From Hyphomicrobiales bacterium (GTDB lineage: Bacteria; Pseudomonadota; Alphaproteobacteria; Rhizobiales; JAJFHB01): a stretch of DNA of 64,000 bases. Positions 1 through 64,000 of the stretch are shown one piece after another (position 1 is the stretch's first letter; every line of letters starts with the position of its first letter). The DNA lies in the NCBI GenBank assembly GCA_021775755.1, contig JAJFHE010000024.1, positions 62,001-126,000 on the forward strand, given 5' to 3'. Under the pieces are notes generated by a model. The model was not told the origin of the DNA, ran no database searches, and worked only from the letters and a program-made list of their open reading frames with translations. Both the position numbers and the translations under genes were made by a program.

Positions 1-364
1 CGTCAAGCGCGGCAAGGCAGGGCGCTATGAAGGCCTGTGGAGCCTGCCGGGGGGACATGTGCACTATGGCGAGGCGATCCGCGATGCCGCCCTGCGCGAG
101 CTCGCCGAGGAGACCGGGGTTAAGGCCGACCTGTTGGGCATCGCGGACTGTATCGACGTTCATTTGGGCGGCGAAGAAGGTACGCCGGAACACCACTATG
201 TCATCGTGACGTTCGCTGCCCGCTGGACGGGCGGTATTGCGAAGGCCGGTGACGACGCAGCAGATGTTCAGTGGCGCGCGCCGGGCGGCCTTGACGGGCT
301 TGCCATGACACCTGGAGCCGCCGATGTCATTCAAAATGCACACAAGGTGCTCACAGCCCTTTGA
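1..364 (+). CDS. NUDIX hydrolase (5' end cut off by window)
   Basis: NUDIX pyrophosphohydrolases cleave nucleoside diphosphates linked to another group; the substrate cannot be told here. The frame is open from base 2, before any start, so the N-terminus lies outside. The NUDIX box is clear: GGHVHYGEAIRDAALRELA followed by EETG fits GX5EX7REUXEEXGU, with the metal-binding REXXEE core intact. About 120 residues are visible, near the usual length of a small NUDIX protein, so only a short N-terminal piece is missing. The next gene starts 26 bases after the stop on the same strand. Family is certain; substrate is not assigned. Confidence 0.88.
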   Translation, partial: VKRGKAGRYEGLWSLPGGHVHYGEAIRDAALRELAEETGVKADLLGIADCIDVHLGGEEGTPEHHYVIVTFAARWTGGIAKAGDDAADVQWRAPGGLDGLAMTPGAADVIQNAHKVLTAL

Positions 365-390
365 TTGGCCCTGGCGTCCAGATGTAACGC

Positions 391-1422
391 ATGTTTGCAC
401 GCATGATGTTCAGACTAAGATATGTCGTGCTGGCTTGCCTTGTGGTGGGTGCTGCCTTTCTCTGGTCGGTTGTTGGAAACCAGGCTACCGCCAACCCTGA
501 AGTCTGGGTCATGGGCGGCTGGGGAAATACCGACTTCGGCAAACACTCGGTGGAGTTCTCCGAGATCATGTCCGGGGGCCCGCCCAAAGACGGCATCCCG
601 TCCATCGACGATCCGCAATTCATCGATGCCGGCGATGTGTCCAATCTGGGCGCCATGGAACCCGTCATTTCCATCGAAATCGACGGTCAGGCGCGCGCTT
701 ATCCTCTTCGGATTTTGATGTGGCACGAAATCGTCAACGACCAGATCGGCGACACACCGATCACGGTGACCTACTGCCCCTTGTGCAACTCTTCGATCGT
801 TTACCTGCGCAACGTCAATGGACAGGTGCTCGACTTCGGCACGACAGGCAAACTCAGAAACTCCGATCTCGTCATGTACGACCGCCAGACCCAGAGCTGG
901 TGGCAACAATTCCTGGGCGAAGCCATCGTGGGGGAGATGACGGGCACGCGGCTTGATGCCGTTCCGTCGCGGGTCGAGGCGTTTTCGCTGTTTCTGGAAC
1001 GCCATCCGCAAGGCCGCGTCCTGGTGCCCAACAATCCCAACATGCGGCGCTATGGTGCCAATCCTTACGCACACTATGACGGCCGCAACGGCCCCTATGC
1101 ACCACTGTTCACTGGCGATCTGCCCGACTATATCGAGCCGATGGCACGTGTCGTCACGTTCGATGTCGACGGCGAGCCGCATGCGGTCGCGATGAACCTG
1201 CTGCGCGACAAGGGCAGTGTCGAGGTTGGCGGCATCGTCCTCACATGGACCAAGGGACAGAACTCGGCGCTCGATGCGAGCGACATCACGGCTGGCCGCG
1301 ATGTCGGCAACATCGTCGCTCAGGAAAGCGTGGACGGCGCCCTGCGCGACATCGTTTATGACGTGACCTTCGCGTTCGTTTTCAACGTGTTTCATCCCGA
1401 CCTGCGCATCCAGCAGGAGTAG
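391..1422 (+). CDS. DUF3179 domain protein, membrane-anchored or secreted
   Basis: Protein of 343 aa with a short basic N-terminus and one hydrophobic segment at about residues 8-26, likely a signal anchor or signal peptide. The rest matches DUF3179: the WHEIVND stretch, the TYCPLCNSSI segment containing CPLC, and DFGTTGKLRNSDLVMYDR followed by SWWQQF. The molecular function of the family is unknown. The conserved CPLCN could bind metal or be redox active, but that is inference. Other in-frame ATGs at 403 and 406 leave the start uncertain by a few residues, and no strong ribosome site is seen. Confidence 0.85.
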   Translation: MFARMMFRLRYVVLACLVVGAAFLWSVVGNQATANPEVWVMGGWGNTDFGKHSVEFSEIMSGGPPKDGIPSIDDPQFIDAGDVSNLGAMEPVISIEIDGQARAYPLRILMWHEIVNDQIGDTPITVTYCPLCNSSIVYLRNVNGQVLDFGTTGKLRNSDLVMYDRQTQSWWQQFLGEAIVGEMTGTRLDAVPSRVEAFSLFLERHPQGRVLVPNNPNMRRYGANPYAHYDGRNGPYAPLFTGDLPDYIEPMARVVTFDVDGEPHAVAMNLLRDKGSVEVGGIVLTWTKGQNSALDASDITAGRDVGNIVAQESVDGALRDIVYDVTFAFVFNVFHPDLRIQQE

Positions 1423-1546
1423 CCTTCTGGCAGGCCGCCTGAGCCAGGTGGCACGGCACTTGTATCCCTGAACCAGACACGCCGTTTCGGCATGCGTTTC
1501 CCGATCCGGAACGCTGGCCGAGCGGCATATTGGAGGCTCAGAAACC

Positions 1547-1966
1547 ATGGCTCGCAAGCGCCCATACCTGCCGTTCTTCCGCATCGCTTTCGGCGCGCTG
1601 ATGCTCGGAGCATTTCTGTCCAGCGCGGCTACTCCGGCACGTGCTACACCGCTTGAATACGACTACAGATACGAGCAAAATCTCTTGGAACTATCTGAAG
1701 TCCTTGGCACTTTGCATTATCTCGACCGTTTGTGCGTAGCCTATGACGACCGCTTGTGGCGCGAGCGGATGATTGAACTTCTGCAGGCCGAGGACGCCGT
1801 CGGCGAGCGGCGAGCAGCTCTTGTCTACCGGTTCAATCAGGGCTTCCGCGGCATGCGCGTCTGGCACAACCATTGTTCGGAGCCCACGCGTTTCAAAATC
1901 GCACACCTGCAGGCGCGCGGAGAGCTCCTTATGAGGTGGTTCGCCGGCCGATGGCGGGTGAATTAA
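1547..1966 (+). CDS. TIGR02301 family secreted protein
   Basis: Protein of 139 aa. The N-terminus looks like a signal peptide (hydrophobic stretch ending near ATPARA). The mature part begins YDYRYEQNLLELSEVLGTLHYLDRLC, typical of TIGR02301, a family of unknown function known mainly from Rhizobiales. A GGAGG ribosome site sits 10 bases before the ATG and supports this start. The gene is a useful taxonomic marker. No catalytic motif is recognised. Confidence 0.8.
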   Translation: MARKRPYLPFFRIAFGALMLGAFLSSAATPARATPLEYDYRYEQNLLELSEVLGTLHYLDRLCVAYDDRLWRERMIELLQAEDAVGERRAALVYRFNQGFRGMRVWHNHCSEPTRFKIAHLQARGELLMRWFAGRWRVN

Positions 1967-2072
1967 CCGTTAATGCAAGACACGCGTGGCATCGCTGGGC
2001 CCTGTGGTAAAAGATCGATGAACAGGGACGTGCGCACCGCCATCCACGCGGCGCCCAGCAGCGAGATACACC

Positions 2073-2333
2073 ATGCTTGAGACCGAGACCGACGCTTCCT
2101 TCGACAAGTGGGTGAGCGAGCAGAAGCAGATTGCCCTCAGATACATCCTCGACGCCTGGGAAGAAGCCGTGCATGACGGCATCGATCCCGACCTTCTCGC
2201 CCGCGCTGCGATGTTTGCGGCCATCTCCGACATGGTCGCAGCTTACGGCGAGGACCCGGTGGCGAACCTTGCAGACGGCCTCGGCGAACGCATTCGCCAC
2301 GGCGAGTTCACGCTCAACCGCACGACCCAGTAG
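2073..2333 (+). CDS. small conserved-looking acidic protein, function unknown
   Basis: Protein of 86 aa, mostly helical and acidic, with no signal peptide or membrane segment. It is rich in Asp, Glu and Ala and has no motif I recognise. Its frame shows normal codon use for the window, and it lies in the same direction as the TIGR02301 gene, 106 bases downstream. The 17 bases between its stop and the convergent LysE-type gene contain nothing notable. It could be a small partner of the preceding gene, but nothing in the sequence proves it. Confidence 0.6.
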   Translation: MLETETDASFDKWVSEQKQIALRYILDAWEEAVHDGIDPDLLARAAMFAAISDMVAAYGEDPVANLADGLGERIRHGEFTLNRTTQ

Positions 2334-2349
2334 CACCTGGCAGTAGCGT

Positions 2350-2982
2350 CTACAAAAACACCACCCCTGCCAGCACGCCTGCGCCAAAGATTGCGATCAC
2401 CGCGCCGGCGCTCCAGTTGATATATTTCATCCACCCCTCGCCCATGCGCGCCTCAAGAAGCGACGCTAGCCAGGAAACGATGATCCACCACAGCAAGCTC
2501 CCCAGCATGACGGCACCAACGAGCAGTGCCGCAGCCGCGTAGTTGCCCGGCGCACTCACAAATCCGCCAAGCCCGGAGAAGATCGCGATGAAACCCATCA
2601 TGGTCGCAGGATTGGTGATCGTGAGCAGATAGGTCGTGGCAACGAGCGCCAGGGACCGCCGAGCACCCGTGTCCTGCGCGGCACGTGGCGTCTGCGATGC
2701 CGTGAGTATGGTATGCACGCCGACGGCAATCAGAACCGCACCGCCGATGCCCTGGATCCAATGCGCCTGAGCCATCACCAGCCCGGACACCGCCGTTAGA
2801 CCGAAAGCGGCGACGACGGCGAAGGTTCCGTCGCCGAGTACCGCGCCAAGTCCCGTGAACACGCCGTCCCAGAACCCGCCGCGCAAGGTGTTGCGGATGG
2901 CCATCAGGTTGATCGGGCCGATCGGCGCGGCAACCGCCAACCCGATAACGACGCCGGATATCAACAACTGCCAGTCAACCAC
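2350..2982 (-). CDS. LysE family amino acid exporter
   Basis: Protein of 210 aa with about six hydrophobic segments. The N-terminal pattern GLAVAAPIGPINLMAIRNTLRGG is the LysE/RhtB signature (APIGPxN), and a second conserved stretch TYLLTITNPATMMGFIA carries the family NPxxxxxF-type motif. These inner-membrane proteins export amino acids such as lysine, threonine or homoserine lactones; the substrate is open here. Translation probably starts at GTG with a GAGGAGGGC sequence just upstream. It is transcribed alone and converges on the preceding small gene. Confidence 0.85.
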   Translation of the reverse strand: MVDWQLLISGVVIGLAVAAPIGPINLMAIRNTLRGGFWDGVFTGLGAVLGDGTFAVVAAFGLTAVSGLVMAQAHWIQGIGGAVLIAVGVHTILTASQTPRAAQDTGARRSLALVATTYLLTITNPATMMGFIAIFSGLGGFVSAPGNYAAAALLVGAVMLGSLLWWIIVSWLASLLEARMGEGWMKYINWSAGAVIAIFGAGVLAGVVFL

Positions 2983-3079
2983 GCGGCCGCCCTCCTCAAG
3001 ACATCCGCATTATTGTTGCGAAACGGCGCGGTGCAAGCCCGAAGGCCAGCCGCAAGATCTTGTTAACCCCTTCGTTTTA

Positions 3080-3105
3080 GGCTTTTTACTTGGGCTGAAA
3101 AAGCC
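3080..3105. other. hairpin in the leader region before usg
   Basis: GGCTTTTT and AAAAAGCC form an 8-base-pair stem with a 10-base loop, and an alternative GGGCT/AGCCC stem shares the right arm. It lies between the divergent LysE-type and usg genes. It could act in an RNA leader of usg. No long T-run follows, so a plain terminator is not supported. Confidence 0.35.
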
Positions 3106-3138
3106 CTTTCGGGAGGTGTTCATCGGTGGACCTGCGTC

Positions 3139-3158
3139 ACAACCTTTAAGGAGGTTGT
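3139..3158 (+). promoter_or_regulatory. hairpin holding the usg ribosome-binding site
   Basis: ACAACCT and AGGTTGT pair over 7 bases around the loop TTAAGG, just before the usg ATG. The strong ribosome site AAGGAGG straddles loop and right arm, so folding would hide part of it. This suggests translational control but is read from base pairing alone. Confidence 0.45.
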
Positions 3159-3161
3159 TCG

Positions 3162-3437
3162 ATGAGTTCAGTGCATGCAGCAGAACCCGGACCGTTTGAA
3201 GGTCTGACATTGACCACGGCGGAAATTTTCTATCACCTGCCCGATCATCCCTCGATCCTTCAGACCTATGTCTGGCAGGGTTACGACCGCGCGCCCAGCT
3301 ATCCGGTGCTGACACGTTTTCTGGACTTCTGGCGGCGCGAGCTTGACGGGCCGCTGCATTCGGTCAGAATTGCAACGTCCGACAATATTGTTCCCGCAGA
3401 GGTTTGCGTTGCGGAGTGCACTTACACGTTGCATTGA
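3162..3437 (+). CDS. usg: Usg family protein
   Basis: Protein of 91 aa that matches the Usg family along most of its length: LTTAEIFYHLPDHPSILQTY, then FLDFW and LDGPLHSVR. Usg was named from a gene near tryptophan genes in Caulobacter (tryptophan repressive element). Its biochemical role is unknown. The start follows an AAGGAGG ribosome site that sits inside a small hairpin. The last 10 or so residues (CVAECTYTLH) are not typical of the family, and this is where the next gene begins to overlap. Confidence 0.85.
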   Translation: MSSVHAAEPGPFEGLTLTTAEIFYHLPDHPSILQTYVWQGYDRAPSYPVLTRFLDFWRRELDGPLHSVRIATSDNIVPAEVCVAECTYTLH

Positions 3438-4074
3438 TCCCGCACTGCTGAAGTGGTGCGCGCCTCTGCTTGCGATTTTTGCAGGTCTTGTCCTCGTTTT
3501 GCCGGATGCCGGTGCGACGCCGGTTACACCTGAGCCGGTTCGGGTCGCGCAGGCCGACACACCGGGCGATGAGCCGGCTGCCGCGCGCGAAGGCGGTGAC
3601 GAAGACGCCCTTCCAGCGATCCAGTACTCAGACGAACCGTTGCCGGAGTCTGTCGTACGCACCCGAAACGCGCTGCTGCACGCCGCCAGAACGGGCGATC
3701 TCGAAACGCTGCGGCCGATCCTCGCCGCCATCGCGCCCAATCTCATCTACAGTTTCGGCGGCGATGAGGACCCGATAGCATTTTGGACGCAGGTGTCGCT
3801 CGATGGAACCGGCCGCGACATTCTCGCTGACATGATCAAGGTGTTTTCATCGGGGTTCGTGCGGATGCACGAGGATACGGCCGATGAAATGTTCATCTGG
3901 CCCTATCACTTCGTCTATCCGATCGAGGAGCTCACACCGGAACAGGAAGTGGAGTTGTATCTCCTGCTTCCCGCCCAGTACCGCAAGGATATGGAGGCGG
4001 CGGGCGGCTATATCGGCTTCCGCGCCGCAATCCGGCCTACCGGCGAGCTTGTGTTCTTCGTCGCCGGCGATTGA
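3409..4074 (+). CDS. secreted protein of unknown function overlapping usg
   Basis: The proposed TTG start gives 221 aa with a signal peptide (hydrophobic core LLAIFAGLVLVL, cut near DAGA/TP). AGAGG lies 6 bases before that TTG. Earlier in-frame starts exist back to 3343 but would add residues that do not look like a signal. The mature part contains RTGDLETLRPILAAIAPNL and a C-terminal GYIGFRAAIRPTGELVFFVAGD typical of small periplasmic proteins of Rhizobiales, but I cannot name a domain. The overlap of 29 bases with usg implies translational coupling. The start is uncertain. Confidence 0.6.
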   Translation: MRSALTRCIDPALLKWCAPLLAIFAGLVLVLPDAGATPVTPEPVRVAQADTPGDEPAAAREGGDEDALPAIQYSDEPLPESVVRTRNALLHAARTGDLETLRPILAAIAPNLIYSFGGDEDPIAFWTQVSLDGTGRDILADMIKVFSSGFVRMHEDTADEMFIWPYHFVYPIEELTPEQEVELYLLLPAQYRKDMEAAGGYIGFRAAIRPTGELVFFVAGD

Positions 4075-4093
4075 ACGGACCATTTGCCCCGCA

Positions 4094-5176
4094 TCACACG
4101 GCGTGGCGCTCGACGGCGCTCTCATCCCAGTTGATGCCAAGACCTGGGCCACAGGCGGCGACCATACCGTCCTGCACGACCGGCGGGTCGGCGAGAATGG
4201 CGCCCGCCGCATCGAGATATTCAAGCCAGTGGCACGTGGGCGTCACCGGCAGCACGTGAGCGCTCGCCTCGATGAAGAGATGGCTCGACATGGGGATTGA
4301 GGCGGCTTCCGCCTGACCGGCGGCGCGCTGCCACGCGGTGATGCCGCCGATCTTCATGAGGTCGGGCATCGCCATGTCGCAGGCACCCGCCTCGATCGCA
4401 TGCGCCATGTCCTGCGGGAACCACCAGTTTTCACCGGTCTGGATGGGGATCGGGCTTGCCGCGCGGATTTCCGCATGGCCGGCAAGGTCTTCCGCCGCCA
4501 CTGGCTCTTCAATCCAGTGCAGATCGAACTCCGCCAGCCGCTCGGCGCGCCGGATTGCTTCGGGTACGGTGAGCGACTGATTGTAATCGATCATGAGAGC
4601 GACATCGTCGCCGATGATTTCCCGCACGCCCGCGATGGTTTTCACATCATGTGCCAGATCGCCATCGCCGACCTTGATCTTGATGGCCTTGAAACCCTGC
4701 GCCAGCGATGCCTCAAGTTCGACCCGGTTCTCCTTCGGATCGACAATCCCGTAACTGTCATAGGCGGGAACGGGCCGCTTTTCGCCGCCGAGCAATTGCA
4801 CGACGGGCACATCGTGAGCACGCGCCAATGCATCCCACAATGCCATGTCGAGCCCTGACAGCACCATGCCGAGCAGGCCCTGGCGTCCAAGCAGACGGAA
4901 CTTGGCTTCCAATTCGCGCGCCCGCTCCGCCGGCGCTACCGGTTTGCCGACGATCATCTCCCGCAGGCTTTTTGAAATCGCGGCCATGGGGGCAAGCGTT
5001 ATCGGCGCGTAACCGAAAACATAGGCACTGCCGGTTACGCCCGCGTCGGTCTCGACATCGAGAAGCAGCAGAGGCACTGCGGGAATGGAGCCGGACGCGG
5101 TGCGCAGCGGGCGCTTGGTCGGCACCATGACGGTGCGGGCTTTGAGGTCCTGGATTTTGAGGTGTTCTGCTGACAT
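4094..5176 (-). CDS. mandelate racemase-type enolase superfamily enzyme
   Basis: Protein of 360 aa with the N-terminal capping domain and the TIM-barrel of the enolase superfamily. Visible catalytic parts match the mandelate racemase subgroup: K-x-K in FKAIKIKVG, metal ligands in IDYNQS, WIEEP and TGENWW, and the Asp/His pair in MPDLMKIGG and SSHLF. Such enzymes abstract a proton next to a carboxylate and act as racemases or acid-sugar dehydratases. Substrate cannot be assigned, and no sugar-acid genes lie nearby. It is transcribed alone, divergent from ygfZ across 150 bases. Confidence 0.85.
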   Translation of the reverse strand: MSAEHLKIQDLKARTVMVPTKRPLRTASGSIPAVPLLLLDVETDAGVTGSAYVFGYAPITLAPMAAISKSLREMIVGKPVAPAERARELEAKFRLLGRQGLLGMVLSGLDMALWDALARAHDVPVVQLLGGEKRPVPAYDSYGIVDPKENRVELEASLAQGFKAIKIKVGDGDLAHDVKTIAGVREIIGDDVALMIDYNQSLTVPEAIRRAERLAEFDLHWIEEPVAAEDLAGHAEIRAASPIPIQTGENWWFPQDMAHAIEAGACDMAMPDLMKIGGITAWQRAAGQAEAASIPMSSHLFIEASAHVLPVTPTCHWLEYLDAAGAILADPPVVQDGMVAACGPGLGINWDESAVERHAV

Positions 5177-5326
5177 ATCCTGTCACCTGACTGGGTCGCG
5201 AACACATAATTAGCATGTATTCTACTCGATGAAGCATTCCCGTTCAGCCTTGAAGCGGTGGCCCGCACCGCCTTAATGTCGTAGAGATCGCAGTCGCGCA
5301 GAAAAATCGCAATCTGGATTACTTTC

Positions 5327-6247
5327 ATGCCAAGCAGCTTCATCACCACCCTGCCCGACCGCGCCGTCCTGTCCATCTCGGGCGATGATGCGGCGCCGTT
5401 CCTGCAGGGCCTGATCACCAACGATGTGGATAAACTGTCGGAGGCCCGCGCCCTTTACGCCGCGCTGCTGACGCCGCAGGGCAAGATCCTGTTCGATTTT
5501 TTCATCGTTGCGCATGGCAGCGCTTATCTCGTCGATTGTGCGGCGGATCAGGCAGCCGACCTGCGCAAGCGCCTGACCTTCTACAAGCTACGCGCGGCCG
5601 TGGATGTTGACGATGTGTCCGGGAACTGGAGCGTTGCCGCTCTGTGGGGCGTTGGAAACGTATTTGGCCTCGGTTCGGATCCAGGATCGGCCGCATCTGC
5701 GGACGGCGGCGTGGTTTACGCCGATCCAAGAACCATATCCATCGGACTGCGCGCTGTTCTGCCGGCGGGCAATGTAGAAGGCTTTGCGCAAGCTCACGAA
5801 CTGGAAACCGCCACTTTCGACGATTACCACTTCCGCCGCATCGCGCTTGGACTTGCCGACAGCGGTGCCGACATCGGCTCGGGCGAACTTTTCCCGCATG
5901 AATGCAACCTCGACCAGATCGGCGGCGTTGACTTCAAGAAAGGGTGTTATGTGGGTCAGGAGGTCGTATCGCGCACCGAGCACCGCAGCACGGCACGCAA
6001 ACGGATTATCCCGGTCTCTTTCGATGATGACGCGGCTGCCTCGGGCGCCGACATTTCAGCCAACGGCAAGGTCATCGGCACGGTTCTCTCGGGCACCGGC
6101 GCGCACGCACTGGCGCTTGTCAGGCTCGACCGCGCCGCGAGCGCGCTTGAGGCTGGCGCGCCGCTGGAGGCGTCGGGACATACACTTGTCTTACACCAGC
6201 CACCGTGGGCGCAATACGAGGTGCCGGGTGCGGTGGCGCGGCCATGA
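5327..6247 (+). CDS. ygfZ: folate-binding protein YgfZ (GcvT-like)
   Basis: Protein of 306 aa. The hallmark KGCYVGQEVVSRTEHRST carries K-G-C-Y-x-G-Q-E with the conserved cysteine. YgfZ helps assembly or repair of certain iron-sulfur enzymes in a tetrahydrofolate-dependent way, and the N-terminal half has the GcvT-like fold (SGDDAAPFLQGLITNDV). The stop overlaps the next start in ATGA, so ygfZ and tag are translationally coupled. Confidence 0.9.
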   Translation: MPSSFITTLPDRAVLSISGDDAAPFLQGLITNDVDKLSEARALYAALLTPQGKILFDFFIVAHGSAYLVDCAADQAADLRKRLTFYKLRAAVDVDDVSGNWSVAALWGVGNVFGLGSDPGSAASADGGVVYADPRTISIGLRAVLPAGNVEGFAQAHELETATFDDYHFRRIALGLADSGADIGSGELFPHECNLDQIGGVDFKKGCYVGQEVVSRTEHRSTARKRIIPVSFDDDAAASGADISANGKVIGTVLSGTGAHALALVRLDRAASALEAGAPLEASGHTLVLHQPPWAQYEVPGAVARP

Positions 6248-6849
6248 GCGCCTCAGAACACAACGACGGGCTCAAACGATGCACCTGGCCCGGCGAGGAC
6301 CCGCTCTACGTCACCTATCACGATACGGAATGGGGCGTGCCGGACTGGGATGACCGGGCGTTGTTTGAGAAACTGATCCTTGATGGCTTCCAGGCCGGCC
6401 TGTCGTGGATCACCATCTTGCGCAAGCGCGACCGTTTCCGCGAGGTGTTCGACGGGTTTGAGCCCGGGCGCATCGTGCGCTATGGCCCCGACAAGATCGA
6501 AGCGCTGATGACGGATGCGGGCATCGTGCGCAACCGCTCCAAGATCGAAGCGACGATCGGCAACGCGCGCGGTTATCTGGAGATTATGGAGGACGGCGGT
6601 TTCTCCAACTATCTCTGGGGATTCGTCGACGGCGAAGCGCTGCAAAACAGGTGCCGCACATCTGCGGATGTGCCACCGGAGACACCGCTGTCCAAGGCAC
6701 TATCGAAGGACCTGAAGGCGCGGGGCTTCCGCTTCTGCGGACCGACTATCGTCTATGCCTTCATGCAAGCTGTCGGCATGGTCAACGATCATCTGATCGA
6801 CTGCCACCGCCATGACGCCTGTGCGGCACTGGCAAAGCGTCCGGAATGA
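6244..6849 (+). CDS. tag: DNA-3-methyladenine glycosylase I
   Basis: Protein of 201 aa removing 3-methyladenine from alkylated DNA. Family marks are RCTWPGEDPLYVTYHDTEWG with the conserved Cys and the E-W-G region, FEKLILDGFQAGLSW, and the C-terminal FCGPTIVYAFMQAVGMVNDH. Zinc ligands of Tag fit the N-terminal Cys and the C-terminal His and Cys (DCHRHDAC). ATG at 6244 was chosen over an upstream start because it gives the usual N-terminus and a 4-base overlap with ygfZ. Confidence 0.93.
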   Translation: MSASEHNDGLKRCTWPGEDPLYVTYHDTEWGVPDWDDRALFEKLILDGFQAGLSWITILRKRDRFREVFDGFEPGRIVRYGPDKIEALMTDAGIVRNRSKIEATIGNARGYLEIMEDGGFSNYLWGFVDGEALQNRCRTSADVPPETPLSKALSKDLKARGFRFCGPTIVYAFMQAVGMVNDHLIDCHRHDACAALAKRPE

Positions 6850-7466
6850 GCACTGCAGACATTAAAAAAGGCGGGGCCAGAGCCTGGCAGCGCATGTTGA
6901 GCGGGCGGCGCCTTGACCTGCTCAATCCTTCGCCGCTCGACATCGAGATCGAGGATATCGCGCATGGGCTTGCGCGCGTGGCCCGCTGGAACGGTCAAAC
7001 AAAAGGCGAGCACGCGTTTTCAGTCGCCCAGCACTGCCTTCTGGTGTGCGATCTGTGCGTTCACTTCAACAGCACTCTCGATCAGCGCTGGCAGCTTGCA
7101 AGCCTGCTGCACGATGCGGCGGAATACGTGATCGGCGACCTGATCAGCCCGTTCAAGGCGGCGATCGGCCTCAATTACAAGGCATTCGAGAACCGCCTGC
7201 TGGATGCGGTGCATATCCGCTTCGGGTTGCCTGCAGCAATACCGGATCATGTTGCGAAGCTCATAAAACGCGCCGACCGAGCATCGGCATTTCTTGAGGC
7301 AACGCAGCTTGCGGGTTTCGAAGACCGCGAGGCGGCACAGATCTTCTCGCGTCCGCGCGGCCTGTCCGGTCGTGGTTCGGCGAAGTTTTTCAAGCTTGAA
7401 CCCAAAGGCGTCCAGGATGCGGAAGCCCTCTACCTTCAAAAATTTAACCGGCTAAAGCCCATTTGA
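6846..7466 (+). CDS. HD-domain hydrolase, YfbR-like
   Basis: Protein of 206 aa of the HD metal-dependent phosphohydrolase family. Metal ligands are visible as H in EHAFSVAQHC, HD in LLHDAAEYVIGD and a later D in KRADRASA. YfbR-type relatives are 5'-deoxynucleotidases. It starts in an ATGA overlap with tag, ending a three-gene unit ygfZ-tag-HD. The final codons AAG CCC ATT TGA lie inside the left arm of the MITE-like element, so the native C-terminus was probably altered by that insertion. Confidence 0.85.
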   Translation: MSTADIKKGGARAWQRMLSGRRLDLLNPSPLDIEIEDIAHGLARVARWNGQTKGEHAFSVAQHCLLVCDLCVHFNSTLDQRWQLASLLHDAAEYVIGDLISPFKAAIGLNYKAFENRLLDAVHIRFGLPAAIPDHVAKLIKRADRASAFLEATQLAGFEDREAAQIFSRPRGLSGRGSAKFFKLEPKGVQDAEALYLQKFNRLKPI

Positions 7467-7616
7467 TGAATTCGGAGCCACTTTGACCGGGTTGTCTTCG
7501 CGCGTGGTCAGGCGCGCTTCGCAATGCGATGTGGGACATCTCATAAGACGCGCCGCGCCTTACCGGTCGAACTGATTTGGTCCATCAAAGTGATTCCGAA
7601 TTCATCAAATGGGCTC
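7455..7616. mobile_element. MITE-like inverted-repeat element, 162 bp, flanked by TA
   Basis: Left arm at 7456-7486 and right arm at 7585-7615 form a 31-bp inverted repeat with two mismatches; the outer 21 bases (beginning AGCCCATTTGATGAATTC) are identical. A TA lies on each side (7453-7454 and 7617-7618), as expected for an IS630/Tc1-mariner-type target duplication. No transposase is encoded, so it would be a non-autonomous element. The inside has a further weak GC-rich palindrome. The left arm supplies the stop codon of the HD hydrolase gene. A solo copy of the 21-bp terminus occurs downstream of ispB. Confidence 0.65.
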
Positions 7617-7696
7617 TAGTATAGGCGCTTCCGGGCGAACCGTGCGAGAGTGCGCCTGCCCTCGGGGCTGTCACTGTTGCGGAGAGAGTATCTCAG

Positions 7697-8209
7697 ATGA
7701 TTGTTGTGTGCCCCCTGAATGCCGTCGAAACGCAGATTGAGCACCACAGCGCGAGCCATCTGATATCGCTACTCGGGCCGGAGCACATGATCGACACGCC
7801 CTCGCCGATTGACCGTGCCAATCACCTGCGGCTTTCCATGCACGATATTGCCATGCCCATGGATGGCTATACACCGCCAGGCGAATCGCATGTCGCGCAA
7901 CTGGTAGAGTTCATTTCCGGCTGGGACCGTGAGCGCCCGATGGTCATTCACTGCTGGGCCGGCATCTCGCGCTCGACGGCTGCCGCATTCACCACACAAT
8001 GCATCTTCTATCCCGACCGCGATGAAATGGACCTGGCACGCGGCCTGCGCGATGCCTCCCCGTCCGCCACGCCCAATCCGCTGATCGTGGCCAATGCGGA
8101 CCGGCTTTTAAAGCGCGAGGGCCGCATGAGCTCCGCGATCGAGGCGATCGGCCGCGGCGCCGATGCTTGGGAAGGCAATGTGTTCAGCCTGCGAATATCA
8201 CCAGACTAG
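7697..8209 (+). CDS. tyrosine/dual-specificity phosphatase-like protein
   Basis: Protein of 170 aa. The P-loop HCWAGISRSTA fits HCxxGxxR(S/T) of cysteine phosphatases, with nucleophile Cys and binding Arg both present. An upstream Asp (HDIAMPMDGY) could be the general acid. Its position after the MITE-like element and just before a GFA gene suggests the two genes are co-transcribed, with 15 bases between them. Targets are unknown. Confidence 0.85.
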   Translation: MIVVCPLNAVETQIEHHSASHLISLLGPEHMIDTPSPIDRANHLRLSMHDIAMPMDGYTPPGESHVAQLVEFISGWDRERPMVIHCWAGISRSTAAAFTTQCIFYPDRDEMDLARGLRDASPSATPNPLIVANADRLLKREGRMSSAIEAIGRGADAWEGNVFSLRISPD

Positions 8210-8224
8210 TAAGAAGGGTCGGCA

Positions 8225-8680
8225 ATGAGTGACCGGCATGAAGGCGGCTGCCTGTGTGGCGCAGTGCGGTATGAAACGAACGGCACGCCGAAATGGGTGG
8301 CGCATTGCCATTGCGAGAGCTGCCGAAGTAACACCGGCTGCCCGGTCACGACTTTTGTCGGCTGGCAGCGCGACAATTTCCGCTACACATCAGGAACGCC
8401 GCAACGTTACGTCTCATCGCCGGGCGTCTACCGCAGCTTCTGCGCAACCTGCGGAACGCCTTTGACCTATGGGGCGGACAGATGCGCCGATGAGGTGCAT
8501 GTCTATGTCGCCACCTACGACCGGCCGCAGGACTTTCCGGCGACCGCGCATGTTCACTATGCCGAACGGATACCCTGGTTCGACACGAAAGACAGCCACA
8601 ATCGCTACCGCACGGGCAGCACGCGTGGCGAGCCCATGAGCGATGAGGAGATTGCTGAACTGTCAAAGAACCGCGATTGA
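8225..8680 (+). CDS. GFA family protein (Mss4-like zinc fold)
   Basis: Protein of 151 aa with the Cys pattern of the GFA (glutathione-dependent formaldehyde-activating) fold: GGCLCGAVRYE, HCHCESCRSNTG and SFCATCGTPLTY, which bind structural and catalytic zinc. The typical F-x-R/Y strand follows. Only a few family members have a shown formaldehyde-glutathione role, so the name is structural. A second GFA gene lies about 21 kb to the right. It ends two bases before the stop of the convergent XRE regulator. Confidence 0.88.
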   Translation: MSDRHEGGCLCGAVRYETNGTPKWVAHCHCESCRSNTGCPVTTFVGWQRDNFRYTSGTPQRYVSSPGVYRSFCATCGTPLTYGADRCADEVHVYVATYDRPQDFPATAHVHYAERIPWFDTKDSHNRYRTGSTRGEPMSDEEIAELSKNRD

Positions 8681-8682
8681 TT

Positions 8683-9066
8683 CTACGCCGCGAGCTCTTC
8701 GAGTTCTTCTTCGATTCGTTGAATTTCCGCCACTTCAATGGAAATTTCCGCCACGATACGGCTCATTTCCTCTTGCATCTGAAGCACGCGCTCAAGCTTC
8801 TGGGCGACCACCTCGACGCGGGTGCGGCGGGCCGCCGGCTCCATGTCGTCCGAGCCCTCAATGAGCCAGAGGACCGAGAGATCCAGAACGCCTGCGATCG
8901 TTGCCAGGCGATTGGCGCGCGGGGTCATCGTGCCGCGCTCCCACTTCTCAACCGTCGACACACGAACGCCGATGTGGTCGGCGAGATTCTGGCGGCTCAT
9001 GCCCTTCGCTTCGCGCGCATCGCAGATGCGCGAGCCGATGCCGTCTGTGTTCGTGATCGTCAGCAT
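8683..9066 (-). CDS. XRE family transcriptional regulator with C-terminal coiled coil
   Basis: Protein of 127 aa. Residues about 9-62 form a helix-turn-helix of the Cro/CI type (ICDAREAKGMSRQNLADHIG, VSTVEKWERGTMTPR). The C-terminal third is a long charged helix rich in Glu, Ile and Leu, likely a coiled coil for dimer formation. The start at 9066 is fixed by an AGGAGG four bases upstream; longer reading frames add unlikely residues. A perfect 12-bp palindrome lies just upstream of that site and may be its own operator. Confidence 0.88.
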   Translation of the reverse strand: MLTITNTDGIGSRICDAREAKGMSRQNLADHIGVRVSTVEKWERGTMTPRANRLATIAGVLDLSVLWLIEGSDDMEPAARRTRVEVVAQKLERVLQMQEEMSRIVAEISIEVAEIQRIEEELEELAA

Positions 9067-9375
9067 TGATCCTCCTGAAATTTCAGCACCGCAACGCCGT
9101 CTCGCCCCATCGATGATGTCATCGCCGGAGAGATCCGCATTCATTGTGCGTTGCAATATGGCTTATTGTGGAGGGATACCACGTTGCCGCAGCGCACACA
9201 AGGTGCGGTGGCGACATAAAGCGCCTGGGAAGCGATGCCGGCCTGCGACATTGTCTCCGGTTGCACGGATGTTCAGACACGCCATTTTGCCGACATAGTG
9301 GTCGGCCATCTTGGCCGCAGAAATCTCCGACCGCCGCCGTACGGTGGCTGGCCACAGTTAGGAACAGGAAACATC
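9067..9375. promoter_or_regulatory. divergent control region between the XRE regulator and a secreted protein
   Basis: About 309 bases with no gene. CTGAAATTTCAG at 9075-9086 is a perfect 12-bp palindrome directly upstream of the regulator's ribosome site. ATTG/CAAT half-sites alternate at 9143-9146, 9154-9157 and 9165-9168, giving two overlapping dyads. These could be operators for the regulator acting on itself and on the divergent gene. Short frames here show no coding character. Confidence 0.45.
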
Positions 9376-9708
9376 ATGACCCGTATCAAGGGAGCTCTCG
9401 CCGCCTTGTTCATGACCGCAACCGCGCTTTCCGTTTCGTCGCTTGCCGCGCAGGACACTGAACCCTTCGACTTTGCGAAATACGCCGCTTCTTCCGCCAC
9501 GCTGTCCGCCATTGCGACGGCCGTATCGCTGGTTGAGCCGTGCGGACAGCCCCTCAGTTACACCGAGGAAATCATCGAATCCTATGGCGTTGTGGAACTC
9601 ACCGTTGCCTGCATCGGCGATGGCGACGAAGAGGCCGCGGTGATTTTACGGTTCGACATTCAGGAAAACGGGTATCTGATTCCGCAATCCTTCGAACTTG
9701 CCGGCTGA
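9376..9708 (+). CDS. small secreted protein, function unknown
   Basis: Protein of 110 aa starting with a good signal peptide (KGALAALFMTATALSVSSLAA, cut before QDTEP). The mature part has a Cys pair (VEPCGQPLS and TVACIGDGD), which may form a disulfide in the periplasm. No domain is recognised. It is divergent from the XRE regulator and shares its upstream region, so it may be a regulated target. The start is supported by the signal peptide and a purine-rich AGGAAAC upstream. Confidence 0.65.
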   Translation: MTRIKGALAALFMTATALSVSSLAAQDTEPFDFAKYAASSATLSAIATAVSLVEPCGQPLSYTEEIIESYGVVELTVACIGDGDEEAAVILRFDIQENGYLIPQSFELAG

Positions 9709-9768
9709 TATCTGCGTTCGCATAGAGACCGAACAATGTCGGGCCCGTGCGTCCGCAATGCTCTTGTC

Positions 9769-10608
9769 TTAAAGGGCACCGTGCGCCCATGACCAGTAAA
9801 GTTCACGGCATTTGGCGTAGAACGGGCCAGGCTGATAGTCCTGACTATCGAGCCGCGTCACCGGCAGCACCTTGCCATAGTTGCCGGTGCTGAAGATCTC
9901 GTCGGCATCGAGGAAGTCCTGATAGCTCAGGGAGCGCTCGTAAACGGTAACGCCGGTATCCAGGAGAAGCTGAATGCAGCGCTGCCGTGTGATGCCATTG
10001 AGGAAACAGCCGTTGGGAACCGGCGTGTGAACGACACCGTCCTTTGCAAGAAACAGGTTGGCGGTGGCAAGTTCTGCCATGTTGCCGAGCGGATCGAGCA
10101 TAACCGCGTTGTCGAACCCGCGGGCGCGGGCATCGCGCAGCGCGCGGGCGGAGTTTGGGTAGTGACACGCGGCTTTGGCGTCGGTCGGCGCGGTCTCGAT
10201 GCTCGGGCGCCGGAACGGCGAGAGCGTTGCCGTGAAGCCCTGGGCGTCGGGAAGCTCGCTTTCAAACACCGAGAAGCAGAAGTTCGTGGTCTCCGGATCG
10301 ACGTCGACCCAGCCATCGTCTGCCCAGTACATGGGCTTGATGTAGAGGGCCGTGCCTTTGGGAAATTTTGCAATGCCATCGGCCGCAATCTCCATGAGTT
10401 CGCCCTCGCTCTGCTTGGGGGCGAGGCCCATGGTGCGTGCTGACGCGACCATGCGCCGGCAGTGCAGATCAAGATCGGGTGTCACACCTTCGAATGCACG
10501 CGCGCCGTCGAACACCGTCGAGGCAAGCCACGAGCCGTGTGTCATCGGCCCCATGATGCCGGGATTGCCTTCCTGCCACTTATCTTGAAAGAAATGCCAG
10601 GCCGCCAT
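9769..10608 (-). CDS. branched-chain aminotransferase-like class IV PLP enzyme
   Basis: Protein of 279 aa of the fold-type IV aminotransferases (IlvE/DAT/ADCL group). The PLP lysine is probably in LYIKPMYW, and the conserved glutamate region is DPLGNMAELATANLFL. VFDGARAFEG near the N-terminus matches the IlvE family. Such enzymes interconvert branched-chain amino acids and 2-oxo acids. It is 20-30 residues shorter than the classical E. coli enzyme but matches a common alphaproteobacterial form. A paralogue elsewhere in the genome may be the main IlvE, so no symbol is given. It is monocistronic on this strand. Confidence 0.82.
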   Translation of the reverse strand: MAAWHFFQDKWQEGNPGIMGPMTHGSWLASTVFDGARAFEGVTPDLDLHCRRMVASARTMGLAPKQSEGELMEIAADGIAKFPKGTALYIKPMYWADDGWVDVDPETTNFCFSVFESELPDAQGFTATLSPFRRPSIETAPTDAKAACHYPNSARALRDARARGFDNAVMLDPLGNMAELATANLFLAKDGVVHTPVPNGCFLNGITRQRCIQLLLDTGVTVYERSLSYQDFLDADEIFSTGNYGKVLPVTRLDSQDYQPGPFYAKCRELYWSWAHGAL

Positions 10609-10746
10609 GGTCTCACTCCCTATTACGCCTCGCCGTTTGGCGATGTTTCGGGAGCGAACCTATCGCGAATATCCGGAGCTGTCACGACACAGGTCAATGA
10701 CAGGCGCCGATGCGCTCAAACAGTTTGGCAATGGCCGTGAGTCCGG

Positions 10747-11697
10747 TCAGCCCGGGCCGGTGATCGTAGGATCGCGGTAGAAAATGTGGCTGCCGATCTT
10801 CTTCAGGAACTCCATGGAGCTCGCCCAGCGCGGACGCACATAATCGGCGTGATAGTGGGTCGCGCCTTCGACCGCGAGAATACGGCGGTTGCCGTTCATC
10901 GACTGACGCGCGACTCGCATCGCCTGATCCCAGTAGCGGCCCTGGCGGGGCACATCGGTTTTACCGTCGCAGGCAAACGAGAACTGACACGCATTGCGCC
11001 GCTGCTCGTTTTGATAAACGACGCCGCATACCGTGTTGGGATAGGCGTCGTTGGCGACGCGGTTCAAAATCACATTGGCGACCGCGAGCTGGCCAAGGGT
11101 GGATTCGCCGCGCGCCTCGAAATAGATGGCGCGACCCATGCACTTCAATTCGGCCACCCGGCGGCGGCGGGTTTCGGCGCGCCGGGCCTTTTCCGTCTGG
11201 CCGTGCAGCGCCATGCGCTCAATCTGTGCAACCGGCGGAGTACCGATCAGTGTTTCGACCGGTTCAATGCGGTCTTCCACGCGGGGGACCGGGCTGGCGG
11301 GAAGGCTGGCGAGGAAATCGCCCTTGCCGTCGGTTACGACCTGCTGCTCGGGCGGCAGGGAATAGCCGTAGACGTCGTCATCGAAACTCTGGGTCGGCGG
11401 TTGGTCGATATCTGAATCGAGAGTACCGCGAAGGTCGGAGGATTTGACGACTATTGAGCGCGAGCTGTCCATGACGTCGGACCATTCGGCTCCGGGCACA
11501 CCGCGCGCGGCGGCGTTCTGTCCGGCGTAATGCCCGATGAAAGCCGCGGCGGCAACGAGGGTTCCAACAACACACGCATAAGTGACGCGCCCGCTCGAGC
11601 GCTTGCGCGGCTGATGTTCACGCCCGTAATAGTCGGGAAGTGAAGTGTGGATTTCCCCTCTCCTTTGACGCTTCCTGCGTACCGACCCGACCATCAT
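10747..11697 (-). CDS. cell wall hydrolase, SleB family
   Basis: A start at 11697 gives 316 aa: a basic cytoplasmic tail of about 37 residues, one membrane segment ([20 protein letters not shown]), a long Pro/Asp-rich periplasmic linker and a C-terminal SleB-type hydrolase domain. Family marks are AIYFEARGE with the catalytic Glu, [20 protein letters not shown] and [10 protein letters not shown]. The family cleaves peptidoglycan. A longer start at 11784 is possible but would put the palindromes of the control region inside the gene. It is the last gene of a minus-strand run behind ppdK. Confidence 0.85.
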
Positions 11698-11854
11698 TTT
11701 ACCCGCAATAATACTCACAAACGCGGTCAGTGTAGGTGGGTCCGGTTTAACATAGGTTAACCATAGCCGCAACAACGCGGCCATTTTTTGACCGCGGTCA
11801 AGCGGACTTAAAGCTTCGTTGGTTAACCGGCCGGGCGGTTAGTCCGCCGCGCCT
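11698..11854 (-). promoter_or_regulatory. ppdK-sleB intergenic region with palindromes and TTAA boxes
   Basis: TTGACCGCGGTCAA at 11788-11801 is a perfect 14-bp palindrome. Two GGTTAACC palindromes occur at 11755-11762 and 11819-11826. On the sleB strand one of them reads TTAA-N6-TTAA with the next box, close to but not equal to the CtrA spacing of 7. TTAACCAT at 11757-11764, on the plus strand, equals a known short CtrA motif. The region looks like a dedicated sleB promoter; sites are inferred by eye. Confidence 0.4.
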
Positions 11855-14551
11855 TCATTCGGCAGCATTTTCCCGCTCGTTCCGGGCAATTGAAGACTGT
11901 GCCGCCGCCAGCCTCGCAATCGGCACGCGGAACGGCGAGCACGACACATAATCCAGTTCGACCTCCTCGCAAAACGCGATCGACGCCGGGTCGCCGCCAT
12001 GTTCACCGCAGATGCCAAGCTTGATGTCGGGCCGTGTCTCGCGGCCGCGCTCCACACCGATACGCACCAGTTCGCCGACACCCTCGATATCGAGCGAAAT
12101 GAACGGGTCGACCTCCAAGATGCCTTTGGCGGTGTACTCGGCGAGAAATTTGGCACTGTCGTCGCGGCTGATACCGAAAGCGGTCTGTGTCAGGTCGTTC
12201 GTGCCAAAGCTGAAGAATTCCGCGGAATTGGCAATCTCGCCCGCCTTGAGCACGGCGCGCGGCAGTTCGATCATCGTGCCGGTAATGTACCCGACATCGG
12301 CGGAGCGCTCCTTGCGCACCTTTTCAGCCATCGCATCAATGCGCGCGGCAATCATGTCGAATTCCGCCTTTGTGGCGATCAGCGGCACCATGATCTCCGG
12401 CATGACGGGTTTGCCCGTCGAGACGCCGGCGTCGATTGCCGCTTCGAGAATGGCGCGCGCCTGCATTTCGTAGATTTCCGGATAGGTGATCGCCAGCCGG
12501 CAACCGCGGTGGCCGAGCATCGGATTGAACTCCTGAAGCTCCGAAACGCGGCGCTTCAGCCGCGCCGGCTCCACGCCGATGGCGTTCGCCACATGCTCGA
12601 TTTCGTCGTCGCCATGTGGCAGGAATTCGTGCAGCGGCGGATCAAGCAGTCGGATGGTCACCGGAAGCCCGTGCATGATCTCAAACAGCTCGGTGAAATC
12701 CTTGCGCTGCATGGGCAGGATCTTCTCAAGCGCATCGCGCCGTCCGGCCTCGTTTTCGGCGAGAATCATCTGACGCACCGCGAGGATACGGTCGGCGTCG
12801 AAGAACATGTGCTCGGTACGGCAAAGCCCGATGCCTTCCGCACCGAACTCGCGCGCGGCAGCGGCATCGGCGGGCGTGTCGGCATTGGCGCGCACGCCGA
12901 GACGGCGAACCTTGTCGGCCCAGCCCATGAGAATGCCGAAGTCGCCTGAAAGCTCCGGCTGAATAGTGGCGACACGGCCCTTCATCACCTGCCCGGTCGA
13001 GCCATCGATGGTGACAAGATCGCCTTTCTTGATCTCAACCCCCGCGGCGCGCAACGTTTCAGCCGAATAGTCGATGTCGATGCCCCCGGCGCCGGATACG
13101 CAGGGCCGCCCCATGCCACGCGCGACGACCGCTGCGTGGCTCGTCATGCCGCCGCGCGTCGTTAGAATGCCTTGCGCGGCATGCATCCCGTGTATGTCTT
13201 CGGGGCTTGTTTCAACGCGCACCAGAACCACCTGATGGCCCTGGCCGGAGAGCTTTTCCGCTTCATCGGAATCGAACACCACCTCACCGCACGCTGCGCC
13301 CGGCGACGCGGGCAGGCCGCTTGCAAGAATTTCGCGCTCGGCGTCGGGATCAAGCGTCGGGTGGAGCAACTGGTCTAGCGAGGCCGGATCAACACGGACC
13401 ACCGCATCGCGCTCATCGATAAGCCCCTCGCTGGCCATGTCGACAGCGATCTTCAGGGCAGCCTTCGCGGTGCGCTTGCCGGCGCGTGTCTGCAACATCC
13501 AGAGCTTGCCTTCCTGGATGGTGAACTCGACATCCTGCATGTCGCGATAATGGCCTTCGAGCTTTTCGTAGATCGCCTTGAACTGTGTGAAGACTTCCGG
13601 CATCAGGCGCTCAAGCGAGGGTGCATTGGAGCCGGCCGCCTCGCGGGCACGTTCGGTAATGTTCTGCGGCGTGCGGATGCCCGCCACGACATCCTCGCCC
13701 TGGGCGTTCACAAGGAATTCGCCGAAAAGCTCCTTGGTGCCGTCGGAGGGGTTGCGCGTGAAGGCGACGCCGGTCGCCGAGCCATCGCCCATGTTTCCGA
13801 ACACCATGGCCTGAATGTTCACCGCCGTGCCCCAGTCGTCGGGGATCGCATGCAGTCGGCGATAGGTAATGGCGCGCTGGTTGTGCCAGGAGGAAAACAC
13901 CGCGCCGATCGCGCCCCACAGCTGTTCGTTGACGTCCTGCGGGAACGAGGTCTCGAGCGCCTGCTCGACGCACGCCTTATAGCGTGTGATGACCTCCGCC
14001 CAGTCGTCGGCGGAGAGGTCGGTATCCATCGAGAAGTCGTTGTCTTCCTTGAAACTTTCCAGAATGTCCTCGAACTCGAAGTGATCGACGCCAAGCACGA
14101 CATCGGAGTACATCTGAATGAAACGCCGGTAGCTGTCATAGGCGAAACGGCGGTCGCCGGAGCGTAGCGCCAGACCTTCGACGGTTTCGTCGTTGAGGCC
14201 AAGGTTCAGGACCGAATCCATCATGCCCGGCAACGAGGCGCGGCTGCCGGAGCGGACGGAAACCAGGAGTGGGCATTCCTTTTCGCCGAAGCCCGAGCCG
14301 ACGAGTTTACCGACATGTTCAAGCGCCGCCTCGACATCGGCGCCCAGTGTTGCTGGATATTGCTGCTGGTTTTCGTAGTAGTCCGTGCAGACTTCGGTCG
14401 TCACCGTAAAGCCCGGGGGAACCGGCAGGCCGAGATTGCACATTTCGGCGAGATTGGCTCCCTTGCCGCCCAGCAGATCGCGCATCTCCGCGGTGCCGTC
14501 GGCAATGCCGTCTCCAAACCGGTAAACCAGTTTCGCAGCCGTCTCAGACAT
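11855..14551 (-). CDS. ppdK: pyruvate, phosphate dikinase
   Basis: Protein of 898 aa, the usual length for PPDK, which interconverts pyruvate, ATP and phosphate with PEP, AMP and pyrophosphate. The N-terminal ATP-grasp domain shows LLGGKGANLAEMCNLGLPVPPGF. The swivelling phosphohistidine is in GGMTSHAAVVARGMGRPCVS. The C-terminal PEP/pyruvate barrel has the catalytic Cys in GICGEHGGDP. A start at 14551 (MSETAAK) gives the standard N-terminus. It lies 131 bases after glyS in the same direction, so it may be part of the glyQS transcript. The enzyme feeds gluconeogenesis in rhizobia-type bacteria. Confidence 0.96.
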   Translation of the reverse strand: MSETAAKLVYRFGDGIADGTAEMRDLLGGKGANLAEMCNLGLPVPPGFTVTTEVCTDYYENQQQYPATLGADVEAALEHVGKLVGSGFGEKECPLLVSVRSGSRASLPGMMDSVLNLGLNDETVEGLALRSGDRRFAYDSYRRFIQMYSDVVLGVDHFEFEDILESFKEDNDFSMDTDLSADDWAEVITRYKACVEQALETSFPQDVNEQLWGAIGAVFSSWHNQRAITYRRLHAIPDDWGTAVNIQAMVFGNMGDGSATGVAFTRNPSDGTKELFGEFLVNAQGEDVVAGIRTPQNITERAREAAGSNAPSLERLMPEVFTQFKAIYEKLEGHYRDMQDVEFTIQEGKLWMLQTRAGKRTAKAALKIAVDMASEGLIDERDAVVRVDPASLDQLLHPTLDPDAEREILASGLPASPGAACGEVVFDSDEAEKLSGQGHQVVLVRVETSPEDIHGMHAAQGILTTRGGMTSHAAVVARGMGRPCVSGAGGIDIDYSAETLRAAGVEIKKGDLVTIDGSTGQVMKGRVATIQPELSGDFGILMGWADKVRRLGVRANADTPADAAAAREFGAEGIGLCRTEHMFFDADRILAVRQMILAENEAGRRDALEKILPMQRKDFTELFEIMHGLPVTIRLLDPPLHEFLPHGDDEIEHVANAIGVEPARLKRRVSELQEFNPMLGHRGCRLAITYPEIYEMQARAILEAAIDAGVSTGKPVMPEIMVPLIATKAEFDMIAARIDAMAEKVRKERSADVGYITGTMIELPRAVLKAGEIANSAEFFSFGTNDLTQTAFGISRDDSAKFLAEYTAKGILEVDPFISLDIEGVGELVRIGVERGRETRPDIKLGICGEHGGDPASIAFCEEVELDYVSCSPFRVPIARLAAAQSSIARNERENAAE

Positions 14552-14682
14552 TTCAGGATCCCGTTTTCGTGGTGCGTTCCGCCCCGTGCGCACGACTCAG
14601 GGGCTTTGGGCGTTCAGTTGCGCTCAAAAGCCACAATGCGCCGCGACGGTCAAGATCACCGACTGCCGCAGGCGCACCGCCC

Positions 14683-16803
14683 TCATCCCTCGATCTTCGA
14701 AAAGTCCGCTACCTGCAGCGTCGCGGCGCGGATGCGGGCCAGCAGGTTGAGGCGGTTTTCGCGCAAGCCCGCATCGTCCGCATTGACGGTTACGGCATCG
14801 AAAAAAGCATCGACCGGCCCGCGCAGGCCCGCAAGAGCCGCCATTGCGGCCTCGTAGTTCTTGTCGCGAACGGCGGCGCCGGCATTGGTTTCCGCCGTAT
14901 CGATCGCCTGCGCCAGCGCTATTTCTTCCGGCTCGTCAAGGCGCGCACTGTCCGGGGCTTCGTCATAGGCGCGCCCGTCTTTCTTTTCCTCGATGCGCAG
15001 GATGTTCTGGGCCCGTTTGGTGCCGGCGAGCAGATTGGCGCCGTCTTCGGTTTCGAGGAACCGCCCAAGCGCCTCGACCCGGCGCACGATGAGCACGAGG
15101 TCGTCCTGACCACCGAGCGCGAACACCGCATCGATCAGGTCGTGGCGGGCGCCTTCGTCGCGCAGATGCACCTTGAGGCGGTCCGCGAAAAACGCCAGCA
15201 GGTGGCCTTCGCCACGCAGCAGATTGCTATGCGCCTCGCGCACCAGCGTGTAGCGGTCGTCGCCCTCGAACAGCCGGTCGAGCGTCGGCCCGAGTTTCGA
15301 CAACGCAAACTGCATCGTCGGCGAGAGCTTCAGCCTGAGCTCATTTTCCAGAAGAATACGGATGACGCCCAGGGCGGCGCGGCGCAGGGCATAGGGGTCT
15401 TTCGAGCCGGTCGGCTTTTCGCCGATCGTCCAGAAGCCGACCAGCGTGTCGATCTTGTCGGCAAGCGCCACCGCCTGGGCGACAGGACCGGCGGGCACAT
15501 CGTCAGCGGGGCCCTGCGGCTGATAATGCCGCGCGAGCGCGTCGCACACCTGCGGGTCGAGGCCTTCGGCTTTTGCGTAATAGTAGCCCATGAGGCCCTG
15601 CAGTTCGGGAAACTCGCCGACCATCTCGGTCACGAGGTCGCATTTTGCAAGGCGTGCCGCCTGCATCGCCTTTTCGCGGTTCGCACCGATCGCATCGGCG
15701 ATTTCGCCGGCCAGAAGCTCGATCCGCTTGATGCGTTCGGCCTGGGTTCCAAGCTTTGCGTGAAAGGTAATGTTTTCAAGTTCGGCACTTCTGGCCTCGA
15801 GCGGCGTCTTGCGATCCTGCTCCCAGAAGAAGCGGGCGTCCGACAACCGTGCCGCGATGACCCGTTCATTGCCGGCGGTGATCGCCGCGCCACCATCCCC
15901 GGCAACGAGGTTCGACACCAGAATGAAGCGGTTTGCGAGATGGTCCGTCTTCGGGTCGCGCAGCGAGAAACACTTCTGGTGCGACTTCATAGAGGTCGTC
16001 AGCACTTCCGGCGGCACCTCAAGGAAGCTCTCATCGAATTGCCCCATGAGCACGACCGGCCATTCAACCAGGCCCGCCGTCTCGCGCAGAAGCGCATCGT
16101 CTTCGACAAGCTCCAGGCCTTGAGCGAAGGCCAGCGTGCGGGCCTCGTTCACGATCACCTCGGCGCGCTCGTGCGCATCGAGCATAACATGGGCAGCCCG
16201 GAGACTTGCCTCGTAATCATCGAAGTGGCGTGCGGCAATTGCATCGGGCGCCATGAAACGGTGACCGAGCGTGCTGTCGCCCGAGGCAATGCCGGCGACT
16301 TCAAACGGGACTGTCTCGCCGTCGAACACGCACAAAATGCCGTGCAGCGGGCGTACCCAGCGCAGCGTTCCAGCGCCCCAGCGCATGGATTTCGGCCACG
16401 CGAAGCCGGCGATCACGTCGGGCACAAGTGCGGCAATGACATCTGCCGCCGCGCCGCCCTTGCGCTCGATGACGGCGGCGTAATATTCGCCCTTCTTGTC
16501 TTCCAGAATCTGACAATCATCAAGGCTCGAAAGTCCGGCGGATCGCAAAAATCCCTCAACCGCCTTTTCCGGCGCGCCGACGCGCGGGCCCTTGCGCTCT
16601 TCCCTGGTATCGGGCTGCGTCACCGGAAGTCCGGAGACCGCAAGCGCCAGGCGCCTCGGTGTCGCATGCGCTGTGGCGGCTTCATAAACAAGGCCCGCAT
16701 CGACGAGACCGTCGGTGATGCGTTTCTTGAGATCGTCGGCGGCGCGTGCCTGCATGCGCGCCGGGATCTCCTCAGAGAACAGTTCAAGCAGGAGGTCAGC
16801 CAT
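14683..16803 (-). CDS. glyS: glycine-tRNA ligase beta chain
   Basis: Protein of 706 aa, beta subunit of the alpha2-beta2 bacterial glycyl-tRNA synthetase. It binds tRNA(Gly). The N-terminus [18 protein letters not shown] is diagnostic, and TPRRLAL and the [11 protein letters not shown] core stretch also match. The start is set by that N-terminus and by an 8-base overlap with glyQ, showing tight coupling. A very long open frame on the opposite strand is a GC-codon shadow of this gene. Confidence 0.96.
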
Positions 16804-17752
16804 TGCCACCCCCCTCACCGGCACCGCCGGCGTCGGTCTTGAGCCAGGCTTCCGCACAGGCTTTTGAAAGCTCACGCACGCGCAGGATGTAGGACTGCCG
16901 CTCGGTCACGGAAATGACGCCGCGGGCATCCAGCAGATTGAAGAGATGGCTCGCCTTGATGCACTGGTCGTAGGCCGGCAGTGCCATGTCGTGGCGGTCC
17001 TGCCGGTCGCCCGCCTCGATCAGCGCGCGGCACTCATTCTCCGCATCCTCGAAATGGCGCAGCAGGGCGTTCGTGTCGGCATGCTCGAAGTTGTAGCGCG
17101 AATATTCCTGCTCGGCCTGCAGGAAGACATCGCGATAGGTCACCTTGTCGGCGCCGTCGCGGCCGTTGAAATTGAGATCGAAAATATTGTCGACGCCCTG
17201 CACATACATCGCCAGCCGCTCAAGCCCGTAGGTCAGCTCGCCCGAGACCGGCGCGCAGTCGATGCCGCCGACCTGCTGAAAGTAGGTGAACTGCGACACT
17301 TCCATACCATCGCACCAGACCTCCCACCCGAGCCCCCAGGCGCCGAGCGTCGGGCTCTCCCAGTCGTCCTCGACAAAGCGGATATCGTGGTTGGCGGTAT
17401 CGACGCCGATGGCCTGAAGGCTTTTCAGATAAAGCTCCTGCAGGTCCGGCGGTGACGGCTTGATGATTACCTGAAACTGATAATAGTGCTGCACCCGGTT
17501 GGGGTTCTCGCCGTAGCGCCCGTCGGAAGGGCGGCGCGAGGGCTGCACATAGGCCGACTTCCAGGGTCTCGGCCCGATCGCGCGCAAGGTTGTTGCCGGG
17601 TGAAACGTGCCCGCCCCCACTTCCATGTCATAGGGCTGGAGGATGACGCAGCCATACTCCGCCCAATAGCGCTGCAGCGTCAGGATCAGGCCCTGAAACG
17701 AGCGTTTCGGCGACAGAACATCGACCGTGTCGGCGGACGGAGACGGAGACAT
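16796..17752 (-). CDS. glyQ: glycine-tRNA ligase alpha chain
   Basis: Protein of 318 aa, the catalytic subunit that activates glycine and charges tRNA(Gly). The family is recognised by [38 protein letters not shown] and [18 protein letters not shown] start at 17752 is preferred over an earlier one because the family begins shortly before the FQGLI stretch. A sigma70-type promoter lies about 40 bases upstream. It is the first gene of glyQ-glyS-ppdK-sleB. Confidence 0.96.
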
Positions 17753-17792
17753 GCAAACGACTCGAAGAAATTGGCTTCGGGAAAGTGCGCGC

Positions 17793-17821
17793 AACCTACT
17801 TTTGCCACACCGCGCGGTCAA
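17793..17821 (-). promoter_or_regulatory. sigma70-type promoter of glyQS
   Basis: On the minus strand TTGACC (-35) and TAGGTT (-10) are separated by exactly 17 bases, with the predicted start of transcription near 17786, about 35 bases before the glyQ ATG. This is one of the two clearest promoters in the window. Confidence 0.65.
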
Positions 17822-17937
17822 GCGATGGCGTCGGTGCCCCTTGCATTACGTGAGTTGCGGCGCACTGCCACGTGCGATTGTATCGTCCGTGGTCGGAGTT
17901 TAAACTTTGCGCGAGCGGTCATGAACAAAGTGAGCTC

Positions 17938-19125
17938 ATGCGAATGATTGTACGGTTTGCGGCCTCCTGCCTTGCCATGGCCGCTGTCATGCTGCTGGCT
18001 GGCTGTTACGTGACGGACGCGCCGGTGCTCAACTCCGGCGAAGCCATGCCGATCGCAGGCGTCCATGAATGCCGCAACGAAATCTCCGGTGAACGCCAAA
18101 CTATGATGTTCAGCGAAGAAGTGGACGGCTGGCTACTCTCCAAGTCCTATGGCTACCGCGGCTCAGACGGATTGCACCTGTTCCGCCGGCTGAATGACAA
18201 TCTCTTCCTTGTGCAGATCGAACTCTCCCCCGAACGGCGGCGGCCGGGCTCGGCTCCTTATCTCTACGCCTACTTCTATCTGCAGTCTCCCGGCAGGATG
18301 ATCGGAATGCTGCCGAACCTCATGAGCCACGGCCCTATCCTGGAAGGCATGGCCGCCAATCACGGTCTCCAATCGAATCCTGTCGACTCGGGATTCGGCA
18401 ACGATCCGATGATCAAACTCTCGGGCACGAGATCCGACATGGAGGCCTTTTTGTCAGAGCATGACCTGTCGATGCTGATCGCGATAATGACCTGCGAACA
18501 CATTTCGCATGATACAGGCAACGTCGAAAATGCGCCGGTTCCAGACGTGAAAGCGCGACTTGAAGGGTTGCGGCACGACGTTAGATCTGCGCTGCGAACC
18601 GCCCGTATCAAGTATCACGGTTTTCGCCTGGAAGAGCAGTTTATGACGGTCAGCCTGCGAGGCTCGCAAACACTGGCTCAGGACGTTTCGATAATCGAAA
18701 AAATGCTCGACGCGAGCTTCCCCGGCAATTGGCACCGAAATGCCTGGATGCTGCCTGAGGAAATCACCTCCGGCCTGATACTGGAGTTCCTGTTGTTTGC
18801 CGATGCCCCAGAGTCAGTCTGGGTAAACCTTAGACCCAGGCTGTTTCGTCCGGAGTGGATTGCAACACACGTCAGAGAGATTCTTAGAGACTTCGCACCA
18901 CTGGAATTTGTCGCACTGGAGGGGAACAGGGTGGCCATGCGTGTGAAGGAACACGACTACTTCCAAACGGCCATATTGAATACAGTATTGGCGTTAGATG
19001 GTATGGCAGAGGCCTATACGGTCCTTACGGATATGACCTTACTTTACGAGTTCGCGGTGCCGGCGGAGCCGGACGGAACAGGCCGGATCGTCGTATCTAT
19101 TTCGAGCCCACCGCCACAACAATGA
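17938..19125 (+). CDS. lipoprotein with two SecD-like repeats
   Basis: Protein of 395 aa. LLAGC at residues 19-23 is a lipobox, so the mature protein is anchored by Cys23. Residues about 206-258 (EGLRHDVRSALRTARIKYHG, then a VSL strand) resemble the first periplasmic domain of SecD, where a helix precedes RIxYxG and a V-x-V strand. Residues about 303-352 (IATHVREILRDFAPLEFVAL) look like a second, diverged copy. No SecD membrane segments follow. Residues 40-190 are unassigned. The similarity is from memory of SecD and needs a profile search. It is monocistronic. Confidence 0.65.
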   Translation: MRMIVRFAASCLAMAAVMLLAGCYVTDAPVLNSGEAMPIAGVHECRNEISGERQTMMFSEEVDGWLLSKSYGYRGSDGLHLFRRLNDNLFLVQIELSPERRRPGSAPYLYAYFYLQSPGRMIGMLPNLMSHGPILEGMAANHGLQSNPVDSGFGNDPMIKLSGTRSDMEAFLSEHDLSMLIAIMTCEHISHDTGNVENAPVPDVKARLEGLRHDVRSALRTARIKYHGFRLEEQFMTVSLRGSQTLAQDVSIIEKMLDASFPGNWHRNAWMLPEEITSGLILEFLLFADAPESVWVNLRPRLFRPEWIATHVREILRDFAPLEFVALEGNRVAMRVKEHDYFQTAILNTVLALDGMAEAYTVLTDMTLLYEFAVPAEPDGTGRIVVSISSPPPQQ

Positions 19126-19270
19126 ACATACGTGCACCCACGGCGGTGGTTCGACGCGAAATTTCAGATATTCAGTGCTCAAGATGCCGGCATGCGTCCA
19201 TGGGAGCGCAAGGGAGTTCGAGCAAACATCGCTACGTCAGTCGTGGATGCCGCGAACCAGCACCGTGCGG

Positions 19271-20035
19271 TCACTGCCCCGCTGTCGAGCCGCCGTCGAT
19301 CTGGAGGGCGGCGCCGGTTACGAAGCGGGCGTCGTCGGAGGCGAGATAGAGGATGGCGGAGGCGATTTCCGCTGGCTCGCCCATACGCCTCAAGGGAGCA
19401 TAGTCGATAACCTTCTGTTCCGCCGCGGCCGGGTCGTCGGCCTGTTCAATACCGTCGCGCCGCACCATGTCGGTGTCGACATAGCCCGGACACACGCAAT
19501 TGACGCGGATCCCGGGGGCGAGCTCAAGCGCCATGGCGCGGGTCATGTTGACGACGCCGCCCTTCGAGGCGCAGTAGACGATAAGGTCCTCAGAGCCCAT
19601 GAGGCCGGCGTCGGAGCCGATGTTGACGACGTTGCCTCCCGATTCGCGCAGGGCTGAAAGGCTTGCCTGGATACAGAAGAATGTCCCCTTCAGATTGATG
19701 TCGATGATGTAGTCCCAGGTTTCCTCGTCGATGTTTCCAAGCCGCCCGTGCCGGTCGACCCCGGCGCAGTTGACGAGGATGTCGAGGCCGCCGAGCCCTT
19801 TTACCGCCGCCGCGACCATGGCCTCACAACCCGCCGCCGTGGCGACGTCGCCCGGAGCGGACAAAAGACTTTCATTGTTGCCGAGTTCTGCAAGCGCCGC
19901 CGCCGTCGACTGCGCGGTCCGCCCGTTCAGGGCAACCCGTGCACCGTTTTCCAGGAACGCCTCGACCGCAGCCCGGCCAATGCCCCGGCTGCCGCCGGTT
20001 ACGAGCACGCGTTTGCCTGCAAAATCGATCTTCAT
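19271..20035 (-). CDS. SDR family NAD(P)-dependent oxidoreductase
   Basis: Protein of 254 aa, classical short-chain dehydrogenase. Cofactor motif TGGSRGIG near the N-terminus, NCAG in place of NNAG, and the catalytic Ser (NIGSDAG), Tyr and Lys (YCASKGG) are all present, followed by the usual NCVCPGYVDTDM loop. It probably oxidises or reduces an alcohol or keto group; many close relatives are annotated as sugar or 3-oxoacyl dehydrogenases, so the substrate is open. It is divergent from the phosphate transporter gene, with a 244-base shared region. Confidence 0.9.
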   Translation of the reverse strand: MKIDFAGKRVLVTGGSRGIGRAAVEAFLENGARVALNGRTAQSTAAALAELGNNESLLSAPGDVATAAGCEAMVAAAVKGLGGLDILVNCAGVDRHGRLGNIDEETWDYIIDINLKGTFFCIQASLSALRESGGNVVNIGSDAGLMGSEDLIVYCASKGGVVNMTRAMALELAPGIRVNCVCPGYVDTDMVRRDGIEQADDPAAAEQKVIDYAPLRRMGEPAEIASAILYLASDDARFVTGAALQIDGGSTAGQ

Positions 20036-20178
20036 AGATCCCTCCCATCGAGCACGCTGGAAACCGAATTCTCCAGGACAACACCTAAGCCGCCAGTCCG
20101 CCGACCCGCCTTGAACGTTCGCGAAGCTGCGCCCAAGCCGCTGCCGATCACATGAAAGCCGATGTGACCCCCGGTTTC

Positions 20179-20192
20179 TTGATTTAGATCAT
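20179..20192. promoter_or_regulatory. FNR/FixK-like box upstream of the phosphate transporter
   Basis: TTGATTTAGATCAT matches TTGAT-N4-ATCAA at 9 of 10 fixed bases. It lies 88 bases before the pit-like start and about 145 bases from the divergent SDR gene. It would connect one or both genes to an oxygen-responsive CRP/FNR-family regulator. Binding is inferred only. Confidence 0.4.
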
Positions 20193-20279
20193 GACACAGT
20201 CGCACAAATTTGAGGACGCTGATTTTGGAGATTGCAGATGTGATTTCTCCACTCTGCGAGGGAGGCATCCGAAACCATC

Positions 20280-21842
20280 ATGCTCAGCATCAACAAAATT
20301 GAGAACGCTGCCCAGGTCAACCGCGACGAACTGTTTCGCTTCGGTACCGCGCTCTTGTTCATTGTCGGCATAATGCTGTTCACCATCGTGCGGGTGGAGA
20401 GCGGCACGGATGGGGTTCTTCTGGTCATTGCCGCCATGATCGGCGGCTACATGGCGATGAACATCGGCGCCAACGATGTCGCCAACAACGTGGGTCCGGC
20501 GGTCGGCTCGCATGCGATTACGCTTGTTGGCGCAATAATCATCGCCGCGCTGTTCGAGGCGGGCGGCGCGTTGATTGCCGGCGGCGATGTCGTCGGAACG
20601 ATAAAAAAGGGTATCATCGATCCTGAATTGATCGCCAACCGCGACACATTCATCTGGCTGATGATCGCAGCGCTTCTGGCAGCAGCCTTGTGGCTCAATC
20701 TTGCCACCGCGCTCGGCGCGCCGGTTTCAACAACTCATGCCATCGTCGGCGGTGTGCTTGGTGCAGGTATCGCGGCTGGGGGCTGGGGCATCGCTGACTG
20801 GGGGCAAGTCGGCAAGATCGCGGTGAGCTGGGTCATTTCGCCGGTGCTCGGCGGTCTGGTCGCCGCCGCGTTCCTCTATCTCATCAAACGCACGGTTACG
20901 TATCAGGACGACGTCATGGCGGCGGCAAAACGCATCGTCCCGCTGCTTGTCGCCGCCATGGCCTGGGCATTCGGTACTTACCTCATGCTCAAAGGCGTCA
21001 AGCATATCTGGGAGGTCTCGTTCCTCGTGGCATCGCTCATTGGATTGGGCGTGGGCGGCATGGTCTATCTGATCGTCCGGCCATACGTCATGCGGCTGGC
21101 GGGCCGGCTTGAAAATCACAAACAGAATGTCAACGAACTCTTCACTGTCCCCCTGATATTCGCGGCGGCCCTTTTGAGCTTTGCGCACGGCGCCAACGAT
21201 GTCGCCAACGCGGTCGGACCGCTCGCCGGAATCAACGAAGCGATCGTCGGGGGTGCTGTTACCGCCAGGGCGGCTATTCCCACCTGGGTGCTGCTTGTCG
21301 GCGCCATCGGCATTGCCATCGGGCTTGCACTTTACGGGCCGAAGCTCATCCGCACGGTGGGTTCGGAGATCACCGAACTCGACAAGACGCGCGCCTTCTG
21401 CATCGCCATGGCAGCCGCCATTACGGTCATATTCGCCTCGCAACTCGGTCTGCCTGTCAGCTCCACCCACATCGCCGTTGGCGGTGTTTTCGGGGTCGGG
21501 TTTTTGCGCGAGTATCTCAAAGTGAATTACGCACGGATGGTCGACGAAATTCGCGATCACCACAGCGACGACAGTCCAGAAGCGGTGGAGGTATTTTTGG
21601 AACGTTTCGCTGCCGCCAACGTTACGACGAAGGGCATCATGCTGCGCGAACTGAAACAGAAAAACGGTTCCCAGCTCCTGCTCAAGGGAGAGCGCAAAGG
21701 ACTCGGTAAAATCCATCGGCTGGAACTCGTCAAGCGCTCATTGCTGCTTCGCATCGCCGCCGCGTGGCTGATCACCGTACCCCTCGCCGGCGTCCTCGCC
21801 GCAATGTTCTTCTTCATGATGAGGGGAATCATGCTGCCGTGA
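20280..21842 (+). CDS. inorganic phosphate transporter, PiT family
   Basis: Protein of 520 aa with about ten membrane segments. The two inverted PiT signature repeats are visible: GANDVANNVGPAVGS near the N-terminus and AHGANDVANAVGPLAG in the second half, each followed by a PVSTTHAIVGG or PVSSTHIAVGG motif. PiT proteins import phosphate (or metal-phosphate) by cation symport. A GGGAGG sequence precedes the ATG. Its stop overlaps the start of the stress-protein gene, and a third gene overlaps that one, giving a phosphate unit. Confidence 0.92.
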   Translation: MLSINKIENAAQVNRDELFRFGTALLFIVGIMLFTIVRVESGTDGVLLVIAAMIGGYMAMNIGANDVANNVGPAVGSHAITLVGAIIIAALFEAGGALIAGGDVVGTIKKGIIDPELIANRDTFIWLMIAALLAAALWLNLATALGAPVSTTHAIVGGVLGAGIAAGGWGIADWGQVGKIAVSWVISPVLGGLVAAAFLYLIKRTVTYQDDVMAAAKRIVPLLVAAMAWAFGTYLMLKGVKHIWEVSFLVASLIGLGVGGMVYLIVRPYVMRLAGRLENHKQNVNELFTVPLIFAAALLSFAHGANDVANAVGPLAGINEAIVGGAVTARAAIPTWVLLVGAIGIAIGLALYGPKLIRTVGSEITELDKTRAFCIAMAAAITVIFASQLGLPVSSTHIAVGGVFGVGFLREYLKVNYARMVDEIRDHHSDDSPEAVEVFLERFAAANVTTKGIMLRELKQKNGSQLLLKGERKGLGKIHRLELVKRSLLLRIAAAWLITVPLAGVLAAMFFFMMRGIMLP

Positions 21843-22321
21843 ACACCCATGACGCCAGCGGTCCGATCCTCGCGGCGGTCGACTTTTCCGCCGATTCAGA
21901 ACGCGCACTGGCATGGGCGGCGCGGCAGGCGGAACTTGAAGGCGCGGAACTCGTTGTCCTTCACGTTGTGCACGACCCCGCGGCAAGTCCGGGCTTTTAT
22001 CGCAAACCCGATGAAAGCTGGCTGCGCCCGATGATCGACGCGGCAAATGACATGATGGAGAACTTTCTCGCCGTAGTGAGGAGCGATCATGCGGAACTGC
22101 CAGGGCTTGCATCGGCTGAGATCAGGTTCGTGGCAGGCCTGCCGGCGGGCCGCATCATCGAAATTTCAGAAGAAGCCGGTGCCAGGCTCATCGTTGTTGG
22201 AAGCCGTGGCCGTACAGGGCTGCAGGCTATCTTGCTGGGCTCGGTGGCGGAGCGCGTTGCACAGATCTCAACTGTGCCGGTGGTGGTTGTAAAGGCGCAC
22301 CAGTCGGATACGGGCGAATGA
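21839..22321 (+). CDS. universal stress protein (UspA family)
   Basis: Protein of 160 aa with the Usp fold. The N-terminal strand ILAAVDFSADSERALAWAAR and the C-terminal ATP-loop VVGSRGRTGLQAILLGSVAE (G-x2-G-x9-G-S) are typical of the ATP-binding subclass. GTG at 21839 is the likely start, in a GTGA overlap with the transporter stop and with GAGGGG upstream. Its stop overlaps the next ATG. The placement suggests it senses ATP or stress and modulates phosphate transport, but this is inference. Confidence 0.88.
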   Translation: MNTHDASGPILAAVDFSADSERALAWAARQAELEGAELVVLHVVHDPAASPGFYRKPDESWLRPMIDAANDMMENFLAVVRSDHAELPGLASAEIRFVAGLPAGRIIEISEEAGARLIVVGSRGRTGLQAILLGSVAERVAQISTVPVVVVKAHQSDTGE

Positions 22322-24030
22322 GTTCCGATCTTGACGCCTTCGCTTTGTCGACAGGCCTGATCGGCGGGCTGGCATTGTTCCTGTTCGGCATGGACATCAT
22401 GACACGGGCGCTGAAAAACGTTGCCGGCGACTATATGAAAACCATGCTGGCGCGGATGACCAACAACCGGTTGCTTGGAGCGGCCACCGGAGCCGGCGTG
22501 ACGGCAATTATTCAATCGTCTTCAATCACCACCGTGTTGCTCGTCGGCTTCATATCGGCAGGCCTGATGTCGACCTCACAGAGTGTCGCCGTCATTTTGG
22601 GAGCGAATATCGGCACCACGATCACGGCACAAGTGCTCGCCTTCAAGGTCACGAAAATCGCCCTGCCGATCCTCGCCGCCGGATTTTTCGTCTCATTCCT
22701 GGCGAGGCGTGAAGAATGGCGTCAGTACGGTCTCATCGTGCTCGGACTCGGTCTTGTATTCTTCGGCATGAGCATCATGAGCGAGGCGATGTCGCCGCTG
22801 CGGAACTACGATCCGTTTCTCAGGTTCATGATTTCACTCGACCATGTCCTCCTGGCGGCACTGACCGGTGCAGTATTTACCGCGGTGATACAATCATCGT
22901 CCGCCACCACCGGCATCTTGATCGTGATGGCGGGACAAGGGCTGATCGGACTGGAGGCGGCAATCGCGCTGGCGCTTGGTGCCAATGTCGGCACCTGCGT
23001 TACGGCGCTGCTGGCGTGCATGGGCAAACCGCGCGAAGCGGTGCGCACGGCTCTTGTGCACACGCTGTTCAATGTCGCGGGCGTACTGATCTGGATTGGA
23101 TTTGTCAGCGAACTCGCCGAACTTGCCCGGTTCATGTCTCCATCCCATCAACACTTGAGCGGCATCGCCCGCACATCGGCCGAAATTCCGCGCCAGATCG
23201 CAAATGTGCATACATTCTTCAATGTCGTGAACGCAGCGTTGTTCATCGGCTTTACCACCCAGATTACGCGCATCGTCGAATGGCTCGTCCCTGACCGGCC
23301 GTTGTCGGAAGCAGATCGACTTGCGCCAATGTTCATCGACGAACAGCTGCTCTCAACGCCATCCATTGCGCTCGATGCCGCACGGCGCGAAATTGTGCGG
23401 CTGGGTGCGATAGTCAGCGATATGCTTGACCAATCGGTGCCCTGCGTCACGTCCGGCACGCGGTTGCAGCTCAACGAACTGAATGCGATGGACCGGCCGG
23501 TGGATGCGCTGCATCGCGACATAATCGGATATCTCCGCATGCTGAGTCTGGGCAGCCTGTCTTCCGAGCAGTCCGATGTCCTGATCGGGCTGATCAAGAT
23601 GGCCAACGATCTGGAACATATAGGCGATCATATCGCCCGTGATCTCGTCACATCATCAAGGAAGCGCATTGAGGAACGCGTGATCATTTCTCAAGCTACG
23701 GTGCACGCAATTGCGGGCCTGCACGGCAAAGTCGTCAATGCACTTGGCGAAACGATGGAGGCGCTCCACGATGAAGACGTCGAGCGTGCGTCACGTGTTC
23801 GCGCCATGAAGCAGGACCTCTCCCAAACGATTGACGAGATCGCCCGCCATGAAATTGTGCGGCTTCAGGCTGATGAGCCGAAGCGTCTGATAACCTATGC
23901 GCGCGAGATCGAACTGGTCGAAACCCTGGACGATGTCTTCAAGACAACCCGGCGCATCGCAAGAACGTTGATTGCGGTGTACGGCGCCACGCCGCTACAC
24001 GAGAACGAAGTATCAGACGTCGGCGGGTGA
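22318..24030 (+). CDS. Na/Pi cotransporter with PhoU-like C-terminal domain
   Basis: Protein of 570 aa. The membrane half carries two copies of the NptA/type II Na-Pi cotransporter motif, each with QSSS (TAIIQSSSITTVLL and AVIQSSSATTGILI) and GANIGTT or GANVGTC. From about residue 350 on it becomes soluble and helical (RLQLNELNAMDRPVDALHRD and MANDLEHIGDHIARD), like PhoU, which is common in this family. It is likely a phosphate exporter or importer under PhoU control. Overlaps the Usp gene by four bases. Confidence 0.9.
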   Translation: MSSDLDAFALSTGLIGGLALFLFGMDIMTRALKNVAGDYMKTMLARMTNNRLLGAATGAGVTAIIQSSSITTVLLVGFISAGLMSTSQSVAVILGANIGTTITAQVLAFKVTKIALPILAAGFFVSFLARREEWRQYGLIVLGLGLVFFGMSIMSEAMSPLRNYDPFLRFMISLDHVLLAALTGAVFTAVIQSSSATTGILIVMAGQGLIGLEAAIALALGANVGTCVTALLACMGKPREAVRTALVHTLFNVAGVLIWIGFVSELAELARFMSPSHQHLSGIARTSAEIPRQIANVHTFFNVVNAALFIGFTTQITRIVEWLVPDRPLSEADRLAPMFIDEQLLSTPSIALDAARREIVRLGAIVSDMLDQSVPCVTSGTRLQLNELNAMDRPVDALHRDIIGYLRMLSLGSLSSEQSDVLIGLIKMANDLEHIGDHIARDLVTSSRKRIEERVIISQATVHAIAGLHGKVVNALGETMEALHDEDVERASRVRAMKQDLSQTIDEIARHEIVRLQADEPKRLITYAREIELVETLDDVFKTTRRIARTLIAVYGATPLHENEVSDVGG

Positions 24031-24155
24031 CAAACCGCCCAAACCGTGATTAGACTTTGCGCAACCCCCCGGATATGCGCCTTACCGATTCACGTCGGCG
24101 GGTGCGCAGTGCGGGGGTCCGTTATTTCGCGATACCCTGAAAACCGGAGTGTTTC

Positions 24156-25013
24156 ATGCAATATGAGGCCCCTCAGACGCTCGACGCGGCCGTGGCTTTG
24201 CTTGCCGATGCGCGGGGCGCCGCTCGCGTCCTCGCCGGCGGCACCGATCTGCTCGTACAATTGCGCTCAGGCGCCATCGAGCCCGATCTCGTCGTCGATA
24301 TCAAACGCATCGACGAATTGAAGAAGATTACCGCCGAAGATGGCGGATACCGCATCGGCGCGGCGGTGTCGGGCGCGGAACTCGGCGAACATGAAGGCGT
24401 CCGCGCGCTGTGGCCGGGCGTCGTCGAAGCGACGGAGCTGATCGGCTCGACGCAGGTTCAGGGCCGCGCCACCATGGCGGGCAATCTGTGCAACGCATCG
24501 CCCGCCGCCGACAGCGTTCCGGCAATGGTTGCCGCGGACGCCACCGCGCGCATCGTTGGGCCCGACGGCGTGCGCGATACATCGGTGCGCGACGTGGCGA
24601 CCGGCCCGGGGCAGACGTCACTTGGCCGCGGCGAAATTGTCGTATCGATTTTCCTGCCCGCTCGTCCCGCCCGCTCAGGCGATGCCTATCTGCGGTTCAT
24701 CCCGCGCACCGAAATGGATATCGCCGTGGTTGGCGCAGCGGTCAGCGTCTCGCTTGACGATGAGGGAACCTGCGTTGCGGCGCGCGTATCCCTCGGTGCG
24801 GTCGCCGCACGGGTGCTGCTGGTAGACGAAGGAGCCCGGGTATTGATCGGTACAAAGCTCGACGATGATGCCCTGCAGGCGCTTGCGGCGGCCGCATCGG
24901 CGGCGTGCAGCCCGATAAACGACAAACGCGGCACCATCGAGTTCCGCACAGATGTTGCCGGCGTTCTCGCCAGGCGTGCCGCTCAGACGGCATTTGAACG
25001 CGCGAAAGGCTGA
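24156..25013 (+). CDS. molybdenum hydroxylase FAD-binding (medium) subunit
   Basis: Protein of 285 aa of the CoxM/XDH-B type. FAD binding marks are VLAGGTDLLVQLRSG near the N-terminus, GSTQVQGRATMAGNLCNASPAADSVP, and the C-terminal lobe FRTDVAGVLARRA. It passes electrons from the 2Fe-2S subunit to FAD. It opens a four-gene cassette with the order medium, small, large, MoaD-like. The next gene starts after three bases. Substrate cannot be predicted from this subunit. Confidence 0.9.
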   Translation: MQYEAPQTLDAAVALLADARGAARVLAGGTDLLVQLRSGAIEPDLVVDIKRIDELKKITAEDGGYRIGAAVSGAELGEHEGVRALWPGVVEATELIGSTQVQGRATMAGNLCNASPAADSVPAMVAADATARIVGPDGVRDTSVRDVATGPGQTSLGRGEIVVSIFLPARPARSGDAYLRFIPRTEMDIAVVGAAVSVSLDDEGTCVAARVSLGAVAARVLLVDEGARVLIGTKLDDDALQALAAAASAACSPINDKRGTIEFRTDVAGVLARRAAQTAFERAKG

Positions 25014-25016
25014 CCC

Positions 25017-25493
25017 ATGTCACAGATTCACGTTTCCACCACCCTCAACGGCGATCCGGTCGAATATCTTTGCGAGCCGGACGAAACGCTGCTCGATGTG
25101 CTGCGCGACCGTTTGGGACTGACCGGTTCCAAGGAAGGTTGCGGGTCGGGCGACTGCGGCGCCTGTTCCGTCACCGTCGACGGCCGGCTTGTGTGTTCGT
25201 GTCTGGTTCTTGGCGCCGAAGCGCAGGACCGGGAAATCGAAACCATTGAAGGCGTTGCCCAGGGCGAAAACCTGCATCCGCTGCAGCAGAAGATTCTCGA
25301 CCACGCGGCGCTGCAATGCGGCGTCTGTACGCCCGGCTTCATCGTCGCGGCCAAGGCGTTGCTTGAACGTAACCCGGATCCGAGCGAAACGGAAGTGCGC
25401 TACTGGCTCGCCGGCAATCTGTGCCGGTGTACCGGTTATGATAAGATCGTACGCGCGGTGATGGACGCCGCACAGGAAATGAGGGGAGCCTGA
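25017..25493 (+). CDS. molybdenum hydroxylase 2Fe-2S (small) subunit
   Basis: Protein of 158 aa. It carries both cluster motifs of this family: the plant-ferredoxin set GCGSGDCGACSVTVDG with a later single Cys (VCSCLVLG), and the C-terminal CGVCTPGFI and CRCTGYDKI set. It transfers electrons between the molybdenum site and FAD. It is three bases from its neighbours on both sides. Confidence 0.93.
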   Translation: MSQIHVSTTLNGDPVEYLCEPDETLLDVLRDRLGLTGSKEGCGSGDCGACSVTVDGRLVCSCLVLGAEAQDREIETIEGVAQGENLHPLQQKILDHAALQCGVCTPGFIVAAKALLERNPDPSETEVRYWLAGNLCRCTGYDKIVRAVMDAAQEMRGA

Positions 25494-25496
25494 ACC

Positions 25497-27764
25497 ATGC
25501 TGGACAAGACGAAAGATCCGGTTGCCGAGCGCGACTTCAAGGTCGTCGGTACAAGGCCGGTGCGCCCCGACGGTGTCGACAAGGTAACGGGCCGGGCGCG
25601 CTTTGGCGCCGACATTTCCGCGCCGGGCATGCTTGTCGGAAAGGTCAAACGGTCTCCGCACGCGCATGCGAAACTTGTCTCGATCGACACCGAAAAGGCG
25701 CTTGCGCTGCCGGGCGTCAAGGCCGTGGTGACGCGTGACGATTTCGCCGAAAACAAGAAGCAGTGCGATGTGCTGCGCAACATCATGGCGCGCGAAAAAG
25801 TGCTCTATGACGGCCATGCCGTGGCCGCCGTCGCCGCCACGAGTGCTACGGTCGCACGCAAGGCTTTGAAGCTCATCGAGGTTGAGTACGACGTGCTGCC
25901 GCATGTCATCGACGTCGACGAGGCGATGAAACCCGGCGCACCGCTGCTGCACGACGACATGATCACCAAGGGCGTCGACCCGGAACCGGAAACCGCGTCC
26001 AACATCGCCCAGCGCTATGAGTTCGGACATGGCGATGTCGAGAAAGGCTTCGCGGAAGCCGACGTTGTCGTCGAGCGGGATTTCAAGACCGCGGCCGCGC
26101 ACCAGGGCTATATCGAGCCCCACGCCTGCCTTGCCAGCTTCACGCCGGATGGCCAGGGCGAACTTTGGTGCTGCACCCAGGGTCACTACGCAATCCGCGG
26201 GTTTTGCGCTGACTTGCTTGGTATGGACATTTCAAAACTGCGCGTGACGGCGTCGGAAATCGGCGGCGGCTTCGGCGGCAAGACAACGGTGTTTCTGGAA
26301 CCATTGGCGCTGGCGCTATCGCGCAAGACCGGACGTCCTGTGAAGATGGTGATGAGCCGGGAAGAGGTTTTCCGCGCTTCCGGCCCGACCGCAAGCACCA
26401 GTTCGCGGGTCAAGGTCGGTGCCACGAAAGACGGCAAGATTACCGCCGGCGAGGCGGAGTTCCGTTATCAGGGCGGCGCCTTCAAGGGCTCGCCAGTGCA
26501 GTTCGGCGCCATGTGCGCCTTTGCCTGCTATGCGCTGGAGAACGTCAAGACGGTGGGCTATGACGTCGTGACCAACCGGCCGAAGCAGGCCGCCTACCGC
26601 GCGCCCGGTGCGCCGATGGCGGCATTCGCGGTGGAAAGCGTGATCGAAGAACTTGCCGTGGAACTCAGCATCGATCCGGTGGAACTGCGCCTTATCAATG
26701 CCGCCGAAGAGGGCGACCAGTCGTCCTTCGGCCCGACGTTTCCGCGCATTGGTTTGGTCGAAACGCTGGAAGCCACCAAGGCGCATGAACATTTTTCCGC
26801 GCCGCTCGGACCCAATCAGGGCCGCGGCATCGCCAGCGGCTACTGGTTCAACTTCGGCGGCGCAACGTCGGTCTCTCTCAACATCCAGCCCGATGGAACC
26901 GTGGCGCTCGCCGTCGGCACGCCGGATATCGGCGGGTCGCGCGCCTCCATGAGCCTGATGGCGGCGGAGGAACTCGGCATCGCGTATGAGAAGGTCAAGG
27001 CCATCGTCGCCGACACGGCTTCGCTTGGCTACAACGAGGTGAGCCACGGCAGCCGCGTGACCTTTGCCTCAGGCCTTGCCACCATCGAGGCGGCGCGCAA
27101 TGCAAAGAAGATACTTTGCGCGCGCGCCGCGAAAATGTGGGAGATCCCGGAAGAAGCCGTTGAGTGGGTTGACGGCCACGCCCGCCCCGCCGGCGCCAAT
27201 GCCGGCGACTTCGAGCCGATGTCGCTTGCCGATATCGCCAAGGTGGCCGAGCAGACGGGCGGTCCGATCTCCGGCCATCAGGAACACAATGCGTCGGGCG
27301 CGGGCGCAAGCTTCGCCACGCACATGGTCGATGTGGAAGTCGATCCCGAAACCGGCCGGGCGCATGTCGTGCGCTATACCGCCGTGCAGGATGCCGGCAA
27401 GGCGATCCACCCGTCTTACGTCGAGGGCCAGTTCCAGGGCGGCGCGGCGCAGGGCGTCGGCTGGGCGCTCAATGAAGAGTACATCTACAACGACGACGGC
27501 AGGCTGGAAAATCCGGGTTTCCTGGACTACCGCATCCCTGTCTGTTCCGACCTGCCGATGCTCGACACGGTGATCGTCGAGGTGCCGAACCCCGGCCACC
27601 CCTATGGCGTGCGCGGCGTTGGCGAAACCGGCATCGTGCCGCCGATGGCGGCAATTGCCAACGCTGTCTCGGCAGCGGCGGGCGTGCGCATGACGGAGCT
27701 GCCGATGTCGCCACCAAAACTCCTCAAAGCCATCAACGCGAAGAAGGCAAACGGGAGTGCCTAA
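25497..27764 (+). CDS. molybdenum hydroxylase molybdopterin-binding (large) subunit
   Basis: Protein of 755 aa of the xanthine dehydrogenase/CO dehydrogenase large chain. Family marks are GGGFGGKTTVFLEPLALALS, the loop QAAYRAPGAP near the Mo site, and the catalytic Glu in YGVRGVGETGIVPP. The loop differs from AYxCSFR of form I CO dehydrogenase, so CO oxidation is unlikely; a purine, aromatic acid or similar hydroxylation is possible. It is directly followed by a MoaD-like gene with no gap. Confidence 0.9.
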   Translation: MLDKTKDPVAERDFKVVGTRPVRPDGVDKVTGRARFGADISAPGMLVGKVKRSPHAHAKLVSIDTEKALALPGVKAVVTRDDFAENKKQCDVLRNIMAREKVLYDGHAVAAVAATSATVARKALKLIEVEYDVLPHVIDVDEAMKPGAPLLHDDMITKGVDPEPETASNIAQRYEFGHGDVEKGFAEADVVVERDFKTAAAHQGYIEPHACLASFTPDGQGELWCCTQGHYAIRGFCADLLGMDISKLRVTASEIGGGFGGKTTVFLEPLALALSRKTGRPVKMVMSREEVFRASGPTASTSSRVKVGATKDGKITAGEAEFRYQGGAFKGSPVQFGAMCAFACYALENVKTVGYDVVTNRPKQAAYRAPGAPMAAFAVESVIEELAVELSIDPVELRLINAAEEGDQSSFGPTFPRIGLVETLEATKAHEHFSAPLGPNQGRGIASGYWFNFGGATSVSLNIQPDGTVALAVGTPDIGGSRASMSLMAAEELGIAYEKVKAIVADTASLGYNEVSHGSRVTFASGLATIEAARNAKKILCARAAKMWEIPEEAVEWVDGHARPAGANAGDFEPMSLADIAKVAEQTGGPISGHQEHNASGAGASFATHMVDVEVDPETGRAHVVRYTAVQDAGKAIHPSYVEGQFQGGAAQGVGWALNEEYIYNDDGRLENPGFLDYRIPVCSDLPMLDTVIVEVPNPGHPYGVRGVGETGIVPPMAAIANAVSAAAGVRMTELPMSPPKLLKAINAKKANGSA

Positions 27765-28010
27765 ATGGTCAAGGTCGTCCTGTGGGGGTCGGTACGCGCG
27801 GCCGCTGGAGGCGCGGAGACGGTTGAGGTCGAGGCGAAGAACGTGCGCCAGATCCTCGATCGGATCGGCGAACTGCACCCGGGCTTCAAGGACCGCTACG
27901 ACGAGGGCGTAACGGTCTCCATCGATGGCCAGATCTATGTGGACGATTGGTTCCAGCCGGTGACAGAAGACAGCGAGGTCTATCTCCTGCCTTACTTGGA
28001 GGGCGGGTGA
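27765..28010 (+). CDS. MoaD/ThiS-like sulfur carrier protein
   Basis: Protein of 81 aa with the ubiquitin-like fold and the C-terminal LEGG ending needed for thiocarboxylate formation. MoaD supplies sulfur to molybdopterin. The gene starts at the base after the Mo-subunit stop, so it is co-made with the hydroxylase. A second general MoaD probably exists elsewhere. The sequence also fits a ThiS-type or other carrier, so the specific cofactor role is inferred from context. Confidence 0.8.
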   Translation: MVKVVLWGSVRAAAGGAETVEVEAKNVRQILDRIGELHPGFKDRYDEGVTVSIDGQIYVDDWFQPVTEDSEVYLLPYLEGG

Positions 28011-28151
28011 TCGCGGGCTCGAATTATGGCCGGGCTATGATCAGTGGCTGGAAATGAATACCGCGCGGCTGATGACCGATCTCTGGATGGGGCCGGTTCC
28101 ATGGATCGCGGACGCACGGTAGACGACACATCCCGTTAGGCGCTGAAACCC

Positions 28152-28916
28152 ATGACTACGACGAAGAAAGACCAAATTCGGGCATTGCTGAAAAGCATCG
28201 AGACGGGCGATCCCGGACCTGTCGCCGTGGTCAACGAGGCGAAGTACATTCAGCACAACCCGCAGACCCATGAGGGCAGCGAGGGATTGGCTACCCTCTT
28301 CAAACGGCTGTCCAGAACCGAACCCCGGGTAAACATGGTTCGGGCTTTCGAGGACGGTGATTTTGTGTTCGCCCACATGGAGTACGATTTCTCCAGCCGG
28401 AAAATTTGTTTCGAAGTTTTTCGATTCGAAGATCACCGGGCGGTAGAGCATTGGGACAACATTCAGGAAAGGCTGGGGCCTAACCGATCAGGCCGCAGCA
28501 TGGTAGACGGACCGACCGAGGCCACCGATCACGAACTGACCGAAAGCAACCGCACTATTGTTCAATCCTTCGTTGAAGCCGTACTAGTCAATGGCCAGCT
28601 TGACTGCCTGAGGGACTTCGTCGACGCGGAGGCGTACACTGAACACAATCCGCATCTGGGTGATGGCGTGTCTCTTCTCCGATCCGCTTTGGCTGCAAAA
28701 GACGGGAGCCGCAGACGCATAGACTATCTTCGCGTCCATCGTGTTCTGGCCGAAGGGAACTTCGTACTTTGCGTCAGTGAGGGCAACTACGGCGGCGTCC
28801 ATTCCGCCTTCTACGACCTTTTCCGGCTCGCCAATGGCAAAGTGGTGGAACATTGGGACACGACCGAAAAGATCGCACCGCGCAGCGAGTGGAAAAACGA
28901 TAATGGCAAGTTCTGA
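28152..28916 (+). CDS. tandem NTF2/SnoaL-like protein
   Basis: Protein of 254 aa made of two SnoaL-like halves. Each half has the same marks: YIQHNPQTHEG and YTEHNPHLGDG with HNP, and the closing HRAVEHWDN and GKVVEHWDT. NTF2-fold proteins bind small hydrophobic ligands or act as isomerases and cyclases; some are polyketide cyclases. Here the fused pair likely forms an intramolecular dimer. Composition is somewhat lower in GC than the Mo-hydroxylase genes to the left. No substrate is predicted. Confidence 0.8.
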   Translation: MTTTKKDQIRALLKSIETGDPGPVAVVNEAKYIQHNPQTHEGSEGLATLFKRLSRTEPRVNMVRAFEDGDFVFAHMEYDFSSRKICFEVFRFEDHRAVEHWDNIQERLGPNRSGRSMVDGPTEATDHELTESNRTIVQSFVEAVLVNGQLDCLRDFVDAEAYTEHNPHLGDGVSLLRSALAAKDGSRRRIDYLRVHRVLAEGNFVLCVSEGNYGGVHSAFYDLFRLANGKVVEHWDTTEKIAPRSEWKNDNGKF

Positions 28917-29098
28917 GACTCGTGCCGATAATCAGAGCGAGATGAAGTCATCAGCTGAATGATTGACTTGGGTCACAAGCTGAACCCTTCAGTTTGCGGA
29001 CACAACGCAGGGTTCACACCCGAGAACAAGCGCTCCGGTTTCACCGACGACGGCAAAATCTATTCGCTTCTCAATCTGTCTGGCGCGTCTGGCGGAAC
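28917..29098. other. intergenic stretch without recognised element
   Basis: The convergent ends of the NTF2-like gene and the 2OG-oxygenase gene are separated by 182 bases. I looked for a hairpin with a T-run on both strands and found none, and there is no coding-like frame. Confidence 0.5.
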
Positions 29099-29749
29099 TC
29101 ACTGTTCCGGCAGATAGTCGTCCGACCAGTTCAGCACAACATTGTAGGAAACCGAGATGCGCGGCTCGCGGCTGAGGTTCGGGTGCACGAAGTGGTGCAG
29201 AAACGAAGGCCACAGCAGGATCTGACCGGATTTCGGGCGCACCGTGTGTTCCGGTTCGATGTAGGGATCGCCCTTGATTGCGGCCATGTTCACGGCACCG
29301 CGCGGATCGTAGAACGTGATGCAGCCGGGCCTCAGATCATTGCGCCGCCCTGCACTTGGCGGTGTGTCCGGATTGCTCACATAGTACGTGCCGCTCAGAT
29401 ATGAATGCGGGTGATTGTGGGTGTCGTGATAGTCGCCGAGCCGGTTGATGTTGGCCCAGCCCTGCAGCGACCACTTCAACTCATAGTCCATGCCGAGATG
29501 TGCGAAATAGTCGATCACGGTCTTGTTGATGCATTCGCGCAGCCACTCTATCGCTGGATGCTTCTGCGTGAGGATGTTGCCGCCAAGGTAGTCGGTCGTC
29601 ATATCTCCGCGCTTGGCGTCGAGATCGAGTATAAACTCCGACAGGACCTCATTGGCTTGCTCGTGACCGGGAAGTTCGCGGTCGAGCATCAGCGTCGGCC
29701 AGAGCCTGCGGAAGCCATCGGACGCGCCGGTTTCGGGAGGTGCCGTCAT
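29099..29749 (-). CDS. TIGR02466 family putative 2OG-Fe(II) oxygenase
   Basis: Protein of 216 aa. The iron site is read as H-x-D-type ligands in YHDTHNHPHSYLSGTYYV and a distal His in PSFLHHFVHPN, with Arg in EPRISVSYNV to bind 2-oxoglutarate. TIGR02466 proteins are an uncharacterised branch of the oxygenase superfamily, also found in marine bacteria and phages. The start at 29749 is the first ATG that keeps the N-terminal family part. Substrate unknown. Confidence 0.82.
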   Translation of the reverse strand: MTAPPETGASDGFRRLWPTLMLDRELPGHEQANEVLSEFILDLDAKRGDMTTDYLGGNILTQKHPAIEWLRECINKTVIDYFAHLGMDYELKWSLQGWANINRLGDYHDTHNHPHSYLSGTYYVSNPDTPPSAGRRNDLRPGCITFYDPRGAVNMAAIKGDPYIEPEHTVRPKSGQILLWPSFLHHFVHPNLSREPRISVSYNVVLNWSDDYLPEQ

Positions 29750-29854
29750 GGCGTGCAGCTTGCGACGGGCGCGTTAGGGAAACAAGCGCAATTCTGTTGC
29801 GTGACAACGCAATGGGCCGGACAATCGACACAGCAATCGCGGGAGGAACAAACC

Positions 29855-30253
29855 ATGCAGATAGACGGCGGATGCCATTGCGGCGCCATTACATTTCGCG
29901 CCGAAGTCGATCCCGACGATGTTCTGGTGTGCCATTGCACGGACTGTCAGGCACTTTCCGGCAGCGCCTTCCGTGTCGTTGCCTTTACGGCGGAAGACGG
30001 TTTTGAGTTCCTTATCGGCACGCCGAAGATTTACGTGAAGACCGCCGACAGCGGCAACAAGCGCGAACAGTCCTTCTGCGCCGACTGCGGCTCGCCATTC
30101 TATTCGGCAGATGTCGGCGATGGCCCGAAACGTTATGGCGTTCGGATTGGCACGGTGCGCCAACGCGCGGAGCTTGCGCCGAAGAAACAGTATTACTGCG
30201 GGTCGGAACTGGCATGGGCGGATGACATTGCCGGTCTGCCGCGCGTCGGCTGA
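29855..30253 (+). CDS. GFA family protein, second copy
   Basis: Protein of 132 aa with the same zinc pattern as the other GFA protein: GGCHCGAITF, CHCTDCQALSG and SFCADCGSPFY. GGGAGGA just before the ATG supports this start over an upstream frame of more than 100 extra residues. It is divergent from the 2OG-oxygenase gene and convergent with the FAD oxidoreductase gene. The role is unknown; formaldehyde detoxification is only a family association. Confidence 0.88.
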   Translation: MQIDGGCHCGAITFRAEVDPDDVLVCHCTDCQALSGSAFRVVAFTAEDGFEFLIGTPKIYVKTADSGNKREQSFCADCGSPFYSADVGDGPKRYGVRIGTVRQRAELAPKKQYYCGSELAWADDIAGLPRVG

Positions 30254-30274
30254 CGGCAACGCGGATTTCGGGCG

Positions 30275-31432
30275 TTAGTGTGCGGAGATTATGCCCTTGC
30301 CTTCGAGGCCGGGAATGCGCGCCGGGCCGAGATCGGCTTCGCTGACCCCAAGTGCCGCAATATCTTCCGGTATCGCATTGCCTGAGGCGAGCGCCGCACT
30401 GACGCGTCCCATGCCCATGGACGTCTCGATGCCGTAGCCGCCCTGCGCGGCGCACCAGAAGAACCCCTCGACGTCCGGGTCGTAACCGACGACCGGCACC
30501 CGGTCGGCAACGAAGCTGCGCAGGCCCGCCCATGAGCGCTGCAGGCGTTCGATCTTCATGGTGGTGCCGCGCTCGATGCGATCAATGGTGAGCGCGATAT
30601 CGAGTTCCTCGGGCTGCGCATCCTGGGGCTCGCTCGGCGTTTCGTCGGCGAGCGAACCCAATACCGTGCCGGCGTCGACCTTGAAGTACCAGTCTTCTTC
30701 CGTGTCGATGACCACCGGCCAGGCATCGTCAACGGCGACATTGGGCGGCACGAAGGCAATGGCGGTGCGGCGCATTGGCTGTATGTCGATTTTGCGCGCG
30801 CCAATTCGCTCCGCGACCACATCGGCCCAGGCGCCAGCGGCGTTGATGACGACGGGTGCTGCAAAAGTGCCCGCCGGTGTCGTGACGTGCCATTTGCCGT
30901 TCTTGCGTTCAAATGCCGTGGCTTCGCCGCTCACGATCAACTGACCGCCGTTGCGGCGCAGACCCCGGATGTAGCCCTGGTGGATGGCGCTGACATCGAG
31001 GGCCAAAGCTGTCGGATCAAGGAATGCCGCCTCGACATAATCGGGCCGCAGCACTGGTATCCGCTCCACCGCTTCCTTGCCGGAGATCAGATGAATGCCC
31101 GGCGAAAGCTCCCGAGCGGCGGCAAGTGCGGCCTGAAGATGGTGCATCTGGTCATCGCGCGCGACAATGAACAGGCCTTGCGGCCGCGACAGGGGAACTT
31201 CGGAAAAGCTCTCCGGCGTTTCAGTGAAAAACTCAAAGCCCGATATCGCCAGCGCCCGCACCGTCTTCGGCCCGTAGGCCTCCGTGTAAACGGCAATGGA
31301 ACGCCCCGTGGTGTGATAACCGGGCTGGTCTTCCATCTCCAGCACGACAACGGAGTGGCGCTCAGACAGCCAGTTGGCACAGGAAGTGCCACCGATACCG
31401 GCACCGATAATGAGGAAATCGCACTCGGTCAT
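30275..31432 (-). CDS. FAD-dependent oxidoreductase (DAO/DadA-like)
   Basis: Protein of 385 aa from the chosen ATG, which follows a GATCCGGG sequence. The FAD Rossmann motif is DFLIIGAGIGGTSCANWLSE, and the C-terminal FFWCAAQGGYGIETSMGMGR closes the FAD site. It belongs to the D-amino-acid oxidase/glycine oxidase-like group (DAO fold), which oxidises amines or hydroxyacids. It is not closely like DadA or SoxB in its substrate loop, so no symbol is given. Downstream genes on this strand are far away. Confidence 0.85.
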   Translation of the reverse strand: MTECDFLIIGAGIGGTSCANWLSERHSVVVLEMEDQPGYHTTGRSIAVYTEAYGPKTVRALAISGFEFFTETPESFSEVPLSRPQGLFIVARDDQMHHLQAALAAARELSPGIHLISGKEAVERIPVLRPDYVEAAFLDPTALALDVSAIHQGYIRGLRRNGGQLIVSGEATAFERKNGKWHVTTPAGTFAAPVVINAAGAWADVVAERIGARKIDIQPMRRTAIAFVPPNVAVDDAWPVVIDTEEDWYFKVDAGTVLGSLADETPSEPQDAQPEELDIALTIDRIERGTTMKIERLQRSWAGLRSFVADRVPVVGYDPDVEGFFWCAAQGGYGIETSMGMGRVSAALASGNAIPEDIAALGVSEADLGPARIPGLEGKGIISAH

Positions 31433-31515
31433 GCCCGGATCCTGCATTGGGTGATGCAGAATCACAATAGGGCACGATCAGCCTTTGGAAAATCTGTTTG
31501 ATGAAGAGTTGAAAC

Positions 31516-31722
31516 TCAGTCCCGCTTCGGCACGTCGGGCATGTAAAGGCCTGTGCGGGAATCGAACCTCAAGGTGGGCCGTGTTGCGCGCCGGCGACGC
31601 GGCGAGCGGTTGGCACACGCCTCATTGCGAGAGGCCAAAAAGCGGTCGAACAGCCAGAGACTGCCGAAAGCTACGGCGACAGCGGTAATGAGGACTGTGT
31701 TTTCGATAGCCATGTCCGCCAT
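31516..31722 (-). CDS. small membrane-anchored protein after the S49 peptidase
   Basis: Protein of 68 aa with one N-terminal membrane segment (VLITAVAVAFGSLWLFDRF) and a basic tail ending TGLYMPDVPKRD. It starts about 10 bases after the stop of the S49 peptidase, so it is probably co-transcribed. A stretch of its coding sequence resembles a tRNA T-loop but only by chance. Function unknown; a position right after a membrane peptidase suggests a small accessory protein. Confidence 0.55.
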   Translation of the reverse strand: MADMAIENTVLITAVAVAFGSLWLFDRFLASRNEACANRSPRRRRATRPTLRFDSRTGLYMPDVPKRD

Positions 31723-31732
31723 TATGGCGAAC

Positions 31733-32599
31733 TTATAGGCCAAATCTTGACCACAGCGCGCGCGCCTCGATTGCGGCGAGGGCATCTTCGGCCAAACCGC
31801 TTGTAATCGCAGGCAAAAATGCCCTTTCGCCGGGCGCGCTTCCACCCAGGCTCAGACGCCGCTTGAGCCAGCTTTTCTGCTGTGAAACCGCCCGCAACTG
31901 CACGTTTTCGCCATATTTCGAGCGAATCACGGCGCGCAGATCACCAATGCCGTCGATAAGTCCCATTTCGAGCGCTTTTTCGCCGGCCCAGAACTCACCG
32001 CTGAAAAGCTCATCCTCGTCTGCGTGGAATCTGCCCTCGCGGCGATCCCGAACGAGATCCTTGAAGGATTTGTGGATGTCGCCCTGGATCGACTTCAGGT
32101 GCACAACATCGGCCTTGCGTTCGGGCTGGAAGGGATCGAGCAGCGCCTTGCGCTTGCCGGCGGTGTGGACGCGCCGTTCGACTCCCAGTTTTTCGATCGC
32201 CTCGACAAATCCGAAACCCGACGAAACGACGCCGATGGAGCCGATGATGGAACTTGGATCAGCGTAGATTTCATCCCCCGCACAGGCGAGCATGTAGCCG
32301 CCGGATGCGGCAACGTCTTCCGCGAAGGCAAATACGGGGATCGACTTTTCTTCCGCAAGATCACGGATGCGCCTGAATATCAGTCGCGACTGTACCGGCG
32401 AGCCTCCGGGCGAATTGATCGCAAGCGCCACGGCCGAGACCCCGCGCAGTGAGAACGCCCGCTCGATCGACGGTGCGCAGGCGTCCAGCGTCAAGGCGGT
32501 ACGAAGCGGCGCGCCGACACCGATCGTGCCCGCAAGACGCAGAACAGCCACCACGGGGTGGTCTTTGCGAAACCGCTTCGGCAGGAGTTTGCGCAGCAT
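31733..32599 (-). CDS. S49 family peptidase (SppA/SohB-like)
   Basis: Protein of 288 aa of the signal-peptide-peptidase family. The nucleophile is the Ser of EDVAASGGYMLACAGDEIYA, and the general base Lys is probably in VVHLKSIQGDIHKSF. The short form is typical of alphaproteobacteria and lacks a long N-terminal membrane part, so its location in the envelope is open. It probably cleaves membrane-derived peptides. It starts a small minus-strand unit with the 68-aa membrane protein. Confidence 0.9.
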   Translation of the reverse strand: MLRKLLPKRFRKDHPVVAVLRLAGTIGVGAPLRTALTLDACAPSIERAFSLRGVSAVALAINSPGGSPVQSRLIFRRIRDLAEEKSIPVFAFAEDVAASGGYMLACAGDEIYADPSSIIGSIGVVSSGFGFVEAIEKLGVERRVHTAGKRKALLDPFQPERKADVVHLKSIQGDIHKSFKDLVRDRREGRFHADEDELFSGEFWAGEKALEMGLIDGIGDLRAVIRSKYGENVQLRAVSQQKSWLKRRLSLGGSAPGERAFLPAITSGLAEDALAAIEARALWSRFGL

Positions 32600-32668
32600 G
32601 GTGTTTCCGTATCTCGTTCAAAGGGGCAGCATCAACGTAGGTTGGCGGGGTAGCGCGTGCAAGTGCAC

Positions 32669-33421
32669 TCACTCAAGATTGAGCGCCGCACCGTGGCGCA
32701 GGATGTCTTCCGCTTGCGCCGTGAATCCGTGCCCTTCGCCGTGCAACACCATGCCGGGAAGTAGTTGCGATGCGGCGCGGCTGCCCTTGCGGCCCTGCAC
32801 GAGGATGCGGCTCGCGGGCTCACCGGCGCGCGGAAACAGCGGATAAATCATCGCACCGCCGACACGCCGCACAAGTGCGTTCAGAACGGGCGTCAGTTCC
32901 GAGGCCGGATAAACCAGCGACAGCGTGCCGCCGGGGCGCAGCACTCCGACAAGGAACCGGACCCAGACGTCAAGATCGCCCTCCTTGAAAACATGGGCGC
33001 GGGCTTTGTGGGCGTCATCGGAAGCGCGTGCCCGGCCCGCCGCGTGGAAGGGTGGATTGGCCATGGCATGGTCGAAGCCCTCCGCACTCAGTCCGGCAGC
33101 AGCCGCGCCCTGGCGTACATCGCCTTCCAGCACCGTGCAGCGCGTTGAAAGGCCGTTGCGCTCGGCATTCCGGCGTGCCAGTTCCACCATTTCAGGCTCG
33201 ATCTCAAAGGCGGTTATCTCAACCCCGACGGCCCGGTGCGCCAGGCAAAGCGCCGCGACGCCGACGCCGCAGCCCGCCTCGAACACGCTCTCGCCGGCTT
33301 TAGCGGGAACGCACGCGGCCAAAAACACGGCGTCGATGCCGGCCCGATAACCCTTGGCCGGCTGCACGATGCTCAAAGCACCTCCGAGAAACCCGTCGTC
33401 GGTGGTGGCGGCCTCGCTCAT
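32669..33421 (-). CDS. tRNA1(Val) N6-methyltransferase-like protein
   Basis: Protein of 250 aa, a class I SAM-dependent methyltransferase. The SAM loop is VFEAGCGVGVAALCLA, and the target motif NPPF in HAMANPPFHAAG is that of amino-methyltransferases acting on adenine, as in TrmN6 (YfiC), which methylates A37 of tRNA1(Val). No tRNA-specific test is possible here. It sits between DUF2007 and the S49 peptidase, all minus strand, in an order I associate with rhizobial genomes. Confidence 0.85.
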   Translation of the reverse strand: MSEAATTDDGFLGGALSIVQPAKGYRAGIDAVFLAACVPAKAGESVFEAGCGVGVAALCLAHRAVGVEITAFEIEPEMVELARRNAERNGLSTRCTVLEGDVRQGAAAAGLSAEGFDHAMANPPFHAAGRARASDDAHKARAHVFKEGDLDVWVRFLVGVLRPGGTLSLVYPASELTPVLNALVRRVGGAMIYPLFPRAGEPASRILVQGRKGSRAASQLLPGMVLHGEGHGFTAQAEDILRHGAALNLE

Positions 33422-33436
33422 TGCCGGCGCCCTGGT

Positions 33437-33646
33437 TCACGGCTCGACATCTGCGTCCTTCATGATCCGCCTTGCCTGGGTCAACGCGTCCTCCTCCACC
33501 ATCAAACGGCGTGGCAAAACACCGAGGCTACCCTCGACGACGCTCATGTTGGTATCGAAAATCGCGTGGCCGATACCCGCTTCCGTCAGCAGCGAGGCAA
33601 CGAAGGATATCAGCACCGGATCGTTTGAACGGAACAGCTCTTTCAT
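33437..33646 (-). CDS. DUF2007 domain protein
   Basis: Protein of 69 aa from the ATG at 33646, which gives the usual N-terminus MKELFRSNDPVLISFVASLL. DUF2007 proteins are small putative signal-transducing proteins of unknown function. It is divergent from ispB, with about 200 bases between the two starts, and followed by the methyltransferase gene in the same direction. Confidence 0.85.
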   Translation of the reverse strand: MKELFRSNDPVLISFVASLLTEAGIGHAIFDTNMSVVEGSLGVLPRRLMVEEDALTQARRIMKDADVEP

Positions 33647-33851
33647 GGCGGTCACGGCTTTCTTGTGCGAGCACCATGCGGTGCCGGCGGCTTCGCTCGA
33701 CCGTCAATAGGCGATGTCGCGGGCGGCGCCAAGTGCATTGCTGTATGTTGCCTGCCCGGATGTGCGCCAGTGTCTCAGTGATCTTACTTGCGGCTCCCTC
33801 CGTGGCTGCCTATGTTCAGGGCTGACCGGAACCGAAAAAGCGAGAAAACTC

Positions 33852-34865
33852 GTGGGTGTAGTTGTTCCTCTCGATGGCTCCCGAAAGGATGCCGGGCTTG
33901 AGCCATTACTGGATCTCGTTGCCGACGACATGGCACGGGTCAACGACGTCATCATGTCCATGGTGCGCTCCGATGTGGACCTCATTCCCGAGCTTGCGCG
34001 CCACCTTATCAATTCCGGCGGCAAACGGCTGCGGCCGGTTCTGACGATCGCTGCCGCGCAGATGTGCGGGTATGAGGGCGATCATCACATCAAACTCGCA
34101 TCCGCCGTTGAATTCATGCACACGGCAACGCTGTTGCACGACGACGTGGTCGATGAAAGCGACCTGCGGCGCGGCAAGACGGCGGCGCGCATTCTCTGGG
34201 GTAACCAGGCAAGCGTTCTGGTCGGCGATTATCTGCTCGGCCAGGCTTTCAAGATGATGGTCGAGACGAAGTCACTTGAGAGCCTGCGCATTCTGTCGAG
34301 TGCGGCGGCGATCATTGCCGAAGGCGAGGTCATGCAGCTTGCCGCCGCCAAGGACACAACGACGACGGAAGATGCCTATCTCGCGGTCATCAATGCCAAG
34401 ACAGCGGCCCTGTTCTCCGCCGCGGCGGAAGTGGGCGCGGTGATCGCGGACCGCCCAAACGATGTGCAGGCCGCGCTTGAATCCTTTGGCCGCAATCTCG
34501 GCCTCGCATTTCAGTTGGTCGACGATGCGCTCGACTATTCCGGCAAGCAGTCGCTGCTCGGAAAATCCGTGGGCGATGATTTCCGCGAGGGCAAGATCAC
34601 ACTGCCTGTCGTGCTCGCCTACCGCCGTGGCCCGGAAGACGAACGCGCCTTCTGGAAGCGCACACTGGAAGAGGGCGAGCAGAGGGACGCGGACCTTGAA
34701 ACGGCCATCGGCTACATGGAGCAGCATGCGGCCCTCAAGGACACAATCGAACGCGCCCATCACTACGGCGCAATCGCCCGCGACGCGCTGGAAATCTTCC
34801 CCGACAGCGATCACAAGAGCGCGCTGATGGATGCCGTAACGTTTACGATTACGCGCGATTACTGA
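33852..34865 (+). CDS. ispB: polyprenyl diphosphate synthase, octaprenyl-type
   Basis: Protein of 337 aa. The two aspartate-rich motifs are LLHDDVVDESDLRRGK (first DDxxD) and FQLVDDALDY (second), and GGKRLRP binds the homoallylic substrate. It makes the long isoprenoid tail of ubiquinone. GTG at 33852 is chosen because it gives the expected N-terminus (GVVVPL then LEPLLDLVADDM); an ATG 138 bases upstream adds residues not seen in the family. The stop is followed after 7 bases by the solo repeat copy. Confidence 0.93.
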   Translation: MGVVVPLDGSRKDAGLEPLLDLVADDMARVNDVIMSMVRSDVDLIPELARHLINSGGKRLRPVLTIAAAQMCGYEGDHHIKLASAVEFMHTATLLHDDVVDESDLRRGKTAARILWGNQASVLVGDYLLGQAFKMMVETKSLESLRILSSAAAIIAEGEVMQLAAAKDTTTTEDAYLAVINAKTAALFSAAAEVGAVIADRPNDVQAALESFGRNLGLAFQLVDDALDYSGKQSLLGKSVGDDFREGKITLPVVLAYRRGPEDERAFWKRTLEEGEQRDADLETAIGYMEQHAALKDTIERAHHYGAIARDALEIFPDSDHKSALMDAVTFTITRDY

Positions 34866-34872
34866 CCTTTTG

Positions 34873-34895
34873 GAGCCCATTTGATGAATTCGGAG
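34873..34895 (+). repeat. solo copy of the MITE-like terminus
   Basis: Carries the same 21 bases (beginning AGCCCATTTGATGAATTC) as both arms of the element at 7.5 kb, plus a leading G and trailing G. No matching opposite arm was found within the next kilobase. It lies between ispB and the GNAT gene and may be one end of a decayed or partly deleted element. Confidence 0.7.
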
Positions 34896-35077
34896 CGGTG
34901 CCGGATCGCCGGTAGATTCGCCCGTTCTCTAATAGCATCTTAGAAGTCAAATTTTGTTGTCTCCTGAACTTTCCTATTTTCGCCAATTGTTGACTTTGCT
35001 TGAGCCGTCAAACAGGGTCCGCTTTCAAGCCAGAACAGACGTTGCGTTGCGCAACGACGAAGTACTAGAATCCTGGT
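34896..35077. other. AT-richer stretch before the GNAT gene
   Basis: Noticeably lower in GC than most of the window. It contains CCGGATCGCCGGTAGATTCG at 34901-34920, which reappears with three changes at 35921-35940. No clear promoter or coding frame was found. It probably belongs to the same acquired islet as the GNAT gene. Confidence 0.4.
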
Positions 35078-35617
35078 ATGTCGGTCGCCGAAACCATCGA
35101 GACGCCACGTCTTAACTTGCGCCCCCACACGGATGGAGATGCGGACGACATATATGCGTATGCTTCGGACCCGGAATGGGGCAAGTTCCTGCCAGTCCCT
35201 GAGCCTTACCTGCAAGAGCACGCAGTTGAGCACGTCGAGAAAATCCTGAGTAGGGACCGAGAGCAGCATCCAACACGGGCGGTTTGTATCGGCCCTCAAG
35301 TTGTCGGCGATGTAAATATGAGGTTCTTTGCCGACCATCGTATTGCAGAGATCGGCTACGGGCTGTCTCGATCCTATTGGGGGCGAGGGATCATGGTCGA
35401 AGCGGTGAACGCGATCATCAGTTCCGCATTCGATTGCTACACGCAGTTAGTGCGTGTGCGGGCGCGCGCCAACGCCGAGAACCTTGGGTCGCGCAGAGTG
35501 ATGGAAAAGCTCGGCATGAGCCTTGAGGGGCAGTTACGCCAAGACAGCTTCGAGTGCGGAGAGCTGCATGATGAAGTTGTCTACGGGCTCCTTCGTAATG
35601 AATGGCATGGAATCTAG
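35078..35617 (+). CDS. GNAT family N-acetyltransferase, RimJ/RimL type
   Basis: Protein of 179 aa. Recognised by ETPRLNLRPHTDGDADDIYA at the N-terminus, IAEIGYGLSRSYWGRGIMVE with the acetyl-CoA-binding R-G-x-G/I turn, and NLGSRRVMEKLGMSLEGQLR near the C-terminus, as in RimJ/RimL-type enzymes that acetylate amino groups of proteins or small molecules. Its lower GC and position between repeats point to recent acquisition. Substrate unknown. Confidence 0.88.
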   Translation: MSVAETIETPRLNLRPHTDGDADDIYAYASDPEWGKFLPVPEPYLQEHAVEHVEKILSRDREQHPTRAVCIGPQVVGDVNMRFFADHRIAEIGYGLSRSYWGRGIMVEAVNAIISSAFDCYTQLVRVRARANAENLGSRRVMEKLGMSLEGQLRQDSFECGELHDEVVYGLLRNEWHGI

Positions 35618-35971
35618 TCATCGACCGGTAGCCGTATTCGGTCATTCGAAACAATCTCGGCGAAGTCCATTATGGGCCGTACTCGGTCCTTGCTACAAAT
35701 CGGAGTTTAACAATGTCAAAGAGCAAAATAGGGGCAGTTTAGGCACTGTTCTCTACGGGGTCGATCTGCAGGTCGGCAAGCACCACAACATAGTATCAGC
35801 CGAACAGTTTCCCAATGTTTGGAGCGCAATCACGTCGGAAACAACTGCAGAGGTAATTGACGACGAACTCATCAAACAGGCTCCAGCTTTTCATACGGAC
35901 ATTCCGCTGTTCCGGTACCGCCGGATCGCCGTTAGACTTGGCTGGATGGAATCACGTGAAGGGCATGAGGC
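35618..35971. pseudogene. possible gene remnant between GNAT and RidA genes
   Basis: About 354 bases without a convincing gene. One plus-strand frame, open to 35975, reads YGVDLQVGKHHNIVSAEQFP and onward with coding-like character, but it has no start of its own outside the GNAT gene and matches no family I know. A nearby ATG in another frame (MSKSKIGAV) stops after nine codons. I read this as decayed coding sequence inside the acquired islet. The right copy of the CCGGATCGCC repeat lies at 35921-35940. Confidence 0.35.
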
Positions 35972-37192
35972 ATGACGCAATACTGGCGCTGGCCGCTCGG
36001 CGGTGTGCAGCAATTGAGTGGTACGGCAGGTCCCCTCACCTTCGTTGGCGGCGCGGGTGATTTCGACGCGGCGGGCAACATCCGCCATCCTGGCGATCTC
36101 GACGCCCAGATCATAGGCGCGGTTGAAAACGTCGCCATCGCGCTTGCCGGCGAAAGCGCTGCGTTGTCGGACGTCGTCCGGATCAAGGCGCATTTCACCG
36201 CAGACGTCGATGACTGGCACGTCATTTCAAGGCTTGCCGCGCTGTTCCCCGACGAGCCGATGCCGGCCATCTCTACCGTCCCCGACCCGTTGCAGCCGTT
36301 CGACAGCCAGCTGGTGCAGATCCAGGCGATTGCGCAACGCGGATGGCGCGACCTTGAAGATATCCGTGTCAGCCGGCGTCCGGTGCCGCCGGACTGGCAG
36401 GAACGATTCGGCGGCAGGCCGGTGACCGGCGGCCTGCGGGCCGGCGAGTTTATCGCCGTCTCCAACCGAACAGCCGAAACCGCAGGCGGCGCTATCGAAT
36501 CGCCCTATGACGACGTCGCCCAAAGCCACGCCATCATGCATATGCACCGCGATACGCTTGCCGAACTTGGCGCCGGATTTCAAGACGCAGTCAAAATGGA
36601 AGGCTATTATTTCGGCACGACGCGCGAAGAGTGGGCGCCGCTCGCCAAGGCACGGGCGAGCCATTTCGCAGAGCCCGGCCCCGTCGCCACCGTGGTTCCC
36701 TGCCACCGGCTCAACCCGCAAAACGCCGCGACCAAGATTGAAGTTATGGCGATGCGCGAGGAATGGAACGGTTTCGACAAATACATACCGCGCATCGACT
36801 GGTGGCCGAAACGGGTCTGGGACTGGCAGATCCCTCTGCCCTACCGCCAGGCGATCTGTCTTCGCGACATGATCTGGCTCGGCGGCCAGGTACCCTCAGA
36901 ACCGTATTCCAACACGTCGGCACCAATGTACCCGGAAGACCTCGTGGCCCAGACACGTCTGGTCATGTCCTATCTGGAAGACCTCCTGCGCGGCTACGAC
37001 CGCTCTACCGCCGACCTAAAACTGATGGTCTGCTATTTCACCTGCCCCGACGGTCTGGAAACCACAAAGCTGTTCCTCGACACCGTGTCGGAGATGATCG
37101 GCGGGGCGCTGCCGCCAACAACGCTTGTGCCCAAGCCTGGAATGCACACCAAATACGGCACGGTGGAAATCTGGGGCGTGGCGCAGGCGTGA
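35972..37192 (+). CDS. protein with three fused RidA-like domains
   Basis: Protein of 406 aa. Three RidA/YjgF-type modules follow each other: about residues 8-124 (ending DSQLVQIQAIAQ), 150-262 (ending KIEVMAMREEW) and 285-406 (ending GTVEIWGVAQA). Each has the strand-helix order of the family, for example FVGGAGDFDAAGNIRHPGDL, FIAVSNRTAETAGG and IWLGGQVPSEPYS. RidA normally works as a homotrimer, so this chain could be a single-chain trimer. The catalytic Arg of classical RidA deaminases is not seen at the expected places (STVPDP, VPCHRL, LVPKPG), so the role may differ. Confidence 0.75.
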   Translation: MTQYWRWPLGGVQQLSGTAGPLTFVGGAGDFDAAGNIRHPGDLDAQIIGAVENVAIALAGESAALSDVVRIKAHFTADVDDWHVISRLAALFPDEPMPAISTVPDPLQPFDSQLVQIQAIAQRGWRDLEDIRVSRRPVPPDWQERFGGRPVTGGLRAGEFIAVSNRTAETAGGAIESPYDDVAQSHAIMHMHRDTLAELGAGFQDAVKMEGYYFGTTREEWAPLAKARASHFAEPGPVATVVPCHRLNPQNAATKIEVMAMREEWNGFDKYIPRIDWWPKRVWDWQIPLPYRQAICLRDMIWLGGQVPSEPYSNTSAPMYPEDLVAQTRLVMSYLEDLLRGYDRSTADLKLMVCYFTCPDGLETTKLFLDTVSEMIGGALPPTTLVPKPGMHTKYGTVEIWGVAQA

Positions 37193-37202
37193 CAGATCGC
37201 GT

Positions 37203-38141
37203 TCAGAGCAGTGCCGCAATGTGTGCCGTCAGCTCAGGCGTACGCAAATAGCCGTAGGACTTGTGGTGATTGCGGTGCTTTCCGGCACCAGGCCTCACGT
37301 AGTCGTTCGACACCAGATCGTCGTGCACCACAACGCCGCGTGCATTGGCTTCGAAGTCATCGCTGAGATGCAGATCGAGTGCCACCGGATCGGCGCGGTC
37401 GGCAAAGTTCGTCCACGAGCCGGAGACGACTGTCGGTGTGCGCAATGCAGCACCCGGACGCTTCTTGCGTTCCTCCTCGATGTTGAGCTTGACATGCGGC
37501 AGTCCGAGCGGCGCGCCGATGGTGACGAAATGCGCGATGTCGAACTTGTCCGGCCGCATGCCGATGTTACGCAACACGTCGTAGGCAATGATCGAGCCCA
37601 TTGAGTGACTGATCAGCAATGTGTTGCGTCCGCGTGCCATCTCAAGTTTGCGCTCCAGGTCGTTCATCAGCACCTGGCGCGCAACTTCCATCTCGCCACT
37701 GACAGGATCTTTGAGCTTGCGTTTTTCGTCATAGTAGAAATCGAGATCCTTCAGGGTCTTTTCGAGCACCCAGTTGGCAACGAAATTGACGCTGAGATTG
37801 GACTTTACCAGATCAAGCGCTTTACCGCCGGTGCCTAACAGGACACGACGCGCTTCGTCTTTCCAGCCGTCCTTGTAGAGCTTGAGCGCTCCGTCGGGGG
37901 CCTTGCGGTATGGCTCATTGTTGTAAAGCTTGTCGAACTTGAATGCCGAATTTCGGTGCAAGGGATGGAGATAGAGCAGATCCGCCCAGTAGACCAACTC
38001 GAAGTCGAAATCAGGATTGGCAATCCCGGCGGTCTTCGACAGACCTTCGACAATCGCGTCGTGCCACCACTTTTTCAGAGTTTCCTCAGGCGGCTTGTTG
38101 GCGAGACCGTGAATCCCGACAATGAGAAGTTTTTCACTCAT
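37203..38141 (-). CDS. alpha/beta hydrolase fold protein
   Basis: Protein of 312 aa. The oxyanion start HGLANKP and the nucleophile elbow SHSMGSIIAYDVLR (G/S-x-S-x-G type) mark a lipase/esterase-like hydrolase. Candidate Asp is in DRADPVALD and His in HHKSYGYLR near the end. The long insert between residues 60 and 150 is rich in Lys and Asp and is not known to me. It is the downstream partner of a small membrane-anchored gene 98 bases away. Substrate unknown. Confidence 0.75.
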   Translation of the reverse strand: MSEKLLIVGIHGLANKPPEETLKKWWHDAIVEGLSKTAGIANPDFDFELVYWADLLYLHPLHRNSAFKFDKLYNNEPYRKAPDGALKLYKDGWKDEARRVLLGTGGKALDLVKSNLSVNFVANWVLEKTLKDLDFYYDEKRKLKDPVSGEMEVARQVLMNDLERKLEMARGRNTLLISHSMGSIIAYDVLRNIGMRPDKFDIAHFVTIGAPLGLPHVKLNIEEERKKRPGAALRTPTVVSGSWTNFADRADPVALDLHLSDDFEANARGVVVHDDLVSNDYVRPGAGKHRNHHKSYGYLRTPELTAHIAALL

Positions 38142-38239
38142 GACATACCCCCGTATGTTGCAGTTGCGTATGGCCCGTGATCTGGACCAGTCAGCTACGA
38201 TACTGCCTCACAAGAGGGGAATTAAGGCACAAGCCTCAG

Positions 38240-38707
38240 TTAATCTTCGGGCGCCGTTTCTCCGGCAATCTGGCGGATGCGATCGGCGAACGCGGTGTCT
38301 TCGCCCTGAAGAAGTTCCGGCAGGGCGGCACGAAAGTCTTTCCGGCCGCACCAATCGCGCATGTCATCTTCCCACGACATCCACATGCGCTGCGTGTCGC
38401 GCGTCATGTGGTCCGAATAGACGATGATATAGGCCTTCTCAAACAGCGAGATCAGGATGTTGAACAAGATGAGCTGGCGCTCAAGCTGTTCGCCGCTCTG
38501 AACGCCGTCGCCGCGCCCGTGAATGAGGCCGAGGTCAGCGTGCTCCAGGGCCAGCTTGAGAAAGTTGTCGTATTCCTCCGACAGTGTGCGGTGGAGCTCG
38601 TTTTCCTCGTTCTGTCGCTGCTCGCGCTGTTGCAGCACGAACACGCCAATAGCCGTCGGCAGGCCGAGTATTGTGACGATATAGCTGAGCGCTTCCAGTA
38701 TGCCCAT
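38240..38707 (-). CDS. membrane-anchored protein, function unknown
   Basis: Protein of 155 aa with one N-terminal membrane helix (ILEALSYIVTILGLPTAIGVF) and then a long charged helix (LQQREQRQNEENELHRTLSE). The rest carries many Trp and Asp residues (MWMSWEDDMRDWCGRKDF). I do not recognise a domain. Its position before an alpha/beta hydrolase on the same strand may mean the two work together. The ATG at 38707 was preferred to 38716. Confidence 0.6.
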   Translation of the reverse strand: MGILEALSYIVTILGLPTAIGVFVLQQREQRQNEENELHRTLSEEYDNFLKLALEHADLGLIHGRGDGVQSGEQLERQLILFNILISLFEKAYIIVYSDHMTRDTQRMWMSWEDDMRDWCGRKDFRAALPELLQGEDTAFADRIRQIAGETAPED

Positions 38708-38869
38708 GAACGGCATCGGCCTGCCTCCCCTGCGAGCGGTTCGCGATCAGGAGCATACACTCCGGACACGACAAGTTTAAGTATTCTCCCACTGCGGGCA
38801 TGGACCTGAGATACCCGCCACCTATATTGAGAATACGGTTGACCATAATCATCGGGCAGGTGAAGTACC

Positions 38870-39553
38870 TTGATCGGCATAATCGGACTGGCAGCAATAC
38901 TCGGTCTCGTCTTCGGACCGCAATTCTGGGTGCGGTACGCTATCCGGCGGCACAGCACCGAGCGCCCGGACTTTCCTGGAACCGGCGGCGAACTCGCGCG
39001 CCATCTGCTCGATGAGATGAAGCTCACCGATGTCGGTGTCGAAACCACGCCGGCCGGCGATCACTACGATCCCCAAAGCCGCACCGTGCGGCTCACGGAG
39101 CAGAACCACAACGGACGCTCAATCGCCGCCGTGGCCATCGCCGCGCACGAGGTTGGCCATGCCATGCAGGATGCGACCGGTTACCGGCCCCTGAAGACGC
39201 GCACACGTCTGGCGCGTTTGGGAAATGTCATCGACAAGGTCGGCGGGGTCGTCATGCTGGGGGCACCGCTGATTGCACTGCTGACACGCTCGCCGGCAGC
39301 TTTCATGTTCGAACTCGCCGCCGGCCTCGCGATCCTCGGCTCGACCGTCATCATCCACCTGATCACCTTGCCGGTCGAGTTCGACGCAAGCTTCAACCGG
39401 GCGCTGAAAGTGCTGGAGATGGGACGCTATCTCGACGAGCGCGATATGCCGGCGGCGCGCCGGATCCTGTGGGCCGCCGCCTTCACCTATGTCGCGGGCG
39501 CTCTCATCAGCCTGCTGAATGTCGCGCGCTGGCTGCGGATCTTAAGGTTCTAA
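38870..39553 (+). CDS. YugP-like zinc metallopeptidase
   Basis: Protein of 227 aa starting at TTG, with AGGTG 8 bases upstream. HEVGHAMQ gives the HExxH-type zinc site, and membrane helices flank it (GGVVMLGAPLIALL and FELAAGLAILGSTVIIHLI). This fits the neutral zinc metallopeptidase family represented by B. subtilis YugP. The natural substrate is unknown. Its stop overlaps the convergent ispE stop by three bases. Confidence 0.85.
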   Translation: MIGIIGLAAILGLVFGPQFWVRYAIRRHSTERPDFPGTGGELARHLLDEMKLTDVGVETTPAGDHYDPQSRTVRLTEQNHNGRSIAAVAIAAHEVGHAMQDATGYRPLKTRTRLARLGNVIDKVGGVVMLGAPLIALLTRSPAAFMFELAAGLAILGSTVIIHLITLPVEFDASFNRALKVLEMGRYLDERDMPAARRILWAAAFTYVAGALISLLNVARWLRILRF

Positions 39554-40440
39554 AAGAGGCGTCCGGACCCCGTCCACCAACTGGAATGCGCGTCTTCAAG
39601 CCGGGCGGCGGCGGCGGATGCCTCATCTGCGGATGCATAGAGGCCGAAACAGGTTGCGCCGCTTCCCGACATGCGGGCCAGGAGACAGCCCTCGGTGGCA
39701 AACAGCGCTTCCTGGACATCGCCGATTTCGCGCACGATCTGCATGGCCGGCGCCTCCAGGTCGTTGCGGCAGGTTGCGAGATAGGCGGCAAGTTCTTGTG
39801 CGTCCGCGAACGGTGCGACCGGCGGGGCGGGCGGCTCTGCGTTGACCACAACGCCCTGCAACAGGCCGAGAGCCTGAAACACCGGTCCTGTCGGTACGCC
39901 AACCCGTGGATTGACGAGTACGCAATGCACCGGCGGCAGATCGGGCAACGGCTCAACCACATCGCCGATGCCCGACATGAGCGAGATTTTCGAGCGCATG
40001 CATACCGGCACATCGGCTCCGAGCGAAAGCGCCAGCTCAAGAACCGCCGTTTCCGGCAACGCTGCGCCGGCAAGGCGCTCAAGGCCGCGCAGGCAGGCGG
40101 CGGCATTGGCAGACCCGCCACCGATGCCCGAGGCGACCGGCAGGTTCTTTTCGAGCACGATCAAGGCACCGCGGGGAACTTCCGCGAACCGGTCCGCCAG
40201 TGCCTCGGCCGCGGCAACAACAATGTTGTCCTTGCCTTTTGGGAGATCGCGCGCAAACGGACCGGACATTCGCAAGGTAAATACCGGCGATTTTTCGAAG
40301 GTCAGCCGGTCGGCAACATCTGCAAAGGCAACAATGCTTTGAAGCAGGTGATACCCGTCGTCACGCCGGCCTTGGACATGCAGGCTGAGATTGACCTTGG
40401 CGTATGCGGGGGCGTAAGCGTGTTCAGCTGTCGCAGTCAT
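39550..40440 (-). CDS. ispE: 4-diphosphocytidyl-2-C-methyl-D-erythritol kinase
   Basis: Protein of 296 aa, a GHMP kinase of the MEP pathway of isoprenoid synthesis. The ATP-binding GHMP motif is LPVASGIGGGSANAAACLRG, with the N-terminal AKVNLSLHVQGRRDDGYHLL and C-terminal MSGSGATCFGLY as further marks. It lies downstream of a TPR protein and ETF-ubiquinone oxidoreductase gene on the same strand. ispB, the other isoprenoid gene of the window, is about 5 kb away. Confidence 0.94.
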   Translation of the reverse strand: MTATAEHAYAPAYAKVNLSLHVQGRRDDGYHLLQSIVAFADVADRLTFEKSPVFTLRMSGPFARDLPKGKDNIVVAAAEALADRFAEVPRGALIVLEKNLPVASGIGGGSANAAACLRGLERLAGAALPETAVLELALSLGADVPVCMRSKISLMSGIGDVVEPLPDLPPVHCVLVNPRVGVPTGPVFQALGLLQGVVVNAEPPAPPVAPFADAQELAAYLATCRNDLEAPAMQIVREIGDVQEALFATEGCLLARMSGSGATCFGLYASADEASAAAARLEDAHSSWWTGSGRLF

Positions 40441-40509
40441 ATCGTGAACGCTTCCCGGCTTGCCTGATCGGGCTTTCGGTGACAGGGCAACAGGCAGATT
40501 CCGGAAATA

Positions 40510-42267
40510 TCAGGAGCGGTTGCTCTGCGATTCAGCCAGTGCCGCGGCGTCGTCGACAAGGCCGTTTTCCAGCTTGCGCTCTATCTCGTCGATGTCTTCA
40601 GGGTCAGGCTCAAGATCAAGGGAGTGGCGCCACTGGAAGCGCGCTTCGAGTTCGCGCCCAACCCGCCAATAGGCATCGCCCAGATGATCGTTGATGATCG
40701 GATCGTCGGGCCGCAGTTCGACGGCACGCTCAAGCTCGCGCACCGCGTCTTCGAACTCCTTGAGCTGATAGTGCGCCCAGCCAAGGCTGTCGACGATGTA
40801 ACCATCGGTCGGCCGCAACTCCACCGCCTTGCGGATCATGCGCATCGCCTCAACCAGATTATGGCGCTTTTCGATCCACGAATAGCCAAGGTAGTTGAGC
40901 ACGAGCGGCTGATCGGGCTGCAGTTCAAGCGCATACAGAAAATCGGCTTCGGCTTTCTGCCAGTTTCTGGTGCGCTCGAAACTGATGCCTCTGAAATAGA
41001 ACACGGTCCAGTGACGCTGATCGACGTCGTCGATGAGTTCAAGTGCGCGGGTATAGTGCTTTGCCGCTTCATCGAACTGCGAGTGATTGCGCAGAATGTT
41101 GGCCAGTGTGAGGTTCGGCTGGTAGGCGGTCCCATCGTGCTCGATAAGTTGCTCAAGGCGTTCGCGCGCCTCATCGAACCGGTCGAGGAGGTTCAGGTCG
41201 ACGGCGGTCTGCACCTGCGCGTTAGGCCACAGCGGCGATGTCTGGCCGATACCGCCGTAGACGTCTATTGCCTCTTCATACCGGCGAACGTTTTCATAAA
41301 CGCTCGCCAGCAGTGTGCGCGCGATCGGAAAATCACTGCGCAGGGACAACGTCAGCTGCGCATACATGATGGAAAAGTCGAGGCCGGTTTCATCGGCGAG
41401 CGCACTGGCGATACCGTAAAGCGCTTCGGCGGCACCAATGCGGGCATCGGGAACGAGCGGTTCGATGGCGGTATTTGCGTCAATCGCATCGACCGCCGAC
41501 TGGATCGAGGGATGACGCTGGGATCGGGTCTGGTAGGCATCATAGACCGCGCGCGCTTCGTCCAACTCGCCGTGACGTGCAAGAAAGTTGCCGTAAGTCT
41601 CAACCGTGCGCAAAGCCGTGCCCGACACTTCGTAGGCGCGCTCATAGTTGGCGCGGGCAAGGTCCTCGTCGCCGGAAAGATCGCTGACAAGGGCGGCGTG
41701 GTAAGCTCGGTAGATCTCAAAGGTCTCGTTACCGGAAAGAACTTCCAGCGCCGCGAGCGCCTCCTGATAGTTCTCTTCGGCCACATGCGCCCAGGCGATG
41801 AGCAGCGCTCCTGTGAGCTGGCCGATGGCGCCGTGCGAGGCATGCGTCCAGTGAACGCGGGCCTGGCGGTAATCGCCCGATTTGAACTCACGCAGGCCTG
41901 CCACAATGCGGGCCAGCCGGTTGCGCGGATCGATGCCGATCATGCGCCGCGCGAGATACTCCGCCTTGACGATGTTCGAGGCGCTCAGTTCCAGAAGGAA
42001 CGCGCGCTCGAGGATTTCATGGTTGTTCGGATCCGCCTGCAGCGCGCGGCTGTAAAACTCCGCCGCGGCACGGTTGTCGCGCTGCTTCGATGCATAGCGG
42101 CCGGCAAGGTAATTGCCCGACAGCGATCTTAAACCGGATGTTGCCGCCGCTTGCGCATCGCCGACCGGCCATGCAAGTGCGGAAACAGCGAGAGCGGCAG
42201 CAAGCGCCGCCGCGTTTCGCAAATTCTTAAGCCAAGTGCGCGTCCGCCGCGCCACATTATCCGCCAT
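40510..42267 (-). CDS. tetratricopeptide repeat protein, exported
   Basis: Protein of 585 aa from the ATG that gives a signal peptide (AAALAAALAVSALAWPVGDAQAA). Many TPR units follow, for example GRYASKQRDNRAAAEFYSRA, DEAAKHYTRALELIDD and DAVRELERAVELRPDDPIIN. TPR arrays mediate protein contacts. Its place between etf-qo and ispE is common in Rhizobiales as I recall. The exact partner is unknown, and the protein may sit in the periplasm. Confidence 0.85.
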   Translation of the reverse strand: MADNVARRTRTWLKNLRNAAALAAALAVSALAWPVGDAQAAATSGLRSLSGNYLAGRYASKQRDNRAAAEFYSRALQADPNNHEILERAFLLELSASNIVKAEYLARRMIGIDPRNRLARIVAGLREFKSGDYRQARVHWTHASHGAIGQLTGALLIAWAHVAEENYQEALAALEVLSGNETFEIYRAYHAALVSDLSGDEDLARANYERAYEVSGTALRTVETYGNFLARHGELDEARAVYDAYQTRSQRHPSIQSAVDAIDANTAIEPLVPDARIGAAEALYGIASALADETGLDFSIMYAQLTLSLRSDFPIARTLLASVYENVRRYEEAIDVYGGIGQTSPLWPNAQVQTAVDLNLLDRFDEARERLEQLIEHDGTAYQPNLTLANILRNHSQFDEAAKHYTRALELIDDVDQRHWTVFYFRGISFERTRNWQKAEADFLYALELQPDQPLVLNYLGYSWIEKRHNLVEAMRMIRKAVELRPTDGYIVDSLGWAHYQLKEFEDAVRELERAVELRPDDPIINDHLGDAYWRVGRELEARFQWRHSLDLEPDPEDIDEIERKLENGLVDDAAALAESQSNRS

Positions 42268-42399
42268 AAGGTCTTTTCCAAATGTGCAAGCGCCGCGGAT
42301 CCTCGCGATCCATCCAAGCGCCGGCAGGGTTTGCCGTTTCGGCATCTGCATACATAATTCCTACCACAATATGGTCACCGGGCAGAAGCGCGCCGGCGA

Positions 42400-44061
42400 T
42401 CACATGTTCGGGTAATTCGGCCCGCCGCCGCCTTCCGGCACCACCCAATTGATGTTCTGTGCCGGATCCTTGATGTCACAAGTCTTGCAGTGCACACAAT
42501 TCTGCGCGTTGATAACAAAGCGCGGTTCACTGTCGCCGTCTTCGGTGAGAACTTCGTAAACGCCGGCGGGACAATATCGCTGCGCCGGTTCAGCGAACTC
42601 CGGCAGGTTCCGGGCAATCGGCACCGAGGGATCAGCAAGCTGCAGGTGAACCGGTTGATCTTCCTCATGATTTGTCGCTGAAAACGACACACTGGTCAGC
42701 CGGTCGAAACTGATCTCGCCATCGGGACGGGGATAGTCGATCGGCGCATGGCGGCTTGCCGGCTCCATGCAAGCGTGATCGGGTTTGCCGTGTTTCAGCG
42801 TTCCAAACAGCGAGAAGCCCATGAGCTGATTGGTCCACATGTCCAGGCCGCCAAGCGTCAGCCCGCCGATGAGTCCAAGTTTTGACCACAGCGGTTTGAC
42901 GTTGCGGACGCGCTTGAGGTCTTCATAGACCCAGGAGTTCTGAACGGACGTCTCGTAGTCAGCGAGTTCGTCGCCCTCGCGCCCGCCGGCAAGCGCAGCG
43001 AAAGCTGATTCGGCAGCCAGCATGCCGGACTTCATTGCGTTGTGGCTGCCCTTGATGCGCGGCACGTTGACGAAGCCGGCGGAACAGCCGATGAGCACGC
43101 CGCCCGGAAAGGACAGCTTCGGGATGGACTGAAAGCCACCCTCGGTGAGGGCGCGGGCGCCATAAGCAATACGGCGGCCACCGCTCAGCACGCCCTCGAT
43201 CATCGGATGGTGCTTGAAGCGCTGAAATTCCATGTAGGGAAAGAGATGCGGGTTTTTGTAGTTCAAATGCACCACGAACCCGATGGATACCAAATGGTCC
43301 TCCAGGTGATACATGAAACTGCCGCCGCCGGCGCGTGACCCGAGCGGCCAGCCCATGGTGTGCGTGACCTGTCCCTGCTTGTGGTTTTCCGGCTTAACTT
43401 CCCAGAGTTCCTTGATGCCGATGCCAAACTTCTGCGGTTCCCTGCCCTTGTCGAGTTCAAACTTCGAAATCAGCGACTTGGCGAGAGATCCGCGTACGCC
43501 CTCGGCAAAGAACACATACTTGCCGTGCAGTTCCATGCCCGGCTGGTAGTCGGGCTTCTCCGTGCCGTCGCGCGCCACGCCGAAAATGCCGGTGACCACG
43601 CCCTTGACGGAACCATCGTCACGGTAGACCAGCTCGGAAGCGGCAAAGCCCGGGTAGATTTCAACGCCCATGGCTTCCGCCTGCTCGCCGAGCCAGCGGC
43701 AGACATTGCCCAGAGAGACGGCATAGGCACCATGGTTGTCCATAAGCGGAGGCATCAGGAAGTTCGGAATGCGCAGGCCACCGGCAGGGCCAAGCATGAA
43801 AAAGCGGTCTTCCGTTACCGGTGTGTTGAGCGGAGCGCCTTTTTCCTTCCAGTCGGGAATGAGTTCATTGAGGCCGATCGGGTCGACGACGGCGCCAGAA
43901 AGTATGTGCGCGCCGATTTCTGAGCCCTTTTCCAGGACGCAAACGGAAACCTCGGTGCCCGCGGCTTCGGCGAGCTGTTTGAGCCTGATCGACGCTGCAA
44001 GGCCGGACGGTCCTCCACCGACAATTACAACATCGAACTCCATCATTTCGCGTTCGGACAT
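42400..44061 (-). CDS. electron transfer flavoprotein-ubiquinone oxidoreductase
   Basis: Protein of 553 aa. It carries electrons from ETF to ubiquinone at the inner membrane. The FAD motif is VVIVGGGPSGLAASIRL, and the C-terminal 4Fe-4S site is CVHCKTCDIKDPAQNINW. GGAGGG directly before the chosen ATG supports the start. It leads the minus-strand unit with the TPR protein and ispE, divergent from the uracil-DNA glycosylase gene. Confidence 0.95.
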   Translation of the reverse strand: MSEREMMEFDVVIVGGGPSGLAASIRLKQLAEAAGTEVSVCVLEKGSEIGAHILSGAVVDPIGLNELIPDWKEKGAPLNTPVTEDRFFMLGPAGGLRIPNFLMPPLMDNHGAYAVSLGNVCRWLGEQAEAMGVEIYPGFAASELVYRDDGSVKGVVTGIFGVARDGTEKPDYQPGMELHGKYVFFAEGVRGSLAKSLISKFELDKGREPQKFGIGIKELWEVKPENHKQGQVTHTMGWPLGSRAGGGSFMYHLEDHLVSIGFVVHLNYKNPHLFPYMEFQRFKHHPMIEGVLSGGRRIAYGARALTEGGFQSIPKLSFPGGVLIGCSAGFVNVPRIKGSHNAMKSGMLAAESAFAALAGGREGDELADYETSVQNSWVYEDLKRVRNVKPLWSKLGLIGGLTLGGLDMWTNQLMGFSLFGTLKHGKPDHACMEPASRHAPIDYPRPDGEISFDRLTSVSFSATNHEEDQPVHLQLADPSVPIARNLPEFAEPAQRYCPAGVYEVLTEDGDSEPRFVINAQNCVHCKTCDIKDPAQNINWVVPEGGGGPNYPNM

Positions 44062-44262
44062 CTGGCCCTCCTTCCCGCTTCGCACATTAACCGCGCGCCA
44101 GCGTCCCGGTACGCCCATGCGTGCGCCCCGGGGCTTGCCGTTGTGGGGTCATAATCCGGCTGGCAAGGGTTGTGCAAGTGCAATCGGCACCGGTGCCACG
44201 GACGCCGGCGCGGCGATGTGTGCCGCTTTCGCTCCCGGCAGTGCTGGTGTAGACCTTTCTGC

Positions 44263-45138
44263 ATGGATCGCGACCGTTCAACGCCAGCGCTATCACGGGC
44301 CGAAGAAGTGGCCCTGCTTAAGTGGTATGTGGAGCTCGGCGCCGATGAGGCGATCGGCGACACGGCCATCGACCGCTATCAGGCCTTCGCCCAGGCAAGT
44401 GCAATCGAACAGGCTTCGGCGGCGGACGATAGGCCCCGAAAACGGGCGCCATTGGCACGCCCGGCAGCCGCACCTGCCAGTGCTCGACCTGCCGCCACTC
44501 CGCAGGGAGCGGTGTCGCCGGAAGAAGTCGCCAGCGATGCAGCCGCCGTTGCCGCGGCTTGCTCGACGCTTGAAGAGCTGCGCGAGGCGCTGGCGCAATT
44601 TGAAGGCTGCCCCCTCAAGCGCACCGCAAAGAACCTGGTGTTCGGCGATGGCAATGCCGAGGGCCGCGTGCTCTTTATCGGCGAGGCGCCGGGCCGGGAC
44701 GAGGACCTTCAGGGCGTGCCCTTTATCGGGCGCAGCGGGCGCCTTCTCGATGTCATGCTCAAGGCCATCGGGCTTGACCGGGAAAACGCCTATGTGGCGA
44801 ATGTGATCTTCTGGCGCCCACCGGGGAACCGCAATCCGACACCGCTGGAGATGGCCGCCTGCAGGCCGTTCAGCCGGCGCCAGATCGAGCTTGCAGCTCC
44901 CGACATCATCGTGCCGCTCGGCGCGGTGCCGGCGCGCGAACTGCTCGGTACCACAGACGGCATTTTGAAACTGCGGGGGAAATGGCGTAAGTGCACGGTC
45001 GCGGAACGCGAAGTGCCGGTTCTGCCGACGCTTCATCCGGCATATCTCCTGCGCCAGCCGGGCCAGAAAAAACTCGCGTGGCGGGACCTTCTGGAACTCA
45101 AGAGCGCCCTCGACACGACCGGCAAACCGGAAAGCTGA
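44263..45138 (+). CDS. uracil-DNA glycosylase, family 4-like
   Basis: Protein of 291 aa. The C-terminal 200 residues show the UDG fold: FEGCPLKRTAKNLVFGDGN with one of the cluster-type Cys, GEAPGRDEDLQGVPF (motif A) and PTLHPAYLLRQP (motif B). It removes uracil from DNA. The N-terminal 90 residues are an Ala/Pro-rich stretch common in rhizobial members. It is followed after five bases by moaB. Confidence 0.9.
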   Translation: MDRDRSTPALSRAEEVALLKWYVELGADEAIGDTAIDRYQAFAQASAIEQASAADDRPRKRAPLARPAAAPASARPAATPQGAVSPEEVASDAAAVAAACSTLEELREALAQFEGCPLKRTAKNLVFGDGNAEGRVLFIGEAPGRDEDLQGVPFIGRSGRLLDVMLKAIGLDRENAYVANVIFWRPPGNRNPTPLEMAACRPFSRRQIELAAPDIIVPLGAVPARELLGTTDGILKLRGKWRKCTVAEREVPVLPTLHPAYLLRQPGQKKLAWRDLLELKSALDTTGKPES

Positions 45139-45143
45139 ACACC

Positions 45144-45692
45144 ATGCCAGGCATCAACGAAGAGCTTGAATTCGTTCCCTTGCGCATTGCCGTCATGACG
45201 GTTTCGGATACGCGAAGCATCGAAGATGACAGGTCCGGAAACGTGCTCGCCGGACGGCTCGAAGATGCCGGCCACAGCCTTGCCGCACGCACCATCGTCA
45301 AGGACGATGTGGAAACGATCCGGGCGCAGGTGCAAGACTGGATAGGCGACGACGCAATCGATGTCGTCCTGACCACGGGCGGTACCGGGTTTACCGGCCG
45401 CGATGTAACGCCGGAGGCGGTGGAACCGCTATTTGAAAAGCGTATGGAAGGCTTCTCGACGCTCTTCCACATGATTTCGTTTCCGAAAATAGGCACCTCG
45501 ACGATCCAGTCACGCGCCACCGCGGGCGTCGCGGGGGCTACCTATATTTTCTGTGTCCCCGGATCTCCGGGCGCCTGCAAGGATGCCTGGGACGGGATAC
45601 TCGTGCATCAGCTCGATTATCGCTACCGGCCCTGCAACTTCGTTGAAATCATGCCCAGGCTCGACGAGCACCTGCGGCGCACGAAGAGCTGA
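45144..45692 (+). CDS. moaB: molybdenum cofactor biosynthesis protein B
   Basis: Protein of 182 aa of the MoaB/Mog family, which adenylylates molybdopterin or aids its use. Marks are RIAVMTVSDTRSIEDDRSGN at the N-terminus and VVLTTGGTGFTGRDVTPEAV with the active-site loop. The C-terminal FCVPGSPGACKDAW fits MoaB. Five bases after the glycosylase and five before an orphan Mo-hydroxylase large subunit, it likely shares a transcript with both. Confidence 0.92.
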   Translation: MPGINEELEFVPLRIAVMTVSDTRSIEDDRSGNVLAGRLEDAGHSLAARTIVKDDVETIRAQVQDWIGDDAIDVVLTTGGTGFTGRDVTPEAVEPLFEKRMEGFSTLFHMISFPKIGTSTIQSRATAGVAGATYIFCVPGSPGACKDAWDGILVHQLDYRYRPCNFVEIMPRLDEHLRRTKS

Positions 45693-45697
45693 GCGAT

Positions 45698-48031
45698 ATG
45701 GGTGAATTCATCGGTCAACCGCTGCCGCGCTTCGAAGACGAGCGCTTCATCACCGGCGCCGGCAATTTCACCGACGACATTGTCCACGGCGAGCAGGCAA
45801 CCGCAGTGATGGTCCGCTCGCCGCACGCACATGCCGAAATTGTCGCAATTGAAACGGATGCGGCGCGAAGCGCCACCGGTGTGCTCGGTGTATACACCAG
45901 CGCCGACCTTCTCGCGGCGGGTATCTGCGAGATCTCTTCGTTTACGCGCACGCCGCCCTATCAGATGTTCAATGCGGACGGCTCGGAGATGCCCGATGCA
46001 TCGCAATATCCGCTGGCGCGCGAACGGGTCCGCTATAGCGGCGAATCCGTCGCGGTTGTGGTCGCGGAAACACCTGCGGCAGCCCGCGATGCGGCCGATC
46101 TTGTCAGCGTTGAGTATCGCGTGCTGCCGGCCGTGCCATCGATCGACACGGCACTTTCAGACGATGCGGAGATAATCTGGCCGGAACTTGGCGGCAACCG
46201 CTCGTGTCATTGGGAGACCGGTGACGAAGGTGCCGTTGCCGCCTTGTTCGAGGGCGCGGCGCATGTTGTTGAAACAACGGTTTCGTTCCCGCGCCGCATC
46301 ATCGCGTTCATGGAACCGCGCGCCGCCGTTGCACGCTATGACGCGGAGGGCGGCCGCTACACGCTGCAGGCCGGCTGCCAGTGCGCCCACTGGATGCAAG
46401 ACGGGCTGGCGCTGGTGCTTAACGTTGCCAAGGACAGCGTTCGGGTCATTGTACCCGACACCGGCGGCGGATTTGGAACCCGTGCCATCGTCTATCCGGA
46501 GTTTGTCTGCGCCCTCTTCGCCGCCCGCACACTGGGTCGGCCCGTGCGCTGGACGGCGGAGCGCTCGGAGAGTTTCGTGTCCGATGCGCATGCCCGCTCG
46601 CAGCGCACCCGCGCCCAACTGGCGCTCGATGGTGCCGGCAACTTTATGGCAATCCGTGCGGAAGTCACGTGGTGCCACGGCGGCTACATTGCGCCGCGCT
46701 CGGTGTTTGTTGTCCTCGCCGCAATGCCGCCGATGATCTGCGGACCCTATCGGTTCAAGGCGCAGCATTTCTTACTTGAAGGGGTCTTCTCCAACACCAC
46801 GCCCATTGCTTCATTCAGAGGTGTCGGGCGCTCGGAGGCCGGTTATGTGCTGGAGCGTCTCGTGGAGGCGGCAGCACATAAGCTTGGTGTCGATGCGACC
46901 GGGCTGAGGCGGCAGAACCTCATAGCGCCTGGCGACATGCCCTATGCATCCGCCGCGGGGCTGGAGTATGAACGGGCGTTCTTCGAGGACAATCTGGACA
47001 TCGCCCTTGACGCCGCGGACGCTGAAAACTTTGCCGGTCGACAGGCCCACGCAAAAGCGAACAATCTGCTACGGGGCTTTGCCGTCTCTCCCTACATCAT
47101 CACTTCAGGGGGGGTACCCGACGAGTTCGCGGCAGTTGAAATGGACGGTGCCGGCGGGGTTGTCGTTCATACCGGCACCCAGGACTTCGGTATGGGTCAC
47201 GAGACGGTATTCGCGCAGGTTGCCGGCGAACTTCTGGGCACCGACCCTGGAAACATCCGTGTGGTGTTCGGCGATACCGACAAAGTCCCCTATGGCCAAG
47301 GCGGCCACGGGTCGCGCTGCATGCGCATCGGCGGCAGCACAATCGCCAAAGCCTGCGAAACACTGATTGCGAAAGCCCGCGACCTTGCAGGCGACGCACT
47401 CGAAGTTTCGCCGCGCGATCTCGTTTACAGGTCGGGAGAATTTACGGTCGAGGGAACGGACCGGCGGATTTCGCTCGCCGATGTCGCGGCAAAGGCCGAA
47501 GTAGCCGGCACGCCCCTTACCGTCAGCGATACCTACGAAGCCTCCGGTCCGGGCTTTCCCAACGGGGCCCACGCCGTTGAAGTGGAAATCGATCCCGACA
47601 CGGGCACTGTGACCCTGGTGAACGTGGTGTCCGTCGTCGACCCTGGCCGGGTTATCAATCCCATGCTGGTTGAAGGCCAGCTGCACGGCGGCGTGGTCCA
47701 GGGCATCGGCGAGGCAATGCACGAGCGCGTCGTTTATGATGCGGACAGCGCGCAGCTTCTAAGCGGCAGCTTCCTCGACTTCACACTCCCGCGCGCCGAC
47801 GACCTGCCCGATATCACAACGCGGCTCGAACCCCAGTTCAGCGACGCCAATCCCTTGGGCGTAAAGGGTGTCGGGGAGATGGGTACGATGGTCATCCAGG
47901 CTGTTGTCGCCAACGCGGTACTGGACGCCTTGTCGGTTTACGGGGTAAGCGAGATCGATATTCCGGTAACGTCCGAAGGCGTCTGGCGGGCCATTCGCGA
48001 GGCCCAGGGCACTTCAACGCCTTACGCTTAG
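45698..48031 (+). CDS. orphan molybdenum hydroxylase large subunit
   Basis: Protein of 777 aa, the second Mo-binding large chain of the window. It has GGGFGTRAIVYPEFVCALFA, the Mo-site loop IASFRGVGRSEAGY (similar to AYRGAGR of form II CO dehydrogenase-like proteins), and the Glu motif VKGVGEMGTMVI. No FAD or 2Fe-2S subunit gene is near, unlike the 24-28 kb cassette. It may use subunits made elsewhere. Follows moaB by five bases. Confidence 0.85.
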   Translation: MGEFIGQPLPRFEDERFITGAGNFTDDIVHGEQATAVMVRSPHAHAEIVAIETDAARSATGVLGVYTSADLLAAGICEISSFTRTPPYQMFNADGSEMPDASQYPLARERVRYSGESVAVVVAETPAAARDAADLVSVEYRVLPAVPSIDTALSDDAEIIWPELGGNRSCHWETGDEGAVAALFEGAAHVVETTVSFPRRIIAFMEPRAAVARYDAEGGRYTLQAGCQCAHWMQDGLALVLNVAKDSVRVIVPDTGGGFGTRAIVYPEFVCALFAARTLGRPVRWTAERSESFVSDAHARSQRTRAQLALDGAGNFMAIRAEVTWCHGGYIAPRSVFVVLAAMPPMICGPYRFKAQHFLLEGVFSNTTPIASFRGVGRSEAGYVLERLVEAAAHKLGVDATGLRRQNLIAPGDMPYASAAGLEYERAFFEDNLDIALDAADAENFAGRQAHAKANNLLRGFAVSPYIITSGGVPDEFAAVEMDGAGGVVVHTGTQDFGMGHETVFAQVAGELLGTDPGNIRVVFGDTDKVPYGQGGHGSRCMRIGGSTIAKACETLIAKARDLAGDALEVSPRDLVYRSGEFTVEGTDRRISLADVAAKAEVAGTPLTVSDTYEASGPGFPNGAHAVEVEIDPDTGTVTLVNVVSVVDPGRVINPMLVEGQLHGGVVQGIGEAMHERVVYDADSAQLLSGSFLDFTLPRADDLPDITTRLEPQFSDANPLGVKGVGEMGTMVIQAVVANAVLDALSVYGVSEIDIPVTSEGVWRAIREAQGTSTPYA

Positions 48032-48047
48032 GAAACGGCTTTTTTGC

Positions 48048-48914
48048 ATGGGTGTGTTTGACTTGTTTTCGGGCACCGCCCGCAGCCCGGAAGACTATGT
48101 ATTTCTCTGGGTGACCAATGAGGGGGCGGCGGAAATAACGGCCAATTCCATCCTCTCATTGCAGCGAGCCGGCGTCAGCGGACCTGAACACATAATCGTC
48201 GCAGTGCTCGACGAAGCCACCGCCGACGTCATCGGCCGGCTCGTCGGCGATATCGAAATAGTCCTGTTGCCGGATTTCGCCGGTTGGCGCGAACTCGCCC
48301 TCGACGTGGATCGGGAATACAGGGAGTTCGGCACGCAATCGTTCCGGAAGATTTGCCTGTCGCGCTATGTCGTCATCGAGGACATTCTCAAGAACCGTAG
48401 GCGCCCGGTCGTCTGCGCCGACGGCGATATCGTGTTCCTGCGTAATCCGGCTGAATATCTCTGCAGCCTTCAGCCCGCTTTTCGGAAACACGTGCTGACG
48501 CAAAACGACCGGCGTGCCGATCACCAAAGCGATGAGTGGGGCCGCCAGTACACTCCTGGCAAACGGCCGGGTAACAGCGTCGTCTGCAGTGGCTTCACCG
48601 CGTGGCAGCCCGTTGCGCACCATTGGAATCTGGCGCGCGAGGTCATCCGGATGCAGCTCGCTCAAACCGAAGTCATGTGCGATCAGGACGCCTTCAACGC
48701 CTTGAGCCGGGAATACTCAAGATCGATCATGCTCTTGCGGCAGGACCTCTTTCCCAATGGCTCTCTGGTTTTTCGAGAGGAATTTCTCGCCAGAAAAAAT
48801 ATTGAACCGCGCGAGTTTGACTGGTCGGACGCCTATATCGTCCATGCCAACTGGATACTGGGCATGGACGCCAAGGTGCGGGCCCTGAAAGAGGCCGGCC
48901 TCTGGCTGCTTTAG
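48048..48914 (+). CDS. nucleotide-diphospho-sugar transferase-like protein
   Basis: Protein of 288 aa of the nucleotide-diphospho-sugar transferase group (as in plant and fungal Golgi-type GT domains). A DxD-like metal site is in VCADGDIVFLRNP, and FSRSIMLL-type and NWILGMDAKV stretches follow at the end. It starts 17 bases after the orphan Mo-hydroxylase gene but shares no logic with it. The sugar and acceptor are unknown. Its 3' end lies 12 bases from the convergent LCCL gene. Confidence 0.75.
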   Translation: MGVFDLFSGTARSPEDYVFLWVTNEGAAEITANSILSLQRAGVSGPEHIIVAVLDEATADVIGRLVGDIEIVLLPDFAGWRELALDVDREYREFGTQSFRKICLSRYVVIEDILKNRRRPVVCADGDIVFLRNPAEYLCSLQPAFRKHVLTQNDRRADHQSDEWGRQYTPGKRPGNSVVCSGFTAWQPVAHHWNLAREVIRMQLAQTEVMCDQDAFNALSREYSRSIMLLRQDLFPNGSLVFREEFLARKNIEPREFDWSDAYIVHANWILGMDAKVRALKEAGLWLL

Positions 48915-48926
48915 AGCGGGATCACT

Positions 48927-50063
48927 TCACCGGGGAAAATAGAAGCTGCCGTGCCACTGATGATACGAAGCGGACGTCACGCCGTGTCGGCTCGAGCCCG
49001 TGTAAGCGGTGCGCCCCGGCGATGCGGCAGCGCGGATCGTTCCGCCCGCAGTGCCGACAACACCTGCATGAAGCGCGGCAGCGCACAGATGTGAGTCATC
49101 GGTGTAGACATCGGTTCCCCATACGACACCGGGAACGACGCCCGGCTCGCAATGGCATGTCACGATGTCGTCCGTTCCGCGGTGTTCAGCCATGGTTCTG
49201 GGACACGACGTAGCCGAGGCGGAAGTTGTGCCAGCGGATCCCGGCGCGTTCCCCGGAAACAGAAAGCTCCATGCGTAGGGACCGTAACTGCCCGACGTGA
49301 TGCCATTGCTCGCGGTGCCCTGATACGTGGACCGCCCGGGCGCGCCCTGCACCTGAATCATGCCTCCGGCGCTACTGATCGCTCCCGCATGACGGGCGGC
49401 GTTGCACAACGAAGAATCGTAGGTGTAGATCCCGGTTCCCCAGACCTGCGCGGTTAGCGTGCCCGGCGCGCAGTAGCAGATCAGCGTCAGTGTTGACCCG
49501 CTGTGCATACCGAAGCTCGACGGACATGCCGCACTCGGGTCGGGCGCCAGTCCCGCGGCGTTGCAACCGGGCAGGCAGGCTCCCCCACCGCCTGACGGCG
49601 CGCCGGTTCCACCTGACGGCGTGCCGGTTCCACTTGGCGACCCACCGGCTCCAGACGACGACCCGCCGCCACCGACACAGTTGCGCACAAACCAGCGCAG
49701 GCCTTTGAGGCCGGCGGCGCGAAAGTTCGCGTTCCTCCAGTACGGATACTGTTCCTCCGAACGGTACTCACCCCACATCCAGTGATACTTGCTGGCGGAA
49801 AACTGCACCCAGTTATCGGGCTCGTAGTTGGATGAAATCCCCTGCCCTACGAAGAGACCATAGCGGTTGATGCTCCAGGGTTTGCGCGAGTTGAACTCCG
49901 CCGAACCGTTATGGGCATTGACGACTTGAGAAAAGTAAGAAATCCACTGCTCGATGCACCCCGGCCCGTCCGGCAATTGCCAGGGTTCTGCTTCCTGCGC
50001 GCGTGCATTGGAAAAAATGCCGGCGGCGATCACGATGGCGAGAACGCGGCAAAGCAGGCGCAT
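48927..50063 (-). CDS. secreted protein with two LCCL domains
   Basis: Protein of 378 aa. Residues 1-22 are a signal peptide. Residues about 30-130 form a Trp/Tyr-rich domain I cannot name. Residues 131-162 are a Gly/Ser/Pro linker. Two LCCL domains follow at about 180-269 and 287-376; each has CPxxx, CxC (CYC, CHC) and LC with the AAxHAG helix (YDSSLCNAARHAG and DDSHLCAAALHAG) and ends with W-x-F-x-F. LCCL domains in eukaryotes sit in secreted proteins such as cochlin and bind lipids or sugars. Bacterial examples are less studied. Confidence 0.82.
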   Translation of the reverse strand: MRLLCRVLAIVIAAGIFSNARAQEAEPWQLPDGPGCIEQWISYFSQVVNAHNGSAEFNSRKPWSINRYGLFVGQGISSNYEPDNWVQFSASKYHWMWGEYRSEEQYPYWRNANFRAAGLKGLRWFVRNCVGGGGSSSGAGGSPSGTGTPSGGTGAPSGGGGACLPGCNAAGLAPDPSAACPSSFGMHSGSTLTLICYCAPGTLTAQVWGTGIYTYDSSLCNAARHAGAISSAGGMIQVQGAPGRSTYQGTASNGITSGSYGPYAWSFLFPGNAPGSAGTTSASATSCPRTMAEHRGTDDIVTCHCEPGVVPGVVWGTDVYTDDSHLCAAALHAGVVGTAGGTIRAAASPGRTAYTGSSRHGVTSASYHQWHGSFYFPR

Positions 50064-50164
50064 GAGCCTTTATCCTTCCGTGGATTGAGAAATTCCGGCT
50101 GCAAGCCTGCCAGCAGAACGCGAAGCCGTCCAATTAAACATCGTTACGGCTGATGCGTTGCGGC

Positions 50165-50767
50165 TCACGCACCTCCAAGCCAGGCCCGGTAGTCGTCGGC
50201 AGTATCGATGTCGTCGCGCTCGCGCAGGATCGCTACCCTTTGCGTGTCGAGGTTGGCCATCGTGTCGGCGAGCGTTTCGGCGGAACTCCACCTCACATGA
50301 TCGAACATGCCGCGCTGTGGCCGCGTGCGCGCCGCACCGACAAGCCAATAGCCGCCATCTGGCGATGGGCCGATGACGGCATCGTGACCACGAAGTTTCG
50401 CAAAAGCTTCGGCGATATCGGATGTTGCGATGTCTGGAACATCGCTGCCGATTATGACTGCGGGACCGGGAGGAACGGTTTCGAAGACGCGGCCCATGCG
50501 GTCGCCAAGATTGCCCGGCCCCTGCCCCATGACCGCTATCCCTGCGGGCCAGACCGGATCGTGCATGGCGGTATCCGGGTTCACCGCCACGATCATCTGC
50601 CAGCGCCGCGCGTCGCGCAGCCGGCGAACGGTTGCTTCCAGCGCGTGGCGGTAAAAGCCGGTTGCACGTGCCACGCCGATGCCGCGTGAAAGCCGGGTCT
50701 TGACGCGCCCGGCCTGCGCGGCCTTGGCCATGACGATCAGGCGCGGACGGTAAGCCGCAAAACTCAT
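50165..50767 (-). CDS. TIGR04282/DUF2064 glycosyltransferase-like protein
   Basis: Protein of 200 aa. Marks are RLIVMAKAAQAGRVKTRLSR (nucleotide-sugar binding, as in CofC/MobA-like folds), VIIGSDVPDIA with the DxP/D site, and GPSPDGGYWLVG. The automatic name 'arsenosugar biosynthesis' comes from a few gene clusters, but no arsenic genes are seen here. It starts in an ATGA overlap with the next gene upstream, a GT2, so the two are a coupled pair. Confidence 0.82.
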   Translation of the reverse strand: MSFAAYRPRLIVMAKAAQAGRVKTRLSRGIGVARATGFYRHALEATVRRLRDARRWQMIVAVNPDTAMHDPVWPAGIAVMGQGPGNLGDRMGRVFETVPPGPAVIIGSDVPDIATSDIAEAFAKLRGHDAVIGPSPDGGYWLVGAARTRPQRGMFDHVRWSSAETLADTMANLDTQRVAILRERDDIDTADDYRAWLGGA

Positions 50768-51456
50768 GCGCCGTAGAACCTGGCGATGAACCGCGTCGGC
50801 ACATGCAGGAAGTACAATGCAATGCAGACAACATTGCGCGTCGAACGGCGCACGAAGCCGTCGCGCATGTAGCGGTCGGCGCCAGTGGCGGCGGCGCTGC
50901 GCAGCGCCTTCAGACGGCGCCGGCCAATGCGCCGGACAAGATCGACGTCTTCCATCAGCGGCAGGTCCAGAAACCCGCCAAGTTCCAGGTAGAACCTGCG
51001 TGATATTACCAGCCCCTGATCGCCGTATGGCAGGCCGAGAAATGCGCATCGCACGGCGACGCCGCGTTCAATCCAGCGCGCCCGTGCGTCGCTCGCGTTA
51101 AGCTGGAATGCGAAATAGGCCGCGCGCCGGGGATCGCCCGACAGTTCAACCTCTTCAATGACGGAACGGACCTCGCCTTCCCAGCCAGGCTCCAGAACCG
51201 TGTCGGCGTGCAGAAACAAAAGCCATTCGCCGCGTCCGCGCTCGGCGCCCGCCGCCATCTGGTTGCCGCGGCCCTTGCGGGCGTGAATGACGTCGCAGCC
51301 CGCTCCTTCGGCAATCAACACCGTATCGTCGCCCGATCCGCCATCGACAATGACGACGTCTTTTACCAGTCCGGACACCGCGCCCGGCACAAGCGCGGCC
51401 AGCGTCGCGCCCAAAGTGCGCTCCGCATTCAGTGTTGGAATGACGATTGTCAACAT
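50764..51456 (-). CDS. family 2 glycosyltransferase (TIGR04283-like)
   Basis: Protein of 230 aa. The GT-A fold is clear from LTIVIPTLNAERTLGATLAA, VVIVDGGSGDDTVLIAEG and LLFLHADTVL with the HADT metal site. The C-terminal CIALYFLHVPTRFIARFYG is typical of this small subgroup. ATG at 51456 is the first fitting start; frames upstream are not GT-like. Coupled to the DUF2064 gene by a four-base overlap. Acceptor and sugar not predicted. Confidence 0.86.
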   Translation of the reverse strand: MLTIVIPTLNAERTLGATLAALVPGAVSGLVKDVVIVDGGSGDDTVLIAEGAGCDVIHARKGRGNQMAAGAERGRGEWLLFLHADTVLEPGWEGEVRSVIEEVELSGDPRRAAYFAFQLNASDARARWIERGVAVRCAFLGLPYGDQGLVISRRFYLELGGFLDLPLMEDVDLVRRIGRRRLKALRSAAATGADRYMRDGFVRRSTRNVVCIALYFLHVPTRFIARFYGA

Positions 51457-51619
51457 TGCAGCGCAGCATAAACTGTTTGCGATCCCTTGCAAATCCCCAA
51501 GTTTATTCTCTTTGCAACGCAGCATATTCCGCATGGGCATCTCATACCGCGTAAATTGTGCGGGCTTGTTCCGACTAATTGTTCTTGTTTTGTTCTCTCG
51601 AATCTCTTAATATACCCTG

Positions 51620-52756
51620 ATGAAACAGGCAATGGACATGGCGCAGTTCCAAGGGCCGACGCGGGTCGACTTTTCGACGGGCGAGCAGGGCCTGCCGGCG
51701 GATGTGCGGCGCGGTCGCGGCGCGCGCAGCAATGCGTCGGGGCGTTATGAGAAATTCTCGCACGCTCCCTTTGACGACGGTTGGCAAAGCCTTGAAGACC
51801 TGCCGCGCATCAAAACCACAATCACCGAAGAGGCGGCCAAGAAGGCCATCACCCGCAACTCATCGCCCGACATTTCCTTCGACCGCTCGATCAATCCTTA
51901 TCGCGGCTGCGAACACGGCTGCAGCTATTGCTTTGCGCGTCCTACACACGCTTACATGGGTCTGTCGCCGGGGCTTGATTTCGAAAGCAAGCTGTTCGTA
52001 AAAACCAATGCGGCGGCCTTGCTTGAACGCGAACTGTCCGACCCCTCCTACAGCCCCCGCACCATCGCGCTTGGTACCAACACCGACCCCTATCAGCCGA
52101 TCGAGCGGCGGTTTCGCATCATGCGTCAGATCCTTGAAGTGCTGGAGCGTTTCAACCATCCGGTCGGAATCGTCACCAAATCGGCACTCGTCACACGCGA
52201 CCTCGATATTCTCAAACCGATGGCCGAGAAAGGGCTCGTCAAAGTGGCGATGTCGGTGACGACGCTCGATGCGAAGCTTGCGCGTTCCATGGAGCCGCGC
52301 GCCGCGACACCGAAGCGGCGGCTTCAGGCAATGGAAACGCTCAGTGCCGCGGGCGTGCCGACAGCGGTCATGTTCGCACCGGTGATCCCCGCTCTCAACG
52401 ATGCGGAAATGGAAAAGGTGCTCCAGGCCGCCGCTTCCGCGGGCGCCAGCGAGGCCGGCTATGTGCTCTTGCGGCTCACTCAGGAAGTCCGCGACATCTT
52501 CCGCGAATGGCTCATGACCGAGCAGCCCGACCGGGCGGCACATGTGCTTTCCCTCATCCGCTCGATGCGTGACGGCAAGGACTATGATGCAACGTGGGGC
52601 CGGCGCATGCGCGGCACAGGGCCTTATGCGTGGTCGATCGGGCGGCGCTTTGAAATCGCGGCCAAGCGTCTTGGCCTCAACGAAATGAAGACGAAATTGA
52701 CGGCGGAGCACTTTACGCGTGTCAGCGTCACCGGCGAACAACTGAGCCTGCTGTAG
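51620..52756 (+). CDS. PA0069 family radical SAM protein
   Basis: Protein of 378 aa. CEHGCSYCFARPTHAYMG gives the CxxxCxxC cluster that binds 4Fe-4S and SAM, in the context INPYRGCEHGCSYC typical of the SplB/PA0069 type. IALGTNTDPYQPIERRF is a second mark. The function of PA0069 proteins is not known; they are widespread in proteobacteria. The gene lies upstream of rnhB on the same strand with 52 bases between. Confidence 0.9.
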   Translation: MKQAMDMAQFQGPTRVDFSTGEQGLPADVRRGRGARSNASGRYEKFSHAPFDDGWQSLEDLPRIKTTITEEAAKKAITRNSSPDISFDRSINPYRGCEHGCSYCFARPTHAYMGLSPGLDFESKLFVKTNAAALLERELSDPSYSPRTIALGTNTDPYQPIERRFRIMRQILEVLERFNHPVGIVTKSALVTRDLDILKPMAEKGLVKVAMSVTTLDAKLARSMEPRAATPKRRLQAMETLSAAGVPTAVMFAPVIPALNDAEMEKVLQAAASAGASEAGYVLLRLTQEVRDIFREWLMTEQPDRAAHVLSLIRSMRDGKDYDATWGRRMRGTGPYAWSIGRRFEIAAKRLGLNEMKTKLTAEHFTRVSVTGEQLSLL

Positions 52757-52808
52757 CTTGCCTCCACGGGCTTGCGTGGATGGGTCCGTTTCGCCAGACT
52801 TGCCGGCG

Positions 52809-53438
52809 ATGGCCGACTCACCCCCCGGACCCGACTATTCCCTCGAAGAGGCCGCACACGCGAAGGGCTTCACCTGCATCGCCGGCGTTGACGAGGCCGG
52901 GCGCGGACCACTGGCCGGGCCGGTCGTGTCCGTCGCCGTTATTTTCGACGCAGGCGCAATTCCCGATGGCCTCAACGACTCCAAAAAACTGAGCGCTGCA
53001 AGACGCGCCGCCCTGTACGATGAAATTACGGCACAGGCGGTCGCTGTCTCTTTTGCTGTCGGCGATGTCGCGCGCATCGACGAGGACAACATACTGAACG
53101 CCACGATGTGGAGCATGGCCGAGGCGGTGCGCGGGCTTGAGGTCGCGCCCGATCATGTGCTCATAGACGGCAACCGGGCGCCCGCTCTTGCCTGTTCCGT
53201 GCGCACCGTCGTCAAGGGCGATGCGCGCTGTCTCTCTATCGCGGCGGCCTCGATCATCGCCAAGGTGACGCGCGACCAGATCATGCACGGTCTTGCCGAC
53301 AAACACCCCGCCTACGGCTGGGAACGCAATATGGGATACGGCACACGCGAACACCTCGAAGCACTCGCTCGCCATGGACCGACACCGCACCACCGGCGCA
53401 GTTTCAAACCCGTGTCTCAGCTTCATCTTCAGCTTTAG
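52809..53438 (+). CDS. rnhB: ribonuclease HII
   Basis: Protein of 209 aa that cuts RNA in RNA-DNA hybrids, including single embedded ribonucleotides. The metal site is read in AGVDEAGRGPLAGPVV (Asp-Glu pair) and in the Asp of HVLIDGNRAPAL; KGDARCLSIAAASIIAKVTRD and GYGTREHLEAL are further marks. ATG at 52809 gives the normal N-terminus; earlier starts (TTG 52758, GTG 52779) are possible. Transcribed with the PA0069 gene, and 127 bases before ccrM. Confidence 0.93.
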   Translation: MADSPPGPDYSLEEAAHAKGFTCIAGVDEAGRGPLAGPVVSVAVIFDAGAIPDGLNDSKKLSAARRAALYDEITAQAVAVSFAVGDVARIDEDNILNATMWSMAEAVRGLEVAPDHVLIDGNRAPALACSVRTVVKGDARCLSIAAASIIAKVTRDQIMHGLADKHPAYGWERNMGYGTREHLEALARHGPTPHHRRSFKPVSQLHLQL

Positions 53439-53451
53439 GGTGAACCCGGCC

Positions 53452-53467
53452 TTAACCCGTAATTAAC
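53452..53467 (+). promoter_or_regulatory. CtrA-type box upstream of ccrM
   Basis: TTAACCCGTAATTAAC matches the full CtrA site TTAA-N7-TTAA at every fixed base, about 100 bases before the ccrM ATG. A second, imperfect box (TTAA-N7-TTTA) lies at 53501-53515. CtrA control of ccrM is known in Caulobacter; here it is inferred from the site. Confidence 0.65.
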
Positions 53468-53508
53468 CTTACCAAATCCCTAAAATGTCAATAATTTCAA
53501 TTAATTGA

Positions 53509-54666
<1,158 letters not shown>

Positions 54667-54770
54667 CGGCGGCTTGCGGGCTGCGCTGCGGAATGTCGCG
54701 GCGTCCCATACTGGCGCCCGCTCCCAGCTTCTGCCATGGTCGCGGCTCAGCATAATCGCGACACGGACCC

Positions 54771-55880
54771 ATGATCAGTTTTTCCGATCTCGACACGGCG
54801 GTGGCCGAAGGCATCATTTCGCGCGATCAGGCGCTGCAGCTGCGCGACCTCGCCGGCCGCACAACCGGCGCGCAGGCGCAAGGTATCGACTTCTCCCAGG
54901 ACACCCGGGACGAACCGTTTCGTCTGCTGCGCGGTTTCCGCGATATCTTCATCGCCATCGGCATTGTCATTTTTGCCGTCGGGCTGTCCGCCATGGCACA
55001 AGCCTATCTCGGCGACGTTGAATTTCTGGCGGGCATGTTCGGCGGGCAACTGGCCGACCGCATCAACCTTCTCGTGACGACGGGAGTTCTGGTCTGCGCG
55101 GGCATCGGACTTGCGGAATGGATCACCCGGCTGCAACGGCTGCCACTGGCGAGCCTTGTGCTTTCCGTGGCAATTGCCTTCTGGTCCGGCTTCTTTCTCA
55201 CGGCCATCGCCGTCAACATCGCACCAGAACGCTTCACCAATGTGTTGACCGGACCGGATGCGGCCCTTTGGACGGGCCTCGGCGGCGCCGTTTTGGGGCT
55301 TTTGCTGTATTACGTGCGCTACCGGCTGCCTTTCGCCCTCATGCCGCTTGCCGGTGTTGTCGTCGCCCTCGTCTACATGGTCGCGAAGGAAGTTTTCGCC
55401 GCAACCTGGAGCGACGAATTCGCGCGCACGGTCATCGGCATTCTCGGCGTCTGTGTGTTCATCACCGCAATGGCCTATGACTGGAAGGACCGCCTGCGCG
55501 TACAGCGCTTTTCGGAATGCGCCTTCTGGCTGCATCTGATGGCCGCCCCGATGATCATTCACTCGCTGCTGGAGCTTGACGGAGAAGACGGAACGGATCC
55601 GGTTCTGGTGCTGTCGGTCATGGGGGCGATGGGTCTTGTTGCTCTTCTCATAGACCGGCGTGCCCTGCTCGTATCGGGCCTCGTTTATATGGGGGCCGCG
55701 GTGTCGCGCATCGTTTCCTCAACCGAGTTCCTGGCCGACCAGCAGTTCGCCGTCACCGCCTTTATTCTGGGCGCCTTGCTGCTTGTCCTTGGACTTGCCT
55801 GGACGCCCATTCGCCGTGCCGTCGTCGGCATCATGCCGCCCGGCGTGAAAGGCGTTCTACCCCCGATAGCTTCGGGCTGA
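54771..55880 (+). CDS. DUF2157-type integral membrane protein
   Basis: Protein of 369 aa. A short soluble N-terminus (ISFSDLDTAVAEGIISRDQA) precedes about nine membrane helices, a layout of DUF2157 and related proteins of unknown function. The stop lies four bases before the end of convergent mutY. Between ccrM and mutY I would expect a small HAD hydrolase in many rhizobia, so this place is occupied differently here, as far as I recall. Confidence 0.78.
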   Translation: MISFSDLDTAVAEGIISRDQALQLRDLAGRTTGAQAQGIDFSQDTRDEPFRLLRGFRDIFIAIGIVIFAVGLSAMAQAYLGDVEFLAGMFGGQLADRINLLVTTGVLVCAGIGLAEWITRLQRLPLASLVLSVAIAFWSGFFLTAIAVNIAPERFTNVLTGPDAALWTGLGGAVLGLLLYYVRYRLPFALMPLAGVVVALVYMVAKEVFAATWSDEFARTVIGILGVCVFITAMAYDWKDRLRVQRFSECAFWLHLMAAPMIIHSLLELDGEDGTDPVLVLSVMGAMGLVALLIDRRALLVSGLVYMGAAVSRIVSSTEFLADQQFAVTAFILGALLLVLGLAWTPIRRAVVGIMPPGVKGVLPPIASG

Positions 55881-55884
55881 CGCG

Positions 55885-56970
55885 TCAGTCATCACCTGCC
55901 GCCTGCGCATGGGCGGACACCTTGCGCATAAGCGTTGGAAGCGCTTCGGCAGGGAGGTCTACCGGGTCGACCCACCGGCAGCCCGGTAGGTCGCACCCGT
56001 CGCGCGGCACAGGCTCACTCGCCCACACATCAAGCTCCAGATGGAAATGCGTAAAGGTGTGGCGCACCGCGCCCGCGAGCTTCCGCCATCCGGTTCCAAG
56101 CGGCGCCTGAGACAGGGGGTTTGCCGGTTCTGCGCCTTCGGTCCATTGCGTTGAGGGAAACTCGGTCATGCCGCCAAGCAACCCCTTTTCCGGGCGCGCG
56201 CGCACCAGCACCGCACCGTCTGAGCGGGCAATCCAGAAGACCGTGCCATGGCGCGTCGGCTTCGGTGCCTTCGGTCGCTTGCGCGGCAGGTCTTCGGCAA
56301 TACCCTGCGCCTGGCCAAGGCAAGAGCCGCTCCATGGGCAGATAAGACAGTTGGCGCGGCGCGGGGTGCACACCGTAGCGCCCAGATCCATTAGCGCCTG
56401 GGCAAAATCGCCCGCGCGCGTCTCGGGAACCATCGCCCGCGTCAAATCCCTGATCTGCGGTTTGGTTTCAGGCAGCGGCTCGCGCAGCGCAAAGGCGCGC
56501 GAAACGACCCGCTCCACATTGCCGTCAATGGCGGCCGCCGGCCGGTCAAAGGCAATCGCTGCAATGGCCGCGGCCGTGTAGGGGCCGATCCCCGGCAACT
56601 TGAGAAGCGCCTCCTCCGTATCGGGGAATACGCCATGGTGATCGGTCACCACGGCCTTTGCGCACTTGTGGAGATTGCGGGCACGCGCGTAATAGCCAAG
56701 GCCTGCCCAGGCTTTCAATATGTCGTCGAGTGGCGCGCCGGCGAGCGTGGCCACGGTTGGCCAGGCCGCCAGAAACTTCTGAAAATAAGGGCCCACCGTC
56801 ACAACCGTCGTCTGCTGCAGCATGATTTCGCTGAGCCAGACGTGATAAGGATCGGCACGGTGCCCCGCTGCTGCCCGCCACGGCAGCGCGCGGCGGTGCC
56901 GGTCGTACCAGGACAGCAACGCCGCCGCCATTTCCCGGCTTTGTCTTGCTTCTGCCGGCGCGTCATTCAT
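55885..56970 (-). CDS. mutY: A/G-specific adenine glycosylase
   Basis: Protein of 361 aa that removes adenine paired with 8-oxoguanine. The HhH and catalytic stretch are LLKLPGIGPYTAAAIAAIAF and then the Asp of AAIDGNVERVVSRAF; the 4Fe-4S loop is CTPRRANCLICPWSGSC. The C-terminal NUDIX-like MutT domain for 8-oxoG recognition is present from about residue 235. ATG at 56970 is preferred to the one seven codons earlier. A TATAGA -10 is seen upstream at 56993-56998. Confidence 0.95.
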   Translation of the reverse strand: MNDAPAEARQSREMAAALLSWYDRHRRALPWRAAAGHRADPYHVWLSEIMLQQTTVVTVGPYFQKFLAAWPTVATLAGAPLDDILKAWAGLGYYARARNLHKCAKAVVTDHHGVFPDTEEALLKLPGIGPYTAAAIAAIAFDRPAAAIDGNVERVVSRAFALREPLPETKPQIRDLTRAMVPETRAGDFAQALMDLGATVCTPRRANCLICPWSGSCLGQAQGIAEDLPRKRPKAPKPTRHGTVFWIARSDGAVLVRARPEKGLLGGMTEFPSTQWTEGAEPANPLSQAPLGTGWRKLAGAVRHTFTHFHLELDVWASEPVPRDGCDLPGCRWVDPVDLPAEALPTLMRKVSAHAQAAGDD

Positions 56971-57000
56971 GCAGTTTCCCCAATCGGCCAATCTCTATAG

Positions 57001-57017
57001 GGTATCGTGTTGATACC
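57001..57017. promoter_or_regulatory. inverted repeat in the mutY / DUF721 divergent region
   Basis: GGTATC and GATACC form a perfect 6-bp dyad with a 5-base spacer, next to the predicted mutY -10 and before the DUF721 gene. A half-site GGATACCC recurs about 36 bases downstream. It could be an operator for one or both genes; no regulator is suggested. Confidence 0.35.
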
Positions 57018-57076
57018 GGGTGCACATACGCCCGTGCAACCGCATCTGTGGATACCCTGGCCGCTACCGGGACGAC

Positions 57077-57628
57077 ATGGCAAAGCACATCTCCAGGTCC
57101 ATCAGGTCCGTCACCCAGAAAGCGCGCGAGCGTTACGGGTTCGCCTATGCCGAAATCCTGTCGCAATGGACGGCGATAGTGGGCGCGGACCTTGCCGGTT
57201 ACTGCGCGCCGGAGCGTATCAGGTGGCCATCGGATCCGTATGGTGACGGTGAAGGTAGAGGTGTCCGCGGCCGCCGCAAGTCCGGCGGCGTCCTGATCAT
57301 CCGCGTTGCCGACGGCCGCGCCATAGAATTACAGCACGACACGCCCTACATCATGGACCGTGTGAACACCTATTACGGATACCAGGCGATCACGGAGATC
57401 AAGATCATTCAGGGAACCCTGCCCAGCCGTGACGGTCCGGCCGCGCCACCGCCGCAGCCAAGCGCGGAGCAGGAGCGCATTATTGCCGAAGATGTGCGGG
57501 ACATTGACGATGAGGCGCTGAAGGCAGCGCTCGTAAAACTTGGACGCGGAGCGCTGCCGCGCGCGCGGGCCACCGGAAGTTCGCAAAGCAGACCTGAAAC
57601 CCCGCACTCAGACAGTACAGAGGAATAG
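57077..57628 (+). CDS. DUF721 protein (DciA-like)
   Basis: Protein of 183 aa. ILSQWTAIVGADLAGYCAPERIRWP is the DUF721 hallmark, followed by a strand-rich part (GGVLIIRVADGRAIELQHD). DUF721 includes DciA, the replicative-helicase operator of many bacteria. The C-terminal 70 residues are unstructured and charged. ATG at 57077 sits in a region shared with the mutY promoter. It is followed after four bases by the first DsbA-like gene. Confidence 0.85.
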   Translation: MAKHISRSIRSVTQKARERYGFAYAEILSQWTAIVGADLAGYCAPERIRWPSDPYGDGEGRGVRGRRKSGGVLIIRVADGRAIELQHDTPYIMDRVNTYYGYQAITEIKIIQGTLPSRDGPAAPPPQPSAEQERIIAEDVRDIDDEALKAALVKLGRGALPRARATGSSQSRPETPHSDSTEE

Positions 57629-57632
57629 ATAT

Positions 57633-58295
57633 ATGGCACTCAGCCGACGCGCATTCACAACTGGCGCCGCTGTCGTATCGGCGGGCGCGGCGCTCGCGCT
57701 CTTTTTCGGATGGAAAACGTTCTTCCCACAAGGCGGCGGAAGCGGCGGCGGCGACGCGTCAGGGCTGATGGCCCCCGGCGCACTGCCGGATATGGCGCTC
57801 GGAGCAGCGGACGCGCCTGTTACCATCGTCGAATATGCCTCGATGACCTGTCCGCACTGCGCGAGCTTTCACGAGCACGTCTATCCGGCGCTGAAAGAGA
57901 AATACATCGACACCGGCCGTGCCCGCTTCATCTTCCGGGAATTTCCGCTCGACGATCTCGCGCTGTTTGCGGCGATGCTCGCGCGCTGCGCACCGGAGGC
58001 CAAGTTCTTTCCGCTCCTCGACGTGCTGTTTGAGCGCCAACGCACCTGGGCCTCGCGCGATGCCAAACCGGTGGACGAGCTGTTCGCAATTGCGCGCTCT
58101 GCCGGGTTTACCGAAGCCCAATTCAACCAATGCCGCGAAAACGAGGAAGTGGCCGCCGGCATCCGCGACACGAAGGAACGCGCCGCATCGCAATTCGAGG
58201 TACGCGGCACACCGAGCTTCTTCGTCAACGGTGTGCCACTACAGGGCAATGGTCTTGAAGACTTTGACGCTGCAATCGCCGCAGCCGGCGGCTAG
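57633..58295 (+). CDS. DsbA family thiol oxidoreductase with Tat-type signal
   Basis: Protein of 220 aa. The N-terminus SRRAFTTGAAVVSAG is a twin-arginine-type signal (SRRxF). The thioredoxin domain has the active site CPHC in EYASMTCPHCASFHEHVYPA, and the cis-Pro is in VRGTPSFFVNG. Alphaproteobacterial relatives are annotated as DsbA-family, often encoded next to smc. AGAGGA precedes the ATG. It may introduce disulfides or work on specific periplasmic proteins. Confidence 0.88.
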   Translation: MALSRRAFTTGAAVVSAGAALALFFGWKTFFPQGGGSGGGDASGLMAPGALPDMALGAADAPVTIVEYASMTCPHCASFHEHVYPALKEKYIDTGRARFIFREFPLDDLALFAAMLARCAPEAKFFPLLDVLFERQRTWASRDAKPVDELFAIARSAGFTEAQFNQCRENEEVAAGIRDTKERAASQFEVRGTPSFFVNGVPLQGNGLEDFDAAIAAAGG

Positions 58296-58501
58296 GCGGT
58301 AAACTCAGGCGATACGATCTCGTGATTGCGGTCACTGACAGTTTTGCGTGCACGGGCCAAGATGCGCCGCCGTTGCGGGTTGAACTGTGGATACCGTACG
58401 GAATACATGCCAAACGGCTTGAAAACCTGTGGGCAGGGCACAAACTGGATTGACTTCGCCCTTGTCCCGATATGTCAATATCTAGTAGGTAAAGGTGCAA
58501 G
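58296..58501. other. intergenic region between the two DsbA genes
   Basis: About 206 bases without a gene. ATTGAC at 58449-58454 and GTCAAT at 58474-58479 make a perfect dyad with a 19-base spacer close to the second gene's ribosome site. It may be a separate promoter or operator for the second DsbA gene. No terminator hairpin was seen. Confidence 0.4.
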
Positions 58502-59146
58502 ATGGAACTAGATCGACGCAATTTCACTTTCGGTGCAGCAGCCGCGGCTGCCCTCTCGGGCGGCATTGCGGGTGCTTCGCGTCCGGCATTTGCAGCGCTG
58601 GACGAAGACGAACTGATGCAGGCCGGGCCTCTCGGCGAAATGGCACTGGGCGCGGAAGATGCGCCTGTGCGGATGATCGAATATGCATCGATGACCTGTC
58701 CGCACTGTGCAGCGTTCCACATCATGACCTGGCCGGCGATCAAGGAAAAATACGTCGAAACAGGGGTCGTGCGGTTCATTTTCCGGGAATTCCCGTTCGA
58801 CGATGCCGCCCTTGTGGCGTTCATGGTGGCGCGCTGCGCCGGCGACAAGAAGTATTTCGGCATGGTCGACGTGCTGTTTGAACAGCAGCAAGTCTGGCTC
58901 GACCGCAGCCGCAACATTCTCGATGAACTTTTCAAGATTGCCCGGCTTGCCGGCTTCTCGCAGGACTCTTTTCAAGAGTGCATCCGCAACGAAGATATCG
59001 CACGCGGCGTGCGGGCCGTAAAAGACCGCGCATCGCTGGAGTTCGGCGTGCGCTCCACACCAACCTTTTTCATCAATGGCGAACGGGTTGAGGGCAATCT
59101 GCCGATCGCCAAATTCGACGAGATCATCGGCAATATCGTCGGCTAG
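58502..59146 (+). CDS. DsbA family thiol oxidoreductase, second copy, Tat-type signal
   Basis: Protein of 214 aa, paralogue of the previous gene. The N-terminus has DRRNFTFGAAAAAALSGG, again twin-arginine, with a likely cut after AFA. Active site CPHC in EYASMTCPHCAAFHIMTWPA and cis-Pro in VRSTPTFFINGERV are kept. Both copies share EKY-E/D-TG and FIFREFP stretches, so they arose by duplication. Thirty-seven bases before smc. Confidence 0.9.
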   Translation: MELDRRNFTFGAAAAAALSGGIAGASRPAFAALDEDELMQAGPLGEMALGAEDAPVRMIEYASMTCPHCAAFHIMTWPAIKEKYVETGVVRFIFREFPFDDAALVAFMVARCAGDKKYFGMVDVLFEQQQVWLDRSRNILDELFKIARLAGFSQDSFQECIRNEDIARGVRAVKDRASLEFGVRSTPTFFINGERVEGNLPIAKFDEIIGNIVG

Positions 59147-59183
59147 GACGTTGGCGCCGGGACGTTAAGGAATAAAGGCAGCA

Positions 59184-62100
59184 ATGCATTTCAAGCGGAT
59201 ACGCCTTTCCGGCTTCAAGTCCTTCGTTGAACCGACCGAGCTGACGATCGAGCCCGGTCTTACCGGCGTTGTCGGGCCGAACGGCTGCGGCAAATCCAAC
59301 CTGCTCGAAGCGTTGCGCTGGGTGATGGGCGAAAGCTCCTACAAGCGCATGCGCGCGTCGGGCATGGACGATGTGATCTTCTCCGGCTCCGCCACGCGCC
59401 CAGCGCGCAATATGGCGGAAGTGATGGTGACGCTGGAGAACTCCGAGCGCACCGCACCGGCCGCGTTCAACGATACGGACACGCTTGAAATCGCTCGACG
59501 CATCGAGCGCGAGGCGGGGTCGGCCTACCGCATAAACTCAAAGGACGTCCGCGCCAAGGACGTTCAGTTGCTGTTTGCCGATGCCTCGACCGGTGCGCGG
59601 TCGCCGGCGCTGGTACGGCAGGGCCAGATCGGCGAAATCGTGAATTCCAAACCGCAGGCCCGCCGCCGCATCCTTGAAGAGGCCGCGGGCATTACCGGCC
59701 TTTATACGCGCCGTCATGAGGCGGAGCTTCGGCTCAACGCGGCGGAAACCAACCTGACCCGGCTGGAAGATGTGGTCGGCCAGCTCGAAATCCAACTTGC
59801 AAGCCTCAAGCGCCAGGCGCGCCAGGCGAGCCGTTACAAGAATATTTCGTCGGACATCCGCAAGGCGGAAGCCGCGCAACATTATGTAGACTGGCACGAA
59901 ACCTCCACGACACTGGAGGCGGAGCAAACGGCTCTGCGCGAGGCCGAGCGTACGCTTGGCGAAGCAACGCGGGCGGCAGCCGAAGCCTCGCGTGGACAGG
60001 CCGAAGTTTCAGAAGAACTGCCGCCGCTGCGCGAGCAGGAAGCGGTGCGCGGTGCCGTGCTGCAGCGCCTGACGGTTGAACGCGAAAACCTCGATGCTGA
60101 AGAACAACGCGCGCAGGCGCGCCAGGACGAGTTGAAAACCCGGCTTGCGCAGATAGATCAGGACATCGCCCGCGAACAGGAAATGAGCGGCGATGCGCAA
60201 GGTGCGATCGGGCGGCTGGCCGCCGAAGAACACGAGTTGGGCGATGCCGGCCATGCCGATGCCGGAGCCCGTACAAGCGCGGAAGAAGCCGTTACCCAGG
60301 CCCGCGGCGCGCTCGAAGAAACTGAAACCTCCGCCGATGCCATTGCCGCGAAGCTGTCGGAACAGACGGCGCACCGAAATGCCCTCGCAAACCGCCAGCG
60401 CGAGCTTGAACAGCGCCTTGAGAGCCTGACCACCGCGCTCGAGCACGCCAAGGCCGAGCAGTCCACGTTGCAGGCGAAGCGCTCCGAAAGTGCCGGCGTG
60501 GCCGAAGCAACAGCGGCGCTGGAAGGCGCGCAAGAGCGCGGCGAGGCCGCGCAAGGTGCCGTGGAGCAGGCCGAAGCCGATCTGGAAACCGTTCGCGATG
60601 CGGAAGCGGTGGCCCGTCAGCTGCTCGAAGGACTGCGCCGCAAGGCCGGCGAGCTCGACACCGAGGTGCGCACGCTGGAGAAACTGCTGAGCGTTAATGA
60701 CGGCGACCTGTGGCCGCCGCTTGTCGATGCCGTCAGCGTACAGGAAGGCTATGAAGTGGCGCTCGGCGCCGCGCTCGGCGACGATCTCGATGTGCCGGCC
60801 GACGAGGCCGCGCCCGTGCACTGGCGCACCCTGCCACCCTATGACGAAAACCACCCGCTGCCCGCCGGTGTCAAATCCCTTGCGGACGTAACGAAAGCGC
60901 CGCCTGCTCTGACGCGCCGGCTGCGCCAGGTCGGCATCGTGGAGCCCTCGGACGGCGCCGCGTTGCAGCACGCGCTACAGCCCGGACAACGTCTGGTCTC
61001 GACACAAGGCGATCTGTGGCGATGGGATGGGTATTCCGCCGGCGCCGATGCTCCGACCGCAGCCGCACAGCGGCTGGCGGAGCGCAACAGGCTGGTGGGC
61101 CTGCGGCAGGAGGCCGAGCAGGCCAACCGCGCGACGGCGGAGGCCGAAGCCGCCTTTGAGAACGCCAATGGGGCGATGCGAACAGCCGGCGAACAGGTCG
61201 CCGAACGCCGCAAGGCTTCACGCGATGCGATGACCGCCATGTCCGAAGCGCGCGCGCGGCTGTCGCGCGAAGAGAAATCGGAAAGCGAAACCACCTCGCG
61301 CCTTGCAGTACTTGAAGAGACGTGCACCCGACTTGCCGGCGACATCGAGCAGGCCGCAGCCGCGAACCGGGCAGCGGGCGAGGAACTCTCAAGCCTTGGC
61401 GAGGATGCACCGCTTGCCGCGAGTCTTGAGGCGGCGCGCGTGAACGTCACCGAGCACCGTGCGGCCTATACGGAGGCCAAGGCGCATTGCGATGGTATCG
61501 TGCGCGAAGCGCAGGTGCGGGCGCAGCGGCTGCAGGCTATCACCACTGAAAAACAGGCCTGGAGTGAGCGCGCCGAACGTGCCGCCGCGCAGGTGGAAAC
61601 CTTGCGCGAACGCCGCACCGAGACGGATCAGGCGCTGGCTGCCATTGCCGGCCTGCCGCAGCAGTGGCAGGAGCGCCGCACCAAACTCTTCGCGTCGCTC
61701 GAACAGGCCGAAACGGAGCGCAAGGCGGCGGCCGATGCGCTGGCGGAGGCGGAAACCCGGCTTGCCGAGCGCGACACGCGCGCCAAAGCCGCCGAGCGCA
61801 CGCTTGGCGAATGCCGCGAAACGCATGTGCGCATCGAAGAGCGTGTCGCGGCGGCGCGCGAGCGGCTTGACGACATCACACACCGCATGAACGAGCGGCT
61901 TGAGTGCGGCCCCGAGGCCGCGCGCGAACTCGCCGGCATTGCGCCCGAGGCCGATCTGCCGGAGCGCGAAGCCGTCGAAAAGCGGCTGGTGCGGCTGAGA
62001 GCGGAGCGCGAGCGGCTTGGCGGCGTCAACCTTCGCGCCGACGAGGAAGCACGCGAGGTCGGCGAACAGCTCGACGGGCTGGTGAATGAACGCGAGGACC

Positions 62101-62642
62101 TTGTGCAGGCCATCCACAGACTGCGCCAGGGCATCTCGAGCCTGAACAAAGAGGGCCGCGAGCGGCTCGTGGCGGCGTTCGAAAAGGTCAATGCGAGTTT
62201 CGAGACGCTGTTCACCGCGCTCTTCGGCGGCGGCAAGGCGGAGCTTGAGTTTGTTGAATCGGACGATCCGCTGGAAGCCGGGCTGGAAATCGTCGCACGG
62301 CCACCGGGCAAGCGCACGCAGGTGCTGTCTCTCCTGTCCGGAGGCGAGCAGGCGCTCACGGCACTTGCGCTGATCTTTGCCGTGTTTTTGACGAATCCCT
62401 CGCCGATCTGCGTTCTCGACGAGTGCGATGCACCGCTCGACGATGCAAATGTCGAGCGTTTCTGCAATATGCTCGATGAAATGCTCAAGCGCACCGAAAC
62501 GCGCTTCCTGATCATCACCCACCACGCCTATACCATGTCGCGCATGAACCGGCTGTTCGGCGTGACGATGTCGGAGAAAGGCGTCAGTCAACTCGTCTCG
62601 GTCGATCTGGAAACCGCAGAAAGGTTCCGCGAAACGGGTTAG
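59184..62642 (+). CDS. smc: chromosome segregation protein SMC
   Basis: Protein of 1152 aa. Walker A is GVVGPNGCGKSNLLEALRW near the N-terminus, the ABC signature is LLSGGEQALTALALI, and Walker B is ICVLDECDAPLDD near the C-terminus. Long coiled-coil arms rich in Glu, Arg and Ala surround a hinge at about residues 495-640 (YEVALGAALGDDLDVP). SMC organises and condenses the chromosome with ScpA and ScpB. AAGG lies upstream of the ATG. The large repeats of Glu/Ala codons produce many shadow frames. Confidence 0.96.
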   Translation: MHFKRIRLSGFKSFVEPTELTIEPGLTGVVGPNGCGKSNLLEALRWVMGESSYKRMRASGMDDVIFSGSATRPARNMAEVMVTLENSERTAPAAFNDTDTLEIARRIEREAGSAYRINSKDVRAKDVQLLFADASTGARSPALVRQGQIGEIVNSKPQARRRILEEAAGITGLYTRRHEAELRLNAAETNLTRLEDVVGQLEIQLASLKRQARQASRYKNISSDIRKAEAAQHYVDWHETSTTLEAEQTALREAERTLGEATRAAAEASRGQAEVSEELPPLREQEAVRGAVLQRLTVERENLDAEEQRAQARQDELKTRLAQIDQDIAREQEMSGDAQGAIGRLAAEEHELGDAGHADAGARTSAEEAVTQARGALEETETSADAIAAKLSEQTAHRNALANRQRELEQRLESLTTALEHAKAEQSTLQAKRSESAGVAEATAALEGAQERGEAAQGAVEQAEADLETVRDAEAVARQLLEGLRRKAGELDTEVRTLEKLLSVNDGDLWPPLVDAVSVQEGYEVALGAALGDDLDVPADEAAPVHWRTLPPYDENHPLPAGVKSLADVTKAPPALTRRLRQVGIVEPSDGAALQHALQPGQRLVSTQGDLWRWDGYSAGADAPTAAAQRLAERNRLVGLRQEAEQANRATAEAEAAFENANGAMRTAGEQVAERRKASRDAMTAMSEARARLSREEKSESETTSRLAVLEETCTRLAGDIEQAAAANRAAGEELSSLGEDAPLAASLEAARVNVTEHRAAYTEAKAHCDGIVREAQVRAQRLQAITTEKQAWSERAERAAAQVETLRERRTETDQALAAIAGLPQQWQERRTKLFASLEQAETERKAAADALAEAETRLAERDTRAKAAERTLGECRETHVRIEERVAAARERLDDITHRMNERLECGPEAARELAGIAPEADLPEREAVEKRLVRLRAERERLGGVNLRADEEAREVGEQLDGLVNEREDLVQAIHRLRQGISSLNKEGRERLVAAFEKVNASFETLFTALFGGGKAELEFVESDDPLEAGLEIVARPPGKRTQVLSLLSGGEQALTALALIFAVFLTNPSPICVLDECDAPLDDANVERFCNMLDEMLKRTETRFLIITHHAYTMSRMNRLFGVTMSEKGVSQLVSVDLETAERFRETG

Positions 62643-62840
62643 ACCAAACACCCGCAGTGCAGCCTGGTGCAGATCATGCGGCACGACCAATTGACGCATC
62701 CTTGGTGCCGGCCATTAAATCTATACATTTCAAACAGTTAGATGCCATTTCGGAGCCTTGACACCTCTCGGGGCGCGCACTATTGTTCGCGCGACTTTTG
62801 GGGGCTCTGATTTGAGCTTTCCAAAGATCGGGGATTGTAG
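62643..62840. other. smc-atpI intergenic region
   Basis: About 200 bases, clearly lower in GC around 62710-62745. It holds the sigma70 promoter listed separately. No terminator with a T-run was seen after smc. No coding frame is present on either strand. Confidence 0.5.
62758..62786 (+). promoter_or_regulatory. sigma70 promoter of the F0 operon
   Basis: TTGACA (-35, consensus) and TATTGT (-10) are separated by exactly 17 bases. The predicted start lies near 62793, about 48 bases before atpI. This is the clearest promoter in the window. Confidence 0.75.
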
Positions 62841-63179
62841 ATGGACGATGGACGCAACGGACACTCGTCTTCCGATTTGGGGGAACTGGACAAGCGCTTG
62901 AAGAAGGCGCGAAAACCGGATCAAAAAGGGGATCAGCAACCCACAAATCGAGGTTCGGCGATGGGATTCGGCTTTCGAATCGCGATCGATCTGGTCTGCG
63001 CCGTAGCGGTCGGCTTCGGAATAGGCTATTTTCTCGATTGGTGGCTGGGAACAACTCCCTGGTTTTTGTTACTGTTTACGCCGTTGGGCATCGCCGCAGG
63101 CATACTCAACGTGGTGCGCGCCGCGCATGAGCAAGAGGCAAAGCGGCAGGCGAGCGAACGGGCTGAAAACGGGTACTGA
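62841..63179 (+). CDS. atpI: F0F1 ATP synthase subunit I (AtpI/AtpZ family)
   Basis: Protein of 112 aa. A charged N-terminus precedes two membrane helices (IDLVCAVAVGFGIGYFLDWW and FLLLFTPLGIAAGILNVV). The SAMGFGFRIAIDL stretch is typical of the alphaproteobacterial AtpI. It is the first gene of the F0 operon and is thought to help assemble the c-ring. atpB follows after 58 bases. Confidence 0.92.
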   Translation: MDDGRNGHSSSDLGELDKRLKKARKPDQKGDQQPTNRGSAMGFGFRIAIDLVCAVAVGFGIGYFLDWWLGTTPWFLLLFTPLGIAAGILNVVRAAHEQEAKRQASERAENGY

Positions 63180-63237
63180 GCTTAGATATCGGGCGTAGGC
63201 TGACGCCGGCGCCGAGGGAAACTGAAAGAGGGTTCAA

Positions 63238-64000
63238 GTGTCGACAGAGCAGGGACACGGTGGTGGCGGTGGCGGCGCACTCGGCGTCGATCCGATGCAC
63301 CAGTTCGAAGTTACGGCGCTCATTCCGATCAAGATTGGCGGCCTCGACGCCTCCTTCACCAATGCCAGCCTGTGGATGGTAATCGCGGCGCTCGTCGTGA
63401 GCCTGGTACTGCTGCTTGGTTCATCGAAGCTCGTGCCGGGCCGGCTGCAGTCAATCGGCGAACTGGCTTACGAGTTCATCTCGAACCTGATGCGTGACGT
63501 TATCGGTGAAAAAGGCCGGCCGTTCTTCCCGCTGATATTCACCCTGTTTTTGTTTGTGCTCGCCTGCAACATGCTCGGCATGGTGCCTTATTCCTTTACG
63601 GTCACGAGCCATATCATCGTAACCTTCGCACTCGCCATGTCCGTATTCATCGGTGTGACGGTTCTCGGCTTCATGAAGCACGGTGTCGGTTTCCTCAAGC
63701 TGTTCGTGCCTTCGGGCATTCCGCTGGTCATGATGCCGCTGCTTGTGGTGATCGAGGTCATTTCCTACCTCACACGCCCGGTCAGCCTCTCGGTGCGTTT
63801 GTTCGCCAACATGATGGCCGGACACACCATGCTGAAGGTGTTTGCCGGGTTCGTCGTCGGTCTCGGGTTTCTCGGCGGCTGGATGCCGCTGGCATTCATG
63901 GTCGCGTTTACCGGCCTGGAATTTCTTGTCGCATTCCTGCAAGCCTACGTGTTTGCGGTGCTGACATGCATTTACCTCAACGATGCATTGAACATGCATC
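63238..64000 (+). CDS. atpB: F0F1 ATP synthase subunit a (cut by window end)
   Basis: At least 254 aa visible, open to the right edge. GTG at 63238 starts a Gly/His-rich N-terminus followed by [17 protein letters not shown], the family begin. Marks of subunit a are [32 protein letters not shown] with the essential Arg facing the c-ring, and [17 protein letters not shown] near the end. It forms the proton half-channels. GAAAGAGGG lies upstream of the GTG. Confidence 0.95.

Follow-up and report, generated by a model that had tools for sequence, protein, structure and literature searches.

A three-domain Rid protein without the catalytic arginine and its uncommon alphaproteobacterial branch

The window, that is, the whole 64,000-nucleotide stretch of a Hyphomicrobiales genome analyzed here, encodes a 406-amino-acid protein in which three Rid domains follow one another in a single chain, each with another residue at the position of the catalytic arginine of RidA (Table 1). 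We see roughly even prospects for the proposal that it is a single-chain 3x-Rid from an uncommon alphaproteobacterial branch, folding as a pseudo-trimer with non-equivalent clefts and serving an arginine-independent role in nitrogen catabolism. The idea of a covalently linked trimer is already known, since Niehaus et al. (2015) named '3x-RidA' proteins, exemplified by EF_0115, and described them as 'presumably covalently linked trimer units' (PMC4433059). What appears to be new here, beyond a three-domain design known since 2015, are three copies that have drifted apart, all without the catalytic arginine. No description of an arginine-less three-domain branch with position-specific pockets was found among the listed titles and abstract openings of open-licence papers, and the novelty of the branch should be read with caution because the search was confined to such literature.

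Domain architecture and pocket residues

The first-pass annotation had proposed three Rid modules in tandem, and both profile searches and structure prediction returned three rather than two. PF01042 matched the protein three times (whole protein E 1.8e-20, 73.6 bits), and the AlphaFold model of the whole chain, built from an alignment (A1) with nine relatives, contains three beta-beta-alpha-beta-alpha-beta-beta units; the same element order in each third, together with the Pfam matches, shows that the three Rid domains are real. Scored in isolation, D1 (29.1 bits) and D2 (28.7 bits) exceeded the curated PF01042 cut-off of 27.3, and D3 by itself (24.5 bits) fell below it. By its sequence, the protein can be placed in the Rid / YjgF-YER057c-UK114 superfamily, with its PF01042 match above the curated cut-off. 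It would probably fall outside the RidA subfamily, which is defined by Arg105 and the TIGR00004 cut-off, as it has no Arg105 and reached 47.6 bits over three stretches against a cut-off of 106.25; two paralogues in its own genome, L024 (114.2 bits) and L025 (111.2 bits), passed TIGR00004 as whole proteins.

Table 1. Features of the three-domain Rid gene and its neighbors in the window. Pocket positions follow TdcF numbering and were assigned by sequence alignment, not from coordinates.
Feature	Positions	Strand	Basis or remark	Secondary-structure elements in the model	Residue at pocket position (TdcF residue in brackets)
Three-domain Rid protein, 406 aa + stop	35972..37192	+	Open frame matched three times by PF01042 and colinear with eight relatives		
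D1, residues 1-129 (about)	35972..36358	+	Pfam, model, alignment	E14-19 E22-28 H43-60 E68-75 H81-89 E99-104 E115-122	Q13 (Y17), G27 (G31), N53 (N56), S86 (N88), I100 (R105), F110 (P114), Q116 (E120)
D2, residues 130-272 (about)	36359..36787	+	Pfam, model, alignment	E151-157 E160-163 H181-198 E206-214 H218-229 E239-244 E254-261	V151 (Y17), N165 (G31), M191 (N56), A225 (N88), A239 (R105), P249 (P114), K255 (E120)
D3, residues 273-406 (about)	36788..37189	+	Pfam, model, alignment	E293-297 E300-306 H321-340 E349-356 H361-376 E383-387 E398-405	Y291 (Y17), G305 (G31), Y334 (N56), L369 (N88), T383 (R105), T393 (P114), E399 (E120)
WPKRVWDW segment, residues 278-285	36803..36826	+	Opens D3; Trp-rich branch signature		
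DAO-family FAD-dependent oxidoreductase gene	30275..31465	-	PF01266, 181 bits		
Acetyltransferase gene	35078..35617				
150-aa open frame	35523..35975	+			
ORF faced by the Rid gene	37203..38141		No Pfam match at 1e-5		

The gene is real, judging from eight full-length relatives (67-78% identity), which align with it without gaps over 406 columns. Compared with the closest relative, L016, dN was 0.154 and dS, which is near saturation, was 2.12; dN was lowest in D3 (0.099; D1 0.213, D2 0.154). Residues W278, P279, W283, D284, and W285, within the segment opening D3, are invariant in 19 sequences. Counted by eye, the WDW motif is present in 29 of 30 D3 domains and in none of 18 single Rids as trimmed, and 10 of the 16 family B proteins also open D1 with HWxW.

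Seven pocket residues are conserved in the family, namely Tyr17, Gly31, Asn56, Asn88, Arg105, Pro114, and Glu120 (passages of PMC1884159). D1 retains the glycine (G27) and the first asparagine (N53), D2 the proline (P249), and D3 the tyrosine, glycine, and glutamate (Y291, G305, E399). The absence of the classical catalytic arginine, noted earlier, was confirmed in all three domains and extends to the relatives: it occurs in none of 90 domains from 30 three-domain proteins, comprising 14 close (family A) and 16 distant (family B) members, and is carried by 8 of 18 single-domain Rids. At this position D3 of family B always has Ser or Thr (16/16), and Thr is present in D3 of the protein studied here.

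The residue at the Glu120 position is set by the domain. In D1 it is Gln in all 14 family A proteins and Glu in 15 of 16 family B proteins; in D2 it is Lys in 14/14 of family A and Lys or Arg in 14/16 of family B (28/30 overall); in D3 it is Glu in 14/14 and 15/16, respectively (29/30 overall). Single-domain Rids have Glu in 17 of 18 cases, the remaining one being a gap. Tyr, Gly, and Glu occur together in D3 of every family A member (14/14). As far as alignment can tell, pocket residues are thus conserved according to domain position, which bears out the expected non-equivalence of the three domains at the level of these residues.

Conservation of Gly31 is reportedly steric, with a side chain there expected to clash with Glu120 in particular (PMC1884159, in part), and in D2 of family A both positions are replaced jointly, Gly31 by Asn in 11 of 14 proteins and Glu120 by Lys in all 14. 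In TdcF, according to the passages describing it, Glu120 on one side of the cleft bonds residue 107 of the neighboring subunit across the interface; from these and passages on AmnE, Tyr17, Gly31, and Glu120 would lie on one side of the cleft. The retention of Glu120 in D3 and the joint change of Gly31 and Glu120 in D2 therefore suggest that the clefts, if formed, would be non-equivalent. Equating the D2 lysine with Lys135 of AmnE was rejected, as the alignment places the AmnE lysine at the Glu122 position, not at Glu120.

Compared by description, the protein resembles 3x-RidA in that a single chain comprises three tandem Rid domains, but, unlike 3x-RidA, which is called a RidA subset, it has no Arg105 in any domain (PMC4433059, in part). 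With Rid4-Rid7, in which the arginine position is occupied by Trp (Rid4 and Rid7) or is variable (Rid5 and Rid6), it shares the loss of Arg and, in D3, the retention of Glu; unlike Rid4-Rid7, which keep Glu and for which the passages drawn on mention no fusion, its D2 and the D1 of family A lack Glu120 (PMC4433059).

Relatives, descent, and genomic surroundings

Further three-domain Rid proteins, whose search had been suggested in the first-pass annotation, were found as family A and family B relatives in Alphaproteobacteria and on plasmids. A full-length relative at 66% identity or more was present in 4 of 61 genomes (own and related, own included). Since up to four candidates per genome were scored in the two broader surveys, their counts are lower bounds: at least 9 of 385 alphaproteobacterial genomes matched at E 1e-20 or better, eight of them through family A (the own gene itself, or proteins at 63-71% identity) and one through the more distant family B only, and at least one match at 1e-20, in the own genome, was recorded in a phylum-wide set of 398 genomes. 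A scan of genome contigs yielded eight loci at 68-78% identity, which overlap the relatives from these surveys (L016 scores the same as L002). Four rhizobial plasmid records carry proteins of 58-62% identity, three of them annotated as RidA family protein. The source assembly (5.47 Mb) contains 27 Rid matches, and in a set of 14 genomes selected because they had hits, as many as five distinct proteins of one genome matched the family profile below 1e-50.

Three plasmid matches (H8, H9, H17), to which several segments of the query had aligned, were rejected as three-domain proteins because their genes, at 140-151 codons, are too short. In L069, D1 is preceded in frame by about 600 residues; at 1e-5 Pfam recognized nothing but Rid in this protein, and the added stretch was taken as a chance open frame. 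A further Rid type, with two Pfam Rid stretches flanking an unrecognized stretch, was observed in L026 (5646-7493) and L032 (17357-18532).

A midpoint-rooted bootstrap consensus tree was built from 114 domains, 96 from fused proteins and 18 single, five of the latter from Escherichia coli. Close family A relatives (L017, L019, L021, L022, L066, L068, L070), L026, the second copy in L032, and L009 were left out, as were three of 16 single-Rid regions (L104, L106, L107), which did not match the domain model; six domains of L028 and L090 were kept in the tree and excluded from the family A and B counts. Fused and single domains were separated with a support of 99, and all 30 D1 domains were united with a support of 93. 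D1, D2, and D3 of family A each formed a group with a support of 100, and D3 of family B one with 97. The grouping of all D2 domains was weak (56) and included three extra rows; D1 and D2 of family B formed no clades in this tree, and D3 of family A was not joined with D3 of family B. Despite these irregularities in D2 and D3, a single old triplication followed by specialization would be the simplest reading of the tree.

In the window, the Rid gene is preceded by a polyprenyl synthetase gene and the acetyltransferase gene, and faces the downstream ORF. A 150-amino-acid open frame overlaps the acetyltransferase gene and enters the Rid gene by 4 bases. In L016, the acetyltransferase gene and the facing ORF seem absent beside the Rid gene, with 55 bases between the end of the synthetase frame and the start of the Rid gene, so neither of the nearer neighbors is fixed. 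The DAO-family gene, encoded on the opposite strand, is 4.5 kb upstream of the Rid gene, a proximity that may be due to chance given 42 DAO matches in the source genome.

The comparison of gene context, also suggested earlier, covered 37 loci and revealed no conserved operon among 13 neighbor families within 5 kb (less at contig ends). As these families were picked from genes present at the same loci, and several matches were weak (25-46% identity), the counts are descriptive. In family A, MlrC was found at 4 of 20 loci and similarity to an ABC ATPase at 5 of 20; in four genomes of one taxonomic family (L065-L068), the three-domain Rid gene overlaps or abuts an MlrC/M81 metallopeptidase gene, identified by Pfam in L065 and by similarity in the other three. 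In family B, a DAO-family oxidase gene is directly adjacent at 2 of 17 loci. Among paralogues in the own genome, L024 is overlapped by a DAO-family oxidase frame, L025 has M20 peptidase, aminotransferase, SDR, arginase-family, Rid, and amidase genes as neighbors, and L026 has DAO, aminotransferase, amidase, and Rid genes. Plasmid relatives are accompanied by aminotransferase and aldehyde dehydrogenase genes, or by amino-acid ABC transporter and alpha-hydroxy acid oxidase genes. The theme of these neighborhoods, in which no partner is conserved, appears to be the catabolism of nitrogen compounds.

A separate cluster was observed on the Mesorhizobium plasmid L090 (2610-10754), where a divergent three-domain Rid gene lies with Xaa-Pro peptidase, amino-acid ABC transporter, and desuccinylase/aspartoacylase-like genes, and a threonine/serine dehydratase gene is found 6 kb from the Rid gene. 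We take this gene set to resemble that of ectoine catabolism.

Domain packing and possible function

One of five whole-chain models was fair (mean pLDDT 67.4; the other four 46.6-52.7), with a pTM of 0.73 and low confidence at the entry to D3 (residues 263-298). The top Foldseek matches were the chorismatases 5a3k, 5ag3, and 4bps, with single Rids mixed with Toblerone enzymes further down. Against 5ag3_A, 225 residues (11-261) were aligned by VIA (Z 18.9, rmsd 3.0), compared with 106-132 residues for single Rids in the same table, indicating that D1 and D2 jointly match the chorismatase arrangement. Chorismatase imitates part of the Rid trimer. The model supports packing of D1 and D2 as in chorismatase; the likeness is one of domain arrangement, and the aligned part across the three chorismatases covers residues 9-261 only, at 12-14% identity.

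The protein also recalls the Toblerone fold of AtzD and barbiturase, for which a single chain derived from concatenated YjgF-type monomers has been proposed, but AtzD, unlike the clefts considered here, has its active site in a central barrel (PMC3758960, in part), and its structure (4bvq_A) superposed poorly (TMq 0.35, rmsd 9.0). The single-chain trimer suggested at first pass is supported for its D1-D2 half, through the joint chorismatase superposition; for its D3 half it is a possibility, with a whole-chain model that is weak at residues 263-298 and a prediction of D2-D3 (residues 124-406) that was unusable for the interface (mean pLDDT 42.7, pTM 0.42). A closed single-chain pseudo-trimer is nevertheless plausible.

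In the proposal favored here, a triplication long ago would have brought three Rid domains into one chain, which would fold as a pseudo-trimer with three clefts, none equivalent to another. The cleft built on D3 would be the most likely working pocket, because only D3 keeps Y291, G305, and E399 together and opens with WPxRVWDW; the rebuilt half-site of D2 (V151, N165, K255) may accommodate an acidic group or play a structural role. The protein would carry out C-N bond chemistry on a nitrogenous metabolite, or bind one, in amino-acid, amine, or peptide catabolism without the arginine of RidA, and presumably not by classical arginine-dependent imine hydrolysis. A bolder version is possible, if rather unlikely: a natural single-chain hetero-trimer in which duplication allowed the D3 cleft (Y291, E399, WDW) to be kept and a second one, on D2 (K255, N165), to be rebuilt so as to perform a new reaction independent of arginine; the paralogues, up to five in a genome, would then serve different nitrogen compounds.

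It is unlikely that the protein is a non-catalytic ligand-binding or scaffold protein, holding a metabolite or partner without turnover. The loss of Arg105 from all 90 domains, and of Glu120 from two of the three family A domains, would suit such a role, as would the arginine-less Rid4-7 proteins, whose functions are called 'completely unknown' (PMC4433059, in part); the Tyr, Gly, and Glu retained in D3 throughout family A and the catabolic enzyme genes beside paralogues point instead to an enzymatic step. Even less probable, in our judgment, is a RidA-type imine/enamine deaminase that is merely fused and in which another residue substitutes for arginine. Arg105 is described as essential for imine hydrolysis in passages of PMC4433059, and Asn88, which may orient it (PMC1884159, in part), is replaced in all three domains here. 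Such a deaminase would be compatible with membership of the Rid superfamily, with the DAO-family oxidase, a likely imine producer, adjacent at two family B loci, with the dehydratase gene near the Mesorhizobium relative, and with Ser/Thr at the Arg105 position of D3, given that Ser replaces Arg in about 10% of RidA proteins (PMC4433059, in part). Most doubtful is a chain that does not close, with D3 pairing with another chain or swapping into a higher oligomer, as the failed D2-D3 fragment and the poor fit of the whole chain to Toblerone enzymes (TMq 0.31-0.35, rmsd 9.0-9.6) might suggest, against the chorismatase-like packing of D1 and D2, the pTM of the whole model, and the precedents of Rid trimers and AtzD.

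In a homotrimeric Rid, the three clefts are identical, and fusing the trimer lets them specialize. In the paralogues, domain position determines how Glu120 has changed, so which cleft works could be tested directly. Against the background of Rid4-7, the branch could show what Rid domains without the arginine do.
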